Shown here: positions 1 to 64,000 of the stretch, piece by piece
Layout of the letters: every line of letters begins with the position of its first letter
How positions within the stretch are numbered: position 1 is the first letter of the stretch
Notes under the pieces: model-generated
Database searches by the model: none
What the model was told of the DNA's origin: nothing
Seen by the model: only the letters and a program-made list of their open reading frames with translations
Position numbers and translations under genes: made by a program
From: Cyclobacteriaceae bacterium
GTDB lineage: Bacteria > Bacteroidota > Bacteroidia > Cytophagales > Cyclobacteriaceae
DNA length: 64,000 nucleotides
NCBI GenBank assembly: GCA_016787665.1
Contig: JAEUUC010000002.1
Coordinates: forward strand, 124,001-188,000
Direction: 5' to 3'

Positions 1-291
1 TTGCTCATCAGCGCATTTTTCTTTGCCATCACCTCGCTGTTCAGCTACAGTTATTACGGCAACAAAGCCATTTCCTTTCTGGTGGGCGTAAAAGCCGGCC
101 GGTACTACGATTACTTCTACCTGGCCACCATTGTCATTGGTGCGGTAGCGTCCATGAAAGATGTAATGAATGTGATTGATATTGCGTACGCCATCATGGC
201 CTTCCCGACCATGATTTCAGGATTTATTTTGGCCCCACGCGTGATGAAGGAGGCGAAGTCCTATTTCGCCCGCATGAAGGGCAACCTCTAA
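1..291 (+). CDS. Sodium:alanine symporter (AGCS family), C-terminal fragment
   Basis: This is the last 96 residues of a membrane transporter whose start lies outside the window. The fragment has hydrophobic helices and the SYYGNKA segment, with a GYIxxPRV-like end (ILAPRVMKEAK), as expected at the C terminus of AGCS family sodium/alanine (or glycine) symporters of the inner membrane. The TTG at position 1 is only the window edge, not a real start. The stop overlaps the end of the convergent downstream gene by four bases. The family call rests on general resemblance of the end region; substrate cannot be judged. Confidence 0.75.
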   Translation: MLISAFFFAITSLFSYSYYGNKAISFLVGVKAGRYYDYFYLATIVIGAVASMKDVMNVIDIAYAIMAFPTMISGFILAPRVMKEAKSYFARMKGNL

Positions 292-1739
292 TTGATTACA
301 GTGGCCGGTGATGCGGGGGCCTTGGCTTGCGGGTATCCAAAGAGCCCGTTTTTCTTGATAGCCTCCACCACCTTGTGGGGCACAAACTTCTCCCAGCCGG
401 CCTCCCCTTTCCTCACCATGGCCAACACGTTGTCTGATATGATGTGCAGGTTGTTCACATTTGCCCCCTGAATATCTTCCAACTTATTGTTCGCCATCAG
501 GTATCGGAACAGCGACTTTTGATTCTCGGGTAACTGATCCTCAAAATCCTTGAGGGTAAACAACTGGTTCGAATCTTTACGGGTAGCCGGATAGATGTAC
601 AACTTCACATTCGTCCCAAACAAATGCCCGAAAGCTTCTAAAATACCGCCACGAAGATTTTCATAGGTCTTCTCTTCAAATATTTTCTGCAACGCATAAA
701 TACCCAACACCAAGCCGGTTTTTTTCCCGCGCGTGATCTTCGATAGATAATCCACGAGTCGGTAATATTCAAAGTAATTCGAGATCAGCACATTTTGCCC
801 AAGTGAGCAGATAATGTCGGCCCGGTGCAAAAAATCCTGTTCATCAATATTGCCATCCAGGCTCAGGTCGTTCAGGGTCAACTCGGTCAATACTACAATT
901 TTGGACTTATCCACATCGGCCTCATTCTTGAAATGCCTTCGGGAGGTGAGCAGCATGTCTACATTCACATGGGTGACCGGGCGAAAACGGCCACGCAGCA
1001 CCAACACGTTTTTCTTGTATAGCACCTCGGAGGGATGCATCACATTGCCATCCGGGCCAAACATTGCGGCCTTGGTCATGCCACTCTTCACCAGTTTCAG
1101 AGCCATCAACCGGTTATCCACGTGTTCAAAGTCTGGGCCCGACAGCCGGAACATATCCACTTCGATCCTGCGGACCGTAAGATTATCCATGAGCGACAGC
1201 ATGATCTCTTCGGGGCTGCTCAAAAACATGCAACCGTACAACAAGTTAACGCCCACTATGCCAAGTGCGATTTGTTGTTGCAACGGATCGTTGTCGTGCA
1301 TCTTCACGTGGATGACACATTCGTTGGGCTTGCTTTGCGGCCGAAGTTGAAAGCGAAGACCAATCCAGCCGTGCCCCTGATTGGTGCGCTCAAAATTCAA
1401 CGCCTCAACCGTATCGGCCAGGGCGAAAAAGCGAGTAGATTCAATCCGGTGCGGCAGACGTTCCGGCAGCAAAGGGTACTCGTGGTCAAGCATCCTCAGC
1501 AGGCGATCCTCACATACATAACGCTCACACTGCCCGTAAATGGCATCGCTGAACTTCATGTCGTACGCAGACATGGTTTTGGCAACGGTGCCGGAGGCCC
1601 CTCCTACCTTAAAGAAATTCGCAGCGATTTCCTGGCCCGCACCAATTTCAGCGAAGGAGCCGTAAATCGCCCGACTCAGGTTAATTTGAAGAGCCTTTTC
1701 CTGGGCGCTCAGTTTCTTTCTTTCCATCGTGCCATTCAT
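288..1739 (-). CDS. Conserved protein of unknown function (TonB/NMN-adenylyltransferase-misnamed family)
   Basis: A 483-residue soluble protein without signal peptide or membrane helix. The N-terminal block around residues 10-65 (ALQINLSRAIYGSFAEIGAG, then MSAYDMKFSDAIYG) recalls a family that, as I remember it, is widely conserved in Bacteroidota and often named nicotinate-nucleotide adenylyltransferase in databases. I see no HxGH nucleotidyltransferase motif, so I do not adopt that function. The start is supported by an AAGGAGG ribosome-binding site about eleven bases upstream of the ATG. It stands alone, divergent from the NSS transporter. Gene reality is near certain; function is unknown. 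Confidence 0.8.
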   Translation of the reverse strand: MNGTMERKKLSAQEKALQINLSRAIYGSFAEIGAGQEIAANFFKVGGASGTVAKTMSAYDMKFSDAIYGQCERYVCEDRLLRMLDHEYPLLPERLPHRIESTRFFALADTVEALNFERTNQGHGWIGLRFQLRPQSKPNECVIHVKMHDNDPLQQQIALGIVGVNLLYGCMFLSSPEEIMLSLMDNLTVRRIEVDMFRLSGPDFEHVDNRLMALKLVKSGMTKAAMFGPDGNVMHPSEVLYKKNVLVLRGRFRPVTHVNVDMLLTSRRHFKNEADVDKSKIVVLTELTLNDLSLDGNIDEQDFLHRADIICSLGQNVLISNYFEYYRLVDYLSKITRGKKTGLVLGIYALQKIFEEKTYENLRGGILEAFGHLFGTNVKLYIYPATRKDSNQLFTLKDFEDQLPENQKSLFRYLMANNKLEDIQGANVNNLHIISDNVLAMVRKGEAGWEKFVPHKVVEAIKKNGLFGYPQAKAPASPATVIN

Positions 1740-1872
1740 AGTTTTTCCGCCTCCTTATCTCGCAGTCAAAGTTAATCAGTCAGCGCCTCAATTACCATTA
1801 CTACCGGATAAACCCCATTTTGATAATAATAGTTTAACCCTTTATTTGCCACGCTTTAACTAATTACGCAGG

Positions 1873-3306
1873 ATGTCAAGCAGAGGTAACTTCTCGGGCC
1901 GCATTGGATTCATACTGGCCGCGGCCGGTTCAGCTGTCGGTTTAGGTAACATTTGGAGGTTTCCTTATCTGGCCGGGCAAAACGGTGGCGCTATCTTCCT
2001 GATGATCTACCTGGGTTGTATTTTGTTACTGTGTTATCCCATCATGGTTGGCGAAATTGCCATCGGGCGGGCGGCCAACAGCGATGCCTATGGATCATAC
2101 TCCAAATTGGGCGGCCGCAAATGGGGCTACTTGGGGCTATTCGGCATATTGGCCGGCATTATGATCCTCTCCTTTTATAATGTAGTGGCGGGTTGGGCAT
2201 TCGGGTACTTTCTCCACATTAGCTTTGGCGATTTGCTCAACGAACCTGATTTCGGAGGATTCTTTGGAACGTACGTAAACGACATCATCGACCTGAGTAG
2301 CTGGGCCGGCTTTTCGAATTCCAATCTCGTCTTTTCATTGATTTTCATGGTGCTCACAGCCCTGATCGTGGCGCAAGGGATCCAAAAAGGAATCGAAGCA
2401 TCAAACAAGATCATGATGCCCTCCCTGTACGCAATTCTGCTGGGCATAATCGTTTACAGTCTTACGCTTCCCAACGCGATAAGCGGTGTACAATTCTACC
2501 TGGTGCCAGAGTTTAGTGAACTCAAGGTGCGAACTATTGTGGATGCCCTCAAGCAATCGTTCTTTTCGCTGTCGCTCGGTATGGGAGCCTTAATCACGTA
2601 CGGATCGTACCTGAGCAAACTTGAAAATATCCCGACCTCGGCCCGAGTGATTTCGCTGGCCGATACCTCCGTGGCCTTCTTTTCCGGACTGATGGTGTTT
2701 CCGCTAGTGCATTTCCTCGCCTTCAAACTTAACATTGACCCCCAGCAGATCGGCACCTCAGGTCCACCGCTGATCTTCGTGGTGCTGCCTCAGATCTTTC
2801 ACGAAATGGGTCCGGTGCTCGGCCGCATCATTGGCGGTTCATTTTTCCTGCTCGTTTGTTTTGCAGCTCTAACCTCTACCATTTCATTGCTGGAGGTTCC
2901 TGTGGCCTATCTGGTGGACCAAAAGAAGATGCAACGCAAATCGGTAGTTTGGCTTATTGCGTTGCTCATTTTTGTACTGGGCTTACCGAGCATGATGAGC
3001 CAGGGTATGGTCGAAAGCCTGAACAAACTCACCTTCTACCGGGGCAACGATTTCCTCACGTTCATCTCCGACATGAGTGATATTTCCCTGACCGTGGGCG
3101 GATGCCTGATGGCCATCTTTATTTCGCGCAGGTGGGGCATGGACAAATTTGACGAAGAAGTGGCGCAGGGCAACGATCGTTACCTGAATTCGGGCACCCG
3201 CAAGTTTCTGCACTTCTCCCTCAAGTGGGCTGCGCCCATTCTCCTGGGATTTCTCTCCGTGCTGATTATTGTAGAGAAGTTTTTCGGGGTTGAGAACCTG
3301 TTTTGA
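1873..3306 (+). CDS. Sodium-dependent transporter of the NSS/SNF family
   Basis: A 477-residue polytopic inner-membrane protein that should couple Na+ entry to uptake of an amino acid or similar solute. The N terminus carries the family signature in helix 1 (AAAGSAVGLGNIWRFPYL, about residues 16-33), where the unwound helix contributes Na+ and substrate ligands in LeuT-type proteins. About eleven hydrophobic segments follow, a length typical of bacterial members. The ATG has GCAGG just upstream. It is monocistronic between a divergent and a convergent gene. Substrate cannot be predicted from the sequence. Confidence 0.92.
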   Translation: MSSRGNFSGRIGFILAAAGSAVGLGNIWRFPYLAGQNGGAIFLMIYLGCILLLCYPIMVGEIAIGRAANSDAYGSYSKLGGRKWGYLGLFGILAGIMILSFYNVVAGWAFGYFLHISFGDLLNEPDFGGFFGTYVNDIIDLSSWAGFSNSNLVFSLIFMVLTALIVAQGIQKGIEASNKIMMPSLYAILLGIIVYSLTLPNAISGVQFYLVPEFSELKVRTIVDALKQSFFSLSLGMGALITYGSYLSKLENIPTSARVISLADTSVAFFSGLMVFPLVHFLAFKLNIDPQQIGTSGPPLIFVVLPQIFHEMGPVLGRIIGGSFFLLVCFAALTSTISLLEVPVAYLVDQKKMQRKSVVWLIALLIFVLGLPSMMSQGMVESLNKLTFYRGNDFLTFISDMSDISLTVGGCLMAIFISRRWGMDKFDEEVAQGNDRYLNSGTRKFLHFSLKWAAPILLGFLSVLIIVEKFFGVENLF

Positions 3307-3318
3307 AATAAGAAAACA

Positions 3319-3373
3319 GAATACAGAATTTAGAATTTAGAATCTAGCGTCTGGAATCTTACATCCAGTATCT
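3319..3373. repeat. Degenerate heptamer-phased intergenic repeat
   Basis: The spacer between the NSS transporter and the convergent TolB-like gene divides cleanly into eight consecutive 7-base units: GAATACA, GAATTTA, GAATTTA, GAATCTA, GCGTCTG, GAATCTT, ACATCCA, GTATCTC. Units drift from GAATTTA to ATCCAGT-like forms. Two other spacers in the window (46577-46651 and 49784-49825) show the same 7-base period. Function is unknown. Confidence 0.6.
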
Positions 3374-4468
3374 CTACTCCACCCAATCGGCTACAAACAA
3401 ATTGGTATCCCGTGTCCCATTGTTATTCCGGTTGCTGCTGAAGATGATCTTCTTGCCATCGGGTGAGAACATGGGGAAGGAATCAAAAACCTTGTCGTAG
3501 GTAATTTGCTCCAGGCCTGTGCCGTCTTCGTTAATCATGTACAGGTTGAACTGAAATCCCCGTGAACTCTTGTGGTTCGAGCTGAAGATGATCTTCTTGC
3601 CGGCCGGATGATAAAACGGAGCCCAATTGGCTTTACCGAGATTGGTCACCTGCTTTAAGTCCGTGCCATCGACATTAACGGTGAAAATCTCCATCTCGGT
3701 GGGCGCTACCAATCCCTGCTTGAGGTAGTCGAGGTATTCCTTTTTGGCTTCTTCGGTTTTCGGGCGCGAAGCGCGGAACACCAGCTTCTTCCCATCAGGC
3801 GAAAAGAAAGCGCCTCCATCGTAGCCGATCTCGTTCGTTACCTGCTTCACCTTCCGGCCCTTCAAGTCCATTACATACAGATCCAGATCGCCATTGCGCA
3901 TGGACGTAAACACAATCTTATCGCCCTTCGGAGAAACGGTAGCCTCGGCATCATATCCGGGCGTAGCCGTTAGCCTGACTTTCTGCTTACCGTTGATATC
4001 GGCCACGAAAATGTCATAACTGTCATAGATCGGCCACAGGTATTTGCCTCCGGGTGCACGCCCTGGATCACGCGGGCAATCATCGCCCCCCAGGTGGGTG
4101 GAGGCGTAAAGGATGTCTTTATTGTTGGGAAAAAAGAAGGCGCAGGTGGTGCGGCCTTTGCCCGTGCTCACCATTTGAGGTTTTGAACCCTTTACGCTGA
4201 GGTCAACGCCATCGATGGGTGTGTAAAAAATCTGATCGCAGGCCAGGCCCCACTGCAAATAGTTGGACTGAAAGCTTACCATTTTGCCGTCAAAGCTCCA
4301 GTAGGCTTCAGCATTGTCGCCACCAAATGTCAGCTGCCGAATATTTTTCAGGTGAACTTCTTCAGGATAGCGGAGTGAATCTGTTGACGGAGACGTGCCG
4401 GGCAACGATGGAGAAAAAGACGACAACCCAATAACAACCAAGGCTACGGCAAGGGGTAGTATTTTCAT
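3374..4468 (-). CDS. Secreted TolB-like beta-propeller (PD40 repeat) protein
   Basis: A 364-residue exported protein made almost wholly of WD40-like PD40 repeats. Repeats are seen as FSPDGKK followed by IIFSSNR or LVFRASR, at least five times across residues 50-360, predicting a six-bladed propeller like the TolB C-terminal domain. I place the start at the ATG whose product begins MKILPLAVALVVIG, a signal peptide; an in-frame ATG 21 bases upstream would add seven residues before it. In Bacteroidota such proteins are periplasmic or outer-membrane associated and presumably bind proteins; no enzyme site is visible. The partner is unknown. Confidence 0.85.
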   Translation of the reverse strand: MKILPLAVALVVIGLSSFSPSLPGTSPSTDSLRYPEEVHLKNIRQLTFGGDNAEAYWSFDGKMVSFQSNYLQWGLACDQIFYTPIDGVDLSVKGSKPQMVSTGKGRTTCAFFFPNNKDILYASTHLGGDDCPRDPGRAPGGKYLWPIYDSYDIFVADINGKQKVRLTATPGYDAEATVSPKGDKIVFTSMRNGDLDLYVMDLKGRKVKQVTNEIGYDGGAFFSPDGKKLVFRASRPKTEEAKKEYLDYLKQGLVAPTEMEIFTVNVDGTDLKQVTNLGKANWAPFYHPAGKKIIFSSNHKSSRGFQFNLYMINEDGTGLEQITYDKVFDSFPMFSPDGKKIIFSSNRNNNGTRDTNLFVADWVE

Positions 4469-4524
4469 AGAGATAAAATCGGATGGCAAATTACAACCTG
4501 GCGTGAATTTTCGTGCAACGTGGA

Positions 4525-6201
4525 TTACTTCACATTCTCTTCCTCTTTCAAAGCCCGCCTGAGAATCTTGCCTACGTTGGTCTTCGGCAGCTCTTTTCGG
4601 AACACAAAATACTTCGGCACCTTATAGGCCGTCAAGTTCTCGGCACAATACCTGCGTATTTCCTCCTCGTTCAGGCTGTCATCACGTTTCACAATAAACG
4701 CCTTGATCACCTCGCCCGACTTCACATCCGGTACACCGATAGCCGCCACTTCCAGCACTTTGGGGTGACTGGCGACCACATTCTCAATCTCGTTCGGGAA
4801 TACGTTGAACCCGGAGACCTTAATCATATCCTTCTTCCGGTCAACGATCTTGAAAAATCCGTTTTCGTCCATCACCCCAATGTCGCCCGTGCGGAACCAT
4901 TCGTTGTGAAAGAATACGCCTTCATTATCCTTTTGCCAATATCCGCGCATCACCTGTGGCCCCCGGGCGCAGATTTCACCGGTTGCCCCCTGTGGCAGTT
5001 GGTTGCCGTCATCATCAAAAATGGCAACCTCGGTGCTGGGCATCGGAATACCAATCGTGCCGCGTTTGTGCTTCCCGTTGAGGGGATTGCAGCATAAGAC
5101 AGGCGAAGTCTCACTGAGGCCGTAGCCCTCCACCACCGGAGACTTGGTCAACTCTTCCCAACGCGTGGCGACAACATCCTGAACAGCCATGGCCCCGCCA
5201 ATAGCTCCATGAAGATGGGAAAAGTCGCACTCTTTGAACCGCGGATGATTGAGCAGACCATTGAACAAAGTGTTCACACCGGTCATAATGGTGAATTTAT
5301 ACTTCTTCAGTTCTTTGATGAAGGCCGATAAATCGCGTGGGTTCGTGATGAGCACATTGGTAACGCCTGTTGAATACATCAGCACGCCATTCACCGTCAA
5401 GCCGAAGATATGATACATCGGAATGGCGGTGATGATAACGTCCTGCCGGCCGGCCTTGAGGTACGGACTAAACCAGTGTGTAACCATAGCATTGTGGGCG
5501 AGAATATTCCGGTGCGAGAGCTGGGCACCCTTAGCCACACCCGTGGTACCCCCGGTATACTGAAGCACGGCCAAATCGTCAATGTCAATAGCCGGCTTAT
5601 CCAACTGGAGCTCCGCCCCGCGACTTAAAACCTCCTTGAATGAAATGGCGCTGTCCAGCCGATAGGCCGGCACCATCTTCTTAATTGTCTTAACTACAAA
5701 ATTGACAAGCGCACCTTTGAGTGGCCCCAGCATGTCGCCCATGCGGGTGACAATAATGTGACGGGCCGGAATGCGGTTGATGATGCTCTCCAGATGATTG
5801 GCGAAGTTCTCCAGGATGACGACAGCCGAAACACCTGCGTCCTTGAATTGGTGCTCCATCTCGCGAGGTGTATAGAGGGGGTTCGTGTTAACCACAATCA
5901 AACCTGCCTTTAGCGCACCGATGAAAGCGATTGGGAACTGTAATAAATTCGGCATCTGAATGGCGATGCGATCGCCCTTCTTCAGGCCCAGCTCTTTCTG
6001 CAGGTAAGCCCCGAAGTAATCCGAATAACGATCTACCTCCCCGAAGGTAAGTTTGCCGCCCAGGTTCTCGTAAGCTACTTTACTTCGGAACTTCGTGCTG
6101 GCCGATTGAAATAAATCAACCAGCGATTGATATTCCAAAGGGCCAATTTCATGTGGTATGCCGGTCGGATAACTTTTGAACCAGGGGAAGTCTTTTGCCA
6201 T
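4525..6201 (-). CDS. fadD: Long-chain-fatty-acid--CoA ligase
   Basis: A 558-residue adenylate-forming enzyme that activates fatty acids to acyl-CoA with ATP, for beta-oxidation or lipid remodelling. The AMP-binding P-loop YTGGTTGVAKGA (about residues 214-225), the YGLSETSP adenine-binding motif near 360, the RTGDIG hinge aspartate region near 445 and the C-terminal lysine region GKILRRAL are all present. Length and start fit FadD-type ligases. It is preceded on the same strand by the structured RNA and its terminator at 6258-6298, so it should use its own promoter in the short gap. I cannot assign chain-length preference. Confidence 0.93.
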   Translation of the reverse strand: MAKDFPWFKSYPTGIPHEIGPLEYQSLVDLFQSASTKFRSKVAYENLGGKLTFGEVDRYSDYFGAYLQKELGLKKGDRIAIQMPNLLQFPIAFIGALKAGLIVVNTNPLYTPREMEHQFKDAGVSAVVILENFANHLESIINRIPARHIIVTRMGDMLGPLKGALVNFVVKTIKKMVPAYRLDSAISFKEVLSRGAELQLDKPAIDIDDLAVLQYTGGTTGVAKGAQLSHRNILAHNAMVTHWFSPYLKAGRQDVIITAIPMYHIFGLTVNGVLMYSTGVTNVLITNPRDLSAFIKELKKYKFTIMTGVNTLFNGLLNHPRFKECDFSHLHGAIGGAMAVQDVVATRWEELTKSPVVEGYGLSETSPVLCCNPLNGKHKRGTIGIPMPSTEVAIFDDDGNQLPQGATGEICARGPQVMRGYWQKDNEGVFFHNEWFRTGDIGVMDENGFFKIVDRKKDMIKVSGFNVFPNEIENVVASHPKVLEVAAIGVPDVKSGEVIKAFIVKRDDSLNEEEIRRYCAENLTAYKVPKYFVFRKELPKTNVGKILRRALKEEENVK

Positions 6202-6257
6202 AATCTGAATAAGGTTGGTTATAAAAGTAACAACCGCCCCTGTGGTTTTCGCAACCG

Positions 6258-6298
6258 TTAAAAATAAAAATCCCGGTCTGCGGCTGCATCCGGGATTT
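6258..6298 (-). terminator. Intrinsic terminator of the minus-strand structured RNA
   Basis: On the minus strand AAATCCCGG (6298-6290) pairs with CCGGGATTT (6276-6268) in a nine-base-pair stem around a 13-nt loop, followed by a T-rich run to 6258. The T-tract lies only on the minus-strand 3' side. It sits seven bases downstream of the tRNA-like fold and 57 bases upstream of fadD, so it ends an independent RNA transcript. Confidence 0.85.
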
Positions 6299-6304
6299 CA
6301 CTCG

Positions 6305-6488
6305 CTGTAGGGGAAGGCTTCGAACCTCCACGAGGAAGTTAGCTACAGAACACATTTAGAACTGTGGTGGTCAACCCCAGTCAGCCTCTGAACGGTTACC
6401 CGGTCAAGGGCTGGCGTTATTCTGCGTTTATCCTTTGCTCCTCACCCCCGAGACAGGAGGGCTTGTCTGCCAGTTTCAACACCCTACA
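6305..6488 (-). ncRNA. Structured RNA with a class II tRNA-like fold and a ~100-nt insertion in the variable arm
   Basis: Read on the minus strand, TGTAGGG (6488-6482) pairs with CCCTACA (6312-6306) as a seven-bp acceptor stem. T8 and G9 follow, then a D arm (TTG, loop AAACTGGCAGA, CAA) with A14, G18-G19 and A21. The next arm has stem CCCTC/GGGGG and loop CTGTCTC. The T arm is GGAGG-TTCGAAG-CCTTC with T54, T55, C56, A58 and the G53-C61 pair. Between the last two arms, GAGGA (6443-6439) pairs with TCCTC (6336-6332) around a 102-nt insert. The insert contains its own hairpin, CAGCC...GGCTG capped by CGG-GTAA-CCG. The formal anticodon would be GUC with an unusual U37, and no CCA is encoded. A 5' hairpin (ATCAGC/GCTGAT) precedes it. 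I found no tmRNA tag, group I core or RNase P signature. Identity is unknown; the folding was done by eye. Confidence 0.5.
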
Positions 6489-6534
6489 TTATGCATCAGC
6501 GCTCGTTTGTGCTGATTTTTTGCATTTGATGATT

Positions 6535-6566
6535 CAAAGTAAGTGAATTACTGATATTCTGTTCAA
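6535..6566 (-). promoter_or_regulatory. Possible promoter of the tRNA-like RNA
   Basis: On the minus strand a TTG (6566-6564) precedes TTACTTTG (6542-6535), near the Bacteroidota -7 consensus TAnnTTTG, with a 22-base spacer. The -33 element lies inside the left arm of the 12-bp inverted repeat described next. The match is imperfect. Confidence 0.35.
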
Positions 6567-6618
6567 TTATAGATGCCAATAATTGCATAATATTTAATGA
6601 TTTGAGCTATAATTGAAC
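6561..6618. promoter_or_regulatory. 12-bp perfect inverted repeat in the divergent RNA/lrp intergenic region
   Basis: GTTCAATTATAG (6561-6572) and CTATAATTGAAC (6607-6618) are exact reverse complements separated by 34 AT-rich bases. The centre-to-centre distance is 46 bp, a little over four helical turns. The left arm overlaps the putative -33 element of the minus-strand RNA. The right arm ends 12 bases before the Lrp-family start codon. This fits an operator for the adjacent Lrp/AsnC regulator, whose family members bind as multimers to spaced, A/T-rich inverted sites and often autoregulate. Binding is inferred. Confidence 0.6.
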
Positions 6619-6630
6619 AAATTTCAAATT

Positions 6631-7125
6631 ATGAAGCCCAAACCGCATCGAAATTATGAGATCGATAATACCGACCTCAAAATTCTGGAAATGCTCGTTC
6701 AAGACGCCAAAAAGCCCTTCACAGAAGTAGCGCGCAAAGCCCATGTTTCGCAAGGGACGGTTCATGTGCGGGTTTCCAAGATGCAAGACGCAGGCGTGAT
6801 TGAGAAAACCACCCTTAAGCTAAACTATGCCCGGTTGGGTTACGATATCACGGCTTTCATTGGTATTTATCTGGAAAAGAGCGCTTTATACGAATCAGTG
6901 CTCGAGAAACTTAAGCTCATTCCGGAGATCACCAGCATTCATTACACCACGGGCAACTACTCCATGTTCGTGAAGATTCATTGCCGCGATACCAACCACC
7001 TGAAAGAGGTTTTGCACGACAAAATGCAGCAGGTGGATGGCATTGAGCGAACGGAAACCATGATCTCGCTGGAGGAAAGCCTGGATCGATCGCTGCTCTC
7101 GGAAAATAATTTAAAACCCGCCTAG
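6631..7125 (+). CDS. Lrp/AsnC family transcriptional regulator
   Basis: A 164-residue one-domain-plus-RAM regulator. The N-terminal winged helix (IDNTDLKILEMLVQDAKKPF, then the recognition helix VSQGTVHVRVSKM at about residues 36-48) is followed by an alpha-beta RAM ligand-binding/oligomerisation domain. I choose the ATG at 6631; an upstream in-frame TTG at 6613 would start inside the inverted-repeat operator and has no clear ribosome-binding site. It is divergent from the tRNA-like RNA and ends three bases before another inverted repeat that precedes sufB. The ligand is unknown; a feast/famine amino-acid sensor is the usual role. Confidence 0.93.
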   Translation: MKPKPHRNYEIDNTDLKILEMLVQDAKKPFTEVARKAHVSQGTVHVRVSKMQDAGVIEKTTLKLNYARLGYDITAFIGIYLEKSALYESVLEKLKLIPEITSIHYTTGNYSMFVKIHCRDTNHLKEVLHDKMQQVDGIERTETMISLEESLDRSLLSENNLKPA

Positions 7126-7127
7126 AA

Positions 7128-7162
7128 CCTTCAAAACGGATTATTGTTCTTACTTTTGAAGG
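7128..7162 (+). promoter_or_regulatory. Inverted repeat overlapping the suf operon promoter
   Basis: CCTTCAAAA (7128-7136) and TTTTGAAGG (7154-7162) form a perfect nine-base inverted repeat with a 17-base spacer. TACTTTTG (7151-7158), an exact match to the Bacteroidota -7 element TAnnTTTG, overlaps the right arm, so a protein on this site would block the polymerase. It could also act as a weak hairpin after the lrp stop codon, but no T-tract follows. An iron- or redox-responsive suf operator is an inference. Confidence 0.5.
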
Positions 7163-7192
7163 TTATTTAAAATTAGTCTAAATAGGCTGAGG

Positions 7193-8638
7193 ATGAGTAA
7201 GGACAATCAAGTATTGGAAGAGATCACCTCGAAGGAATACGAGCATGGCTGGACGGTAAACCTCGAGACCGATGAGGCGCCAAAAGGCCTGAACGAGGAC
7301 ATTGTTCGGTTCATCTCGGCAAAAAAGGGCGAACCGGAATGGCTGCTCGAATGGCGTCTGAAGGCCTTCCGGGCGTGGCTCCAGATGACAGAACCCACCT
7401 GGCCCAACGTTCATTACCCTGCCATCAACTATCAGGACATCATCTATTACTCCGCCCCCAAGCAAAAGAAGACGGCCAATAGCCTGGATGAAGTAGATCC
7501 CGAATTGCTCAAGACATTTGAAAAATTGGGGATTTCATTAACGGAACAAAAGCGGCTAACCGGTGTAGCCGTAGATGCGGTGCTCGACAGTGTGTCCGTT
7601 GCTACCACCTTTAAAGAAAAGCTCGCGGAAATGGGTATCATCTTTTGCTCGTTCAGCGAAGCGGTGAAAGAACATCCCGAGTTAGTTAAAAAATACCTGG
7701 GCTCCGTAGTGCCCATGAATGACAACTACTTCGCGGCACTGAACTCCGCGGTGTTCTCCGATGGCTCATTCTGTTACATTCCGAAAGGCGTTCGATGCCC
7801 TATGGAGTTGTCGACCTATTTCCGGATCAATGCGGCCAATACCGGTCAGTTTGAACGAACGCTTATTGTTGCAGATGAAGGCTCTTACGTGAGCTATCTG
7901 GAGGGTTGTACGGCCCCAATGCGCGATGAAAATCAGTTGCATGCCGCAGTGGTGGAATTGTATGCCCTGAAGGATGCGGAGATTAAGTACAGCACCGTAC
8001 AAAACTGGTATCCGGGTGATAAAGAAGGGAAAGGCGGCATTTATAACTTCGTAACCAAGCGAGGCCTGTGCGCAGGTGATCACTCCAAGATATCCTGGAC
8101 CCAGGTCGAAACCGGATCGGCCATTACGTGGAAGTACCCTTCGTGCATTCTCAAAGGCGACTACTCGAGCGGTGAGTTTTATTCGGTTGCTGTCACCAAC
8201 AATTACCAACAAGCCGATACCGGAACCAAGATGGTTCACATTGGCAAACACACCCGATCGCGCATCGTGTCGAAGGGTATCTCCGCTGGTAAATCGCAAA
8301 ACAGTTACCGCGGCCAGGTTCATGTATTGAAGCGAGCCGCCCATGCACGTAACTTCTCGCAGTGCGACTCGCTGCTTATGGGCGATCAATGCGGGGCGCA
8401 TACCTTCCCCTACATCGATATTGAAAACCCCACGGCCAAGGTTGAGCACGAAGCCACCACTTCGAAAATCGGAGAAGATCAGATCTTTTACTGCCTGCAG
8501 CGCGGCATTGACGAAGAGGCTGCGGTAGCGCTGATTGTAAACGGATACGCCAAGGAGGTACTTAACCAGCTGCCCATGGAGTTTGCCGTTGAAGCGCAGA
8601 AACTGTTGGCCCTTACACTCGAAGGCAGTGTGGGTTGA
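7193..8638 (+). CDS. sufB: Fe-S cluster assembly scaffold protein SufB
   Basis: A 481-residue subunit of the cytoplasmic SufBC2D scaffold on which Fe-S clusters are built from SufS/SufE-derived sulfur. The beta-helix core has the typical SufB segments: [19 protein letters not shown] in the middle, [20 protein letters not shown], and the C-terminal [20 protein letters not shown] block shared with SufD. Length is the family norm. It is the first gene of sufB-C-D-S-E-T, 67 bases after the lrp stop, with a GAGG ribosome-binding site. The inverted repeat at its promoter is the likely control point. Confidence 0.97.
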
Positions 8639-8681
8639 TTTCTGGAAATAGTTCTAAAACCTGATTTTGAATTAGTACGAC

Positions 8682-9440
8682 ATGTTGACCATAAAGAATC
8701 TACAAGCGAAAATCGGTGACAAGGAGATCCTCAAAGGAATCAACTTGAAGGTGAAGGCCGGAGAAGTGCACGCCATCATGGGCCCCAATGGCTCAGGTAA
8801 GAGCACACTGGCGTCTGTGCTTTCGGGGCGTGAGGAGTATGAAGTAACGGGTGGTGAGGTTGATTTCGAAGGCAAGAACCTGCTGGAGTTGGAACCGGAA
8901 GAACGGGCGCGGGAAGGCATCTTCATGGCTTTTCAATATCCGGTGGAGATCCCGGGCGTGAGCACCATCAACTTCATGAAAACCGCCCTCAACCAAATTC
9001 GTGAGCACCGTGGCCAGCCGCCACTGGATGCCGTTTCTTTCCTGCAATTGATGAAGGAGAAGATGAAACTGGTGCAAATCGATCAGTCATTGCTTAACCG
9101 CAGTTTGAATGAAGGCTTCTCGGGTGGCGAGAAGAAACGGAATGAAATATTTCAAATGGCCATGTTGGAGCCCAAGCTGTCCATCCTGGACGAGACGGAC
9201 TCCGGGCTTGATATTGATGCCTTGCGTATCGTGGCCAATGGCGTGAACGCGCTGCGCTCAAAGAACAACGCAACCATTGTCGTTACACACTACCAGCGCT
9301 TGTTGGATTATATCGTGCCTGACTTTGTTCACGTACTCTACAAAGGCCGCATTGTAAAGTCGGGCGGCAAAGAGTTGGCGCTGGAGCTCGAAGCAAAGGG
9401 CTACGATTGGATCAAAACGGAGGCTGCACTGGCAGAGTAA
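8682..9440 (+). CDS. sufC: Fe-S cluster assembly ATPase SufC
   Basis: A 252-residue ABC-type ATPase that drives conformational change in the SufBCD scaffold. Walker A is GPNGSGKST (about residues 35-43). The ABC signature is FSGGEKKRNEIFQ near 145. The Walker B region reads LSILDETDSGLD, as is characteristic of SufC rather than of transport ATPases. It follows sufB after 43 bases and precedes sufD by four bases, so the three are cotranscribed. Confidence 0.97.
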   Translation: MLTIKNLQAKIGDKEILKGINLKVKAGEVHAIMGPNGSGKSTLASVLSGREEYEVTGGEVDFEGKNLLELEPEERAREGIFMAFQYPVEIPGVSTINFMKTALNQIREHRGQPPLDAVSFLQLMKEKMKLVQIDQSLLNRSLNEGFSGGEKKRNEIFQMAMLEPKLSILDETDSGLDIDALRIVANGVNALRSKNNATIVVTHYQRLLDYIVPDFVHVLYKGRIVKSGGKELALELEAKGYDWIKTEAALAE

Positions 9441-9444
9441 TCGT

Positions 9445-10722
9445 ATGAGTGTAACCTCTGCTTCTCCCCTTTCCAAGGACGCCCTGGTGGCCCTCCCGGC
9501 CACCGCCACCGATGCGTGGACCGAACAGCGCGCTAAAGCGCGTCAGGCGTTGCTGAAGAATGGATTGCCGGCTGCGCGGAGTGAGGAATATCGCTTCACC
9601 CCGGTGCTGCGTTCCCTTGAAAAGAAATTTTCTCCACGCCAATTGGCGGGTTATACAGAGGGTACGTCTTTGCCAGCACTGGATGCCCACCTGATTCCCG
9701 GCTTCGATGCGTATCGCCTTGTCTTCATCAACGGTACGTTTGACGCTACGCGGTCAACCGATTTATCCGGAATTCCAGGCATAACAATTCAACCGTTGTT
9801 CAACGCCAAGCCGATGTTGAACCTGGCCGATGTTGAAGCGGATGCGTTTACCGCCCTCAACACGGGGTTTGGTACGCACGGTTTGGCCATTGAGGTTGCG
9901 CCCGGCACACGCTTGGCCAAACCCCTGTTGGTCTGGCACGGTCAAAAATCAGATTCACCGGCTGCTTTTCACACGCGCCTCCAAATCAAATTGGGAGCTG
10001 CCAGTGAGGCTACGCTGGTCGAAAAATTCGATACGGAAGGATCCGGTGACGTATTTCACACGTTCGTAGAGGAGATTGAGGTTGGGGAGCAAGCCAAACT
10101 TCAGTACTGCAAGATTCAGAATGATGCGGGTCAGGTAACTCAGATCGCCAACACGGTAATCCGCCAGGCAGACAGCAGCCGCATTGACACGTTTACCTTC
10201 ACGTTCGATGGCAAGCTGGTGCGCAATAATTTCCAGATTGTGATTGACGGGGAAAACTGCGAGTCGCATTTCTTTGGCTTGTACCTGGTGAAAGGCAATA
10301 CCTTGGTGGATAACCACACCGTTGTGGATCACAAGAAGCCAAATTCCTTCAGCAATGAAATGTACAAGGGCGTGATGGATGGCCAGTCAAAAGGCGTCTT
10401 CAATGGCAAGATTTTCGTTCGCCCACACGCCCAAAAGACCAACGCTTTTCAATCGAATCGCAACATTTTACTCTCTGACACGGCTACCGTCAACACAAAG
10501 CCTCAGCTCGAAATCTGGGCTGACGATGTAAAATGTTCGCATGGTTGTACGTCCGGCCAGCTGGATGAAGAAGCGATGTTTTACCTTCAATCGCGTGGCA
10601 TCTCCAAATCGGCCGCCCGCGCCATGTTGTTGTATGCTTTTGCCGGGGAAGTTATTCAGCCGTTGTTTGACGAAACGCTGAAGCACTACATTGATCAACT
10701 CGTTTCGCAAAAGTTGCACTAA
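9445..10722 (+). CDS. sufD: Fe-S cluster assembly protein SufD
   Basis: A 425-residue paralogue of SufB that completes the SufBC2D complex. The C-terminal half carries the shared beta-helix motifs, including HAQKTNAFQSNRNILLSD and the block with CSHGCTSGQLDEEAMFYLQS, where the conserved His lies near the SufB-SufD interface in characterised homologues. The N-terminal third is variable, as in the family. The stop is separated from the sufS ATG by a single base, suggesting translational coupling. Confidence 0.95.
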   Translation: MSVTSASPLSKDALVALPATATDAWTEQRAKARQALLKNGLPAARSEEYRFTPVLRSLEKKFSPRQLAGYTEGTSLPALDAHLIPGFDAYRLVFINGTFDATRSTDLSGIPGITIQPLFNAKPMLNLADVEADAFTALNTGFGTHGLAIEVAPGTRLAKPLLVWHGQKSDSPAAFHTRLQIKLGAASEATLVEKFDTEGSGDVFHTFVEEIEVGEQAKLQYCKIQNDAGQVTQIANTVIRQADSSRIDTFTFTFDGKLVRNNFQIVIDGENCESHFFGLYLVKGNTLVDNHTVVDHKKPNSFSNEMYKGVMDGQSKGVFNGKIFVRPHAQKTNAFQSNRNILLSDTATVNTKPQLEIWADDVKCSHGCTSGQLDEEAMFYLQSRGISKSAARAMLLYAFAGEVIQPLFDETLKHYIDQLVSQKLH

Positions 10723-10723
10723 C

Positions 10724-11962
10724 ATGGTGGCCGCCCCTGCCCATCTGGACGTCAGCAAAATCCGGGCTCAGTTCCCGGTACTCCACCAGCAGGTAAACGG
10801 ACATCCCCTCGTGTACCTTGATAATGCGGCTACCACGCAGAAACCTAAACGGGTTATTGATGCCCTAAACCGCTATTACGAAGGTTACAATGCCAACATT
10901 CACCGGGGCATTCACACACTGGCGGAGAAAGCCACGCGGGCTTATGAGGCAACACGGGAGGAGATGCAGCGCTTCATTCATGCCCGCTATTCAGAGGAGA
11001 TTATTTTTACCAGTGGGGTTACGGGAAGCATCAATCTGGTTGCGTATTCGTTTGGCCAGGCGTTCGTGCAAGCTGGGGATCAAATCATCATCTCGGGTTT
11101 GGAGCATCACTCCAACATTGTTCCCTGGCAATTGCTTTGCGAGCGTACGGGGGCCCGGTTGGCCGTGATTCCGGTTACCGATTCCGGTGAACTTGAACTC
11201 GAAGCCTACCGGCAGTTACTTCAAAATAAAACGGCTTTGGTTGCCGTTAACCATGCTTCCAATAGTTTAGGCACCATCAATCCCATAAAGGAGATCATTG
11301 ACATGGCTCACCAGGCGGGAGCCTGCGTACTCATTGACGGAGCGCAGGCATCTGCTCACCTGCCGATTGATGTCCGGGCTTTGGATTGTGATTTTTATTG
11401 CATTTCGTCACACAAAATGTACGGGCCAACCGGTACCGGCATTTTATATGGAAAGAAAGAGTGGCTCGAGAAAATGCCGCCCTTCCTGGGTGGTGGCGAA
11501 ATGATCCGCGAGGTGACGTTTAACCAAACCACCTACAACGACCTGCCCTACAAGTTTGAGGCGGGTACTCCAAACATCGCAGATGTTATTGCGCTGCGTG
11601 AAGCCATTTTGTTTATTCAAGAGCATGATAAGGCCGCCATGGCCACCTACGAGCACGATTTGCTGCAGTATGCAACCGCCAAGGTTGCGGCATTGCCGGG
11701 CGTACGACTGGTTGGCACAGCCCCGGAAAAAGTCAGCATCCTGGCCTTTGTGGTGGATGGCATCCATCATTTTGATATCGGGCAGATGATGGACACCCGC
11801 GGCATTGCCGTGCGCACGGGCCACCATTGCACACAGCCGCTCATGGACCGTTACCAACTGGAAGGTACGGTGCGCGCCTCATTCGCCATATACAACACCC
11901 GCGAGGAAGTGGATGCGCTTGCGGAGTCGCTCGGGAGAATTATTAATTTTATGCGGAAATGA
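10724..11962 (+). CDS. sufS: Cysteine desulfurase SufS
   Basis: A 412-residue PLP-dependent class V aminotransferase-fold enzyme that removes sulfur from cysteine as a persulfide. The Schiff-base lysine is in SSHKMYGPTG (about residue 228). The active-site cysteine is in RTGHHCTQPLMDRY near 368, the short-loop arrangement of group II (SufS-type) desulfurases. YLDNAATTQKP marks the N terminus. I start at the ATG one base after the sufD stop. A TTG 33 bases upstream would read into sufD and adds non-homologous residues. Sulfur passes to SufE, encoded next. Confidence 0.96.
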   Translation: MVAAPAHLDVSKIRAQFPVLHQQVNGHPLVYLDNAATTQKPKRVIDALNRYYEGYNANIHRGIHTLAEKATRAYEATREEMQRFIHARYSEEIIFTSGVTGSINLVAYSFGQAFVQAGDQIIISGLEHHSNIVPWQLLCERTGARLAVIPVTDSGELELEAYRQLLQNKTALVAVNHASNSLGTINPIKEIIDMAHQAGACVLIDGAQASAHLPIDVRALDCDFYCISSHKMYGPTGTGILYGKKEWLEKMPPFLGGGEMIREVTFNQTTYNDLPYKFEAGTPNIADVIALREAILFIQEHDKAAMATYEHDLLQYATAKVAALPGVRLVGTAPEKVSILAFVVDGIHHFDIGQMMDTRGIAVRTGHHCTQPLMDRYQLEGTVRASFAIYNTREEVDALAESLGRIINFMRK

Positions 11963-11968
11963 TCGGCT

Positions 11969-12418
11969 ATGGTAGCTGAGACGTTCATCGGTATGACCAT
12001 TGATCAGGCACAAGAAGAAATTGTGAGTGAATTCTCCCTGCTCGAGGGCGATCAGGAGATGACCATATTTTACATTATGGAACTGGGCCAAAAGATGCCG
12101 CCCTTCCCCGAGACGGCCCGCACCGAACAAAACGAAGTGAAAGGATGCCAGTCGAAAGTCTGGATGACAGCCGAGCTGCGCAACGGCCTGATGTACCTGC
12201 AAGCCGACAGCAACACGGCCATTACGAAAGGGTTGGTCAGCCTGTTGGTTCGCATCTTCAGCGGCCACACACCCGATGAGATACTGAATGCCGATTTGAG
12301 TTTCATGAAAAAGATCGGAATGGAACGGTTTATCGGCACCCAGCGCAGCAACGGGTTTGCTGCAATGGTTAAACAAATCAAATATTTTGCTTTAGCCTTT
12401 CAAGTGAAGAACGCATGA
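11969..12418 (+). CDS. sufE: Sulfur acceptor protein SufE
   Basis: A 149-residue protein that takes the persulfide from SufS and hands it to SufB. The acceptor cysteine is in EVKGCQSKVW (residue 60 from this start), followed by the usual hydrophobic core and the C-terminal helix. A second in-frame ATG eight codons later (MTIDQAQEEI) would place the cysteine at residue 52, closer to the E. coli numbering, so the exact start is uncertain. The gene begins six bases after sufS and its end overlaps sufT by four bases (ATGA). Confidence 0.94.
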   Translation: MVAETFIGMTIDQAQEEIVSEFSLLEGDQEMTIFYIMELGQKMPPFPETARTEQNEVKGCQSKVWMTAELRNGLMYLQADSNTAITKGLVSLLVRIFSGHTPDEILNADLSFMKKIGMERFIGTQRSNGFAAMVKQIKYFALAFQVKNA

Positions 12419-12762
12419 GTGCAGATCAAAATACGGTCACGGTATCGCAGGTCACCATTCCCGACCTGCGCGAAAAGATTGTTGCCGCACTGAAGACGGT
12501 GTATGACCCGGAAATTCCGGTAGACATTTACGAGTTGGGATTGATTTACGAGATCAACATCTTTCCGGTTAATAATGTGAACATTCAAATGACCCTCACG
12601 TCACCTTCCTGCCCCTCGGCCGAACAAATCCCCACGGAAGTGGAACAGCGGGTGAAGGAAATTGAAGGCGTGAATGATGTCAAGGTTGAAATCACCTGGG
12701 ATCCGCCCTACTCGCAGGATATGATGAGCGAGGCGGCAAAACTGGAATTGGGATTTTTGTGA
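12415..12762 (+). CDS. sufT: SufT-type Fe-S assembly protein (DUF59/MIP18 family)
   Basis: A 115-residue MIP18-like protein that helps mature or deliver Fe-S clusters. Family marks are TVYDPEIPVDIYELGLIY (about residues 29-46) and the conserved cysteine loop TSPSCPSAEQIP near 62-73. The four-base overlap with sufE and its place at the end of the suf operon support the SufT assignment over phenylacetate-CoA oxygenase subunit PaaD, a related DUF59 protein. Confidence 0.92.
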   Translation: MSADQNTVTVSQVTIPDLREKIVAALKTVYDPEIPVDIYELGLIYEINIFPVNNVNIQMTLTSPSCPSAEQIPTEVEQRVKEIEGVNDVKVEITWDPPYSQDMMSEAAKLELGFL

Positions 12763-12842
12763 GGGAACAAAACGATTGTCCCTGTTGTTGTCGAAACATT
12801 GCGAAAGCCATTAACGATTGAATCTTAAACCTTGAATTGACT

Positions 12843-13259
12843 ATGTATCCTGAACAACTGGTAGCGCCTATGCGCACCGACCTGACGAGTGCAGGCTTTA
12901 AAGAATTAAAGACCGCTTCTGATGTTGACCAAACCATGGCCGAAAAAAGCGGCACTAACCTGCTGGTCATAAACTCCGTATGCGGATGCGCGGCCGGAGC
13001 GGCACGCCCCGGCATCAAATGGGCATTGGAGCACTCGGCCAAGAAGCCGGCCAAACTGACCACCGTTTTTGCGGGCGTAGACAAAGAAGCCGTGGCCAAA
13101 GCACGCGAGTACACCTTGCCTTACCCACCCTCCTCGCCTTCCATTGCTCTATTCAAGGACGGTGAGCTGGTGCACTTCATCGAACGACACCACATTGAAG
13201 GGCGCAATGCCCAAATGATCGGCCAGCACCTGTTGGAAGTCTTTGACGAATTTTGTTAG
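12843..13259 (+). CDS. BrxA/BrxB family bacilliredoxin
   Basis: A 138-residue thioredoxin-fold protein of the YphP/YqiW family, with the signature NSVCGCAAGAARPG (about residues 42-55) containing the CGC active site that replaces CXXC. Characterised members remove bacillithiol from mixed disulfides after oxidative stress. Whether this organism makes bacillithiol cannot be seen here. The ATG at 12843 is preferred to an upstream TTG two codons earlier. It follows the suf genes after an 80-base gap with a small hairpin, and ends before a strong terminator. Confidence 0.92.
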   Translation: MYPEQLVAPMRTDLTSAGFKELKTASDVDQTMAEKSGTNLLVINSVCGCAAGAARPGIKWALEHSAKKPAKLTTVFAGVDKEAVAKAREYTLPYPPSSPSIALFKDGELVHFIERHHIEGRNAQMIGQHLLEVFDEFC

Positions 13260-13278
13260 GCAAACACCAAATCAAATG

Positions 13279-13302
13279 AAAGCCCCTCCAGGGGCTTTTT
13301 TA
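13279..13302. terminator. Intrinsic terminator between bacilliredoxin and the antiporter gene
   Basis: AAAGCCCC (13279-13286), loop TCCA, GGGGCTTT (13291-13298) and further T residues on the plus strand. The A-rich left flank means it can also work for the convergent minus-strand gene, whose stop codon lies at its edge. Confidence 0.88.
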
Positions 13303-14875
13303 TTGCTCCAGTTGAAGTCGCGTCTCCTCCAAATCCAGTTCGTACGATAATTTTCGGGCCACTTCCTCGCTAATTTGCCCATCTTTTCTGCGCTGAACCA
13401 CCCACGCGCGCTCAATCTTGATAAGTTCGCGCTGCACATCGTGAAAGGCTTGCACCTGCTCATCGTTCAACCGGCTTTGCACACTATCCTTACGCGCGCG
13501 CTGCAAACGAATTTCATACTTGGTCTTGATCTGATTGAGAATATCACTGTTCAACAATGCGTAATTCTCTTCAATATGTTCGATGGCCGCAGCCGTGAGC
13601 TTAAGGCGCGCGTGGTGCTCTTCATGTACTTCTTCGTCTGTCGCTTTAATCCCCAACCACTGGATTAGTTTCGGCAACGTCAGCCCCTGCAACACCAGCG
13701 TAGCGAAGATGACGCAGAACGTGAGGAAGATAATTAAGTCGCGGTTGGGAAAAGGTTGACCGTCCGCAAACGTGAGGGGCAACGCCAGCGCGGCAGCGAG
13801 CGAAACAATACCGCGCATGCCTGACCACGAAACCACCGCCACAAACCGGATGTTGGCGGGGTTCCTCCCTGCGGATGCGCCTGGAAAGCCAGCGCGGCAA
13901 ATAGGCGCCAGGAAACACCCACAGAATCCGAACCACAATGGTGGCCAGGCTGATCAGCGCGCCATACCCGATCAATGTCCAAATCGGATAATCACTAATG
14001 TTATCCAGGATCATGGGCAATTGAAGACCAATCAAAATAAAAATGATACCGTTGAGCAGGAAGATCAACGTATCCCACACGGCCCATGCCTGAATGCGGG
14101 TTTGATGTTTGAAAATCTGATCGGAATTCCAGCTTAGGAAAAGCCCGCTGACGACCACCGCCAACACACCGGAAGCGTGAAACTCCTCAGCCACCAGGTA
14201 AGACATGTAGGGTGTGATCAGCGTGAACGCGGTGTCGGTTGTTGGATTGTCGGGTGTGATTTTATGCACCCACAAAAAGATATAACCGATCGCAAAGCCG
14301 ATGAGAATACCCAAGCCGGCAACATAGAAGAAGTTAATACTGGCCAGCCAGAAAATGAACGTACCGGTAGCCGTAGCCGCGATCGCATACCGATAGGCAA
14401 TCAGCCCGGTTGCATCGTTTACGAGACTTTCACCTTCCAAAATGGTAATAATGCGCCTCGGCAAGTTGAGCCCTTTGGTGGCTGCCGTTGCCGCTACAGC
14501 ATCCGGAGGCGAAATAATGGCGCCTAGCACGAACGCTTCGCCCCAGCCGAAGTTGGGTATGATCGAATGCGCCACAACCGCTACCAGTGTGGTCGTAAAT
14601 AACACACAGCCCACGGCCAGCAAGGTGATTGGCCTGCGGTTGGCCTTAAAGTCAGGCCAGGAAGTAACCCATGCAGCTCCATATAACACCGGAGGCAGGA
14701 AGACCAGAAACACGAGGTCTGGACTCACCACCACAGCCGGAAGATTGGGGATAAAACTAATCGCCATACCGGTCACCACCAGAAGAATGGGATACGGAAC
14801 GCGAATCTTATCCGTAACCTGTGCCAGGCCAGTAACGATGGCCAGTAAAATGACAACAATTCCTACCTGCTCCAT
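13300..14875 (-). pseudogene. CPA1 family Na+/H+ antiporter, interrupted by a frameshift
   Basis: Two overlapping minus-strand frames together make one antiporter of about 525 residues. The upstream frame, from the ATG at 14875 (MEQVGIVVILL), gives the membrane domain with PPVLYGAAW and the ion-binding ISPPDAVAA and GESLVNDATG segments, up to LPRWLSRRIRR. The downstream frame resumes with FVAVVSWSGMRGIVSLAAAL and a charged cytoplasmic tail. The shift is +1 within 13856-13870, near GGGAGG and CCCC runs. Without it the upstream frame runs about 70 meaningless residues. It may be a sequencing error, a true inactivation, or a natural shift. An ATG 54 bases upstream of 14875 is also in frame. Confidence 0.8.
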
Positions 14876-14955
14876 AAGTGAATTGCGATGATACAGCCTT
14901 TTAACACCAATAGGCAAACATGCATACAAAAAATAGTTTACTTACCTTTACTTAG

Positions 14956-17910
14956 TTGAACTTTAAAACACCTTACGCCACTTTTTTCGTTCAGTCACTG
15001 ATTACGATCAGTTTGATGTTGGGTGTGTTGGCATTGCCCGCAAAAGGGCAAACCAAACAGAAAAAGACTACTTTTTTTATCGGGCATGACGTGGTTTCGG
15101 TCTCATTGAATTTCCTCAATTCCGAAGACTGCACCACGGGGGGAAACAATGGAGAAATTGATATTTCGGTATCGGGTGGATCGGGGAGTTACGTGTTTGC
15201 CTGGGAGAAAGATGGAGTACCAGGATTTTCTACGAGTGAGGATTTATCGGGTCTTTCAGCCGGAAGCTACGTTGTTGAGGTTACGGATGGGATTTGCACC
15301 ACTACGCAGTCATTTTCAGTTGGCTATTCCTGTCCCTACACGTGCTCCGCATTCAATTTTTCCTTTACCAACATTGTTGATGCCGATTGCGGAAACAATA
15401 ACGGGGAAATAGAAGCGGACGTATCGGGCGGAGAGTTTACCTATCGACTGATCAAGTTTAGTCGTTACTCCGGCACAGGAGTAACGGTGAGTTCTGGAAC
15501 TGACACCGGGCCTACCACGCTGATATTCCCCTCACTCGAAACAGGTAGCTATGAGCTGGCTATTGAAGAGACCGTGTTTGGGTGCACCTTTTCTGATTTT
15601 GTCGTCATAGGGGCAAACGACCTGAGTTTGGCCGCAGGGTTTGTCGCAAACAGTTCGTGCACAACGCCCAATGGCGAATTGCCAGTGTCCGTGACGAATT
15701 CTTCGGGACCAAACAACTTCATTTACAAGATCAAAAATCAGTACACCGGTGTGGAGATAATTCGAAATAGCACCCTGCCGAATGAGCTGTTTTCAGGACT
15801 TGTAGAAGGCTATTATACGATTGAATTGACGGACGTGGATGATGGCTGCACCATTGAAGAAGAGGGCTTCTTAGGCAACACGTCTTCTTTGACGGTAAGC
15901 CTCTTGGGCACAACCAGCCAAACAAACTGTACTCCTCCAAACGGTGGTGCTGACATCTCTGTTAGCGGAGGAACGGGAAGCTACACGATCTTTTGGTCGA
16001 ATGGTGCAACAACCGAAGACCTAACGAATACCCTGGGGGGCGCATACTCCGTGTCTGTTTTCGATCAATCCTCGCGGTGTACGGGATTTCGCAACAATAT
16101 CGTTATCCCAACGGGAGTAGTACTCCCGAACCTGGGGGTGTCAGTCGCGGACAACACGAGTTGTTCAGCCCCATATAATGGTTCCATCAACCTGACTGTT
16201 TCAGCTACGCCTGGCCCTCACCTGTTTGAATGGCGAAATGAAGCAGGTGTTGTCGTTTCGACAATTGAAGATCCCGCGAACCTGGCCCCGGGCCCCTATG
16301 GCGTTAAAGTGACCAATCAGCCAACCGGCTGTAGCCGAAACATCTCAATTTTCGATGGTGTTGCGGTTGGCGATAATTCTACCCCTCCGATATCCGTGAG
16401 TATGAACTCCATGTCCAACAATACACTGTGTACCGATGATCCCGGGAACGGGGCTATTTCCGTCACGGTGGATGCTGCAGGGTTTCCCTACTCAACTGTC
16501 TGGACATCAAGCAGCGGCTTCACCGCCTCGAACATCGAAGACATAGTCAATTTGCCATCCGGGTCCTATGAGTTAACAGTGGAAGTGGTGTGCTCTGGCT
16601 CCCCTCCAATTCTTTCCACAACTGCGCCAACATTGTCATTCACAGGACCCGATCTGGTGATTGACAATTCCATTTCCGTTTCAGACACCGACTCGCCCGA
16701 TCTTCAATCAGCCCGTGTGTATTTCAATTCCGGGTACCTGCCAGCAGAGGACATGTTGGTGTTTGTCAACCAAAGTGGTTTGTCTGGGTCTTTTGATTCA
16801 GGTTCGGGCACATTAACCATCACAGGTACCGGATCAGCTGGTACCTATCAAACTGCCTTGCGAACGGTGCAGTATCGTAACATGGCAAACCCGCGCTCAA
16901 AATCTCTACGAATCATCGGTTTTGAGGTTAGTGATGGTGCGCTTACGAGTAACACATTGCTACGCGATATTTTGTTTCCGAACCAACTGCCCGTACTTGT
17001 TGGAGCCCTCCCATCGGGTCTCTATGGATCCGGGGAATACGTGGTTTTCCCTGGTGCGATTCCAACGGACGTAGACGATGCAAACCTAGCTTCGGCTCAG
17101 GTATCAATTACAGCTGGTCTGCAAGTTGGCAGCGATGAGTTAATCGTTAGCCCGCAACCCGGGATAACAGCAGACTTTACGTCCACCACGGGCATACTCA
17201 GCCTGTCCGGATCAAGCAGTTTAATCAACTACCAAAATGCCCTTCGGTCAGTGCGCTTCCGCAATCCTAATCCCGCCATAAGCCCATCGAACCGGCAAAT
17301 TCAATGCTTCGTACAGGATGGTTCGGGGCCCAGCAATGCAATTTCAACAACCCTTTCTATCAATCAGGCACCCGCTATTTCAACGCCAGCCGGCCCTTTT
17401 TCGGGTAGCTTTGTTTCAATTGAATTGACCCCTTTAATCTCCGACCCCAACAACAATGTCGATTTCACCACACTCTCCATAAGCTCTTCTCCCCAGAGTG
17501 GGGCGATCGCCACGCTGAACGGAACCACTCTCTCTCTGGATTACTCAGCAACTGAATTTTCGGGAACAGATCAACTGGAATTGGCGGTATGTGACATGCT
17601 GGGGCTCTGCACCGTCCAAATACTGACAATCGAAATTGAAGGGGAATTTGCCATTTTTAACGCAGTGTCTGCCAATGGCGACAACCTTAATGCCTTTTTC
17701 TACCTCCGCAATGTTAAGCCAGGCAACCGGGTTACGATTTTCAACCGTTGGGGCGATATTGTGTATTCGGTTACCGATTATGACAACCTCGCGCGAAAAT
17801 TCACCGGAGTGAGCGATTCCGGCAAAGAGCTACCCTCAGGAACATATTTTTATAGAATCGAGATGAAAAACTCGCCCGTGCTTACCGGTTTCTTGTCGCT
17901 TAAGCGTTAA
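14956..17910 (+). CDS. Large secreted protein with gliding-motility/T9SS type B C-terminal domain
   Basis: A 984-residue surface or secreted protein. A signal peptide (hydrophobic stretch QSLITISLMLGVLALP) supports the TTG start, since the first ATG at 15016 would remove most of it. Residues 45-540 are repeated beta-rich modules of about 90 residues with the pattern NGEIDISVSGGSGSY...LSAGSYVVEVTD (SprB-repeat-like). Further cadherin/Ig-like modules follow (DTDSPDLQSARV, DVDDANLASAQV). The last 80 residues are the type B sorting domain: SANGDNLNAFFYLRN, VTIFNRWGDIVY, LPSGTYFYRIEM and a final LSLKR. Export by the type IX system and surface attachment follow from that domain; the ligand is unknown. 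Confidence 0.9.
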   Translation: MNFKTPYATFFVQSLITISLMLGVLALPAKGQTKQKKTTFFIGHDVVSVSLNFLNSEDCTTGGNNGEIDISVSGGSGSYVFAWEKDGVPGFSTSEDLSGLSAGSYVVEVTDGICTTTQSFSVGYSCPYTCSAFNFSFTNIVDADCGNNNGEIEADVSGGEFTYRLIKFSRYSGTGVTVSSGTDTGPTTLIFPSLETGSYELAIEETVFGCTFSDFVVIGANDLSLAAGFVANSSCTTPNGELPVSVTNSSGPNNFIYKIKNQYTGVEIIRNSTLPNELFSGLVEGYYTIELTDVDDGCTIEEEGFLGNTSSLTVSLLGTTSQTNCTPPNGGADISVSGGTGSYTIFWSNGATTEDLTNTLGGAYSVSVFDQSSRCTGFRNNIVIPTGVVLPNLGVSVADNTSCSAPYNGSINLTVSATPGPHLFEWRNEAGVVVSTIEDPANLAPGPYGVKVTNQPTGCSRNISIFDGVAVGDNSTPPISVSMNSMSNNTLCTDDPGNGAISVTVDAAGFPYSTVWTSSSGFTASNIEDIVNLPSGSYELTVEVVCSGSPPILSTTAPTLSFTGPDLVIDNSISVSDTDSPDLQSARVYFNSGYLPAEDMLVFVNQSGLSGSFDSGSGTLTITGTGSAGTYQTALRTVQYRNMANPRSKSLRIIGFEVSDGALTSNTLLRDILFPNQLPVLVGALPSGLYGSGEYVVFPGAIPTDVDDANLASAQVSITAGLQVGSDELIVSPQPGITADFTSTTGILSLSGSSSLINYQNALRSVRFRNPNPAISPSNRQIQCFVQDGSGPSNAISTTLSINQAPAISTPAGPFSGSFVSIELTPLISDPNNNVDFTTLSISSSPQSGAIATLNGTTLSLDYSATEFSGTDQLELAVCDMLGLCTVQILTIEIEGEFAIFNAVSANGDNLNAFFYLRNVKPGNRVTIFNRWGDIVYSVTDYDNLARKFTGVSDSGKELPSGTYFYRIEMKNSPVLTGFLSLKR

Positions 17911-17944
17911 CTAAACTTTTCGATCCACTTTTTGTTAAAGTATC

Positions 17945-18355
17945 ATGAAAATCGCGGTCTCGCGCAAGGAACATTTCAACGCGGCTCATCGGCTGTTCAA
18001 TCCGGCATGGCCCGATGAAAAGAATGTGCAGGTGTTTGGCAAGTGTGCCAATCCCAATTATCACGGCCACAACTACGAACTTATTGTAACGGTTGTGGGC
18101 CAACCGGACCCGTCTACCGGCTATGTCATGGACATGAAAGTGCTCAGCGATTTGATCAAAGAACACGTGCTGATGCCATTTGATCATAAAAACCTTAATT
18201 TAGACACCGCTTATTTCAAGAATCTTAACCCTACGGCCGAAAACATAGCCGTTGTGATCTGGCGGATTCTCCGGCAGCACATCGACAGCCAGTTTGAACT
18301 TCGGGTAAAACTTTATGAAACCGAGCGAAACTTTGTCGAGTACCCCGTGTTATAA
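17945..18355 (+). CDS. 6-pyruvoyl tetrahydropterin synthase family protein (PTPS-II-like)
   Basis: A 136-residue T-fold enzyme acting on dihydroneopterin triphosphate. Zinc ligands H15, H40 and H42 and the catalytic cysteine C34 are visible in KCANPNYHGHNYEL. The spacing C-x5-HGH is that of PTPS-II (6-pyruvoyl-tetrahydropterin producers), whereas QueD enzymes of queuosine synthesis have C-x3-HGH; this rests on published motif rules. The gene lies 11 bases upstream of folE, whose product makes its substrate. That supports a pterin role, though databases may call it QueD. Confidence 0.88.
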   Translation: MKIAVSRKEHFNAAHRLFNPAWPDEKNVQVFGKCANPNYHGHNYELIVTVVGQPDPSTGYVMDMKVLSDLIKEHVLMPFDHKNLNLDTAYFKNLNPTAENIAVVIWRILRQHIDSQFELRVKLYETERNFVEYPVL

Positions 18356-18366
18356 AGGAAAGCCAC

Positions 18367-19053
18367 ATGAGACAAAAAGAAATCGCCCTGAACCTCCGCC
18401 CACTCAAACCCCTTGACGTGGATGATGAGGACCATTTTTTCACTACCTGGGACACGCCCATGCGTGACGATGCGTTTGAGTTGAGTGATGAGGAAAAGGT
18501 CGAAAAAATTGAAAAACATTTCCGCGAGATCATGACGATTTTGGGGCTAGACCTAACGGACGACAGTCTGCAGGGCACGCCCAAGCGGGTGGCCAAAATG
18601 TATGTGAAGGAAGTGTTTAGCGGATTGAATCCGAAGAACCGCCCTGTGGCCAAGTTATTTGAAAACAAGTACAACTACGACCAGATGCTGGTCGAAAAAG
18701 ACATTACGTTTTACTCGCATTGCGAGCATCATTTTGTGCCGATCTACGGCAAAGTTCATGTTGCGTATGTATCAAGTGGCAATGTGATTGGCTTATCCAA
18801 GATTAACCGCATTGTGCAGTATTTTGCCAAGCGGCCCCAGGTGCAAGAGCGCCTGACCGTTCAGATCGGCAAAGAGATGCAACGGGTGTTGAATACTGAG
18901 CATGTGGGTGTGGTTATTGACGCCAACCACATGTGTGTGGCTTCCCGCGGTGTTGGCGATACCAATTCCAAAACCGGTACAGCTTACTTCAACGGGAAGT
19001 TTAAGGACGAAAACACCAAACGCGAGTTTCTCAATTACATCAATTCAAAATAA
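18367..19053 (+). CDS. folE: GTP cyclohydrolase I
   Basis: A 228-residue type IA GTP cyclohydrolase that opens GTP to dihydroneopterin triphosphate, the entry to folate and biopterin synthesis. The zinc and catalytic residues are in YSHCEHHFVPIYGKVHVAY (about residues 117-135) and in HMCVASRGV near 188, giving the Cys-His-Cys zinc site. An acidic N-terminal extension of about 45 residues precedes the core. It forms a two-gene operon with the PTPS-type gene and is followed by a strong terminator. Confidence 0.96.
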   Translation: MRQKEIALNLRPLKPLDVDDEDHFFTTWDTPMRDDAFELSDEEKVEKIEKHFREIMTILGLDLTDDSLQGTPKRVAKMYVKEVFSGLNPKNRPVAKLFENKYNYDQMLVEKDITFYSHCEHHFVPIYGKVHVAYVSSGNVIGLSKINRIVQYFAKRPQVQERLTVQIGKEMQRVLNTEHVGVVIDANHMCVASRGVGDTNSKTGTAYFNGKFKDENTKREFLNYINSK

Positions 19054-19080
19054 AAAAGGGCCCCTGAAGGGGCTTTTTTG
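19054..19080 (+). terminator. Intrinsic terminator after folE
   Basis: GCCCC (19060-19064), loop TGAA, GGGGC (19069-19073), then six T residues, with an A-run before the stem. It starts immediately after the folE stop codon. Confidence 0.9.
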
Positions 19081-19159
19081 TTTTAGGCCGCCCGGCACAA
19101 GCCATTCGAAAATCCCAATTTTCTATTGTAGTTTAGCACCTTAACTATTTCATACAACT

Positions 19160-21616
19160 ATGGTATTTGACCTGGACATGATCAAGGCTTTGTACAGCCA
19201 GATTCCCGGACGCATTGCAAAAGCCCGCAAGGTTGTGGGTCGCCCCCTCACCCTCTCGGAGAAAATACTTTATAGCCACCTCCATGGCGATCAAAAATTG
19301 GAAAATTTTGGTCGAGGTAAGTCGTATGTCGACTTCGCCCCCGACCGTGTAGCCATGCAGGATGCCACCGCGCAAATGGCGCTGTTGCAGTTTATGTCGG
19401 CCGGCCGGCCAAAAGTTGCCGTACCGAGTACGGTACACTGCGATCACCTGATCGTGGCTAAATCCGGAGCAAAGGAAGATTTGACAGCCGCTAACCAGGA
19501 GAGCCGGGAGGTATTTGATTTCCTGGCCTCGGTATCCAACAAATATGGCATCGGTTTCTGGAAGCCGGGAGCCGGCATTATTCACCAGGTAGTGCTGGAA
19601 AATTACGCCTTCCCCGGTGGTATGATGATTGGAACAGACTCCCATACGGTTAACGCGGGTGGTCTGGGAATGGTCGCTATTGGTGTTGGCGGTGCGGATG
19701 CAGTTGACGTGATGGCTGGCATGGCCTGGGAACTCAAGTTTCCGAAGCTGATTGGGGTGAAACTGACCGGCAAAATGAGCGGCTGGACATCGGCTAAAGA
19801 TGTGATCTTGAAAGTGGCCGGAATCCTCACCGTTAAGGGTGGAACAGGCGCTATTGTCGAGTACTTTGGAGAAGGCGCTACCTCGATGAGTTGTACAGGA
19901 AAAGGCACGATTTGTAACATGGGTGCCGAGGTCGGAGCGACAACATCCACGTTCGGTTATGATGCCTCCATGGAGCGTTACCTGATCGCGACCGGCCGTG
20001 CTGAAGTTGCCCAGATGGCTAACAAAATCAAGGAACACCTTACTGCCGACCCGGAAGTGTATGCGAATCCTGAAAAATATTTTGATCAAATTGTCGAGAT
20101 CAATCTGAGTGAGTTGGAGCCGCACCTCAACGGTCCGTTTACTCCGGACCTTGCCACACCAATCAGCAAGATGAAAGATGAAGCCGCCCGTAACGGCTGG
20201 CCCACACGTGTCGAAGTAGGTTTGATCGGCTCCTGTACCAACTCCTCATACGAGGATATTGCCCGTGCTGCCAGTCTGGCTAAACAGGTCGCGAACAAGG
20301 GTTTGAAAACCAAAGCAGAATTCACCATCACCCCGGGCTCTGAGCAGGTGCGCTACACCATTGAACGAGACGGTTTTATCAACACGTTTGATAAGATTGG
20401 TGCTAAAGTATTCGCCAATGCGTGCGGTCCCTGCATTGGTATGTGGAACCGCTACGGATCGGACAAGAAGGAAAAGAACACGATTGTACACTCGTTCAAC
20501 CGAAACTTCCAGAGCCGCAATGATGGCAATCCCAATACGTTTGCGTTTGTAGCCTCTCCGGAATTGGTAACCGCACTAGCGATTGCCGGTGACCTCACGT
20601 TCAACCCGCTTACCGATTACCTGACCAATGAAAAAGGCGAGCAGGTCAAATTGGACCCACCCGTGGGCGATGAATTACCCAAAAAGGGCTTTGACGTGAA
20701 AGACCCGGGCTACCAGGCCCCTGCCAAAGACGGAAGCAAAGTTTCAGTAAAAATTGACCCGAAATCGGATCGTTTGCAGGCATTAGCACCGTTTGCTCCC
20801 TGGGATGGCAAAAACTTCACCGGGCTGAAGTTGCTGATCAAGGCGAAGGGTAAGTGCACGACCGACCACATTTCCATGGCCGGGAAGTGGTTGAAGTACC
20901 GCGGGCACCTCGACAACATCAGCAACAACCTGCTGATTGGTGCCACAAATTATTTCAACGAGAAGCAGAACAGCGTAAAAAACCAACTGACGGGCAGCTA
21001 TGATGAAGTACCTAAAGTTCAACGCGCCTACAAAGCATCCAAAATAGGCTCTATTGTAGTGGGTGACGAAAACTACGGTGAAGGTTCATCGCGCGAGCAC
21101 GCTGCGATGGAGCCCCGTCACCTTGGCGTCAAAGTCATTCTGGTAAAATCATTTGCCCGCATTCACGAAACCAACCTCAAGAAGCAAGGCATGCTGGCGG
21201 TCACGTTTGCCAACAAGGACGATTACAATAAGATTAAAGAAGATGATACGTTTGACATCATCGACCTGGCATCCTTTGCTCCGGAGAAACCCCTGACGCT
21301 GGTCGTGAAGCACAGTGATGGCACGCAGGATACGGTGAAACTAAATCATACCTACAACGCCAACCAGATCTTGTGGTTCCGTGCAGGCTCTGCCCTCAAC
21401 GCTATGCAGAAGCCAACCGCGAAAACTGCGGCCAAACCGGCAGCGAAAAAGGCAGCGAAGAAGGTGGCCAAGAAAAAGCAAAAGCCGGCTGCCCGCAAGA
21501 AGGCCCGGCCCGTAGCAAAAAAGAAAGCGCCAGCGGCCAGAAAAAAGACGGCCAAGAAATCGGCAAAAAAGGCTGTCCGTAAGGTGGCCCGTAAAGCCGC
21601 TAAAAAGAAGAAGTAA
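19160..21616 (+). CDS. acn: Aconitate hydratase with a lysine/alanine-rich histone-H1-like tail
   Basis: An 818-residue TCA-cycle enzyme interconverting citrate and isocitrate on a [4Fe-4S] cluster. Residues 1-748 are a complete aconitase of the mitochondrial type: [36 protein letters not shown] with the first cluster cysteine, [10 protein letters not shown] with the other two, and the swivel-domain [15 protein letters not shown]. Residues 749-818 are an extra tail of almost only Lys, Ala, Arg and Pro ([21 protein letters not shown]), like bacterial histone-H1 proteins. It is in frame with no separate start. The tail should bind nucleic acid; bacterial aconitases can moonlight as RNA-binding iron regulators. 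A TAGTTTAG -7-like element lies at 19129. Ferritin is encoded next. Confidence 0.96.
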
Positions 21617-21620
21617 TTGG

Positions 21621-21655
21621 ATGTTGAGCGCAGCCCGCGGGGTTGCGCTCAACAT
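21621..21655 (+). other. Long perfect hairpin between aconitase and ferritin genes
   Basis: ATGTTGAGCGCA (21621-21632) pairs exactly with TGCGCTCAACAT (21644-21655). The interior GCCCGCGGGGT can extend the helix by a G-T and three G-C pairs to a three-base loop. No T-tract follows, so it is not a standard intrinsic terminator. It may protect mRNA ends, attenuate, or be bound by a regulator. It lacks the C-bulge and CAGUGN loop of animal iron-responsive elements. Confidence 0.6.
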
Positions 21656-21711
21656 TACATAACAACTCGTATCGATTTCCTGTTTAGAAAGAAATAGTTA
21701 TTCCTGTTCTT

Positions 21712-22266
21712 ATGAAGAAAAGTGCTAACAACCCAGCTCGTTCGCTCTCAAAAGAGACCGAAGCCCTGTTGAACAACCAAATCATGATGGAGGGCAAGTC
21801 CTCCGCGCAATATTTGTCAATGGCATCCTGGTGCGAATCAAAGGGATATGAGATTTCCAGCCAGTTTCTATATAAGCACTCCGAAGAAGAGCGCATGCAC
21901 ATGCTGAAGCTCTTTGGCTATGTTAATGGTGCCGGAGGTCATGCCCTGCAACCTGAAATCAAGGGCATTCAACACACGTTCAAAAGCCTTCGCGAAGTAT
22001 TTGATCACGTGCTCGAACATGAACTGGCGGTGACGGCCTCCATTAACAACCTGGTTGACCATACCTTGAAAAATAAGGACTTCGCTACCTTTAACTTCCT
22101 GCAATGGTATGTCAACGAACAGCGCGAGGAAGAGATCATCGCCCGGAGAGCTGTGGAATTGTTTGAACTGATTGGTGAGGACGGTGTGGGATTGTTTATG
22201 ATCGATCAGGAGATTGGTAAACTGGAACAGTTCGGCCAAAAGATGTCGGGCGGGGGAGCCGCGTAG
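21712..22266 (+). CDS. ftnA: Bacterial non-heme ferritin
   Basis: A 184-residue four-helix-bundle protein that forms the 24-mer iron store. The ferroxidase ligands are recognisable: E in NQIMMEGKSSAQYL, the E/H pair in SEEERMHMLKLF (about residues 60-71), E in HVLEHELAVT, and E/Q in YVNEQREEEI. Spacing fits FtnA rather than bacterioferritin; no heme-ligand methionine is evident. An N-terminal extension of about 13 residues is present. It lies 96 bases after the aconitase gene, and its stop directly abuts the convergent NUDIX stop. Confidence 0.94.
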   Translation: MKKSANNPARSLSKETEALLNNQIMMEGKSSAQYLSMASWCESKGYEISSQFLYKHSEEERMHMLKLFGYVNGAGGHALQPEIKGIQHTFKSLREVFDHVLEHELAVTASINNLVDHTLKNKDFATFNFLQWYVNEQREEEIIARRAVELFELIGEDGVGLFMIDQEIGKLEQFGQKMSGGGAA

Positions 22267-22908
22267 TCAGCGAATATCCCGCGTCACGAGCCTAAGCTCA
22301 TTAAGCATCATGGCCGTGGCGCCCCAGACAACCTCACCTTCAATTTCGAAATGAGGTGCCCGCATCGGGAATACCCGGGCCGCCATAATATCCCGCACCC
22401 GAACAGCATCATCGGCCACCAGTGCACTCAGGCTTCCGTGCAAAATACGCTCGACTTCAATCGGGTCCGGTGACAAGGTGATGGGTTGACGAGCAACCGC
22501 TACGAAAGGTGTGACCAAAAAATTACTGGGAATCACAAAAAAATCGGAAAGCCTGCCGATCACTTCCAGCGCACTTCGGTCAACCCCAATCTCTTCCCAC
22601 GCTTCCCGAAGCGCGGTATCCATTAATTCCTCCCCAGGCTCGGCTTTACCACCGGGCAAACTTACCTGACCGCTATGCGCTCCGAGGTACTCGGGTCGCT
22701 TAATGAGTGGAAAAAGGATTTGATCTTGACTGGGATAGAGCAGGATAAGCACACTCCCAGCCTTTGGCGGTACTTGGTGCTGAAAATTCGGTCGCACCGC
22801 ACCTGTAGGAACTGCCCGCAGTGGCTCATGGGCAGACGCACCGGGTAGCGGTTCGTGAAGCCGCTCGCGCAGGCGCCCGGCAAATGACTCGAACTCCCCT
22901 AGCGACAT
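22267..22908 (-). CDS. NUDIX hydrolase, probable CoA pyrophosphatase
   Basis: A 213-residue enzyme that likely cleaves CoA or its derivatives to 4'-phosphopantetheine and adenosine 3',5'-bisphosphate. The Nudix box, with REAWEEIG, is at about residues 94-116. Just before it is the CoA-specific UPF0035 pattern (LGAHSGQVSLPGGKAEPGE). The start overlaps the end of the upstream TPR lipoprotein gene by ten bases, so the two are probably cotranscribed. Other nucleoside-diphosphate substrates are possible. Confidence 0.88.
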   Translation of the reverse strand: MSLGEFESFAGRLRERLHEPLPGASAHEPLRAVPTGAVRPNFQHQVPPKAGSVLILLYPSQDQILFPLIKRPEYLGAHSGQVSLPGGKAEPGEELMDTALREAWEEIGVDRSALEVIGRLSDFFVIPSNFLVTPFVAVARQPITLSPDPIEVERILHGSLSALVADDAVRVRDIMAARVFPMRAPHFEIEGEVVWGATAMMLNELRLVTRDIR

Positions 22909-23915
22909 GTTCTTAATTGATCGGCTGTCAATACTCCGTCTCCCCGTTTCTCCGATTCACGAAAAAACGCACATGCCTCTGCCTTTTTACCAGCCTCCCG
23001 ACAGGCCGACCCGAGGTAGAAATACAAACGGTCAATAGACGGGTCTATTTCCATAGCCTGGCGGAGCACCCGCTCGGCTGAACTGTAGTCCTTCTTGTTG
23101 AGATAGAGAATACCCTTATTGCGATAGGCCCATCCATTGTAGGGATCTATGAAAAGGCTCTCATTGATATCCGCCTCGGCCTCATCCAGCCGGTTTTGCA
23201 GCAACCGAATGTAACCGCGGTTATTGAGGAAGTACGCGTCTTTCGGGCTAATCTGAAGCGCCACTTCGATCAACGTTACCGCATCGGAGATCCTGCCCTC
23301 ATCCGCGGCAATCAGCGCCTGCATGTTGTAAATGTTCGGCTCGTTAGCATCAACCCGCGAGGCCGCAGTAAGTTCTGCTCGTGCACCTTCAAAATCCTTC
23401 TGGTAGTACTTTACCGTAGCATGATTTACATGATACTCGACATTGGTGCTGTCCAGCGCGATGGCCTTTTCAAATGCTTCGATTGCCTGCGGGTACTCCC
23501 GTAAACGGGTATGCACAATACCGCGCGCAAAATAGACGACAGCGGTATCCGGCTTTTGCCGGATGGCCCGGTCAAGATCGGCTGCTGCGGTGAAATATTC
23601 CTTCAGGTCGATAGCGGTATTCGCCCGATTCAGCAAAGCGTTCAAAAAATCCGGCCGGCATTCCAAAGCCTTCGTATAGCTGTCCATCGCTTTTACCTTG
23701 TCTCCCGCCCGGTAATGGAGGGTGCCGATGTTGTTCAACGCATCAGCAAAGCACGCGTCAAGGGCCAGTGCCTGCTGGTAGTAATAAAGGGCCCGGTCCG
23801 TGTCGGACTGTTCCAGGGCCAGGTTCCCCTTCAGCAAAAACCGTTGAACTTTAGTCTCCCGACTGTCACAGGAAACGAAAACGAACATCCCAAGAATACA
23901 GGCAACACGAATCAT
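22899..23915 (-). CDS. Tetratricopeptide-repeat lipoprotein
   Basis: A 338-residue lipoprotein. The signal peptide ends in a lipobox FVSC (Cys16) followed by DSR. The rest is eight to nine TPR units of 34 residues, for example ALYYYQQALALDACFADALN, AIEAFEKAIALDSTNVEYHV and AERVLRQAMEIDPSIDRLYF. Such proteins scaffold complexes at the periplasmic face of the outer or inner membrane. The specific partner is unknown. It overlaps the NUDIX gene downstream. Confidence 0.88.
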   Translation of the reverse strand: MIRVACILGMFVFVSCDSRETKVQRFLLKGNLALEQSDTDRALYYYQQALALDACFADALNNIGTLHYRAGDKVKAMDSYTKALECRPDFLNALLNRANTAIDLKEYFTAAADLDRAIRQKPDTAVVYFARGIVHTRLREYPQAIEAFEKAIALDSTNVEYHVNHATVKYYQKDFEGARAELTAASRVDANEPNIYNMQALIAADEGRISDAVTLIEVALQISPKDAYFLNNRGYIRLLQNRLDEAEADINESLFIDPYNGWAYRNKGILYLNKKDYSSAERVLRQAMEIDPSIDRLYFYLGSACREAGKKAEACAFFRESEKRGDGVLTADQLRTCR

Positions 23916-24080
23916 ATCGCAAGGTCCAAAAGGTAGGCCTATCCCGGCAATGGATTTCAGAGAAATTTTGCCAACTCAAACGATTGAGGCACATCCGGTA
24001 GCACCAAACATGGTTTAATCCCAGCCGATCGTTAAACAATTCTTGGAAATTCCGTGATAATTGAATTCCTTCGCACCGTC

Positions 24081-24149
24081 ATGAACAATTCTTTCAGCGT
24101 ACACGGACATCACCACCACACCATGTGGGCTGGCAAGTCTGTGTCCTGA
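24081..24149 (+). CDS. hisL: his operon leader peptide
   Basis: A 22-codon reading frame, MNNSFSVHGHHHHTMWAGKSVS, with five His codons, four of them consecutive (24108-24119). Stalling of the ribosome there when His-tRNA is scarce would free the segment downstream to form an antiterminator. TGGCAAG (24131-24137), inside the leader frame, can pair with CTTGCCA (24175-24181), which is otherwise the left arm of the terminator. This is the textbook arrangement of amino-acid attenuators. The preceding 165 bases after the TPR gene start hold no other recognisable element, only a weak TAATTG-type -7 near 24059. Confidence 0.85.
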   Translation: MNNSFSVHGHHHHTMWAGKSVS

Positions 24150-24168
24150 CGGATACCTGAAAAGGAGA

Positions 24169-24207
24169 AAAAGGCTTGCCACATTCTGGCAGGCCTTTTT
24201 TGTTTGT
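24169..24207 (+). terminator. Attenuator terminator of the his operon
   Basis: AAAGGCTTGCCA pairs with TGGCAGGCCTTT (one mismatched pair inside) around CATTC, followed by T residues to 24205. The left arm is shared with the alternative antiterminator helix formed with 24131-24137. It lies 20 bases after the His-rich leader stop and 35 bases before hisG. Confidence 0.88.
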
Positions 24208-24241
24208 GTAGGTTTAATGTTTAGATGGTGAAATCAATGTT

Positions 24242-25102
24242 ATGGACTCATTGTTACGAATTGCAATTCAAAAATCCGGGAGGTTGCAGGAAGGCTCGCT
24301 GCAGTTGTTGAAAGACTGCGGGCTGAGCATCAGCAACGGCCGAGATCAGCTCAAAAGCCAGGCCCGTAACTTTCCTGTAGAAGTATTGTTCTTGCGCGAT
24401 GACGATATTCCGCAGTATGTGGAGGACCGGGTGGCTGATGTGGGCGTTGTGGGTGAAAACGTATGGGTAGAGAAGCAGCGCAACAACTCGCTGGTCAGGC
24501 GGCTCGACTTTGCCAAGTGCCGGCTGTCCATTGCCGTGCCCCGCGGGGAAACGTACACCGGCACCAACTGGTTAAAGGGCAAAAATATTGCCACATCCTA
24601 CCCTACTATCGTTCGCCATTTTTTACAAAAGCAGGGTGTTGAAGCGGGTATCCATGAAATCAGCGGCTCGGTGGAAATTGCCCCGGGTATTGGTTTGGCA
24701 GATGCCGTGTGTGACATTGTGAGCACGGGCAGCACCTTGATGAGCAATGGCCTCAAAGAAGTCGAAACTGTGATGAACTCAGAAGCGGTGCTGATCGGTT
24801 CACCGGACCTTGAGGAAAGCAAAAACTACATCCTCGAAAAACTGTTGTTCCGGATTGAAGCAGTACAGTCAGCCCGCAACAACAAATACATTCTGCTCAA
24901 CTGTCCGAATGAGAGTATTCCGAAAATTCAATCCATCATCCCCGGCATGAACAGCCCCACCATTATGCCGTTGGGCAAACCGGGATGGTCATCCCTGCAC
25001 TCGGTGGTAAACGAAAATGATTTTTGGGAGAAAATCGATTTGTTAAAATCTTTGGGCGCACAGGGGATTTTGGTTGTGCCTATCGAAAAAATGATCGCCT
25101 GA
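24242..25102 (+). CDS. hisG: ATP phosphoribosyltransferase, long form
   Basis: A 286-residue enzyme joining ATP and PRPP in the first committed step of histidine synthesis. The PRPP-binding motif is DIVSTGSTLMSNGL (about residues 160-173). The length and the C-terminal 80 residues (ALKSIIPGMNSP..., ending LVVPIEKMI) show the HisG-long form with an ACT-like regulatory domain, so it should be feedback-inhibited by histidine without needing HisZ. It is the first gene behind the His attenuator, and hisD starts two bases after its stop. Confidence 0.96.
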   Translation: MDSLLRIAIQKSGRLQEGSLQLLKDCGLSISNGRDQLKSQARNFPVEVLFLRDDDIPQYVEDRVADVGVVGENVWVEKQRNNSLVRRLDFAKCRLSIAVPRGETYTGTNWLKGKNIATSYPTIVRHFLQKQGVEAGIHEISGSVEIAPGIGLADAVCDIVSTGSTLMSNGLKEVETVMNSEAVLIGSPDLEESKNYILEKLLFRIEAVQSARNNKYILLNCPNESIPKIQSIIPGMNSPTIMPLGKPGWSSLHSVVNENDFWEKIDLLKSLGAQGILVVPIEKMIA

Positions 25103-25103
25103 T

Positions 25104-26381
25104 ATGAACCTTCACGAATATCCCAAGCGCCACGCGTGGGGGCAACTTTGCAGACGCCCCGAACTCGAACTGGCCTTTTTGGAAGGCACGGTGCGAAACA
25201 TTCTTACGCGGGTGCGCCAGGCAGGTGACGAAGCCCTGAAGGAATTCAGCCTGAAATTTGACCACGTCCAACTCACTTCACTGGAACTCACGGCAGAAGC
25301 CTGGAAATTGGGTGCCCAGCGTGTGGATGCCGGAGTTCGGGCCGCCATTGAACTGGCCGCCACCAACATCAGGACTTTTCATGCCGCTCAAAAACCCGTT
25401 GACATTCGCGTTGAAACGATGCCGGGTGTGGTCTGCTGGCGCAGGTCTGTTCCCTTACAAAACGTGGGCATTTACATACCCGGGGGTAGCGCACCCCTGT
25501 TCTCTACCGTTCTTATGCTAGCCATACCTGCGCGTCTTGCCGGGTGCCACGAAGTGTTGCTCTGCACACCACCGCAGGCCGATGGCACGATACATCCCGC
25601 CATACTCTTTGCCGCCCAGCTAGCTGGAGTCACCCGCGTATTTAAAGTGGGCGGAGCACAGGCAATTGGCGCGCTCGCTTACGGCACAGCCACCATACCA
25701 CGGGTGGACAAGATCTTTGGGCCGGGCAACCAATACGTAACGGCTGCCAAGCAGATGGTAAGTCAGCAAGGAGTAGCCATTGACATGCCGGCCGGTCCGT
25801 CTGAGGTACTGATCATTGCTGATGACGAAGCACGACCCGATTTTGTCGCGGCTGATCTGCTGGCTCAGGCCGAACACGGAGCCGACAGCCAAGTGATGCT
25901 CGTTACCACTTCGCGCGAACTGACTGAGGCGGTGCAGCAGGAAATCGAAAAGCAAGTGCGATCGCTGCCCCGAAAGGATGTAGCCGTTCAGGCACTCAAA
26001 CACAGCCACCTGGTAATGCTGAAAACAGAAGCCGAGATTATCGACTTCACCAACGCCTATGCACCCGAGCATTTGATCATCAACACGGCACACCCGCAAA
26101 AGATAGCCGATCGCATCTTGAATGCAGGCTCGGTCTTTCTCGGGGCCTACACACCCGAGTCGGCCGGAGATTATGCGTCCGGTACCAACCACACGCTGCC
26201 GACCAATGGTTATGCGCGGGCCTGGAGCGGAGTAACGCTCGAGAGTTTTATGAAAACCATTACGTACCAGCACATAACCCGCGAGGGGCTCCAAAAGCTG
26301 GGGCCGGCCGTAGAAATAATGGCAGAAGCCGAATCATTACAAGCACACAAAAACGCGGTCACCATCCGACTGAACGCATGA
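25104..26381 (+). CDS. hisD: Histidinol dehydrogenase
   Basis: A 425-residue zinc enzyme that oxidises histidinol to histidine in two NAD+-dependent steps. Family motifs run in order: YIPGGSAPLFSTVLMLAIPA, KIFGPGNQYVTAAK, IDMPAGPSEVLIIADDEA, DLLAQAEHGADSQ with zinc ligands, YAPEHLII with the catalytic Glu-His, and GDYASGTNHTLPT. All key residues are present. It overlaps hisC by four bases (ATGA). Confidence 0.97.
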   Translation: MNLHEYPKRHAWGQLCRRPELELAFLEGTVRNILTRVRQAGDEALKEFSLKFDHVQLTSLELTAEAWKLGAQRVDAGVRAAIELAATNIRTFHAAQKPVDIRVETMPGVVCWRRSVPLQNVGIYIPGGSAPLFSTVLMLAIPARLAGCHEVLLCTPPQADGTIHPAILFAAQLAGVTRVFKVGGAQAIGALAYGTATIPRVDKIFGPGNQYVTAAKQMVSQQGVAIDMPAGPSEVLIIADDEARPDFVAADLLAQAEHGADSQVMLVTTSRELTEAVQQEIEKQVRSLPRKDVAVQALKHSHLVMLKTEAEIIDFTNAYAPEHLIINTAHPQKIADRILNAGSVFLGAYTPESAGDYASGTNHTLPTNGYARAWSGVTLESFMKTITYQHITREGLQKLGPAVEIMAEAESLQAHKNAVTIRLNA

Positions 26382-27427
26382 CCTTTGACCTCGACAAACT
26401 TGTTCGCGCGAACGTGCGAAGAATGAAGCCGTACTCATCTGCACGGGATGACTTCCAGGGAAAAGCCTCCATTTACCTGGACGCGAATGAAAATCCTTTT
26501 TCGCACCTGTTCAGCCGATACCCCGATCCGCACCAGGGCGAACTTAAAGCGAAGATTTCGGCACTTAAGGGGACTCAACCGGCTAACCTGTTCATTGGCA
26601 ATGGAAGCGATGAAGCCATTGATCTTTTGATCCGCGCTTTTTGCGAACCCGGCCGCGATAATGTGGTGATACCACAACCGACCTATGGCATGTACACGGT
26701 TTCATCTGAAACGAATGCGGTTGAGATTCGCCCGGTTAGCCTCACTTCGTCCTTCGACTTGAATGCAGGTGCGGTACTCGCAACGTGCGACAGTCACACC
26801 AAACTGATCTTCCTTTGCAGCCCGAATAATCCATCCGGCAAAGTGTTAAGCACTGAAGCAATTGAGCGGTTGCTAACCGGATTCCCGGGTCTGGTTGTGG
26901 TGGATGAGGCTTACATCGACTTCACGGGAATGCCGGGATGGGTACCCCGACTACGGGAATATCCCAATCTGGTTATTCTTCAAACCCTAAGCAAGGCGTG
27001 GGGCCTTGCCGGCCTGCGCGTAGGGTTGTGCCTAGCCTCCCCCGCTATCATCCAGGTGCTCAACAAGATCAAGCCCCCTTACAACATCAATGCAGCCACG
27101 CAACAACTTACCCTGGAGGCGCTAAACTACCCGGAAAACATGATGCGTGAAGTCAGTGAACTTCGCGGTGAGCGCGAGAAATTAGCCGCTTCGTTACAAA
27201 ATTTGCCGGGTGTCAATCGGGTGTTCCCTTCCGATGCGAACTTCCTGCTCATTCAGGTTCCGAATGCCCGCTCCGTGTACGAGCGACTGATTTCCGTGGG
27301 CATCGTGGTGCGCCTTCGTCCTGCATTGTTGTTGTATGGCGACTGCCTTCGCATCACGGTTGGCACTCCGGAAGAGAACCAAAATGTACTGCGCGCACTT
27401 TCCGAAATTCTAAGCCCATCAGCATGA
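26378..27427 (+). CDS. hisC: Histidinol-phosphate aminotransferase
   Basis: A 349-residue PLP enzyme of the class I/II aminotransferase fold that converts imidazole-acetol phosphate to histidinol phosphate. The N terminus has [18 protein letters not shown] and VVDEAYIDF mark the PLP pocket. The Schiff-base lysine is in [13 protein letters not shown] (about residue 208). It overlaps both neighbours by four bases, in line with translational coupling in the operon. Confidence 0.97.
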
Positions 27428-28539
27428 AGAAACGAGTTTTGTTTATTGATCGGGATGGAACCCTGATCATCGAGCCTCCGGATGAGCAAATTGACAGCCT
27501 GGAGAAACTCGAATTCCTTCCCGGCATTTTCGGAGCGTTACGCGAAATAGCCGGACTAAACCTGTACGAATTGGTTATGGTAACCAATCAGGACGGTCTG
27601 GGTAGCGCGCGCTTCCCGGAGGACACTTTTTGGCCAGCGCACAACAAATTGATGACCGCGTTGGAAAACGAAGGGATTCATTTTGCAGCCGTGCACATCG
27701 ATCGTTCGCTCCCGGCTGAGAACAAGCCTACCCGAAAGCCGGGCACCGGCATGTTAACAGGCTATCTTTCGGAGGAATATGACTTGGGCAACTCCTATGT
27801 GATTGGTGATCGCGTGACGGATATTGAACTGGCGAAAAATCTTGGAGCGAAAGGCATCCTGATCAACAACGGTTCGTTGCGGGCAACTCTTGAACAGAAG
27901 GCGTTGCTGCCGTGGTGCGCACAAATCGCCACTTCGTGGCATGACATCGTGACCGAACTAACGCCCAAACGAACGGCATTTGTTCATCGGCAAACCAAAG
28001 AGACCGATATCCGCATCCAGGTAAACCTGGATGGTACCGGACAGTCGAAGTTAGCCACAGGTTTGGGGTTTTTCGATCATATGCTCGAGCAGGTAGCGCG
28101 GCATGGACACGTTGACCTTGACGTTCACGTAAAAGGAGATCTTCACGTTGATGAACATCACACCATCGAGGATACCGCGCTTGCACTGGGTGATGCATTT
28201 TCGCGTGCGTTGGGTGATAAACGGGGCATTGCCCGCTACGGGTTCCTGCTGCCAATGGACGACTGCCTGGCACAAGTGGCCGTTGATTTTGGCGGGCGAC
28301 CCTGGCTGGTTTGGAATGTCGAGTTTAAGCGCGAAAAGATTGGTGACATGCCTACCGAAATGTTCTATCACTTTTTTAAGTCGTTTGCTGATGCTGCACA
28401 CTGCAACCTCAACATACAGGCCGAGGGGACAAACGAGCACCACAAGATCGAATCCATATTCAAGGCCTTCGCGCGGTCGATTCAGATGGCGGTGAAAAAA
28501 CAAGGAAATGAGCTACCCTCAACCAAGGGAACACTGTAA
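27424..28539 (+). CDS. hisB: Bifunctional histidinol-phosphatase / imidazoleglycerol-phosphate dehydratase
   Basis: A 371-residue fusion catalysing steps seven and nine of the pathway. Residues 1-165 are a HAD phosphatase (FIDRDGTLI nucleophile motif; VTNQDG; later [12 protein letters not shown]). Residues 180-371 are the IGP dehydratase with the manganese-binding histidine sets: [27 protein letters not shown] and NEHHKIES. The fusion order is that of enterobacterial and many Bacteroidota HisB proteins. hisH follows after six bases. Confidence 0.97.
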
Positions 28540-28545
28540 AGAACC

Positions 28546-29130
28546 ATGAGAATAGCAGTTATCCGATATAATGCGGGAAACATCCAGTCGGTTTCCTATG
28601 CCCTGGAGCGCCTTGGCGCAAGCTTTGAGGTTACTTCTGACCCGGAGAAAATACAAACGGCAGATAAGGTCATTTTCCCGGGTGTGGGCGAAGCCAGTAC
28701 AACTATGAGATTTCTTCAAGAAAAAGGTCTTAATCATCTAATAATGAGCCTTCAACAGCCTGTTTTGGGCGTGTGCCTGGGTATGCAACTGCTGTGCCGT
28801 TTTTCGGAGGAGAACGATACGACCTGCCTGGGTGTTTTTCCTGTAGACGTCAGGAAATTCGGTTTAAACGACAATTTGAAAGTACCGCACATGGGCTGGA
28901 ACAGTCTGGACAAAATTTCAGGCTGGCTGCCAGCCGCCATTCAAGGTGAATTTACTTATTTTGTGCACAGTTTTTATGTACCTGTTAATGCCTGGACGGT
29001 GGCCGAAACTCAATACGGCATCCCTTTCAGCGCGGCTATGAGAAAGGACAATTTTTTTGCCGTGCAGTTCCACCCTGAGAAATCCGCCCAGACTGGAGAG
29101 AAAATACTACAAGCTTTTTTGAACGTATGA
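28546..29130 (+). CDS. hisH: Imidazole glycerol phosphate synthase, glutaminase subunit
   Basis: A 194-residue class I amidotransferase that supplies ammonia to HisF. The nucleophile cysteine is in LGVCLGMQLLC (about residue 78), and the His-Glu pair is in QFHPEKS near 176. The N-terminal FPGVGEAS loop is typical. It overlaps hisA by four bases. The functional partner HisF is encoded one gene later. Confidence 0.97.
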   Translation: MRIAVIRYNAGNIQSVSYALERLGASFEVTSDPEKIQTADKVIFPGVGEASTTMRFLQEKGLNHLIMSLQQPVLGVCLGMQLLCRFSEENDTTCLGVFPVDVRKFGLNDNLKVPHMGWNSLDKISGWLPAAIQGEFTYFVHSFYVPVNAWTVAETQYGIPFSAAMRKDNFFAVQFHPEKSAQTGEKILQAFLNV

Positions 29131-29846
29131 GAATTATTCCCGCAATCGACATCCTGGATGGTAAATGCGTGAGGCTTTCGCAGGGCGATTACAACAAGAA
29201 AAAGGTCTACCGCGAAGACCCGGTGGACGTTGCCCTGGAGATTCAGGATGCCGATCTTGAATACCTGCATTTGGTTGATCTTGACGGAGCCCGGGAAGGC
29301 GAAGTGGTCAACTGGAAGGTGATTGAGAAAATCCAGGAGCGGACCGCCCTGAAAGTTGACTTTGGCGGTGGTGTAAAGACTACCAATGAAGTGGACTACC
29401 TGCTAGAGCTCGGCATCAACCAGATCAACATTGGCAGTATGGCCGTGAAGGAACCCTCAAAGTTCCAGGAGTGGATTGAGCGTTTTGGCAGTGAGAATTT
29501 CATACTCAGTGCCGATGTGAACAAAGAGAAGGTGCAGGTGCGCGGATGGACAGAAGACTCAAACGTAGATATTTTCGACCTGGTGAAGTCTTTTGAAGAA
29601 GGTGGACTCGAGTATGTGTGCTGCACCGATATACAATCAGACGGTATGCTGCAAGGGCCCAACTTCGGTTTGTACAAAAAGCTGAAAAAGCGATTCCCCG
29701 ATCTGAAATTGATCGCCAGTGGTGGCATCAGCTCGTTGGAGGACCTGCAGGAACTTTCATACGCCAAAGTGGAGGCCGTCATCATCGGCAAAGCACTTTA
29801 CGAAGGCAAAATTAAACTCGAAGAACTTAAGTCGTTACACGTTTAA
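29127..29846 (+). CDS. hisA: Phosphoribosylformimino-AICAR-phosphate isomerase
   Basis: A 239-residue TIM barrel carrying out the Amadori rearrangement of ProFAR to PRFAR. The first strand has the catalytic Asp in IPAIDILDGKCVRLSQGDY. Phosphate-binding loops VDFGGGVK and ASGGISSLEDL are in place, and the second half has TDIQSDGMLQGPN. It ends three bases before the hisF GTG start. Confidence 0.97.
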   Translation: MRIIPAIDILDGKCVRLSQGDYNKKKVYREDPVDVALEIQDADLEYLHLVDLDGAREGEVVNWKVIEKIQERTALKVDFGGGVKTTNEVDYLLELGINQINIGSMAVKEPSKFQEWIERFGSENFILSADVNKEKVQVRGWTEDSNVDIFDLVKSFEEGGLEYVCCTDIQSDGMLQGPNFGLYKKLKKRFPDLKLIASGGISSLEDLQELSYAKVEAVIIGKALYEGKIKLEELKSLHV

Positions 29847-29849
29847 ACC

Positions 29850-30602
29850 GTGCTCACAAAACGCATTATTCCGTGCCTGGACATCAAAGACGGACGCACG
29901 GTTAAGGGTATTAACTTCATTTCGCTGCGCGATGCCGGTGACCCCGTAGAGTTGGCGGCCGCCTATGCCGCACAGGGAGCTGACGAGCTCGTCTTTCTGG
30001 ACATCACCGCCACCACTGAGGATCGTAAGACCTTCGCCAAACTGGTCAAAGAAATCGCGCAGCACGTGAACATACCGTTTACCGTGGGTGGCGGTATCAG
30101 CTCGGTAGCCGATGTGGGGCCCCTGCTTGAAGCCGGTGCCGACAAAGTGAGTATCAACTCGGCCGCAGTGCGTCAGCCCCAACTTATCGATGAACTCGCC
30201 AAAGCGTTTGGCACGCAGTGTATTGTGCTGGCCGTTGATGCCCGCAAAGTCAACAACAGCTGGATGGTGCATACGCATGGTGGCTCGCGGCCCACCGAAC
30301 ACAAGCTATTTTCCTGGGCACGGGAGGGCCAGAACCGTGGTGCAGGCGAGATTCTTTTTACCAGCATGGATCACGATGGCACCAAGAGCGGATTTGCTAT
30401 TGACCCCTTGCAGAAATTAAATGAACTCTTGACCATTCCGGTGATTGCCTCCGGAGGTGCCGGAAATGCCATGCATTTTGCTGAGGCCTTTATGCTCGGC
30501 AAGTGTGATGCTGCCCTGGCCGCCAGTGTATTTCATTTTGGTGAAATCAAAATCCCGGAATTGAAGACGTATCTTAGAGCCGCAAATATTCCGATACGCT
30601 AA
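29850..30602 (+). CDS. hisF: Imidazole glycerol phosphate synthase, cyclase subunit
   Basis: A 250-residue TIM barrel that uses HisH-derived ammonia to form imidazole glycerol phosphate and AICAR. Catalytic Asp residues are in [14 protein letters not shown] (near residue 10) and [10 protein letters not shown] (near 130). [10 protein letters not shown] and [12 protein letters not shown] bind phosphate. The start is GTG at 29850; its product begins [11 protein letters not shown], the expected N terminus. The stop shares a base with the ATG of the membrane protein that follows. Confidence 0.97.
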
Positions 30603-31261
30603 TGGAGTCTATTACTATTCCGCGAGCCGACCAGCAGAACAGGCTCTATCGATACGCCTTCGGGCTTGCTTTGCTGACTATTGTGTATAACGTGGCCGAA
30701 GGGTTGATCGCCACGTATCTCGGGTATGAGGATGAGAGCCTTGCCCTGTTTGGTTTTGGCGTGGACAGTTTCATTGAAGTAATCTCCGGCATTGGCATTG
30801 CGCATATGATTGTGCGCATCTGGCACAAGCCGGGCTCACCGCGCGATGATTTCGAGCGCACGGCCCTGCGCATCACGGGGTTTGCCTTTTATGGGTTAAC
30901 AGGCGGGCTTACTGTAGGTGGATTGTATAACCTTTTTTCCGGCCACGAACCAGCCACCACGTTTTGGGGCGTTGTGATTTCGGCCATCTCGATAACGTTG
31001 ATGTGGCTGATGATTATGGGAAAGACCTACGTGGGCCGCCAACTGGGTAGCCAGGCCATCCTGGCCGATGCCGAATGTTCCCGCGTATGTATTTATATGT
31101 CGGTTCTGCTGCTCCTTTCCAGCGGCATTTATGAACTAACCGGCTTTGCTTATGTGGATGCCTTGGGCACGCTGGGCCTGGCCTGGTTGTCGTTTCGCGA
31201 GGGTCGCGAATGCTTTCAAAAAGCAAAGTCAAACAACCTTTGCGCCTGCGGCCACGACTAA
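30602..31261 (+). CDS. CDF-like cation transporter family membrane protein inside the his operon
   Basis: A 219-residue inner-membrane protein with about five or six transmembrane segments. The order of helices, an acidic second-helix segment (FGFGVDSFIEVISGIG) and a later one with QAILADAECS recall the transmembrane domain of cation diffusion facilitators. The second polar site has DAEC rather than the usual HxxxD, and there is no cytoplasmic C-terminal domain. The tail ends in NNLCACGHD, a possible metal ligand set. It overlaps hisF by one base and precedes hisIE by two, so it is fully embedded in the his operon. HisD and HisI need metal, which may explain the linkage; transport is inferred. 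Confidence 0.75.
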   Translation: MESITIPRADQQNRLYRYAFGLALLTIVYNVAEGLIATYLGYEDESLALFGFGVDSFIEVISGIGIAHMIVRIWHKPGSPRDDFERTALRITGFAFYGLTGGLTVGGLYNLFSGHEPATTFWGVVISAISITLMWLMIMGKTYVGRQLGSQAILADAECSRVCIYMSVLLLLSSGIYELTGFAYVDALGTLGLAWLSFREGRECFQKAKSNNLCACGHD

Positions 31262-31263
31262 CC

Positions 31264-31857
31264 ATGAATATCTCCACTCTAAAATTTGATGCTCAAGGAC
31301 TTCTCCCCTGCATCGCTCAGGACGCCCGGACCCGAAAGGTGCTCATGCTGGGTTTCATGAATGCGGAGGCTGTTGCCGTGACATTGGCTAAAAAACGTGT
31401 CACCTTTTTTAGCCGAAGTAAAGGGCGCCTATGGACCAAGGGGGAAACCTCCGGGAATTTTCTGGATCTGGTTGAGTTAAAGAAAGATTGCGACTCCGAC
31501 ACCCTGCTGGCATTGGTAACACCTCATGGGCCCGCATGCCACACCGGGGCCGATACCTGCTTTGACGAACGCAATCTGGCTGAGGGGCTTGGCTTTTTGG
31601 AAACCATCATCGCACATCGAAAAGTAAATCCGAAGGCGGGCTCTTATACCACCGAATTGTTCGAAAAGGGTATCAACAAGATTGCACAAAAAGTTGGCGA
31701 GGAAGCAGTAGAGCTGGTAATTGAGTCTAAGGATAATAATGCCGAGTTGTTTCTAAATGAGGCGGCCGACCTGATGTACCACTACCTGGTGCTGCTGCAG
31801 GCAAAAGGATACCAATTAGAGGATGTGGTTAAGGTGTTGCGCGCTCGCCACAAATAG
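31264..31857 (+). CDS. hisIE: Bifunctional phosphoribosyl-AMP cyclohydrolase / phosphoribosyl-ATP pyrophosphatase
   Basis: A 197-residue fusion doing steps two and three of the pathway. The HisI half (residues 1-110) has KVLMLGFMN, FFSRSKGRLWTKGETSGN and the zinc cysteines in GPACHTGADTCF. The HisE half has KVGEEAVELVIE and NEAADLMYHYLVLL. I use the ATG at 31264; the in-frame upstream ATG lies inside the preceding gene. It is the last gene of the operon; no clear terminator follows. Confidence 0.97.
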   Translation: MNISTLKFDAQGLLPCIAQDARTRKVLMLGFMNAEAVAVTLAKKRVTFFSRSKGRLWTKGETSGNFLDLVELKKDCDSDTLLALVTPHGPACHTGADTCFDERNLAEGLGFLETIIAHRKVNPKAGSYTTELFEKGINKIAQKVGEEAVELVIESKDNNAELFLNEAADLMYHYLVLLQAKGYQLEDVVKVLRARHK

Positions 31858-31916
31858 TCGCCAAATCTTTTTCCGAAGATTATGGAAGAAGCCTGATTAA
31901 TCCTTTTCTTCGTCCG

Positions 31917-32609
31917 ATGAGCCAGGATGTAACCTTTGTAAACGGATTTCCATTTATTCCTTACCACCAACCTGTTCGTTCGGCATCCGAGATGGCCGAA
32001 CGGGCAAATCGCTTCTTTGAGGAAATGAGCGCCAGGCGCTCGATTCGCGATTTTTCTGCGGATCCGGTTGATCGAATTGTCGTGCTCAAATGTATTGAAA
32101 CGGCCACCACAGCCCCTTCCGGGGCCAACAAGCAGCCTTATACATTTTGTTTGGTGAGCGACCCGCACCTCAAAAAGCAAATTCGCGAAGCAGCCGAAAA
32201 AGAAGAATACGAGAGCTACACCAAGCGCATGAGTGACGAGTGGCTGGATGACATTCGCCCTTTACAAACGGATTGGCATAAACCCTTCCTGGAAACGGCA
32301 CCCTATCTTATCGTGGTTTTCAAAAAAGCATTTGACTTCGCGGGGGCAGCAAAAAAGAACAACTACTATGTTACTGAATCCGTGGGCCTCGCCTGCGGAT
32401 TTTTATTGGCTGCGTTACATCAGGTTGGCTTGGCGGCTCTTACGCATACCCCCAGCCCGATGAATTTTCTAAGCTCCATTCTGCAACGCCCGGAAAATGA
32501 ACGCCCGTTCTTACTTATTCCGGTTGGCTATGCCGCTGCGGATGCGTTGGTGCCGGATATTAAACGAAAGCCTCTGTCAGAGCTATTGGTTGAGTATGTA
32601 GAAAACTAA
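31917..32609 (+). CDS. Nitroreductase family protein
   Basis: A 230-residue FMN-dependent oxidoreductase. The N-terminal FMN phosphate motif SARRSIRDFS (about residues 38-47), ATTAPSGANKQPY, and the C-terminal GLACGFLLAALHQVGLAALT are of the nitroreductase superfamily. Length and the TxTPSPM segment recall the branch containing iodotyrosine deiodinase-like proteins; the true substrate cannot be told. Its stop overlaps the end of the convergent membrane protein gene by four bases. Confidence 0.88.
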   Translation: MSQDVTFVNGFPFIPYHQPVRSASEMAERANRFFEEMSARRSIRDFSADPVDRIVVLKCIETATTAPSGANKQPYTFCLVSDPHLKKQIREAAEKEEYESYTKRMSDEWLDDIRPLQTDWHKPFLETAPYLIVVFKKAFDFAGAAKKNNYYVTESVGLACGFLLAALHQVGLAALTHTPSPMNFLSSILQRPENERPFLLIPVGYAAADALVPDIKRKPLSELLVEYVEN

Positions 32610-33115
32610 GTCATTGATTTCGTATGGCTGATAGATCCCGGTGGATTGTCCTCAGTCAAATCAAGACAACTTTCAATCTCTTCAACTAAGACATTCTCCT
32701 CAGTTCTTGATATAAAATGAAACCACCCAAGCAAAATTGCCGATAATAAAATACTGCAGGCTATCTCCCGCCAACCTCCCGAGATTGTGCTTCCGATTAT
32801 CAGAACGGTAGAGAATATAATTGCCGAGACGTGCCATAAACTCAACCTAGTAGCATAAAGCCTGACTTTCAACTGATGCACGTCTTGTGTTTTAAGAAGC
32901 AATCTTATCGGCACCTTGTGGAAAAGCGGGTTTCTGGCCAGCCAAAGAAAAAAAATGTGGCCTGAAATATGAAGTTCACTGGCAGAGCGGCCAGGATACA
33001 CAAACAACAAATCATTCTTTTCTAAACGGTCTGTCATTTCGATCCAGGTGCCGCGAAAAACAAAATCACGATTGATAAAAATCTGATCGTAATAAGTCAA
33101 AAGTGGTCTCTTCAT
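32606..33115 (-). CDS. Unknown protein with two transmembrane segments
   Basis: A 169-residue protein I do not recognise. Two hydrophobic helices (WHVSAIIFSTVLIIGSTISG and IACSILLSAILLGWFHFI, about residues 93-132) follow a soluble N-terminal part with a short hydrophobic stretch. A polar acidic tail follows. Its start overlaps the stop of the upstream exported protein gene by four bases (ATGA), arguing for translational coupling and a shared role at the envelope. The base composition near here is slightly more AT-rich than in neighbours. Confidence 0.65.
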   Translation of the reverse strand: MKRPLLTYYDQIFINRDFVFRGTWIEMTDRLEKNDLLFVYPGRSASELHISGHIFFLWLARNPLFHKVPIRLLLKTQDVHQLKVRLYATRLSLWHVSAIIFSTVLIIGSTISGGWREIACSILLSAILLGWFHFISRTEENVLVEEIESCLDLTEDNPPGSISHTKSMT

Positions 33116-33681
33116 CTCCTTACCAACGGCTTTTCCTCTGCTGCGTTAGACGGATAAATCCGCAAATAGGTGAGCTTGGTGCGAATCGTGCGCTTGCCTC
33201 GGGTCTCGGTGGCAATACCCTCAAATAAATCCTGGTCTGGGTTGGCGAACGTGAACACCCAATCGCTTTCGCGGGGCCGGTAATGCTTGTAGATAAAACC
33301 AAAATCATCGGACAACACGTTGAACTCCCCCGTAATGGGGTAATTCACGCTCGGCTTGCCGGTGAGCGATACTTCAATGAACTCGCGCTTGCTGTTGGTG
33401 TAATATTTCAAAATGGCCACTTTGCCATAGTTCTCTTTTTTTCGCACCACCTTTTCGCGGTGCGGGTTGGCCAGAAATCCACCCTGCCGGGTGACCGTAC
33501 ACGAAACCAGGTAAATGCCTTCCACCGAATTCAACGGGCGCGCGTCCTTGCCCAAAAAAAGCCTCACCAAGCCTTCAAAATCAATTTCCTCAAAGTTCGA
33601 TTTGGTCAAGGGCCTGTTCTTGAATTGGGCCTGGGCCGACAGGGCAAAAAAAGCCAGAACTAATACCGACAGCGTTTTCAT
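33112..33681 (-). CDS. Exported protein of unknown function
   Basis: A 189-residue protein with a clear signal peptide (MKTLSVLVLAFFALSAQAQ, cleavage after AQA). No known domain is recognised. The mature part is basic, rich in beta-strand-like segments and holds YLVSCTVTRQGGF and WVFTFANPDQDLFEG. It is probably periplasmic. It is cotranscribed with the two-helix membrane protein downstream and lies 15 bases after the stop of the flavoprotein gene at the window-left side of that gene. Confidence 0.72.
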   Translation of the reverse strand: MKTLSVLVLAFFALSAQAQFKNRPLTKSNFEEIDFEGLVRLFLGKDARPLNSVEGIYLVSCTVTRQGGFLANPHREKVVRKKENYGKVAILKYYTNSKREFIEVSLTGKPSVNYPITGEFNVLSDDFGFIYKHYRPRESDWVFTFANPDQDLFEGIATETRGKRTIRTKLTYLRIYPSNAAEEKPLVRR

Positions 33682-33696
33682 AACGATAAAGCTACT

Positions 33697-35178
33697 TTAA
33701 AAAACGATATTCTCGTAAAGCCCGTTCTGGCAGACACGGCAGGTAATTCTGCCAGTTAGCGCATCCGGCTTGAACAGCGATTTGCCCAGTAACATGCGAA
33801 CACATTCCTGAATTCCCTCGGTTATAGACGGATGCGGGTGGACGCACTCCGCCAGTTCGGCAATGCCTTTATCCATGGAGATTAAAAGAGCAACCGCCTG
33901 GATGGCGCTGGAGGCATGAAGCCCAATTACCTTCATCCCCAGTATCTTCATGTCAGCATCGTTAGTGACCAACAACTTGATGAACCCTTGCGTATTGCGC
34001 TTAGCAACCGCCCGGGGTATGGTACTGTAGTCAAGTGTTACCACTTTGTAGTCAAGGCCTTTTTCGCGCGCTTGTATTTCGTTTAGGCCCACCCCGGCTA
34101 CCTCCGGGCTCAGGAACATAATCGTGCTGATGTTTTCATACACCAGCCTGCGTTCGGGCTTGCCAAAGATCTTCTCCACCGCATAACGGCCTTCCAACTC
34201 ACCCACGTTCACCAGCGAGATATCGGCCGTGAGGTCGCCCACGGCATAGATGTTCGGCACATTGGTTTGCGTGTCATTGTCTTCAATACCTCGCTTGGTG
34301 ATGTTGATCCCCACGGCATCCTCCCACAGGTTTTCGATGTTGGGTACGCGCCCAACCGAGACCAACGCCTTCTCCACATGGAAGACTTCGCGCGAGTGAT
34401 CGTTATACTCCAGCTCATACTCTACCCGACCGTTTTTTATCTCCATTCGGATCAACCGGGAATTGCGGTGAATCAACACCCCGTTGTTTTCCATGTTTCG
34501 CTCAATGATGCGCACCACGTCCTCATCCTCGAACGGCAGAATGCGATCTCCCTTGTCAATCAGGTTTACCTTAGTCTTTGCAAAACCCGAAAATATGGTG
34601 GCGTACTCGCAACCGATAACCCCTGCTCCCACAATCACCATGCTCTCGGGGAAATCCAACATATTTTCAATTCCTTCACTAGTCATCACCACCTTCTCGT
34701 CAATGGGTAATTCGGGAAGGTAACGGGGGCGGCTACCGGTGGCCAGAATCACATAATCGGTTTCAACAATTTCTTTTTGCGCACCCGCGAGAATTTCAAT
34801 CCGGTTGGGGGTAAGCAGTTTGGCCTGGCCGTACTTGAGATCCAGCAATTGATCATTGCGACTGCGCTGCAACTGGTGGATGTGCTCCTCAAGCATAGCC
34901 TTGCGCTCGTTTACGGCTCTGCGTACCTCGCCCTGCACATCGGCATAGGCAACCTGCGGGGCATGAATGTTATACCGGTTCAGACTTTTACGAAATGAAG
35001 CCGTCTCGCGAGACAACTCCCACCAGGTCTTGGACGACAGCGCTCCGTTGGTAATCCCAGCTCCGCCCAGCCGGTTGCGCTCAATCAGGAGTGTTTTCTT
35101 CTTAAAGTCCACGGCACGCATGGCCGCGGCATACCCAGCCGGGCCAGCTCCGATAATCACCAGATCGTACTTGTTCAT
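33697..35178 (-). CDS. Lipoamide-dehydrogenase-like flavoprotein lacking the redox disulfide
   Basis: A 493-residue FAD/NAD(P)H oxidoreductase of the pyridine nucleotide-disulfide class. The FAD fingerprint VIIGAGPAGYAA (residues 7-18), the NAD fingerprint VIVGAGVIGCEYA (about 180-192), GDRILPFED and the C-terminal HPHPSITE dimer-interface His-Glu pair are intact. The disulfide loop, normally GGTCxxxGCxPSK, reads GGAGITNGALSSK with no cysteine. It therefore cannot do dithiol chemistry and may act as a transhydrogenase or NAD(P)H:quinone-type enzyme. An additional CRVC pair sits ten residues before the end. It is probably cotranscribed with the two downstream unknown genes. Confidence 0.85.
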   Translation of the reverse strand: MNKYDLVIIGAGPAGYAAAMRAVDFKKKTLLIERNRLGGAGITNGALSSKTWWELSRETASFRKSLNRYNIHAPQVAYADVQGEVRRAVNERKAMLEEHIHQLQRSRNDQLLDLKYGQAKLLTPNRIEILAGAQKEIVETDYVILATGSRPRYLPELPIDEKVVMTSEGIENMLDFPESMVIVGAGVIGCEYATIFSGFAKTKVNLIDKGDRILPFEDEDVVRIIERNMENNGVLIHRNSRLIRMEIKNGRVEYELEYNDHSREVFHVEKALVSVGRVPNIENLWEDAVGINITKRGIEDNDTQTNVPNIYAVGDLTADISLVNVGELEGRYAVEKIFGKPERRLVYENISTIMFLSPEVAGVGLNEIQAREKGLDYKVVTLDYSTIPRAVAKRNTQGFIKLLVTNDADMKILGMKVIGLHASSAIQAVALLISMDKGIAELAECVHPHPSITEGIQECVRMLLGKSLFKPDALTGRITCRVCQNGLYENIVF

Positions 35179-35228
35179 AAGATTAAAGCCTGCGCTGGCA
35201 AGATAGCAAATGGAAGTTTGTGACAGAC

Positions 35229-36137
35229 TTAAACCCTTGCCGGCAGGTGGTTACCGGCCACCATGCATCGGATTCCCCCTCCCCCCACCTGCTCGATGGT
35301 TGGTATGTTCACCGTCAGCAAATCTGCATGTTTAGTCAGCTCGTTAACCTGACCCGGCACCAGGGATTGCAGGGCCGTCTCCGACATCAGGAAATACCGG
35401 TCGCCCTTGCGGCTGGTGATCTCCAATACGTTTCCGGCAAAGGCTGACATCTGCTCAAAACTGATGGACACTAGCCGATGATGGGCACCCAGGGTACTGA
35501 TTACCTGTTCCTGGTCGTGCTCGGGAATGGCGTCCAGACAAACAACCGCAACACGCTCACCGATCCACATCACCACGTTGGTATGATAAATGGGTTGATG
35601 GTGTGCATCCAGTGCGGAAAAAAGGCAAGAGGTAAAATTCAAGTGCCGGCACCACGCCTCAACCAGGTCTGGCGAGGTGCGCGGTGAGCGGCTGGCATAG
35701 GCAATCTGATTAACATGGTCGAGTACCAGACTGCCCGTACCTTCTAAAAAAGACCCTTGCTGTTCATACCCTGAGAAATCCACCACGCGCGACACCTGGT
35801 AGTTGGCTTCCAGCCAGGCGACCAGGTCTCTCCTCCGTTCCACTCTTCGGTTGGCTGCGAGCATGGGGTACAATACAACCTCGCCCGAGGCGTGAGTGGA
35901 AAACCAATTATTGAGGAACAAGGCATCCGGAGTGCCCACGGTATCTTCAAACACGTGCACAGCAACATCATGCTGGTCAAGCTTCTCAATCACGCGGTCG
36001 AATTCCGACAGCGCGCGGGCACGAGCATCAGGATCGGCAGTCTTTTGAAACGAATTGCTCGCTACCGTTTGCGCGTTAAAGGCAAATCCGCCCGGGCGGA
36101 TCATCAACAATTGGTGGGGCGTTTGTCGGTTAAGCAT
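35229..36137 (-). CDS. ctlX: Citrulline-utilization hydrolase CtlX / amidinotransferase-fold protein
   Basis: A 302-residue pentein-fold protein of the arginine deiminase/DDAH superfamily. MIRPGGFAFNAQT opens the fold, FLNNWFSTHASGEVVLYPML carries the conserved His-containing strand, FLEGTGSLVLDH the acidic substrate loop, and GGGGIRCMVAGNHLP the C-terminal nucleophile cysteine. In characterised homologues this family hydrolyses citrulline or related ureido/guanidino compounds. I start at the second ATG (MLNRQTPHQLLMIRP), which fits family N termini; the first would add ten residues. It is divergent from the PAP2 gene, with 40 bases between starts. Confidence 0.85.
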   Translation of the reverse strand: MLNRQTPHQLLMIRPGGFAFNAQTVASNSFQKTADPDARARALSEFDRVIEKLDQHDVAVHVFEDTVGTPDALFLNNWFSTHASGEVVLYPMLAANRRVERRRDLVAWLEANYQVSRVVDFSGYEQQGSFLEGTGSLVLDHVNQIAYASRSPRTSPDLVEAWCRHLNFTSCLFSALDAHHQPIYHTNVVMWIGERVAVVCLDAIPEHDQEQVISTLGAHHRLVSISFEQMSAFAGNVLEITSRKGDRYFLMSETALQSLVPGQVNELTKHADLLTVNIPTIEQVGGGGIRCMVAGNHLPARV

Positions 36138-36177
36138 TGGGATCAAAACACGTACCTTTAAAGGCAAAGATTACGAA

Positions 36178-36777
36178 ATGGATTGGATTCTGGACATGGA
36201 CCGCGAGCTGTTTCTGTTCCTCAACGGTCTTCACACCGAGTGGCTCGATCCGCTTATGATGCTATTCACGCAAACACAGTTCTGGGTGCCGCTCTATCTG
36301 TTTCTGATTTACCTGATCTTCAAAAACTTTGGAAACGAAGGGTGGTTTGTACTGGCCGGAGTGGTGGTGACCATTCTGTTGGCTGACCAAATTACCTCAT
36401 CGCTGATGAAGCCATTCTTTGCTCGGCTAAGACCATCGCACGAGCCTTCGCTGGCGGGGCTGGTTCATCTGGTTGATGGCTATGCTGGTGGCCGGTACGG
36501 GTTTGCCTCAAGTCATGCTGCTAATACCTTTGGCACCGCCTGGTTTATTTGGAAGCTGTTCGGAACCCGTTATCGCTGGATAGGGCTGATGTTTGTCTGG
36601 TGCACCCTGATGACCTACACGCGGGTATACCTGGGTGTGCACTACCCCGGAGATGTGATCGTGGGCGCGCTGGTGGGTATTGGTTCCGGGGCAATCGGCT
36701 GGCAACTCTACCTGGCGCTACGGAAAAAATTCAAGGCTCAAGATCTAACGGTCGACAACTCCGACCCAAAAACCTGA
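36178..36777 (+). CDS. PAP2 family phosphatase, membrane-bound
   Basis: A 199-residue integral membrane phosphatase acting on lipid phosphates such as undecaprenyl pyrophosphate or phosphatidylglycerophosphate. The three-part active site is KPFFARLRP (K-x6-RP), SSHAAN (the PSGH-equivalent motif, His nucleophile partner) and RVYLGVHYPGD (the SRxxxxxHxxxD block). About five helices are present. The start is at 36178; a longer frame from 36055 would overlap ctlX entirely. Substrate is not determinable. Confidence 0.88.
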   Translation: MDWILDMDRELFLFLNGLHTEWLDPLMMLFTQTQFWVPLYLFLIYLIFKNFGNEGWFVLAGVVVTILLADQITSSLMKPFFARLRPSHEPSLAGLVHLVDGYAGGRYGFASSHAANTFGTAWFIWKLFGTRYRWIGLMFVWCTLMTYTRVYLGVHYPGDVIVGALVGIGSGAIGWQLYLALRKKFKAQDLTVDNSDPKT

Positions 36778-36803
36778 GCCCTGAACGTTCAAATCGAGCG
36801 AGG

Positions 36804-37319
36804 CTATCGCTTCTTGCCAAAAATTCCGCCCAGCATACCGCCAATACTGCCGAGAGGATTTTGCTTGCCACTACCACCGGCTACCTGACCCAAAAGGCTG
36901 CCGAGATCAAGGTTGTTGTTTCCGCTCATGTTGCGCATCATGTCCGTGAGGTCAAACGATGAGTCCTTCGGATCATTTGTTTTTTGTACCAACTGATTCA
37001 TCACGGTGGGGATAAGGCTGGACACCACGCTGCTGGCCGCTTGCGGAGATACGCCAAACTTGGATGCCAGACTCTGTGCCACCGATGAAATAATCTGATT
37101 CACCATGGGGTTGTTGGCCAAGGCATTCTTGTTACCACCCTGAAACATCGCCACCACTTGTTGCATGTTGCCTTGTGACACTTGTCCTTTCATGGCATTA
37201 AAAATTCCGCCTGCCACTTCCTGAATGGCTGCGTTGTTGAATTGATTGGGAATGGCATCATTTTGAACGATGGCCTTTCCGGCATTTTGTTCAACCAGTT
37301 TTACGAGTTGATCGAGCAT
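36804..37319 (-). CDS. DUF937-like protein
   Basis: A 171-residue protein without signal peptide. The N-terminal 120 residues are helical and repeat-like (VKLVEQNAGKAIVQND, then SVAQSLASKFGVSPQAASSV and LIPTVMNQLVQKTNDP), resembling DUF937/YidB-type proteins. The C terminus is Gly/Asn-rich (SLLGQVAGGSGKQNPLGSIG). It is a tandem paralogue of the next gene upstream, which shares NAGKAIVQN, AIPNQFN and QKTNDP. The function is unknown. The pair are probably cotranscribed. Confidence 0.78.
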   Translation of the reverse strand: MLDQLVKLVEQNAGKAIVQNDAIPNQFNNAAIQEVAGGIFNAMKGQVSQGNMQQVVAMFQGGNKNALANNPMVNQIISSVAQSLASKFGVSPQAASSVVSSLIPTVMNQLVQKTNDPKDSSFDLTDMMRNMSGNNNLDLGSLLGQVAGGSGKQNPLGSIGGMLGGIFGKKR

Positions 37320-37355
37320 AGAACTTATTCTTGTTGATTGTAAAATACCTCAGGA

Positions 37356-37937
37356 TCAGGACTGCTGAATGGGATCGCCTCCACGTTTTTGCTGAATGGG
37401 ATCGCCCGCCTTACGCTGTTGAATCGGATCACCTGCTGCGCGTTGCTGAATCGGATCTCCGGCAAAGCTTTGTTGGATAGGGTCGCCCGCCAGGCTCTGC
37501 TGAATCGGGTCGCCTGCAAAGCTTTGTTGAATCGGGTCACCGGCCAGGCTGGCCAAAACATCATTCATCTCGAAGGAATGGTCAGCCGGGTCGTTGGTTT
37601 TTTGAATCAACTGCCGCATGACGGTGGGAATCAGACCGGATACTGCGTTGGTGGCTGCATTTGCTGATACACCAAACTTCACCGAGAACGCATTGGTCAC
37701 GGAAGAGATCATCTCATTGATCACCGCGTTTTCGTTCGATGGATTTGAGCCTGAGCGTTGAAAGATCTCCACTACGCGTGCCGAATTGCCATTGTTGACC
37801 TGGCCTTTCATGGTGTTGATAATTCCGTTGGCAACCTCTTCGATAGCCGCCTGATTGAACTGATTGGGAATGGCTTCATTTTGAACGATGGCCTTTCCGG
37901 CATTCGCCTCGACAAGCCGTGTAAGTTGATCTTTCAT
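37356..37937 (-). CDS. DUF937-like protein with a seven-copy GDPIQQ repeat tail
   Basis: A 193-residue protein whose first 130 residues are a paralogue of the adjacent gene (VEANAGKAIVQNEAIPNQFN, GLIPTVMRQLIQKTNDP). Residues 133-193 consist only of seven copies of GDPIQQ, spaced exactly nine residues apart with variable two-residue linkers (SF, SL, RA, RK, KR) and Ala or Gly. The paralogue lacks this tail. The ATG at 37937 is chosen over a TTG two codons upstream. No export signal is seen. The function of the domain and tail is unknown. Confidence 0.8.
   Translation of the reverse strand: MKDQLTRLVEANAGKAIVQNEAIPNQFNQAAIEEVANGIINTMKGQVNNGNSARVVEIFQRSGSNPSNENAVINEMISSVTNAFSVKFGVSANAATNAVSGLIPTVMRQLIQKTNDPADHSFEMNDVLASLAGDPIQQSFAGDPIQQSLAGDPIQQSFAGDPIQQRAAGDPIQQRKAGDPIQQKRGGDPIQQS
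37359..37541 (-). repeat. 27-bp coding tandem repeat (seven units)
   Basis: Seven in-frame 27-base units encoding GDPIQQ plus three variable residues make the C-terminal tail of the DUF937-like protein. Synonymous differences between units (for example GGCGATCCG versus GGCGACCCG forms) show the repeat is not a fresh duplication. Unit number may vary among strains. Confidence 0.9.
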
Positions 37938-37991
37938 AGACAAAGGGTTTAGTAGTAGTCAAATGTACACAAAATAACCACCCCGGTCGTT

Positions 37992-38576
37992 CTATCGGTT
38001 CAATAGCGTTTTTACGTATTTGCCGATGATATCGAACTCCAGGTTAACTGCGTGCCCAGGCGCCAATTGACAAAAATTGGTATGCTCAAACGTGTAGGGA
38101 ATAATCGCTACCTCAAACTTCCCGGGTGAGGAATGAAAACAGGTTAAACTAACGCCATTCACACAAATGGATCCCTTTTCTACGGTAAGATTGCCCAGCG
38201 TGGGATCAAATTCAAAACGAAATACCCAACTGCCCTGATGATCCTCACGGCCGGTGCATCGGCCCACCTGGTCCACATGCCCCTGCACGATGTGCCCGTC
38301 AAATCGCCCGCTCGCGGCCATGCTTCGCTCCAGGTTTACCCGGCTGCCAACCGTCCAACTGCCCAGCGTGGATTTTTTGAGCGTCTCGTCTACTGCTGTA
38401 ACCCAATGCCGTCCGTGTGCTACGCGCGTCACGGTCAGGCAAACACCATCGTGAGCCAGGCTCTGATCTACACGCAGTTCATGACTCACCGGACTCTCAA
38501 TCTCAAAATGTCTGTTTGTGCCTTCGGGGGTGATGCTTTGAATCACTCCCATCGCTTCAATAATGCCGGTGAACAT
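37992..38576 (-). CDS. ribE: Riboflavin synthase, alpha subunit
   Basis: A 194-residue enzyme that dismutates two 6,7-dimethyl-8-ribityllumazine molecules into riboflavin. It has two lumazine-binding domains in tandem: MFTGIIEAMG and DGVCLTVTRV in the first, GHIVQGHVDQVGR and ICVNGVSLTCFHS in the second. All are at family positions, and length is normal. It lies 14 bases downstream of the M20 amidohydrolase stop on the same strand and may be cotranscribed with it. No FMN riboswitch is visible. Confidence 0.96.
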   Translation of the reverse strand: MFTGIIEAMGVIQSITPEGTNRHFEIESPVSHELRVDQSLAHDGVCLTVTRVAHGRHWVTAVDETLKKSTLGSWTVGSRVNLERSMAASGRFDGHIVQGHVDQVGRCTGREDHQGSWVFRFEFDPTLGNLTVEKGSICVNGVSLTCFHSSPGKFEVAIIPYTFEHTNFCQLAPGHAVNLEFDIIGKYVKTLLNR

Positions 38577-38590
38577 GTTGCTATACTGCT

Positions 38591-40246
38591 TTACTTTTTT
38601 GATTTCTCATCCAGTTTCTGAATGGCCTCGCGCTGCTCGGGTTTCACCGTTGGGTAAACAATACCGAGCTGGTCTAAATAAGTTTTGTATTTGGCGGGAT
38701 TGTAATAAAAGGGTTTCAGCTTAGGTGTAAACTCATCGCTGATCTTCTTGTTCAAATAGATGGCGGGGTTATCCTTTTCGCCAATCAGCGGAATGTATTT
38801 CTGATCCTTCGTTTGCTCTTCGCGGTAGTACGTCCACGCATTGGCAATGATCTCCGGCTTCAGCATCATATCCAGCAAGGTCATGACTTCCGCTTTGGCG
38901 CCATATACAATTCCTTTATGGGCAATCGGAGTTGCCATTGAGATGGCATTGCTCCAGTGGTGGCCCGGCAATCCGGGAATGTTGGACGGATAGCGCAACA
39001 CTACCGTGGGCAGCGACCAACTGATGTCGGCAATATCGTCAGAGCCCCCGCCCATCGACATCAATTGACGGCCCATCACATTCACCGAGCCGGTGGGAGC
39101 CGGTAAGCCAATGGTATCGAGTTTGGAGGCTAGTCCTTCAATCTTGGATGCCTTCATTTCAATTTGTGTAGCCTTGGCCAGCAGTTGATCATCGGCACTC
39201 CAGGTGGGCAAGCCTACCTTCTGGATGTTGGCATACATGGCTTCCGCAATGGGCTTGTTGAAATGTCCTGGCCAGGCCGAACCCAAGATTTCGTACGTAA
39301 ACTTCGTGTCCGTCATCAGGGCAGCACCCTCTGCAATCTTCAATCCGGTATCAAACAACTTTTTGATATCCGGGTAGGTGCGCTCGCGGAAGTAATACCA
39401 CACCGCGGCCTTCGATGGCACCACGTTGGGTTGATCGCCCCCATCGGGAATAACGTAGTGTGAGCGTTGCGTGAGTTCCAAATGCTCGCGTCTGAAGTTC
39501 CAGCCGATGTTCATCAACTCCACGGCATCCAGCGCACTGCGGCCACGCCACGGAGCGCCCGCAGCATGCGCAGCGGAACCTTCGAAATTGAAACGCACCG
39601 ATACCAATCCATTATAACCGGCATCGCCATAGCCAACGCCAAGGTTATTTGCCACGTGGGTGAAGATACACGCATCCACATCTTTAAAGTAACCGGCCCG
39701 AATGTAGAACGCCTTTGTGCCCACCAATTCCTCAGCAATACCGGGCCACAGCATGAGCGTACCCGAGATTTTCTCACGCTCCATAATTTTTTTAAGTGCA
39801 AGGGCAGAGATGATGTTCAGTGCCTGCCCGGAATTGTGGCCTTCACCATGCCCGGGTGCCCCTTCCACGATCGGGTCGTGATACGCCACGCCCGGCTTCT
39901 GCGAGGCCTTCGGAATACAATCCACATCGGAGCCCAATGCAATCACCGGCTTGCCCGAACCATAACTCCAGCGGGCAATCCATGCCGTAGGCACGCCCGC
40001 TACACCCCTTTCGACTTTAAAGCCTTGTTTCTCCAATAGGTTCGTGAGGTAATTGAACGTCTCCCACTCCTGAAATCCGAGTTCGGAAAAGCTAAAGAGC
40101 ATGTCGTTGATTTGCTGACCGAGCACGGCATTTTTCTCCACCTCCGCGGCTGCTTCGGTTTTGAGTTTTTCCAATCGGTTGATTTCGGGCTGGGCAGCCG
40201 CTACCGAACCAATCAGAAGGAGTAAACAAGCCAGGAGATTCTTCAT
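38591..40246 (-). CDS. Exported M20 family amidohydrolase (AbgB-like)
   Basis: A 551-residue enzyme with a signal peptide (MKNLLACLLLLIGSVAAAQ), hence periplasmic. The M20 metal site is recognisable: GSDVDCIP (aspartate in the first motif), GHGEGHNSG, PGIAEELVG with the catalytic and bridging acids, and the SMGGGSDDIADISW segment near the C terminus. Length and pattern are closest to p-aminobenzoyl-glutamate utilisation protein B and related aminoacylases, which cleave amide bonds of aryl-amino acids. The in vivo substrate is unknown. Confidence 0.85.
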   Translation of the reverse strand: MKNLLACLLLLIGSVAAAQPEINRLEKLKTEAAAEVEKNAVLGQQINDMLFSFSELGFQEWETFNYLTNLLEKQGFKVERGVAGVPTAWIARWSYGSGKPVIALGSDVDCIPKASQKPGVAYHDPIVEGAPGHGEGHNSGQALNIISALALKKIMEREKISGTLMLWPGIAEELVGTKAFYIRAGYFKDVDACIFTHVANNLGVGYGDAGYNGLVSVRFNFEGSAAHAAGAPWRGRSALDAVELMNIGWNFRREHLELTQRSHYVIPDGGDQPNVVPSKAAVWYYFRERTYPDIKKLFDTGLKIAEGAALMTDTKFTYEILGSAWPGHFNKPIAEAMYANIQKVGLPTWSADDQLLAKATQIEMKASKIEGLASKLDTIGLPAPTGSVNVMGRQLMSMGGGSDDIADISWSLPTVVLRYPSNIPGLPGHHWSNAISMATPIAHKGIVYGAKAEVMTLLDMMLKPEIIANAWTYYREEQTKDQKYIPLIGEKDNPAIYLNKKISDEFTPKLKPFYYNPAKYKTYLDQLGIVYPTVKPEQREAIQKLDEKSKK

Positions 40247-40340
40247 AAGGAGGACATTTTGGGTTTGGTGGATGGAAAGATAGGGATTGAAATGGCCGTT
40301 TCAAGTGAAATTTCCATGATTCTAAAAAATCCAGTGAAAT

Positions 40341-40372
40341 TTTGGTTTATATTATAAACTACTTTATATTTG
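40341..40372 (+). promoter_or_regulatory. Strong Bacteroidota-type promoter of the winged-helix operon
   Basis: TTTG (40341-40344), a 20-base spacer, then TATATTTG (40365-40372), an exact TAnnTTTG -7 element. The operon's first ATG is 17 bases further on. The spacer holds the 15-bp palindrome described next, so a bound repressor would sit between the two promoter elements. Confidence 0.75.
40345..40359. promoter_or_regulatory. 15-bp palindrome, copy 1 (probable operator)
   Basis: GTTTATATTATAAAC is a perfect palindrome with seven-base arms around one central T. It lies between the -33 and -7 elements of the promoter for the membrane protein/winged-helix pair. A one-base variant is found at 41823-41837. 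Confidence 0.65.
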
Positions 40373-40388
40373 TGTCGTTAATACGGAT

Positions 40389-40961
40389 ATGAATACCGAA
40401 AACGACAAGCTGAGCCCACAGCAGAGCCTGGAGTTGATCCAATCCATGATCAATCAGGCCAAGGGCAATGTGCGCGACAACTCCTTTTACTACCTCTTTT
40501 GGGGCTGGGTGTTGGTGGCTACTCATTTAGGTAACTATGCGCTTCATATCATTGCATTTGATTACCCGCACATCGTGTGGTTATCGGTCATTCCGGCTTG
40601 GATCGTGTCGTTTGTGTACGGCCGCCAGCAAGCCCAAAAGAAACATGGCACCACCACGCATTTGGAGCGTGTTAATATATCGCTGTGGATTTGTTTCGGT
40701 GTGTTGGCCATGGCTATCCCCTTCTTTGGTGGATTTATCAACTATCAGATCAACCCTGTCATTCTCATCACCGGCAGCATGGCCACTTTTGTTTCGGGCA
40801 TTATTTTGAGATTCTGGCCTTTGCGCGCGGGTGGGGTATTGATTTTTGTTATTGGCCTTGCCAGTTTCTTTTTTCAGAGCCAATACCAGTCGTTGTTGGC
40901 AGCCACGGCTATCGTGGCAGGTTACCTGGTGCCCGGCTATATACTTAAAAGTCAGAAGTAG
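40389..40961 (+). CDS. Membrane protein of unknown function, partner of a winged-helix regulator
   Basis: A 190-residue protein with five hydrophobic helices (for example YYLFWGWVLVATHLGNYALH, VWLSVIPAWIVSFVYG, WICFGVLAMAIPFFGGFI, and a last one near AATAIVAGYLVPGYIL). The N terminus is polar and helical. I do not recognise a named family. The gene starts after a strong promoter with an internal palindrome and is followed after three bases by the winged-helix gene. The pairing of a small multi-helix membrane protein and a MarR-like regulator may form a sensing unit; this is inferred. Confidence 0.78.
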   Translation: MNTENDKLSPQQSLELIQSMINQAKGNVRDNSFYYLFWGWVLVATHLGNYALHIIAFDYPHIVWLSVIPAWIVSFVYGRQQAQKKHGTTTHLERVNISLWICFGVLAMAIPFFGGFINYQINPVILITGSMATFVSGIILRFWPLRAGGVLIFVIGLASFFFQSQYQSLLAATAIVAGYLVPGYILKSQK

Positions 40962-40964
40962 GCT

Positions 40965-41249
40965 ATGCTCAAAGACCTCGATCCGCTGCTTCATTCACAA
41001 CTGCGCCTGGGCGTGATGTCGCTCCTGCTGGGGGTTGATTCTGCGGAGTTTACCTGGTTGAAAGAAAAGACAAATTCAACAGCTGGTAACCTGAGCGTAC
41101 AACTTGATAAGCTGTCGGAAGCCGGTTACATCGAGGTCGTAAAATCATTTAGCGGAAAAAAGCCCCTGACCACGTGTAAGATTACTAAGAAAGGAATCAA
41201 GGCATTTGAAGACTATGTGAATAACCTGAAAGGCTATATCAACAACTAA
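40965..41249 (+). CDS. Winged-helix transcriptional regulator
   Basis: A 94-residue single-domain DNA-binding protein. Helix-turn-helix residues FTWLKEKTNSTAGNLSVQLD (about 26-45) and the wing YIEVVKSFSGKKPLTTCKIT match the HTH_34/MarR-like family (LRLGVMSLL..., then KGIKAFEDYVNNL) that often consists of just this domain. It is coupled to the preceding membrane protein gene, with a three-base gap, and followed by the DUF1579-like gene. The palindromes at 40345 and 41823, which flank its operon, are the obvious candidate binding sites. Confidence 0.9.
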   Translation: MLKDLDPLLHSQLRLGVMSLLLGVDSAEFTWLKEKTNSTAGNLSVQLDKLSEAGYIEVVKSFSGKKPLTTCKITKKGIKAFEDYVNNLKGYINN

Positions 41250-41256
41250 CACGAAT

Positions 41257-41805
41257 ATGCTTATGAAAAAAACAATCTTAATCCAATTGGTCGTCTTGAG
41301 CGGCTTGCTCACAACCGTACGGGCTAATTGCCAGCGTCCGGATTTTTCCGAGACGTGTAAAAAAGAAATGCAAAAACTTGCGTGCCTTGTTGGTGATTGG
41401 AAGGGTGAAGCCAGAGTGATGACACCGGCAGGCACCATTACCGTACAGCAAACGGAACATATCGAATGGAAAATGAACAACATGCTGCTCTCCATCGAAG
41501 GCATCGGCCGCGAAGCCGGAAAAGACACCGACTCGTTTCACGCCTTCGCGCTCGTGAACTATGATGCCACGCTGCAGCAATTCAAATTCAAGTCGTATGT
41601 AAAAGAAGGTTTCAGTACCGATGCATACTTCAAGATTTTAGAACCTTTCAAATTTGAATGGGGATTTGACATTGCCACCGGAGGCAAAACCCGCTACATC
41701 ATCACCATCGACCCCACAAAAAAGACGTGGCACGAATCAGGCGATTACTCCCGCGATGGCATTACCTGGATGAAATTTATTGACATGACGCTGACTAAAC
41801 TCTAA
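41257..41805 (+). CDS. Exported DUF1579-like beta-barrel protein
   Basis: A 182-residue protein. The N terminus is a signal peptide (MKKTILIQLVVLSGLLTTVRA), and the mature part opens with LACLVGDWKGEARVMTPAG (about residues 44-62), the start typical of DUF1579 lipocalin-like domains. Later parts include YDATLQQFKFKSYVKEG and RDGITWMKFIDMTLTKL. It presumably forms a small beta-barrel in the periplasm, with unknown ligand. It starts seven bases after the regulator gene, so likely belongs to the same transcript. A start three codons in (MKK) is equally likely. Confidence 0.8.
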   Translation: MLMKKTILIQLVVLSGLLTTVRANCQRPDFSETCKKEMQKLACLVGDWKGEARVMTPAGTITVQQTEHIEWKMNNMLLSIEGIGREAGKDTDSFHAFALVNYDATLQQFKFKSYVKEGFSTDAYFKILEPFKFEWGFDIATGGKTRYIITIDPTKKTWHESGDYSRDGITWMKFIDMTLTKL

Positions 41806-41822
41806 AAAAATTTATCCACTTA

Positions 41823-41837
41823 GTTTACATTATAAAC
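41823..41837. promoter_or_regulatory. 15-bp palindrome, copy 2 (probable operator)
   Basis: GTTTACATTATAAAC differs from copy 1 at one base (C for T at position 7) and is followed after two bases by a further half-site, GTTTACA (41840-41846). It lies 33 bases upstream of the TPR gene start, after the stop of the DUF1579-like gene. Confidence 0.6.
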
Positions 41838-41869
41838 CAGTTTACAATAACTCAAAATCAAAAACCAAT

Positions 41870-42610
41870 ATGAAAACGCTCGTAATCTTCTTCTCGCTTG
41901 TGCTGACCCTAACCGTTCGCGCCCAAGAACCAAACGAAATCATGTATCAGGCCTACTTACAGCTATCAAAATCACTGTGGGTGAAAGCCCTGGATATTCA
42001 GAAGGCCGAAGCCGCGCAATCGCCCAACGATTTTCAAGCCCAACTAAAACTGGCGTACGCCTATTCTTCGTTGCTCAACGGCAGCATGGCTTTGAATGAT
42101 GAGGAGTTTTTTGACGAGTACCTAAGCGATGCGAAAAAGCATGTAAAAAAACTTGTGGAAAAAAATCCCCAATCGGGTGAGGCGGCCGCCATTCTCAGCA
42201 GTATCTACGGTAACGAGATGGGATACAGCCCGATGAAAGGTATGACCCTGGGAAGCAAGAGCAACAGCTTGGCCGAAAAAGGTATTACGCTCGAACCCCA
42301 TTCTCCTCTGGTTTGGCGTGTCTATGCCAACAGTAAATACTATACACCTAAAGCATTCGGTGGCGATATCAACGAGGCAATTCAAGCTTATGAAAAATGT
42401 ATCGCAGCTTTCGAAGCTAAGCCAGAGCAAGTCAAGAATAATTGGATGTACATTGATACGATGGCCTTCCTCGGCCAGGTATACAAAGAAACCGGGCGTA
42501 CGGCAGATGCTATTCGCCTGTACGAAAAAGCGTTAACGGTGGAACCCAACTTTTTGTGGGTAAAGAAAACGTTGCTGCCGGCAGCTCAGAGGAACATGGC
42601 CAGCAAATAA
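41870..42610 (+). CDS. Exported TPR-containing protein
   Basis: A 246-residue protein with a signal peptide (MKTLVIFFSLVLTLTVRA, cleavage before QEP). The mature part has tetratricopeptide-like helix pairs, clearest at the C-terminal AFLGQVYKETGRTADAIRLY followed by EKALTVEP, and earlier at DINEAIQAYEKCIAAFEAKP. It is probably periplasmic and adaptor-like. The second palindrome copy in its upstream region suggests control by the winged-helix regulator. It may assist the TonB-dependent receptor encoded downstream. Confidence 0.82.
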   Translation: MKTLVIFFSLVLTLTVRAQEPNEIMYQAYLQLSKSLWVKALDIQKAEAAQSPNDFQAQLKLAYAYSSLLNGSMALNDEEFFDEYLSDAKKHVKKLVEKNPQSGEAAAILSSIYGNEMGYSPMKGMTLGSKSNSLAEKGITLEPHSPLVWRVYANSKYYTPKAFGGDINEAIQAYEKCIAAFEAKPEQVKNNWMYIDTMAFLGQVYKETGRTADAIRLYEKALTVEPNFLWVKKTLLPAAQRNMASK

Positions 42611-42839
42611 GTTTTCCGTGTCACGGAAAGATCAGCTTCTGGACAAACTCGCCCCCTTCTCCTTGAATGAGGAGCGGGTGGCGAGATTGCCACTGGGGTT
42701 GTTCGTTGAAAACACGGTCGAGACGTTCCAAAGCTTAGCAGGGACTTCCGCTTCAAATCAAAACTACCACACGGGCTAACTCCGTGGCAGGCTCTCTACG
42801 TCAATCCGTTACGAACACGAAATACAAAAGAGGTTCAGT
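42611..42839. other. Structured intergenic region upstream of the TonB-dependent receptor
   Basis: These 229 bases have no credible reading frame. TTTCCGTG-T-CACGGAAA (42613-42629) is a perfect palindrome just after the TPR stop. A 13-bp interrupted hairpin spans 42648-42685: CTCGCC, CCC and CTCC pair with GGAG, GGG and GGCGAG around an eight-base loop. Further on, CCACACGG can pair with CCGTGG near 42777-42787. A GCCACTG string recalls part of cobalamin riboswitches, but the B12 box and other core motifs are missing. It may be a structured 5' leader of the receptor mRNA. Confidence 0.5.
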
Positions 42840-44954
42840 ATGAAAGCAGCAATTGTATTGATCGTCATCTTTTTAAGGACTTTGATGGGCGTGGCGCAGC
42901 CGTGCACTTACGTGCGCGGCACAATTACCGATGCCGAAACGCGCGACCGGCTACCCGGTGCCAATATCCGTTTGCAGGCCGACTGGCGCACCGGAACCAG
43001 CACTGACTCCCTTGGCCACTTTATCATCAAAGCACAGGCTGGCGACACGCTGGTGGCCAGTTTTATAGGCTATAAAGAGAGCGCATTTATCATTCGCGAG
43101 TGCGAAATCGTCATCTTACTAGAACCCTACGCCCAATTGACTGGCGAAGTTGTCGTACAAGCCGAGCGCTTAATTGCCGAGGAGTTCCGCACCATGAAAG
43201 CCGATAAACTTGAGATCTATACGAATCCCACCGCAAAAGCAGACCCGCTACTGGCAGTCAACGCCATGCCGGCAGCCACAACACTGGATGAGTCGGCCAA
43301 CATCAGTCTGCGCGGAAGCACGGCACAGGAAACGGGCATCTTTCTTAACAACGTACCTATTTATGACGGCATTCGTTACGGACAACTCAACGGCATCGGT
43401 ACATTTAGCATATTCAATACAGCTATCATTAACAATGTACAGGTGTTTCCCGGTAATCCACCGCTGGAATATGGCAACACCTCGTCCGGATTAATCGCGC
43501 TTCAAACGGATGCCATAATCCCAAAGAAAACCGAGACACAACTTTCCCTTAACATGGCAAGTGTGGGGTTCAGCACACAAATACCCGTAAAGCAGAAAAG
43601 CTCCGTTAGTGTGCTTGGCAATTACCAGTTCTCCGGGCTATTGCGTGGGCTCAACCCACGTTCGCTGGAGCGGATCAAGAACTTTGGCTCACAGGATCTA
43701 GGCTTACACTACTTTTATCGCTTCTCCCCCACCACTTCACTTAAGTTTTTCAATTACTCCCTACGTGAGCAGTTTACCTTTGACTTCCGACAGCCTTCCT
43801 TCCATGGTGACTTCAATGCACAGGGTAAGCGCAACTTCAGTACGCTTTCGCTGCAAAAGCGGGTGGGCAAAGGAGAATTCAGCATCAACCAGGGTGCTAG
43901 TTTTTCGGAATCCCGGTTTAGTTACAGTGTGTCGGACATCAAACTCCGCAACACAAACTTGTTTACGTCCTTCAACTATTTGTACACCGGCCACCGGTTT
44001 GACTTTAAATCGGGCATCTCACATGACAACCGACTGCAAAAATTCAATGGAACTCTTCCAGAGATTGATTTCGCCATCGCACCTATCCATCCTTTCGTTA
44101 ACGTCAGCAGCACCACCCGCATTGCCATCACCGAAGTATTTGGATACGGTAAATACCGGTTTAGTGAAAAGATCATGATTGGCGCGGGTATGCGACAGAA
44201 CATACCAGCCCGAATGCAACCTTTGTATAACAGCCTGCAGGCCAACGTTAAATGGCAAATGACGGAGAAATTCTCCTTGCTTTTGGGTGCTGGCAAATAC
44301 CACCGCACTGATTTTTCGAGAGGAGCAGGAAACGCAACGCTCTTTTTCGAAACGGATCAACTCTCCCTGGATGCCACTTATAAAACGTTACGATGGGAAG
44401 TCATCGGTTCTGTCTTTGGGAAACATAGCCGCCAAGACCATCGGCTTATCGAAACCGTGGGAGCCGAAGCATTTATCAAATATCAATCACGCAAATGGCT
44501 TGCCCAGGTTTCGGTTAGCTCGCTTCAATCGACCATCCAGCAAAATGAAATCAGCTTTGCTTCGCCTTTTGATCTTTCCTACTTCGGGCGAGCTAATCTG
44601 CAATACAAGTTTGGTGGTAACTGGGTAGTTTCTGCGTTCTCGCTCTTCCGCCAAGGTTCCTTCTTTCGCCCGGTGGCGGGGGCCCAATTTAACCCGCAGT
44701 GGATGGTTTACGAACCCCGGTTCGTGCCCGTCACCGGGCAGCAGCGATTGCCTGCCTACTTTAACATGAGCATGAACGTGAGCAAACTTGTTTCGCTGTC
44801 GGATACGTTGATGATGGTATTATTCGCCAGTACCGATAATTTGACCAATAACCCAAACGTGCGCGACTACAACTATAATTTTGATTACACCACGCGCACC
44901 GAAGAGCGGTTTGCCCAGCGAACGGTATTCCTCGGGTGTGTACTCAATTTTTAA
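42840..44954 (+). CDS. TonB-dependent outer-membrane receptor with CarboxypepD-like domain
   Basis: A 704-residue outer-membrane receptor. A signal peptide (MKAAIVLIVIFLRTLMGVAQ) is followed by a CarboxypepD_reg-like Ig domain (residues 25-100: VRGTITDAETRDRLPGANI, then VASFIGYKES). Next come a plug domain (SANISLRGSTAQETGIFLNN, PLEYGNTSSGLIALQT) and beta-barrel strands ending in FLGCVLNF with a terminal aromatic residue. The plug/barrel size is smaller than that of SusC proteins and no SusD follows, so it is more like an ordinary siderophore or cofactor receptor. The ligand is unknown. Upstream sits a structured 229-base region. Confidence 0.9.
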   Translation: MKAAIVLIVIFLRTLMGVAQPCTYVRGTITDAETRDRLPGANIRLQADWRTGTSTDSLGHFIIKAQAGDTLVASFIGYKESAFIIRECEIVILLEPYAQLTGEVVVQAERLIAEEFRTMKADKLEIYTNPTAKADPLLAVNAMPAATTLDESANISLRGSTAQETGIFLNNVPIYDGIRYGQLNGIGTFSIFNTAIINNVQVFPGNPPLEYGNTSSGLIALQTDAIIPKKTETQLSLNMASVGFSTQIPVKQKSSVSVLGNYQFSGLLRGLNPRSLERIKNFGSQDLGLHYFYRFSPTTSLKFFNYSLREQFTFDFRQPSFHGDFNAQGKRNFSTLSLQKRVGKGEFSINQGASFSESRFSYSVSDIKLRNTNLFTSFNYLYTGHRFDFKSGISHDNRLQKFNGTLPEIDFAIAPIHPFVNVSSTTRIAITEVFGYGKYRFSEKIMIGAGMRQNIPARMQPLYNSLQANVKWQMTEKFSLLLGAGKYHRTDFSRGAGNATLFFETDQLSLDATYKTLRWEVIGSVFGKHSRQDHRLIETVGAEAFIKYQSRKWLAQVSVSSLQSTIQQNEISFASPFDLSYFGRANLQYKFGGNWVVSAFSLFRQGSFFRPVAGAQFNPQWMVYEPRFVPVTGQQRLPAYFNMSMNVSKLVSLSDTLMMVLFASTDNLTNNPNVRDYNYNFDYTTRTEERFAQRTVFLGCVLNF

Positions 44955-45012
44955 GAGCGGATCGCCATTATTATTTCAACCCATGCACAAATAATCCGTG
45001 AGGGCTTTTTTG

Positions 45013-45020
45013 TAGTTTCG
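45013..45020 (+). promoter_or_regulatory. Probable -7 element of the cysS promoter
   Basis: TAGTTTCG, one mismatch from TAnnTTTG, lies 16 bases before the cysS ATG. The same octamer occurs at 58409-58416 before the GH97 gene, and TAGTTTAG before the aconitase gene at 19129, so it may be a common variant in this genome. Confidence 0.4.
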
Positions 45021-45036
45021 CGCGGTAATTTAGAGC

Positions 45037-46578
45037 ATGACGTTGTACGAAAAGTATCCCCTGACGATCACCAACTCCCTCTCGGGAAAAAAGGAGCGGT
45101 TTGAACCACTAACCCCCGGCTTTGTGGGCATGTACGTGTGCGGACCCACCGTGTATAACTTCGTGCACCTGGGTAACGCACGCACCTTCCTGACATTCGA
45201 CACGGTATCGCGTTACCTTCGTTTTTTGGGTTACCGTGTTCGGTACGTCCGAAACATCACCGATGTGGGTCATCTGGAAAGTGATGCAGACGAGGGCGAG
45301 GACAAAATCGCGAAGAAAGCCCGACTCGAACAGCTTGAGCCGATGGAAATCGTGAAGCGCTACACGGAGGACTTCCACAACGTGATGCGCGTGTTTAACA
45401 TTTTGCCGCCCAGCATCGAGCCCACGGCAACCGGCCATATCGTGGAGCAGATTCGGATTACTCAAGACCTGATCAACAAGGGCCTGGCGTACGAAGTCAA
45501 TGGCTCAGTCTATTTCGATGTTAAAAAGTACAATGCCACGCACAACAATTCGTATGGCATTCTTTCCGGTCGCAATATTGAAGAGTTGATGGAGAGCGGC
45601 CGTGACCTCGATAGCCAGGAAGAAAAACGCGACAGGCGCGATTTTGCGCTATGGAAAAAGGCATCACCTCAGCACATCATGCGTTGGCCATCGCCCTGGG
45701 GCGAAGGCTTTCCGGGGTGGCACATCGAGTGCACGGTGATGAGCACAAAATACCTGGGTGAAACGTTCGACATCCACGGTGGCGGCATGGACCTGAAATT
45801 TCCGCATCACGAATGCGAAATCGCCCAGGCCACGGGAGCCAACGGCAAACCCCCGGTTCGCTACTGGATTCATTCCAACATGCTCACGGTGAACGGCCAG
45901 AAGATGAGTAAGTCGCTGGGCAATTCTTTTCTTCCCTCCGAGCTGTTTACCGGCAGTCATAAACTGCTGGACAAGGGTTACAGCCCGATGACCGTGCGCT
46001 TTTTTATGCTGCAGTCGCACTTCAGCAGCACGTTGGATTTTTCGAATGAAGCGCTACAGGCAGCCGAGAAGGGATACAAAAAGCTCAGCGCCTCGCTGCG
46101 AACTGTAAAGACAATTCAAAATGAGAAGACAAAAAGCCAACTGATTAACGAGTTTTTTAATCCGGCAGGAACAGGCGTTGCAGACAAATCACTACTCGAC
46201 CTGGTAGACGAATGCTACGCCAACATGAGCGATGACTTCAATACCGCCAAGACGCTGGCCGTTTTGTTCGAAATGTCGTCCCGAATCAATGATATGAAGT
46301 CCGGAAACCTTCCGCTGAAGTCGGTGAGTGCCGGGGCATTTGAAACATTCAAATCGGGCTACATCGACTTCATGGAAAAAGTGCTGGGTCTGGAGGAGGA
46401 ATCGGTTCAGGATAACAACTTGCTGGATGGAACCATACAGGTGTTGATTTCGCTTCGCAAAAAAGCGCGGGCCGACAAGAATTTTGCGTTGTCCGACAAA
46501 ATCCGGGACGACCTGAAGGCCATTGGCGTTCAGTTGAAGGATGGAAAAGACGGAGAAATGACGTACTCGGTTGAGTGA
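45037..46578 (+). CDS. cysS: Cysteinyl-tRNA synthetase
   Basis: A 513-residue class I aminoacyl-tRNA synthetase that charges tRNA-Cys. The N-terminal zinc/cysteine site is in [20 protein letters not shown] (Cys35, HIGH-like HLGN at 44-47). WHIECTVMS and HHECEIAQ contribute the other zinc ligands. The KMSKS loop is [10 protein letters not shown] (about residue 289). A C-terminal DALR-type anticodon-binding domain has an insertion near 350-390 compared with the E. coli enzyme of about 460 residues. Confidence 0.97.
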
Positions 46579-46651
46579 TACGGGATACAGTAGCTAGGAT
46601 GCATGATTCTGGAAGTAAATAACCGCTATCGAGTATCCAGTATCCCGAATC
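46577..46651. repeat. Heptamer-phased intergenic repeat with inverted symmetry
   Basis: After cysS the spacer divides into 7-base units: GATACGG, GATACAG, TAGCTAG, GATGCAT, GATTCTG, GAAGTAA, and after a five-base break CGCTATC, GAGTATC, CAGTATC, CCGAATC. The right half is roughly the reverse complement of the left; GGGATAC (46582-46588) matches GTATCCC (46640-46646). It could form a long imperfect hairpin ending the cysS message. It shares its period with the repeats at 3319 and 49784. Confidence 0.65.
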
Positions 46652-46670
46652 ATAAAGCCATTGCCGTAGC

Positions 46671-46901
46671 ATGCTGAAAAGAATCTTCATAATCCCCATC
46701 CGTCTGTACCAGGTCACATTATCGCCTCTGCTGGGTGCGCACTGCCGGCATACGCCTTCATGTTCCCAGTATACGATTGAGGCCATTCAGGAATGGGGCG
46801 TATGGAAAGGGATTGTTTTGGGCGCGAAACGGATTTCGCGGTGCCACCCGTGGGGTACCAGCGGTTATGATCCGGTGCCGAAAAAACATCATCATGAGTG
46901 A
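46671..46901 (+). CDS. yidD: Membrane protein insertion efficiency factor YidD
   Basis: A 76-residue membrane-associated protein. The family motif [15 protein letters not shown] (about residues 24-38), the upstream amphipathic segment [15 protein letters not shown] and the C-terminal [18 protein letters not shown] are all typical of the YidD/UPF0161 family, which aids YidC-dependent insertion of inner-membrane proteins. The usual neighbours rnpA and yidC are not adjacent here. Its last eight bases overlap the next gene. Confidence 0.95.
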
Positions 46902-47562
46902 CTACCTAAGGCTTAATCGTCAGAAGATTTTGCACGGATTGCTTATCTCCTTCGGCCTTTTTGTTATTGTTCAGTCGCTTATATACGTTGCCTTGATGAC
47001 CTTGCTCCCTCAGTTTGAAAAAGGTGACCCTTTTGATGTTATTCTCCTTATGGTTGCTAGCTCAGCGGGCATCTCTGCTTTTGTCATGATTTTGGCATTG
47101 ACCACAGGCTTTGCTGAGCATCAACGTAAGCTCAACGTGTTCGCCAAAGGGTCGTTTGCCGCGCTGTTGAAATGGGGTTTTGTCCGGGTGGAGCTACTCA
47201 CAAAAAACAAACTCTGGCTGAATGAAGTGGCGTGGATAAAAGAGTTAAAGGGCTTCCTGATCGTACTAAATTCAAATCGAAAGGATTATGTTGAAGTCAC
47301 GATTCTTGTGCGGCATCCGTCTCAGTTGGCCGATACCTCAAAAAGCATTCTTAGGAACTCAGAATTATTGGTAATGGATCAAGGTTTGCAATTAAACTTT
47401 ATCGTACATGACTACCTAACCCCAGACTCCAGCAAAATGCAGGAGTACATTTCACGGATTACGGACCGATTGATCGAGCTCGGGGTCCAGCCCGAACAAT
47501 CAACCAGGCCCTATGAGCAACATCTCATCAAATCAAAACTTAAAAGAATCCAAGTGGGGTAG
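46894..47562 (+). CDS. Membrane-anchored protein of unknown function
   Basis: A 222-residue protein with two N-terminal transmembrane helices ([20 protein letters not shown] and a second covering [20 protein letters not shown]) and a soluble C-terminal domain of about 140 residues with alternating strands and helices. I recognise no family. The ATG at 46894 overlaps the end of yidD, suggesting coupling; a longer frame from 46735 would run inside yidD in another frame and is unlikely to be coding. Its AT content is slightly higher than in neighbours. Confidence 0.7.
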
Positions 47563-47564
47563 CG

Positions 47565-47840
47565 TCAGGCAGCAACACTACCAAGTGATCGCGAGTAGGA
47601 AAGATCAATCGAATACGGGCGATTCAGTTTGATATACCCCGTCCTGGGGTCAAGCGGATAGGCCGAAATCACCCACTGGCCATCGCGCTGCCAGAGGTTA
47701 CTGCTGATCTTAAGTTTGCCACAGTCAACGGTTTGCCAGTCATCCCCCGAAAACACATGCACCCCAGAGCCGATCAGGCGCGTGCCATTGAAAAAATTCA
47801 CGATACCGCGGTCCAAATCCAAAACAACACGAAGTCTCAT
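47565..47840 (-). CDS. Small protein of unknown function
   Basis: A 91-residue frame with plausible coding character: acidic and beta-rich (RLRVVLDLDRGIVNFFNGTR, then VHVFSGDDWQTVDC). No signal peptide or known domain is seen. It is convergent with the preceding membrane protein, with two bases between stops, and divergent from the GMC gene. It could be spurious; the short intergenic distance and sensible composition favour a real gene. Confidence 0.45.
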   Translation of the reverse strand: MRLRVVLDLDRGIVNFFNGTRLIGSGVHVFSGDDWQTVDCGKLKISSNLWQRDGQWVISAYPLDPRTGYIKLNRPYSIDLSYSRSLGSVAA

Positions 47841-48039
47841 ACCCAGTTAAAAAAGTAGTTGGTTTTATAACGTCAAAAACAACGGCAAGTTCGGCAATTG
47901 CATGCGAGTTACCGTTTGTTTAACTCCAACAACATTCTGCCATTCATGCCTTTGACAGAATTATTGGCGCCCTGCCACCGTTTGTGCTTTCTTTTTTTGG
48001 CTGCATACCCTACTTTTAAAAAAATCTTATCTGTTTTTC

Positions 48040-49779
48040 ATGGCTGATTTTCAAATCAAGAAGTCATCAAAAGTCTATGACGTAATTGTCGTAGGCTCAG
48101 GGGCTGGTGGTGGTATGACCGCCTACATGATGGCGCAGGCCGGTGTAAAGACGTTGTTGCTGGAAGCGGGACCTATGTACGATCCGGCCAAGAACGTGAC
48201 CCAAATGAAATGGCCGTGGGAATCCCCCAGAAGGGGCGCCAGCACCACGTTCCGTCCGTTCGGAGATTTCGATGCTGCCTATGGTGGCTGGGAGATCGAG
48301 GGCGAACCCTACACCCAAAAAGACGGCACGCGTTTCGACTGGTTTCGTTCGCGCATGTTGGGCGGACGAACCAACCACTGGGGCCGAATTTCGTTGCGCT
48401 TCGGACCAAAAGATTTCAAACGGAAGAGTATTGATGGTTTGGGTGATGACTGGCCGATCGGCTACGAAGATGTGGCCCCCTACTATGACAAAGTCGATCA
48501 GCTGATTGGCGTTTTCGGATCAAAGGAAAATCTACCCAATGATCCCGACAGTATCTTTCTTCCACCTCCCAAGCCGCGTTTACATGAGTTGATGATTAAA
48601 GAGGCCGCCACGACCATCGGAATTCCGGTAATCCCCTCGCGCCTGTCTATTCTCACCAAGCCGATAAACAAAGACCGGGGGGCCTGCTTCTATTGTTCAC
48701 AATGTAACCGGGGTTGCACCGTGTATGGCGACTTTTCATCGTCATCCGTATTGGTAAAGCCAGCCCTGAATTCAGGCCACGTGGATGTAATTGCGAACGC
48801 CATGGTGCGCGAAGTGGTCACGGACGATACCGGCAAGCCAGTGGGGATCTCCTATGTGGACAAGACTAACCTGCAAGAGTATCAGGTTAACGGACGCGTG
48901 ATTGTACTGGCGGCCAGTGCCTGTGAATCCGCGCGACTCCTGTTAAATTCAAGATCAGTCAGTCACCCCAACGGGTTAGCTAACTCCAGCAACGTAGTGG
49001 GCAAATACCTGCACGACTCTACTGGAGCATCCATGGGTGGAATCTTACCCAAACTAATCGGCCGCAAGCGTTACAACGAGGATGGCGTAGGCGGAATGCA
49101 CGTGTATACCCCCTGGTGGCTGGACAACAAAAAGCTTGACTTCCCCCGTGGGTACCATATTGAGTACTGGGGTGGCATAGGCATGCCCGGCTATGGGTTT
49201 GGTTTCGGAATGCAAAATCTAAACGGCAAGTATCCCGGGCGCGATGGGCAGATGAAACCAGCCGGTGGGTATGGTGCCTCGCTCAAGGATGACTATCGGT
49301 ATTTCTACGGTGCTACGTTTGGAATGGCTGGGCGCGGAGAAGCGGTAGCACGGGAAGACAATTACTGCGAGATTGATCCGAACACGGTTGACAAGTATGG
49401 TATACCCGTGCTTCGCTTCCACTACAAGTGGAGCGAGTTTGAGGTGAAGCAGGCCCGCCACATGAAAGCCACGTTCGAAGAAATCATTCAAAAAATGGGT
49501 GGCGTTATTACCTGGGGTAAGTCCGGGCCGGAAGACAACTACGGATTGGAAACACCTGGCCGAATCATTCATGAAGTCGGTACCACGCGCATGGGCAACG
49601 ATCCGAAAAAATCCGTGCTCAACCGGTACAACCAGGCGCACGACTGCCGGAATTTGTTCGTGGTCGATGGCGGTCCATTCGTTTCGCAGGCAGACAAAAA
49701 TCCAACCTGGACCATATTGGCGCTAGCTATGCGCGCCAGTGAGTACATTATAGAAGAAATGAAGAAGCAGAATATTTAG
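48040..49779 (+). CDS. GMC family oxidoreductase
   Basis: A 579-residue FAD enzyme oxidising a sugar or alcohol. The FAD-binding fingerprint VIVVGSGAGGGMTAYMMAQA (about residues 15-34), the GGRTNHWGRISLRFGP motif and the C-terminal VDGGPFVSQADKNPTWTILA place it in the GMC superfamily, in the branch related to gluconate/2-keto dehydrogenase large subunits. A Cys cluster (CFYCSQCNRGC, about 218-228) is notable. No signal peptide is present; export with the Tat-signal subunit encoded next is the usual arrangement. A heptamer repeat lies between the two genes. Together with the Gfo/Idh gene it suggests a 3-keto-glycoside pathway. Confidence 0.9.
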   Translation: MADFQIKKSSKVYDVIVVGSGAGGGMTAYMMAQAGVKTLLLEAGPMYDPAKNVTQMKWPWESPRRGASTTFRPFGDFDAAYGGWEIEGEPYTQKDGTRFDWFRSRMLGGRTNHWGRISLRFGPKDFKRKSIDGLGDDWPIGYEDVAPYYDKVDQLIGVFGSKENLPNDPDSIFLPPPKPRLHELMIKEAATTIGIPVIPSRLSILTKPINKDRGACFYCSQCNRGCTVYGDFSSSSVLVKPALNSGHVDVIANAMVREVVTDDTGKPVGISYVDKTNLQEYQVNGRVIVLAASACESARLLLNSRSVSHPNGLANSSNVVGKYLHDSTGASMGGILPKLIGRKRYNEDGVGGMHVYTPWWLDNKKLDFPRGYHIEYWGGIGMPGYGFGFGMQNLNGKYPGRDGQMKPAGGYGASLKDDYRYFYGATFGMAGRGEAVAREDNYCEIDPNTVDKYGIPVLRFHYKWSEFEVKQARHMKATFEEIIQKMGGVITWGKSGPEDNYGLETPGRIIHEVGTTRMGNDPKKSVLNRYNQAHDCRNLFVVDGGPFVSQADKNPTWTILALAMRASEYIIEEMKKQNI

Positions 49780-49783
49780 AGGC

Positions 49784-49825
49784 AAGGAGTAAGAAGTAAG
49801 AATAAAGAAGTAAGCACAAAGAAGC
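49784..49825. repeat. Heptamer repeat in the ribosome-binding region
   Basis: Six tandem 7-base units, AAGGAGT, AAGAAGT, AAGAATA, AAGAAGT, AAGCACA, AAGAAGC, run directly up to the ATG at 49826. The first unit is an AAGGAG-like sequence 36 bases from the start. It shares the 7-base period with the spacers at 3319 and 46577. Confidence 0.7.
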
Positions 49826-50494
49826 ATGGATCGAAGAAAATACCTGAAAACACTGGCTGTTGGAACCATTTCCACAGGTGTGTTGCTCGAATCTTGTAAA
49901 ACAGAAACCACTCCGCCCCCGCCACCCCCACCGGATCCGGTCAAAGAGCAGGGCGGACACGACCGCCAGCCCAACGAAGTGGAACACTTCAAAAAGATAA
50001 CCGGAGAAAAATTCTTCGATGATCATGAAATGGCTACGCTTACCGTTTTGGTGGATATCATTATTCCGCGGGACGAAAAATCCGGCAGCGCCACCGATGC
50101 GGGTGTGCCGGCTTTCCTGGAGTTTATTGTAAAAGACATGCCACGCCACCAACTGCCGATGCGTGGCGGGCTGAAGTGGCTTGATTTACAATGCATGAAA
50201 AAGTTCAGTAATCCCTTTGTAAACTGCACGGAAGCACAACAGATTGAGATGGTGGATGCTATCGCCTTTCCAGAACGCGCCAAGCCCGAGGTGCGGCAAG
50301 GGGTGGCATTCTTTAATACCCTGCGCGACCTCACCGCCACCGGGTTTTACACCAGCGAAATCGGAATCAAAGACTTGGGGTACGAGGGTAATCGAGCCAA
50401 CCAGTGGGATGGCGTGCCCCAAGATGTGCTCGACCAATATGGCTTGAAATATGACGAACGCACGCTGGCTGAAAGCGTGAAGTTTGATAGTTAA
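49826..50494 (+). CDS. Gluconate 2-dehydrogenase subunit 3 family protein
   Basis: A 222-residue protein expected to partner the GMC flavoprotein and help its export or assembly. It begins DRRKYLKTLAVGTISTG, a Tat-like signal, followed by a lipobox-like LLESC and a Pro-rich linker of seven consecutive prolines. The mature part is helical with TLTVLVDIIIPRDEKSGSA and TGFYTSEIGIKDLGYEGN, both typical of the subunit-3 family. It lies 46 bases after the GMC gene and 32 bases before the Gfo/Idh gene. Confidence 0.88.
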   Translation: MDRRKYLKTLAVGTISTGVLLESCKTETTPPPPPPPDPVKEQGGHDRQPNEVEHFKKITGEKFFDDHEMATLTVLVDIIIPRDEKSGSATDAGVPAFLEFIVKDMPRHQLPMRGGLKWLDLQCMKKFSNPFVNCTEAQQIEMVDAIAFPERAKPEVRQGVAFFNTLRDLTATGFYTSEIGIKDLGYEGNRANQWDGVPQDVLDQYGLKYDERTLAESVKFDS

Positions 50495-50526
50495 TCCGTA
50501 ACCCACTTGCGCAACAACATCTCGAT

Positions 50527-51963
50527 ATGACTAACCGCAGAGAATTTCTCAAGACGCTCGGCCTGGCCAGTGCCGCTTTCACCATATTACCTCGCCACGT
50601 ATTGGGCGGCCCCGGTTTCGTGGCACCCAGTGATACGCTCTACATCGCAGGTATTGGCGTGGGTGGTAAGGGCACCAGCGACCTCACCGGTTTTGCGGGC
50701 AGCCCGGATGGAAAAACCAAAGGCAGCCCGAATGCCAAAATCGCTTTCCTGTGTGATGTGGACGACAACATGGCCAAAGATTCTGTTCGCAACTTCCCGA
50801 GCGCTAGGTATTACAAAGATTTCCGCGTGATGCTTGAAAAAGAGAGCAAAGGAATTGATGCCGTGTCGGTCTCCACCCCTGACCACACCCATGCGGTGGC
50901 AGCTATGGCGGCCATGCAATTGGGTAAACACGTGTACGTACAAAAGCCACTCACCTACTCGATCTATGAGGCCCGCATAATGGCCGAGGCCGCAAACCAA
51001 TACCGGGTCGTTACGCAAATGGGTAACCAACATGCCTCCGACCCGCACGTGCGCGTGATTCGTGAGTGGATTAATGCCGGTTTGATTGGCGATGTGTTCA
51101 AAGTCACCGCCTGGACCAACCGGCCGGTGTGGCCCCAAGGCATCGCCACGCCATCCGGCAAACACAAAGTGCCCAAGCAACTTGATTGGGACTTGTGGCT
51201 CGGACCGGCCGCCAATGTCAAGTACAATCCGGCTTATCATCCGTTCAACTGGCGAGGCTGGTGGAATTTCGGTACCGGTGCGCTGGGCGATATGGCGTGC
51301 CATATCCTTGATCCGGTTTTCAAATCACTGCCGATTGACTTTCCTACCGAAGTCGAATGCTCGACTACCACGGAGTGGGCTGGCTTTTTCAAAGAGGCCG
51401 ACTATCCGGAAAGTTGCCCGGCTTCTTCAATCATCCACCTCAAGTTTCCACGGAAAGATGGAAAGGGCGATCTTAAACTAACCTGGATGGACGGAGGCCT
51501 GCTTCCCGAACGGCCGGAGGAATTGCTGCCCGAAGAAAAAATGGGCGACTGGGGTAATGGCTACATCTTTGAAGGAACGAAAGGTAAGCTGATGGGCAAC
51601 TACAATATTCCCCCCGTACTGTTGCCCACCTCGCGCATGAAAGAGGTCAGTTTACCGCCTGAAACAATTGCTCGTGTGCCTGAAGGTCATTATGTACAAT
51701 GGGTTAATGCGTGTCTTAAAGGCTACGGAAATGCCGAGGTAAGCTCACCCTTCGATTTTGCGGGGCCATTTACCGAAGCTGTACTCATGGGTAACCTGGC
51801 CATTCGCAGCTACCAAATGCGTAAACCGAATGCGGATGGCCGCGGATACACCTATCCCGGAAGGAAGAAATTGTTATGGGATGCTAAAAACATGAAGATC
51901 ACCAACTTTGACGAAGCTAATCAGTTTGTCAAGCGCGAGTACCGAAGCGGTTGGAAACTCTGA
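50527..51963 (+). CDS. Exported Gfo/Idh/MocA family oxidoreductase
   Basis: A 478-residue NAD(P)-dependent sugar oxidoreductase with a Tat signal (NRREFLKTLGLASAAF, residues 3-18). The Rossmann start is LYIAGIGVGGKGTSD, then CDVDDNMAKDS. The catalytic EKP-like motif reads VQKPLTYSIYEARIM (about residues 139-153). The C-terminal domain includes DWDLWLGPAA and FNWRGWWNFGTGALGDMACH. The last segment is found in the secreted glycoside-like Gfo/Idh proteins of Bacteroidota. It probably acts with the GMC/subunit-3 pair on glycosides; the substrate is unknown. Confidence 0.9.
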   Translation: MTNRREFLKTLGLASAAFTILPRHVLGGPGFVAPSDTLYIAGIGVGGKGTSDLTGFAGSPDGKTKGSPNAKIAFLCDVDDNMAKDSVRNFPSARYYKDFRVMLEKESKGIDAVSVSTPDHTHAVAAMAAMQLGKHVYVQKPLTYSIYEARIMAEAANQYRVVTQMGNQHASDPHVRVIREWINAGLIGDVFKVTAWTNRPVWPQGIATPSGKHKVPKQLDWDLWLGPAANVKYNPAYHPFNWRGWWNFGTGALGDMACHILDPVFKSLPIDFPTEVECSTTTEWAGFFKEADYPESCPASSIIHLKFPRKDGKGDLKLTWMDGGLLPERPEELLPEEKMGDWGNGYIFEGTKGKLMGNYNIPPVLLPTSRMKEVSLPPETIARVPEGHYVQWVNACLKGYGNAEVSSPFDFAGPFTEAVLMGNLAIRSYQMRKPNADGRGYTYPGRKKLLWDAKNMKITNFDEANQFVKREYRSGWKL

Positions 51964-51978
51964 CAACTAGAGTGCCTT

Positions 51979-52404
51979 ATGAAATCCGCCCGCGAGTTCT
52001 TTCATAAAATCAGCTACCTCCAATATCCGCTCATGTTAGTTGGATTGTATTGGATGGCGCGTCCGCTAATCAATAACCTGAATAACCTGTGGGCCGACTA
52101 TAACATGGCGCTCATTTTCTACGGGCTCGCCATCAGCCTGTCCACGCTTCAAGACACGACCAAAAGTCAAAACAAACTGTCGTTGAAAATCTGGCAGAGC
52201 CCACGTTATGCCAGGATATTCCTGACCTACATTGCCTTGTTGGCGCTCGTCATGTTAGGGCTCGGAATCTTTGGCGCAATGGCAACGCAATATTCCGCAT
52301 TAAACGAGATTTCGTTCGGCATTATCTCCCTTGGTATTGGTTTTGTTGGTGTGCTCAAAAGCGGTATTGAGATGGCCGAGCATCATCAAAAGACGAGCGA
52401 ATAG
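51979..52404 (+). CDS. Small membrane protein of unknown function
   Basis: A 141-residue protein with four hydrophobic helices (for example LQYPLMLVGLYWMARPLI, MALIFYGLAISLSTLQ, FLTYIALLALVMLGLGIFGA, IISLGIGFVGVLKSGIEMA). I do not recognise the family. It follows the Gfo/Idh gene by 15 bases on the same strand, so it is likely the last gene of that operon, and is convergent with the efflux operon. No function can be given. Confidence 0.75.
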   Translation: MKSAREFFHKISYLQYPLMLVGLYWMARPLINNLNNLWADYNMALIFYGLAISLSTLQDTTKSQNKLSLKIWQSPRYARIFLTYIALLALVMLGLGIFGAMATQYSALNEISFGIISLGIGFVGVLKSGIEMAEHHQKTSE

Positions 52405-52440
52405 GCTGCTTAACTTAACCCTTTGCCAAACTTGTCAGTA

Positions 52441-53895
52441 TCAGCGCCAACCGCCTCCCAGAGCCTTATAAAGATCAACATAGGCATGTAAGAACTCTTT
52501 GTTTGCCTCCGCGTATTGGATCTCGGCCTCCAATACATTTCTGCGTACCATCAACACCTCCAGGTAATTGGCATAGCCGGTCAGAAACAAGTCATTGGCA
52601 ATAACCGTAGCTGTCTTCAATTCCGCCACTTCCTGCTGCTTGAAGTCACCCACCCGCTGGTACCCCATCATCCGGTTGTAGAACGAACTTACCTCGCTTG
52701 CGCCCTGCAACACCGTTTGCTGGTAATTATAAAATGCCTGCTTCTTTTCTGCCGCCTGCATCCAGTATTCATTGCGGATGGCATTTCGGTTGAACAAGGG
52801 TGCGGTAAGTGAACCGGTTGCGGTGTAAGCCAAAGATGCCGGATTAAAGAAAAAGGACGGATTAAATCCATTTAACGCAACGAACCCCGAAAGATTCAAT
52901 CCGGGATAAAATGAGGCCCGAGCCGCCTTCAGCTGAGCTTCATTCGCTCGCAATTGTTGCTCGGCCTGCCGTATGTCGGGCCGGTTTTGAATGAGTTGGG
53001 CCGGCAGGCTTGTGGTTACCACCTCTAACTGGCTGGCAATGACTAACGTATCGGCACGGGGTATGCGTTGAGGAAAACGGCCGAGCAGAAAATTCAACTG
53101 GTTTTCGGTGGCCGTGGCCATTTGCACCAGCTCCGCTTCAATGGCTTTGGTTTGCAGAAGTTGAACTTGAAATTGTTTCACGGCTAACTCGTTTATCTGG
53201 CCGCTTTGTTTTTGAATGCCTACGATGTCAAGCGCTTGCTGTTGAAGTTCCTGGTTTTGGCGAACAATCTTGATCTCGTTATCAAGTGCAAGCAACTCGT
53301 AGTACAACCGGGCCACACCCGCCACCACATTGGTTTGCACGTGCTGGCGGCCAAACTGCGAGGACAAATAACGGGCTTGTGCTGCGCGCTTCCGGTTGCG
53401 CAGCTTCCCGGCAAAGCCGGCCTCCCAGCTCGTTTCCAGCCCGAGGAAGAGATCAGGCACCGGCCCCGGAATCCGTTGCTCTTCGGTAATGTTATTAGAT
53501 AAATTGGTGTCAAAGTTACCCACACCATCCACGGTATAATCGCCAAAGCGCGTGGTGCCCACCCCGGCTCTGGCGTTAACGGTCGGGAAAAACAACTGGC
53601 GGCTATACCTGAAACCCGCCTGCGCCTGATAGATCCGCTGCACCGCAACCTTGAGGTCGAGGTTGGTACGGATAGCCGTGTCAATAAGTGCCACCAGGTA
53701 TTGATCCTTGAAAAAATCCCGCCAGGCCGGAAGGTCCTGATCCGTTTGAACTGAATCAGGTATGTAGGCGAACGACTTGCTGGTGCGAAGCTGGTCGGTA
53801 CCGCTCAAATCCTGTGGCAACCGACAGGACGACAAAAGAGTTAACCCGATTATGCACGCAAAAGCAGGCCGGAACAAAATACTCGTGGATTTCAT
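52441..53895 (-). CDS. Outer-membrane efflux lipoprotein (TolC/NodT family)
   Basis: A 484-residue outer-membrane channel for the RND pump. A lipoprotein signal ends in LLSSC (about residue 24). The body has two copies of the OEP repeat; GLNLSGFVALNGFNP and the coiled-coil-like helices KQFQVQLLQTKAIEAELVQM and RNVLEAEIQYAEANKEFLHA are seen. The NodT class is indicated by the NRPDIRQAEQQLRANEAQLK segment. I use the ATG at 53895, one base after the pump gene stop; the longer frame upstream overlaps the pump gene. It is the last gene of the three-gene operon. Confidence 0.92.
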   Translation of the reverse strand: MKSTSILFRPAFACIIGLTLLSSCRLPQDLSGTDQLRTSKSFAYIPDSVQTDQDLPAWRDFFKDQYLVALIDTAIRTNLDLKVAVQRIYQAQAGFRYSRQLFFPTVNARAGVGTTRFGDYTVDGVGNFDTNLSNNITEEQRIPGPVPDLFLGLETSWEAGFAGKLRNRKRAAQARYLSSQFGRQHVQTNVVAGVARLYYELLALDNEIKIVRQNQELQQQALDIVGIQKQSGQINELAVKQFQVQLLQTKAIEAELVQMATATENQLNFLLGRFPQRIPRADTLVIASQLEVVTTSLPAQLIQNRPDIRQAEQQLRANEAQLKAARASFYPGLNLSGFVALNGFNPSFFFNPASLAYTATGSLTAPLFNRNAIRNEYWMQAAEKKQAFYNYQQTVLQGASEVSSFYNRMMGYQRVGDFKQQEVAELKTATVIANDLFLTGYANYLEVLMVRRNVLEAEIQYAEANKEFLHAYVDLYKALGGGWR

Positions 53896-53896
53896 A

Positions 53897-56800
53897 TTAC
53901 TCCAGTTCTGACAGTGGCTTCTCTTCCCGGTTCGTTTCAATGATATTGCCGGAAGCAATTTTCTCCTTAATGGTGGCAAACAAAAAGTACAGGCCGGGTA
54001 TCACGATGATTCCAAAAACAGTACCGACCAGCATACCCCCGGCCGCGGACGTCCCAATCGATCGGTTGCCAAGCTGACCAGGGCCCGATGCAATGACGAG
54101 CGGAATCAACCCTGCGATGAAAGCAAATGAAGTCATGATAATCGGGCGAAAGCGCGCGGCCGCGCCTTCGATTGTGGCATCCAGTATGCTTGCCCCTTGC
54201 TTATACTTCAGTATCGCAAACTCCACAATCAGGATCGCATTCTTACCCAACAGCCCCACCAGCATGATAAGCGAAACCTGTGCATAGATGTTGTTTTCCA
54301 AACCGAGTACCTTGAGGAAGAAAAACGCCCCGAATATTCCGGTGGGCAACGATAGAATGACCGGCATGGGCAGCAGAAAACTCTCATATTGCGCGGCCAA
54401 CAACAGATACACAAACACCAGACAGATTATAAAAATGAAAACCGCCTGGTTGCCCGACAATATTTCTTCGCGGGTAATGCCTGACCACTCGTACGTAAAT
54501 CCGCGCGGCAGCTTTTTGGCAATCTCCTCTACTGCGCGAATGGCCTCCCCACTGCTGTACCCGGCAGCAGCAGAACCGTTGATCATGATCGCATTAAACA
54601 TGTTGTACCGGGTAATCTGCTCCGCACCAAACACGCGCTCCATGCGTATGAACATACCGTACTGCACCATTTCACCCCGGTTGTTTTTTACGTAGAGCTT
54701 TAAAATATCTTCGGGCTTCTCTCGATACTCAGGCCCTGCCTGCACCATTACCTTGTACATCTGTCCAAAGCGAACAAAATTGCTGGCATAGTAGCTGCCC
54801 ACCAGCGTTTGCAGGGCATCCATAGCCGTGGCCACACTCACATCCTTCTTGGCTGCCATTTGGTAATCCACGTGAATCAGGTACTGTGGAAAGCTGGGGT
54901 CAAAACTGGTAAATGCATTGTCGATCTCAGGTCGCTTCTTCATTTCTTCGATAACCTTGGTAGCCACGTCATCCAGTTGGTTGAGATTTCCACTACCGGT
55001 TTTATCAATTAATCGAAACTCGAAACCACTCGTGTTACCGAAGCCAGGCACGGTTGATGGGGGGAAGAATTCAATGACGGCATCATCAATTACGCGAGTC
55101 TGCTTCTCCAGCACCTCAATCAGCTCATTAACGGACTCCTCGCGCTCATCCCACGGTTTGAGGTTGATCATGGCCATACCAAATGATGCTCCGGCCGACT
55201 CGGTGATCAGGCTGTAGCCGCCAAGCGTAGAAATATTTTCCACTGCCGGCAGTTGCCTGGCAATGGTGTTGATTTGATCCAGCACCTTTCCGGTACGCTC
55301 AACCGTTGAACCGGGTGGTGTGGTTACGTTAACGTAAATGACACCCTGATCTTCGGTTGGGATAAAACCTGTTGGCAACACCTGACTAATGCCCCAAACC
55401 GCTGCAGCAAAAACCAGCGTGAAGCCAATCGTCAAACGCTTGCTGGACGAGTATCGTCTCACCAGGCCTTTGTAGGCGCTCTCCAAACGGTCGTAACCTC
55501 TGTTGAAGGAATTGAAAAATCGCTGTAAAAAAGGGTGAAAACTCCCATGCGTTGGTTTCAGAATGATCGCGCAAAGGGCCGGGGTAAGCGTAAGGGCGTT
55601 GATACCGGAGATAAAAATGGCGATTGCCAGCGTAATCGAAAACTGCCGGTAAAAAACCCCTACCGGGCCAGACAAAAACGCCACCGGAATAAATACTGCG
55701 GACATGACCAATGTAATCGCAATAACAGCCCCGGCAATCTCATGCATGGACTTGATGGTGGCTTCCATTGGTGGAAGATGTTCCTCATTCATTTTGGCAT
55801 GAATGGCTTCAACCACTACAATCGCATTGTCCACCACAATACCAATGGCCAGCACGAGGGCAAAAAGCGTGAGCAAATTGATCGAAAAGCCGAGCACCTG
55901 CATGAAGGCAAACGTACCGATGATGGCCACGGGCACGGCAAGGGCGGGAATCAAGGTTGAGCGAAAATCCTGCAGAAAGATGAACACCACCAAGGACACC
56001 AGGATAAAAGCCTCAATCAGGGTTTTGACGACCTCGCTGATTGACGCATCAAGAAAGCGAGAAACATCGTAGGCATAATTGAACTTCATTTTCGGAGGAA
56101 AGGCCGAAGCCTCTAGTTCCTGCATTCTCCTTTTTACATTGGCAATCACCTCACTGGCATTAGAGCCGGGGCGCTGCTTAATCATAATCGAGGCCGAGGG
56201 CTGACCATCCGTCTTCGAGTCCATGTGATAACTGAATGAACCAAATTCGACATCGGCCACATCGCTGAGCTTTAGGAGAGAACCATCGCTATTTGATTTG
56301 ATGATGATATTCTCATACTGCTCTACATCTATGAACTTACCGGTATACTTGAGCACATACTGCAGCGCTTGTGCCTGCTTGTCCGAGCTCTCGCCTGTCT
56401 TGCCCGGTGCCGCTTCCACATTTTGACCGCGAATGGCCGCAATCACTTCATCCGTTGAAACGCGGTAAGCGGCTAACTTCTCCGGCTGCAACCACACGCG
56501 CATGGAGTAATCCCGCGAGCCCATGATCTCCGCATAACCCACGCCATCAATGCGCTTGAGCTCAGGCAGCACGTTGATATCTGCGAAATTGTAAACGAAC
56601 TTTTCATCAGCCGCCTCATCCTCGCTGAACAGATTCAGGTAAAGAAGCATGCTGTTAACCTCTTTCTCGGTCTGCACACCAGCTTTGATTACCTCCTCAG
56701 GCAATTCATCCAGCACCGTGCTTACGCGGTTTTGCACGTTAACGGCCGCCACATCCGGGTCAGTTCCAACCCGAAAGAACACGGTGATAATCGTTGTACC

Positions 56801-57055
56801 GTTGTTACTGGAGACGGACGACATGTACATCATACCAGGCACGCCATTGATAGCGCGTTCAATAGGTGTGGCTACGGCCTTAGCACAAACCTCAGCATTG
56901 GCCCCGGTATACTTCGCAGTAACCGTCACCGATGGCGGCACAATTTCGGGAAACTGGGTAACCGGCAACGAAAACAAAGCCAACAAACCCAGCAGGGTGA
57001 TCATAATCGAGATCACCAACGACAAAATCGGGCGTTGAATGAAGGTATTGAGCAT
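53897..57055 (-). CDS. RND efflux pump, inner-membrane transporter (HAE1 family)
   Basis: A 1052-residue trimeric proton-driven drug exporter of the AcrB type with 12 transmembrane helices and two large periplasmic loops. The N terminus (FIQRPILSLVISIMITLLG) and ATPIERAINGVPGMMYMSS match HAE1 pumps. The proton-relay motif in helix 4 reads GIVVDNAIVVVE (about residues 403-414), with Asn where AcrB has its second Asp. This form is, as I recall, not rare in Bacteroidota. The later GLLGKNAILIVEFA carries the conserved relay lysine. It lies between the membrane-fusion and outer-membrane genes. Confidence 0.96.
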   Translation of the reverse strand: MLNTFIQRPILSLVISIMITLLGLLALFSLPVTQFPEIVPPSVTVTAKYTGANAEVCAKAVATPIERAINGVPGMMYMSSVSSNNGTTIITVFFRVGTDPDVAAVNVQNRVSTVLDELPEEVIKAGVQTEKEVNSMLLYLNLFSEDEAADEKFVYNFADINVLPELKRIDGVGYAEIMGSRDYSMRVWLQPEKLAAYRVSTDEVIAAIRGQNVEAAPGKTGESSDKQAQALQYVLKYTGKFIDVEQYENIIIKSNSDGSLLKLSDVADVEFGSFSYHMDSKTDGQPSASIMIKQRPGSNASEVIANVKRRMQELEASAFPPKMKFNYAYDVSRFLDASISEVVKTLIEAFILVSLVVFIFLQDFRSTLIPALAVPVAIIGTFAFMQVLGFSINLLTLFALVLAIGIVVDNAIVVVEAIHAKMNEEHLPPMEATIKSMHEIAGAVIAITLVMSAVFIPVAFLSGPVGVFYRQFSITLAIAIFISGINALTLTPALCAIILKPTHGSFHPFLQRFFNSFNRGYDRLESAYKGLVRRYSSSKRLTIGFTLVFAAAVWGISQVLPTGFIPTEDQGVIYVNVTTPPGSTVERTGKVLDQINTIARQLPAVENISTLGGYSLITESAGASFGMAMINLKPWDEREESVNELIEVLEKQTRVIDDAVIEFFPPSTVPGFGNTSGFEFRLIDKTGSGNLNQLDDVATKVIEEMKKRPEIDNAFTSFDPSFPQYLIHVDYQMAAKKDVSVATAMDALQTLVGSYYASNFVRFGQMYKVMVQAGPEYREKPEDILKLYVKNNRGEMVQYGMFIRMERVFGAEQITRYNMFNAIMINGSAAAGYSSGEAIRAVEEIAKKLPRGFTYEWSGITREEILSGNQAVFIFIICLVFVYLLLAAQYESFLLPMPVILSLPTGIFGAFFFLKVLGLENNIYAQVSLIMLVGLLGKNAILIVEFAILKYKQGASILDATIEGAAARFRPIIMTSFAFIAGLIPLVIASGPGQLGNRSIGTSAAGGMLVGTVFGIIVIPGLYFLFATIKEKIASGNIIETNREEKPLSELE

Positions 57056-57059
57056 GGAA

Positions 57060-58220
57060 TTATGGTGTTAGTCGATTGTCCTTAAGCAGTTGCTCCTGTG
57101 TAATCAACTTCGGCACTATCACCATGCCCTCGCGAATATTCTGTATGCCTTCGTAAACGATCTGATCACTCTCGTTCAAACCCTTGCCCACCAGGTAATA
57201 ATCACCCACCCGGGCAACGGGCGTAAAACTTTTCATAGTCACCGTCTGATTGTCATTCAGCAGGAACACGTAATTTTTATCCTGAATCTCTACAGCCGAC
57301 TTCTGCGGTATCAGCAGGGCATTAGCGCGTACATCTTGCAACAAGATCTTACCGGTAGAGCCGTGCTTGAGTAAATGCTGAGGATTCCGAAACCGGGCTC
57401 GCAACGCAATAGCACCCGTCCCCTCTTCAAACTCACTCTCCATCGTTTCGATTCGGCCCTTCAAGGGGTAGGGATCTCCATCGGCCAGGATCAGTTCGAC
57501 ATTTGACAGAAAAGAAGAATCGGTTCCCCTCTTACGCCTGAAGTTCTCCAGGTACTCCACCTCCGAAACATGAAAGTACGCGTTAACGGTTTCAATATCC
57601 GACAGCGTGGTGAGCAACGTACCTTCCGAAATGAGGCTGCCCACTTTGAACGGGATCCGGTCAATAACACCATTAAACGGAGAACGAATGCTGGTATTCG
57701 CCAATTTGATGGCAGCTGCCGTTTCCTCTGCCCTGGCCTGCTCGATTCTCGACCTGGCAATTTCAAGTTTTGCATCGGCCAGGTCTAACTCCGTTTTCGT
57801 TACTACGTTTCGGTTAACCAGTAACTTTACACGCTCCAGTTCTACCGTTGCCGATTTCGCTTCAGCCTCAGCAGCAATCAGGTTCGCGCGTGCCCGGGTC
57901 AGTTCAGCTTTGTATTCAGCATCATTGATTTGAAAAAGGAGTTGGCCTTTTCGCACCTCTTTCCCCTCATCAACTAAAATTTCTTCGAGGTAGCCCTCCA
58001 CGCGCGCCCGAATTTCCACGTTCTGCCGCGCCTGGATGTTGGCCACGTATTCCAGGGGGATATTGACATCCCGGCTAAATACTTTGACCACCGGGTATTC
58101 CTCGGGCTGGGGTAATTGGTCGGCATTCCGGTTTCCCTGACAGCCCACCATGGCCGCCAGCGGTAAAGCCAGTGCCACAATATTCCGCAAAGAGGGTGCT
58201 ACACTTAGGACTGAAATCAT
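57060..58220 (-). CDS. RND efflux periplasmic adaptor (membrane-fusion protein)
   Basis: A 386-residue adaptor linking pump and channel. A lipoprotein signal ends in AAMVGC (about residue 27). The lipoyl halves YVANIQARQNVEIRARVEGY and GVIDRIPFKVGSLISEG flank a helical hairpin (RARANLIAAEAEAKSATVEL). The beta-barrel and membrane-proximal domains follow. It is the first gene of the operon, starting five bases before the pump gene. The 213 bases upstream to the divergent GH97 gene contain no recognised operator. Confidence 0.94.
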   Translation of the reverse strand: MISVLSVAPSLRNIVALALPLAAMVGCQGNRNADQLPQPEEYPVVKVFSRDVNIPLEYVANIQARQNVEIRARVEGYLEEILVDEGKEVRKGQLLFQINDAEYKAELTRARANLIAAEAEAKSATVELERVKLLVNRNVVTKTELDLADAKLEIARSRIEQARAEETAAAIKLANTSIRSPFNGVIDRIPFKVGSLISEGTLLTTLSDIETVNAYFHVSEVEYLENFRRKRGTDSSFLSNVELILADGDPYPLKGRIETMESEFEEGTGAIALRARFRNPQHLLKHGSTGKILLQDVRANALLIPQKSAVEIQDKNYVFLLNDNQTVTMKSFTPVARVGDYYLVGKGLNESDQIVYEGIQNIREGMVIVPKLITQEQLLKDNRLTP

Positions 58221-58408
58221 TTGGAATCAAAAAATAGGGCCGCAAGTTGCATGCGAGCATCCAAAAAACAGCCTCAAAATGTGTTTGTTCAATGTACGGG
58301 TTTGAATTTTGCAGTCAATTGGTTGTCGCGATAAACAATCGGGCGGGTTTACGATGGTGAAGGCCACGTGACTGACCAATCTCATTGTTTTTGCCGCAGG
58401 CCTGCCAC

Positions 58409-58416
58409 TAGTTTCG
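58409..58416 (+). promoter_or_regulatory. Probable -7 element of the GH97 promoter
   Basis: TAGTTTCG, identical to the element before cysS, sits 17 bases before the ATG at 58434. TTG at 58385-58387 lies 21 bases upstream of it and could be the -33 element. The rest of 58221-58433 shows no other signal I can name. Confidence 0.4.
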
Positions 58417-58433
58417 TGCACAAAGTATAATCT

Positions 58434-60581
58434 ATGAAACCGCTTCTGTTTGTAATAGCACTATCGTGTATGGCGACCGGTACATTCGCTCAATCGATTC
58501 AATCGCCAAACGGCCGGCATACTGTTGCGTTTCAATTGACCCCAGCGGGCGAGCCTACCTACCAATTGACCATCGATGGCAAGCCGGTAGTCAAGCCGGG
58601 TAAACTGGGGCTATCCATTCAGAACTTACCCGCGCTGACTCGCGATTTCAAAATCGAAAAAACCGATACGTCAACCTCATCAACCGTATGGAAACCCGCG
58701 TACGGAGAGGTTCGGGAAATAAAAGACCACCACCGCGAACTGGCCGTGCATCTCCGCCACGTTTCCAACGTAAGCCTGATCCTACGCTTCCGGGTTTTTA
58801 ATGATGGATTGGGATTTCGCTACGAGATCCCCGCGCAGCCGAACCTGACCTACTTCATTGTAACCGATGAGCACACGGAATTCCGCCTGAACGGCAACCA
58901 CAAAGCCTTTTGGATTCCAGGTGACTATGACACCAACAAATATCCGTACTCAACTACGCTGCTTTCAGAAGTGGATGCCCTCACCGTGTCAAACCGCCAC
59001 ACCGAGATTGGTACACGCTCACCCATCGGAAAAAATTATGTGCAAACGCCACTGATGATGCATTCGGGCGATGGCTTGTACATCAACATTCATGAAGCCG
59101 CCCTGGTCGACTATTCCGCCATGCAACTTCAAGTCGATCAACAGAACTTTACGCTCACCAGCCATTTGGTTCCGGATGCCGTGGGAAACAAAGCCTATGT
59201 GCGCACACCGTTTAAAACACCTTGGCGCACGATTTTGGTCAGTAACAAGGCTGTTGATCTTCTGAACTCGAAGACTATTCTCAACTTAAACGAACCATCA
59301 AAAATCACCGACACGAATTGGATCAAACCGCAAAAATTTGTTGGCGTTTGGTGGGAAATGCACATTGGCACCGCCACGTGGGATTATGCCGGCACGCAAG
59401 ACATGTACAGCCCCGAGATTCTTTCCAACCTGAAACCGACCGGTAAGCATGGCGCCACCACAGCCAACACCAAGCGCTACATCGACTTTGCCGCCCGTCA
59501 TGGTTTTGATGGCGTTTTAATCGAAGGCTGGAACACCGGCTGGGAAGATTGGTTTGGCAAATGGAAAGAAGATGTGTTTGACTTTGTTACGCCCTACCCT
59601 GACTTTGATGTAGCCGAGTTGAAGCGATATGCCGCTTCAAAAGATGTAAAGTTGATCATGCATCACGAGACTTCCGGATCGGTTACCAACTACGAGCGCA
59701 GAATGCAGGATGCCTACCGGTTCATGAAGGAAAATGGATACGAAACTGTAAAAACAGGTTATGTCGGCCGCATCATACCCCGTGGCGAACACCACGATGG
59801 TCAATGGATGGTCAACCACTATAACCGGGTGGCGCAGGCATTGGCCGACCAAAAAATAATGTTAGATGCCCACGAGCCGGTCCCGCCTACAGGTTTACAT
59901 CGCACCTACCCCAATTGGATGGCCTCGGAAGCGGCACGCGGTAATGAGTTTAACGCGTGGAGTGTGGGCAATCCGCCTGAGCACGAAACCATTCTTCCAT
60001 TCACGCGATTACTCGGTGGCCCGATGGACTACACCCCCGGCATCTTTGAAATCAAAATGAGTGCGTACAAGCCGGGCACGGCCTTCCAGGTTCACACTAC
60101 CCTGGCCAAGCAACTGGCACTTTATGTCACGATGTATAGCCCTTTGCAGATGGTAGCCGATTTACCGGAAAACTATGAATCGCGGCCCGATGCCTTTCAA
60201 TTCATCAAAGATGTTCCGGTTGACTGGGACGATTCCCGGGTGTTGGCTGCGGAGCCGGGCGATTATATCATTACCGCGCGTAAGGGAAAAGGAGAAAACA
60301 CCTGGTACGTGGGGGCTGTCACAGACGAAGAAAAACGCGCGGTGCCCATCAACTTTGATTTTCTCAATCCCCGACAAGATTACCTGGTGACGCTGTATGC
60401 TGATGCCCTGGATGCGCACTGGAAAGATAACCCCATGAACTATACCATCCAGCAGTTCCTGGTCACCCACAACAGCATTGTAAAAGTGATACTGGCAGCC
60501 GGGGGTGGTGCCGCCCTGAAGATCAAACCAGCTACCGAAGAGGAGAAAAAACGGGTGAAACGGTATCGCGAACGCAGGTAG
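58434..60581 (+). CDS. Glycoside hydrolase family 97 (SusB-like)
   Basis: A 715-residue exported alpha-glycosidase. A signal peptide (MKPLLFVIALSCMATGTFAQ) is followed by the N-terminal beta-sandwich (QSPNGRHTVAFQLTPAGEP), a central TIM barrel and a C-terminal all-beta domain. Barrel motifs are FWIPGDYDTNKYPY, GFDGVLIEGWNTGWEDW, LIMHHETSGSVTNYE, MLDAHEPVPPTGLHRTYPNW and RGNEFNAW. The Glu residues of HHETSG, AHEPVPPTG and NEF correspond to the calcium and catalytic glutamates of inverting SusB-type GH97 enzymes. A retaining enzyme would have Asp in place of the base, which is not seen here. It stands alone, with its own terminator. Confidence 0.94.
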   Translation: MKPLLFVIALSCMATGTFAQSIQSPNGRHTVAFQLTPAGEPTYQLTIDGKPVVKPGKLGLSIQNLPALTRDFKIEKTDTSTSSTVWKPAYGEVREIKDHHRELAVHLRHVSNVSLILRFRVFNDGLGFRYEIPAQPNLTYFIVTDEHTEFRLNGNHKAFWIPGDYDTNKYPYSTTLLSEVDALTVSNRHTEIGTRSPIGKNYVQTPLMMHSGDGLYINIHEAALVDYSAMQLQVDQQNFTLTSHLVPDAVGNKAYVRTPFKTPWRTILVSNKAVDLLNSKTILNLNEPSKITDTNWIKPQKFVGVWWEMHIGTATWDYAGTQDMYSPEILSNLKPTGKHGATTANTKRYIDFAARHGFDGVLIEGWNTGWEDWFGKWKEDVFDFVTPYPDFDVAELKRYAASKDVKLIMHHETSGSVTNYERRMQDAYRFMKENGYETVKTGYVGRIIPRGEHHDGQWMVNHYNRVAQALADQKIMLDAHEPVPPTGLHRTYPNWMASEAARGNEFNAWSVGNPPEHETILPFTRLLGGPMDYTPGIFEIKMSAYKPGTAFQVHTTLAKQLALYVTMYSPLQMVADLPENYESRPDAFQFIKDVPVDWDDSRVLAAEPGDYIITARKGKGENTWYVGAVTDEEKRAVPINFDFLNPRQDYLVTLYADALDAHWKDNPMNYTIQQFLVTHNSIVKVILAAGGGAALKIKPATEEEKKRVKRYRERR

Positions 60582-60604
60582 ACCTGCCACGCCCCGAGCC
60601 TGAA

Positions 60605-60641
60605 TAATGGGGTGGGTTCACCCCTTTATTGTTTATTTTTG
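60605..60641 (+). terminator. Terminator after GH97, overlapping the next gene's -7 element
   Basis: GGGGTG (60609-60614), loop GGTT, CACCCC (60619-60624), then TTTATTGTTTATTTTTG. The T-rich tail ends in TATTTTTG (60634-60641), an exact TAnnTTTG -7 element 19 bases before the ACMSD ATG, so the same stretch probably ends one transcript and starts the next. Confidence 0.75.
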
Positions 60642-60660
60642 CCGATCCTTCCGGGCCCAA

Positions 60661-61674
60661 ATGCTGAAAATCGATAGTCACACGCACATATTGCCGAAAA
60701 AGCTCCCCAATTGGAGCGAAAAATTCGGCTACGGTGACTTCATTTACCTCCAGCATCACAAAAAGGGATTTGCCAAGATGATGCGGGGAAACCAATTCTT
60801 CCGCGAGATCAAAGAGAACTGTTGGAACCCGGAACTGCGTGTTGATGAGTATCAGCAGTACCACACACAGGTACAGGTTGTATGCACGATACCGGTCATG
60901 TTCGCCTACTGGGCCAAGCCACTCGATGGCCTTGATGTGTCACGGTACCTGAACGACCACATCGCTCAATTGGCAGAAGATTACCCCAAACAATACGTTG
61001 GTCTTGGCACGCTACCCATGCAAGACACCGAGCTGGCCGTAAAGGAACTTCAACGATGCAAAAAAATCGGCCTCAGGGGCATTCAAATTGGTTCGAACAT
61101 AAACAACGAGAATCTGAATGAAGATCGTTTCTTCCCCATTTTTGAAGCCTGCGAAAAACTGGACCTGGCTGTGTTGGTGCACCCTTGGGAAATGATGGGT
61201 GAAAAACACATGCAACGGTACTGGCTACCGTGGCTGGTCGGCATGCCGGCCGAAACCTCCCGGGCCATTTGCTCGATGATTTTCGGAGGGGTGTTTGAGC
61301 GGCTACCCAAACTCCGGGTCAACTTTGCACACGCAGGCGGTTCCTTTCTGCCTACCTTGGGGCGTATCGTTCATGGGTTTGAGTGCCGGCCGGATTTGGT
61401 CGCCATCGATAACCCGGTGGATCCCCGGCAATACCTAGGAAAGTTTTGGATCGACAGCGTAACGCACGACCCCGAACTACTTCGCTATGTGATGAAGATG
61501 ATTGGAACAAATCGCATTACGTTGGGCAGCGATTACCCATTTCCTCTTGGCGATCTGGAGATTGGCAAGTTTATTGAAGAGATGGATCTGGATCAGGAAG
61601 CCAAAGCCGACATCTTCCACCGGGCCGCACTCGAATGGCTGGGGATGAAGAAAGAGGAATTGACGAACAATTAA
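60661..61674 (+). CDS. nbaD: 2-amino-3-carboxymuconate-6-semialdehyde decarboxylase (ACMSD)
   Basis: A 337-residue zinc amidohydrolase-fold decarboxylase of the kynurenine/2-nitrobenzoate route; human ACMSD is 336 residues. The match is strong along the length: KIDSHTHILPK (HxH zinc site), FGYGDFIYLQHHKKG, WNPELRVDEYQQY, PVMFAYWAKP, LGTLPMQDTELAVKELQRC, VHPWEMM, RYWLPWLVGMPAETSRAICS, NFAHAGGSFLPTLGRI, and LGSDYPFPLGDLE with the catalytic Asp. I start at 60661; a frame from 60607 adds non-homologous residues. No other tryptophan-catabolism genes are in the window. It is followed by a secreted protein gene after five bases. Confidence 0.95.
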   Translation: MLKIDSHTHILPKKLPNWSEKFGYGDFIYLQHHKKGFAKMMRGNQFFREIKENCWNPELRVDEYQQYHTQVQVVCTIPVMFAYWAKPLDGLDVSRYLNDHIAQLAEDYPKQYVGLGTLPMQDTELAVKELQRCKKIGLRGIQIGSNINNENLNEDRFFPIFEACEKLDLAVLVHPWEMMGEKHMQRYWLPWLVGMPAETSRAICSMIFGGVFERLPKLRVNFAHAGGSFLPTLGRIVHGFECRPDLVAIDNPVDPRQYLGKFWIDSVTHDPELLRYVMKMIGTNRITLGSDYPFPLGDLEIGKFIEEMDLDQEAKADIFHRAALEWLGMKKEELTNN

Positions 61675-61679
61675 AAAGC

Positions 61680-62309
61680 ATGAAGTGGATTTTAGCAGTG
61701 GGGTTGGTGGCCTGGTGGGCAAACGCAAATGCCCAGGATGATCAGCGCGAAAAAGTGCGTCAGGCACAGGAGCAACGGGCGTTGGAGCAACAACGGACCA
61801 ATCAACTCTGGCTGGATTCCGCAGCCCAGATCATGGAGCGAGGCGACTATGCACTGGCTGACAAGGAGTTCCGAAACATGCTCGCTTCATTTAAGAGCGT
61901 GCCCTCCGAACTCGCGTTTTATTTCGGTAAGAACTCGTATTACATGGGGCAATACAAGCAAAGCATCGACTGGCTCTCAAAATATATACAACTCAAGGGT
62001 GCGAGCGGTGCCTTCTCGGCTGAAGCAGCGGAGATTCTGAAAAAGTCGGAAGCAGAACTGGTGAATGCACGAAAGGAACAAACTCGAAATGCCGTAGAGG
62101 TATTCAGTCGCGATTTTTTCATCGATTGCGGCCCCACAGGCAAGGTCATTTGTCCCGTATGCGCGGGTACAACCGTAATCATTCGCAAAGGGTACCTTGG
62201 CCAAAACTCGTATAAAACCTGTGGCTACTGTCACCAACGCGGAACCTTAACCTGCGATGAATACAACAAGTTGATACGCGGCCAATTGCAGCCGGAAAAG
62301 ACACCGTAG
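61680..62309 (+). CDS. Secreted protein with helical repeats and a DnaJ-like zinc ribbon
   Basis: A 209-residue protein. The signal peptide is MKWILAVGLVAWWANANA with cleavage before QDDQ. A charged coiled-coil follows (REKVRQAQEQRALEQQRT), then TPR-like helices (ALADKEFRNMLASF, YMGQYKQSIDWLSKYIQ). The C terminus has two CxxC pairs, CPVC and CGYC, spaced as in DnaJ zinc-binding repeats (CPVCAGT ... CGYCHQRG). I recognise no named family. The ATG at 61680 is five bases after the ACMSD stop; a longer frame from 61635 would lie within ACMSD. Confidence 0.75.
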   Translation: MKWILAVGLVAWWANANAQDDQREKVRQAQEQRALEQQRTNQLWLDSAAQIMERGDYALADKEFRNMLASFKSVPSELAFYFGKNSYYMGQYKQSIDWLSKYIQLKGASGAFSAEAAEILKKSEAELVNARKEQTRNAVEVFSRDFFIDCGPTGKVICPVCAGTTVIIRKGYLGQNSYKTCGYCHQRGTLTCDEYNKLIRGQLQPEKTP

Positions 62310-62330
62310 CGATTCTTACCTTTGCATCCT

Positions 62331-63362
62331 ATGCCGCTCCACAACCGCATAAACGGAAAAGAATTAAAAGAACAACTCAGGGCCGACACCACACCCCGGG
62401 TGACCCTCTCCTTTTACAAATACCACCACATCCAGGACCCGCCTGCATTTCGGGACGAGCTGTACCTGAAGTGGAACGTATTGGACGTTCGCGGAAGAAT
62501 TTATGTCGCCAGTGAGGGCGTTAATGCCCAGCTCAGCGTACCCGCAGCTCACTTTGATGAGTTCAGGGCGATCATTTATGCGGTGCCGTTCCTCAACGGT
62601 ATCCGACTGAACAAGGCGGTGCAAGAGGGAAAATCCTTCTTCAAACTCAAAATTCTTGTGCGCAAGAAGATCGTGGCCGATGGACTCAACGATACTTCAT
62701 TTGACGTCACCGACTGTGGTGTTCACGTTAATGCAGCGGAATTCAACCGATTGGCCGATGACACCAATACCATCATTGTTGACATGCGCAACCACTACGA
62801 GAGTGAAGTAGGTCATTTCAAAAACGCCATCACCCCGGATGTGGATACCTTTCGCGAGGAGCTGCAGGTAGTTAAAGAAGAGTTGGCGGATAAAAAGGAC
62901 AAGAATATTCTGATGTACTGCACGGGCGGCATTCGTTGCGAGAAGGCCAGCGCCTGGATGAAGCACAACGGATTTCGGCACGTCTTTCAATTGGAAGGCG
63001 GCATTATCGAGTACGCCCGGCAGGTGAAAGAGCAGGGGCTGGAAAACAAGTTCATAGGGAAAAACTTTGTTTTTGACGAGCGGCTGGGCGAACGAATTTC
63101 AAACGATATCATCAGTCAGTGCCACCAATGTGGAAAGCCGTGTGACAACCACACCAATTGCAAAAACGATGGCTGTCACCTGTTGTTCATCCAATGTGAC
63201 GAGTGCGCCAAAATGTACGATGGTTGCTGCTCAGAGGCGTGCCGGCAAGTTATCGCTTTACCAGCTGAGCAGCAGAAAGAAATTCGGAAAGGCATCAACA
63301 AAGGGCGGCAGGTGTTCCACAAGGGCCGCTGGAAGTCCGCCACAGCTCCTCTCAAGTCGTGA
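62331..63362 (+). CDS. trhO: tRNA uridine(34) hydroxylase, rhodanese family
   Basis: A 343-residue enzyme that hydroxylates U34 of certain tRNAs, in the YceA/TrhO family. The N-terminal domain has ASEGVNAQLSVP (about residues 62-73). The rhodanese domain has the active-site cysteine in MYCTGGIRCEKASAWM (about 200-215) and VDMRNHYESEVGHF. The C terminus is Cys-rich (CHQCGKPCDNHTNCKNDGC, then QCDECAKMYDGCCSEAC), probably binding zinc. I prefer the ATG at 62331 to a TTG nine bases upstream. It overlaps mogA by four bases. Confidence 0.94.
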   Translation: MPLHNRINGKELKEQLRADTTPRVTLSFYKYHHIQDPPAFRDELYLKWNVLDVRGRIYVASEGVNAQLSVPAAHFDEFRAIIYAVPFLNGIRLNKAVQEGKSFFKLKILVRKKIVADGLNDTSFDVTDCGVHVNAAEFNRLADDTNTIIVDMRNHYESEVGHFKNAITPDVDTFREELQVVKEELADKKDKNILMYCTGGIRCEKASAWMKHNGFRHVFQLEGGIIEYARQVKEQGLENKFIGKNFVFDERLGERISNDIISQCHQCGKPCDNHTNCKNDGCHLLFIQCDECAKMYDGCCSEACRQVIALPAEQQKEIRKGINKGRQVFHKGRWKSATAPLKS

Positions 63363-63892
63363 ACACGAAGATTGTCATTGGCGTCATCAATGTCTCTGAC
63401 CGGGCCAGTCAGGGCATCTATGAAGACGTTCCGGGAAAAGCCATCGTAGCCACGTTGACTGAATATCTGAAATCACCCTGGGAAAAGGTATACGCTGTTG
63501 TTCCCGATGAGCAGCCACTCATAGAGCAAACCTTAATCGATATGGCCGACCGGCAGGGTTGCTGCCTCATTGTAACCAGTGGCGGCACCGGCCCGGCCCC
63601 TCGCGATGTCACCCCGGAGGCAACCACCGCGGTGTGTCAAAAAATGATGCCGGGTTTTGGCGAACTGATGCGACAGGTGAGTTTACAATTTGTGCCCACC
63701 GCCATCCTCTCGCGGCAGACGGCCGGCATTCGTAATCGGACATTAATTGTAAATTTGCCAGGCAAACCAAAGGCCATTCGCCAATGCCTTGATGCGGTAT
63801 TTCCCGCCATCCCCTACTGCATCGACCTGATTGGCGGGCCTTATTTGGAATGCCACGAAGCCGTGATAAAAGTTTTCCGGCCTCAGCCGTAG
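63359..63892 (+). CDS. mogA: Molybdopterin adenylyltransferase
   Basis: A 177-residue enzyme adenylylating molybdopterin before molybdenum insertion. The MPT-binding motif TSGGTGPAPRDVTPEAT (about residues 74-90), the start IGVINVSDRASQGIYEDVPG and the later NLPGKPKAIRQCLDAVFP are characteristic of the MogA/MoaB family. The start is GTG, overlapping the trhO stop as GTGA. No other molybdenum-cofactor genes are nearby, so MoaB-type identity cannot be ruled out. Confidence 0.93.
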   Translation: MNTKIVIGVINVSDRASQGIYEDVPGKAIVATLTEYLKSPWEKVYAVVPDEQPLIEQTLIDMADRQGCCLIVTSGGTGPAPRDVTPEATTAVCQKMMPGFGELMRQVSLQFVPTAILSRQTAGIRNRTLIVNLPGKPKAIRQCLDAVFPAIPYCIDLIGGPYLECHEAVIKVFRPQP

Positions 63893-63928
63893 GTAGTTGG
63901 CTTTACCGAACCAAACTTTTTGATCTGA

Positions 63929-64000
63929 ATGGCTAAAATAAAATACTACTACGACACGGAAACGTGCAAATACGAGCGCGTCAAAACCAGCACGGGAGAC
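63929..64000 (+). CDS. Probable M23 family metallopeptidase, N-terminal fragment
   Basis: Only the first 24 codons are in the window: MAKIKYYYDTETCKYERVKT and four more residues. This N terminus, with IKYYYDTETCKYERVK, is one I associate with membrane-anchored M23 peptidoglycan endopeptidases of Bacteroidota, which begin with a short cytoplasmic stretch before a transmembrane helix. The catalytic part lies outside, so the call rests on memory of this motif. Confidence 0.55.
   Translation, partial: MAKIKYYYDTETCKYERVKTSTGD

Follow-up and report, generated by a model that had tools for sequence, protein, structure and literature searches.

The minus strand between positions 6304 and 6490 of the window (the whole 64,000-nucleotide stretch of DNA analysed here) holds a complete tRNA-like cloverleaf whose variable arm contains an insertion of 102 nt, and this raises the question of what such an RNA does if it does not read codons. 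The acceptor, D, anticodon, variable and T stems all lie on this strand where a preliminary description had drawn them, including the variable-arm stem, in which GAGGA (6443–6439) pairs with TCCTC (6336–6332) around the 102 nt. The features of the locus are as follows.

6304–6490, minus strand: tRNA-like RNA, from U1 (6488) to G73-C74 (6305–6304), with 2 nt of 5′ flank included
6482–6488, minus strand: 5′ strand of the acceptor stem, UGUAGGG
6463–6479, minus strand: D arm, a 3-bp stem UUG/CAA with a Leu-like loop, AAACUGGCAGA, containing G18-G19
6445–6461, minus strand: anticodon arm, loop C-U-G-U-C-U-C with GUC, U37 and C38
6439–6443, minus strand: 5′ strand of the variable-arm stem, GAGGA, with compensatory changes at two pairs
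6418–6425, minus strand: 5′ strand of the inner helix of the insert, GCAGAAUA, pairing with 6352–6345; covariation in the alignment
6380–6416 (approximate limits), minus strand: extra hairpin with a GNRA loop, specific to the window and missing in most relatives
6367–6378, minus strand: GGGGUUGACCAC element of the distal insert, conserved; in phage copies a palindrome begins ~2 nt beyond it
6345–6352, minus strand: 3′ strand of the inner helix of the insert, UGUUCUGU; covariation in the alignment
6332–6336, minus strand: 3′ strand of the variable-arm stem, UCCUC, pairing with GAGGA
6313–6329, minus strand: T arm, GGAGG-UUCGAAG-CCUUC
6306–6312, minus strand: 3′ strand of the acceptor stem, CCCUACA, with A72 at 6306, followed by G73 (6305) and C74 (6304)
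6260–6297, minus strand: terminator-like hairpin AATCCCGG/CCGGGATT with a T run, read from the sequence, its loop being too long for the terminator scan
6561–6618, no strand assigned: candidate regulator site in the gap separating the RNA from asnC, a 12-bp inverted repeat GTTCAATTATAG...CTATAATTGAAC
6631–7125, plus strand: divergent gene for an AsnC-type regulator (168 bits to PRK11179 AsnC; 43% identity to E. coli AsnC, 2cg4)

Structure and transcription of the RNA

Folding of the window RNA as a single sequence did not single it out (z = −0.93) and was dropped as a proof of the RNA. Of 39 related genomes searched at the DNA level, 26 contained relatives. When 20 sequences were aligned with MAFFT and checked against a structure drawn for one of the relatives, pairing held in 96.5% of cells, as against 53–63% with slid partners, and nine pairs were changed on both sides. 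Among 94 non-redundant copies from hosts and phages, 46 of them viral, the proportion of paired cells was 99.7% in the acceptor stem, 97.5% in the D stem, 98.7% in the anticodon stem and 93.2% in the T stem. Compensatory changes were present in all four alike, including the acceptor and T stems, on which the preliminary description had made its reading depend. The tRNA-like structure at 6304–6490 is not the product of chance, and the features associated with tRNA-like maturation (four covarying stems, elbow bases and a tRNA-like 3′ end) are present.

The insert elaborates the variable arm and has a covarying helix of its own. Its conserved part consists of a helix of 6–8 bp, an internal loop and the GGGUUGACCAC element; a second insert helix (GCAAGGUA/UGCCUUGC in one relative) covaries, as do the variable-arm stem and the T stem. 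Most copies are ~150 nt long, and alignment of the relatives assigns to the window copy an extra hairpin of ~37 nt that contains a GNRA loop. The GNRA-capped hairpin described earlier does exist in the window copy, but these ~37 nt are absent from most relatives. We rejected a pseudoknot between UGUCUC of the anticodon loop and GGGAYA of the insert, which is not consistently kept and in which the invariant side leaves covariation uninformative. In three phage members of 93 nt (L227 498–590, L221 6699–6791 and L274 5460–5552) a normal-looking short variable arm replaces the insert. Given that these members keep the GUCUC loop and U1-A72-G73, the insert is dispensable in some phages.

Of 133 host loci, 98 have a terminator-like hairpin followed by a T run no more than 100 nt downstream of the RNA, a combination absent from the shuffles; this supports the earlier suggestion that the RNA is transcribed independently, as a unit of its own, from a promoter that is conjectural. 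Just upstream of U1, at window positions 6495–6516, the hairpin ATCAGC...GCTGAT may be a 5′ leader hairpin and can also be read as a terminator of the plus strand; inspection of relatives by eye did not show it.

On its 5′ side the RNA has a divergent neighbour of the Lrp/AsnC family, of AsnC type, at 99 of the 136 host loci with enough flank, usually at a distance of 85–250 nt; at ~27% of host loci this neighbour is missing. The regulator of the window scores 168 bits against the AsnC model, under the strict cut-off of 227, compared with 84 for LrpA and 44 for Lrp. fadD adjoins the RNA only in the closest relatives, and, apart from the AsnC-type regulator, the neighbour survey found no ligase or transferase gene conserved beside the RNA. 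In E. coli, asnC adjoins the asparagine synthetase gene asnA and controls it, and by analogy the RNA occupies the place where asnA would be. A conserved regulator site between asnC and the RNA was considered and rejected, since intergenic inverted repeats with arms of at least 10 are only slightly more frequent than in shuffles (13 versus 5 of 100) and too little conserved.

Invariant positions and known RNA classes

Positions 34–38 read GUCUC in 91 of the 94 non-redundant copies, and the pair U1-A72 is found in 93 of them while the rest of the acceptor stem varies; G2-C71, an element of bacterial tRNA-Asp along with G1-C72 and G10, is present in 92. G73 occurs in every copy of this set, but ending in GC was a filter for inclusion, and the set U1-A72-G73-C74, found in 247 of 250 distinct copies, was likewise counted only among copies ending in GC. 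Every observed loop variant has U at position 37; position 33 can be U, C or G, and position 10 is variable. Given that sequence variation is greater among phage copies than among host copies, the positions that stay invariant are informative. Some short members of 113–126 nt (L003 1715–1832, L082 1501–1613 and L081 1501–1626) have altered loops (CGAUCUC, CUUUCUC and CGGUCUC), and one such member stands in tandem with a normal copy; altered loops of this kind in rare second copies (CGAUCUC, CUUUCUC) speak against the role in asparagine formation proposed below.

U33 is required in a codon-reading tRNA, and its position 37 is normally a purine. As the RNA does not keep U33 and has U37 in place of a purine, decoding is unlikely and the RNA is probably excluded from the ribosome. 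The preliminary description had also doubted that this is a decoding tRNA, and the variable position 33 and fixed U37 bear it out.

The strong determinants of Asp identity are G73, G34, U35, C36 and C38, and in the amidation of Asp-tRNA-Asn U1-A72 is a determinant, with G1-C72 and U20a as antideterminants (2023 review, PMC9976931). The RNA has the complete Asp set and neither antideterminant, with U1-A72 in place of G1-C72 and a D loop that continues after GG as CAGA or CAGC. The tRNA-Asp of the window genome has the loop CUGUCAC and G1-C72, and the loop of the RNA, CUGUCUC, differs from it only by the change of A37 to U. Among the tRNAs of this genome, which were collected region by region, only tRNA-Asn and tRNA-Gln have U1-A72. 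These two are the natural substrates of GatCAB.

The RNA looks like tRNA-Asp at its anticodon and like tRNA-Asn at its acceptor, a combination that should let an ordinary AspRS charge it and amidation follow. The anticodon GUC, which had been thought not to fit a long-arm tRNA, turns out to be its most informative part, as the loop is that of an Asp anticodon. Counting against strong charging, the RNA is without G1-C72 and G10, which are used by bacterial tRNA-Asp, so that charging by AspRS may be weak. In the ordinary tRNAs of these genomes C74 is mostly encoded and C75-A76 is not; with G73-C74 encoded in the same manner, the 3′ end of the RNA resembles that of a tRNA awaiting CCA.

A search against 4227 Rfam families gave nothing over the gathering threshold, and the confident match to a known family for which the preliminary description had proposed to look was not found there. 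The best hit, sraL, reached 28.2 bits against a cut-off of 39 and 20.4 bits in a relative, and was judged to be chance; the L31 leader and other weak Rfam matches were under cut-off and not common to relatives. ARAGORN called no tRNA gene at the RNA. A tmRNA was likewise rejected, there being no RF00023 or ARAGORN tmRNA match here; the only over-threshold tmRNA of the genome lies elsewhere and is a separate, genuine one, in agreement with what had been said of the locus before. We found no description of the RNA in the open-licence literature.

Comparison with known systems sets the RNA between several of them. With tRNA-Asn of the indirect pathway (AspRS or non-discriminating AspRS with GatCAB, transamidosome) it shares the Asp determinants 34, 35 and 73, U1-A72, dependence on GatCAB and, by prediction, the making of Asn on the RNA. 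It differs from tRNA-Asn in having GUC and not GUU, so that an ordinary AspRS would suffice, in not being built to decode, and in its Leu-like core, enlarged variable arm (an insert of ~100 nt here) and own AsnC-linked gene; a tRNA-Asn identity was rejected because the anticodon is GUC and not GUU in nearly all copies. Replacement of tRNA-Asp was rejected as well, since the host and several phages have an ordinary tRNA-Asp. The D loop and long-variable-arm body are those of tRNA-Leu and other type II tRNAs, and the covariance model R1 matches tRNA-Leu weakly, at roughly 25–62 bits. Unlike tRNA-Leu, the RNA has G73 and U1-A72 instead of A73, a GUC loop and an arm several times longer. For LeuRS the determinant is A73, where the RNA has G73; for SerRS, by determinants from the literature, G73 is present but A72 stands instead of C72.

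A long variable arm is also found in allo-tRNAs and tRNA-Sec-like RNAs, and GUC is among the commonest anticodons of allo-tRNAs (PMC7609411). By the definition given there the RNA is not an allo-tRNA, as it is 7/5 acceptor/T pairing that covaries and not 8/4 or 9/3; it also has a Leu-like D arm and a much larger insert. In tmRNA, too, tRNA ends are combined with a large insert, and some of the same phages carry both molecules, but the RNA does not match the tmRNA model. Finally, like the phage RNAs ROOL and GOLLD (PMC12286853), it occurs near tRNA islands, and loop self-association is suggested for its phage copies; in contrast to them it is tRNA-like, 144–174 nt long in most phage copies and not a large cage-forming RNA, and it is also chromosomal.

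GatCAB, asparagine synthesis and proposed function

Covariance model R1 matches 269 of 289 good-quality genomes of the order, some of the weaker matches being ordinary tRNAs, and a phylum-wide search gave strong matches in three more families of the class and in one family outside it; weak matches of 85–89 nt, up to ~62 bits, are ordinary type II tRNAs. The pattern is found in Cytophagales (Cyclobacterium, Algoriphagus, Dyadobacter, Spirosoma and others), Chitinophagales (Chitinophaga, Niabella and Saprospiraceae) and Sphingobacteriales (Pedobacter and Sphingobacterium), and it matches at least 120 IMG/VR contigs. These searches show a conserved tRNA-like RNA family shared by many environmental Bacteroidota and by their phages. 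Tandem copies, up to five or six, are present in many genomes; at five loci (L036, L041, L045, L054 and L055) they form arrays of 3–5 near-identical copies with a spacing of ~195–210 nt.

If GatCAB acts on the RNA, genomes that have the RNA must have GatCAB, and a test of co-occurrence could have failed. gatB was present in 50 of 50 genomes with the RNA and in 16 of 40 genomes in which a permissive search for the RNA found nothing above 57.3 bits (p = 1e-11 ignoring phylogeny, an optimistic value since the genomes are related). Retention of GatCAB often serves only the synthesis of Gln-tRNA, and several of the genomes lacking the RNA do keep GatB, on which Gln depends if there is no GlnRS. A sharper test is provided by genomes that encode AsnRS as well as GlnRS, since these two synthetases make GatCAB unneeded for translation. 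Here gatB was found in 11 of 11 genomes with the RNA and in 0 of 12 without it (p = 7e-7, again ignoring phylogeny and optimistic for the same reason). The window genome is one of these 11, and the contrast holds inside families (G391 versus G316 in f23, G321 versus G331 in f24). The RNA is strictly tied to GatCAB in the genomes tested, and AsnC and GatCAB as genomic partners point to amino-acid metabolism.

We also compared the asparagine synthetases of the two groups. Housekeeping AsnB (PRK09431, cut-off 499) scored 716–946 bits in the five genomes without the RNA that were tested, compared with 228–338 bits, below the cut-off, for 15 AsnB-like proteins from eight genomes with the RNA, that of the window included; these 15 resemble other amidotransferases equally well. 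Judged from how split matches are laid out, an interpretation that sequence comparison backs only for the proteins scored above, housekeeping AsnB occurs in 10 of the 12 dual-synthetase genomes without the RNA and in 0 of 20 genomes with it. AsnA is found in 3 of 20 genomes with the RNA. Two genomes with the RNA (G034 and G134) have no AsnA and no AsnB-like protein over the cut-off, and two without it (G331 and G359) have no AsnA and no clear housekeeping AsnB. Most genomes with the RNA hold AsnB-like proteins that pass the TIGR01536 cut-off, so Asn need not come from the RNA alone; these common proteins, and AsnA in 3 of 20, rule out the RNA as the only source everywhere.

These data allow us to propose, with what we consider an even chance of being right, that the RNA is a dedicated non-decoding tRNA paralogue and a predicted carrier for the amidation of Asp to Asn. 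With its U1 start and G73-C74 end, the transcript would be matured like a tRNA by RNase P, RNase Z and CCA addition. Ordinary AspRS would charge it with Asp through G34, U35, C36, C38 and G73, and U1-A72 would make the Asp-RNA acceptable to GatCAB for conversion to Asn-RNA, a reaction suggested by this determinant and by the co-occurrence. The lost U33, the fixed U37 and the giant variable arm would keep the RNA off the ribosome, where it would otherwise put Asn at Asp codons, and the Asn would then be released or handed on. In the host, synteny suggests that the AsnC-type regulator probably sets the level of the RNA by asparagine supply, much as AsnC does for asnA in E. coli. Phages would bring their own copies, as they do with tRNAs, and these are probably dimerising. 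A wider claim, to which we give somewhat less than an even chance, is that serving as a covalent carrier for making an amino acid is the only job of the RNA, that it has its own amino-acid-sensing regulator, that in a large part of Bacteroidota it stands in, together with GatCAB, for the housekeeping asparagine synthetase, and that phages bring a dimerising form.

GatCAB might instead be kept by a non-discriminating AspRS, as in Bdellovibrio, that makes Asp-tRNA-Asn, with the RNA doing something else that is lost with GatCAB, for example as a scaffold of an AspRS–GatCAB transamidosome or as a regulator. Action of such an AspRS on tRNA-Asn has been shown in bacteria with AsnRS, GlnRS and GatCAB, and Bacteroidetes are among the candidates for this route (PMC4206432). 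The tRNA-Asn of the window genome does have U1-A72, and transamidosomes that hold tRNA are described in the literature. However, at two signature positions the AspRS of Bacteroidia has K, L or F and mostly SK or AK, alike in genomes with and without the RNA, and not the H and G that we take to mark non-discriminating enzymes; the missing signature disfavours the route, short of proof. As a bystander RNA would not need the complete Asp set together with U1-A72, we regard this explanation as unlikely. The non-decoding loop, tRNA-like ends and Asp determinants would equally suit a charged tRNA-like donor that passes Asp or Asn to a non-ribosomal acceptor (a peptide, a lipid or a protein N terminus) without producing free Asn, and such a donor would agree with carriage by phages that have few or no other tRNAs. 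It is improbable in view of the lack of a conserved ligase or transferase beside the RNA other than the AsnC-type regulator, and of the complementary distribution with housekeeping AsnB, which points to Asn supply.

We judge just as improbable a tRNA-derived regulatory RNA, controlled by AsnC and copied by phages, that acts as a decoy for AspRS or GatCAB or pairs with targets through its GUCUC loop. The divergent transcription factor gene, the constant 5-nt loop, the multicopy arrays and phage carriage would all be in keeping with such a role, but the loop is made of tRNA-Asp identity positions, the conservation of U1-A72-G73-C74 implies use of the 3′ end, and a decoy leaves the tie to GatCAB in dual-synthetase genomes unexplained. 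The preliminary description had favoured a tRNA-derived regulatory RNA; derivation from a tRNA stands, whereas regulation in the sense of a base-pairing small RNA does not, conservation being at the positions recognised by synthetase and amidotransferase. A specialised tRNA-Asp that does decode and has an extended arm, for use in stress or by phages, would explain the GUC anticodon in a 7-nt loop and the presence of the RNA in phage tRNA arrays. Against this, position 33 varies among U, C and G, U37 is fixed, an ordinary tRNA-Asp is present in phages and host as well, and U1-A72 would invite amidation and the misreading of Asp as Asn, all of which make it very improbable indeed.

If the RNA is a carrier for amidation, it would be a tRNA freed from translation and working as a metabolic cofactor. 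It would also explain how some Bacteroidota could make asparagine without a known synthetase and would answer, for Bacteroidota, the question of why bacteria with AsnRS and GlnRS keep GatCAB (PMC4206432). The RNA would be filed as a tRNA variant in a known pathway; should the mechanism hold, a non-decoding RNA given over to amino-acid synthesis would be of a new kind. Mechanism aside, an RNA present in most species of an order and in many phages, outside Rfam and missed by ARAGORN, represents an annotation gap.

Phage copies

Of 80 phage contigs sampled, 78 have a full-length copy, and in the other two it is cut by the contig end. Many copies belong to arrays that hold as many as 26 tRNAs and a tmRNA, others beside one tRNA or none, and their neighbours include genes for the terminase large subunit and PhoH. 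For named phage hosts, two queries against 50,697 phage records gave no match.

In 84% of distinct phage segments, compared with 26% of shuffles, GACCAC is followed at a distance of ~2 nt by a perfect palindrome of 6 nt or more; for palindromes of 8 nt or more the values are 66% and 6.5%. Host copies have no excess of palindromes at 29%, against 27% in shuffles. More than 20 different palindromes occur in phages, including GCGCGC, GUGCAC and GCUUGCAAGC. Given that their sequence changes while self-complementarity is kept, and that a hairpin needs no self-complementary centre, dimers are suggested, and the phage copies probably dimerise through this self-complementary loop. In a subset of phage copies (L242, L265, L276, L219 and L264) extra hairpins lie in the D loop between its AAA and GGCAGA parts.

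A second phage RNA family was also observed, with constant tRNA-like ends (AGTCAGGTGGCG ... ACAGGTTCGAATCCTGTCCTGACTAC) around an insert that is different in nearly every copy. It comprises 124 elements in 84 contigs, with at most 6 copies per contig, and 109 of the inserts fall into 83 clusters; sites include L216 (4210–4393, 4532–4679, 4975–5100 and 11991–12117), L234, L249, L210 and L420–L498. These elements look like hypervariable RNAs built on a tRNA scaffold.
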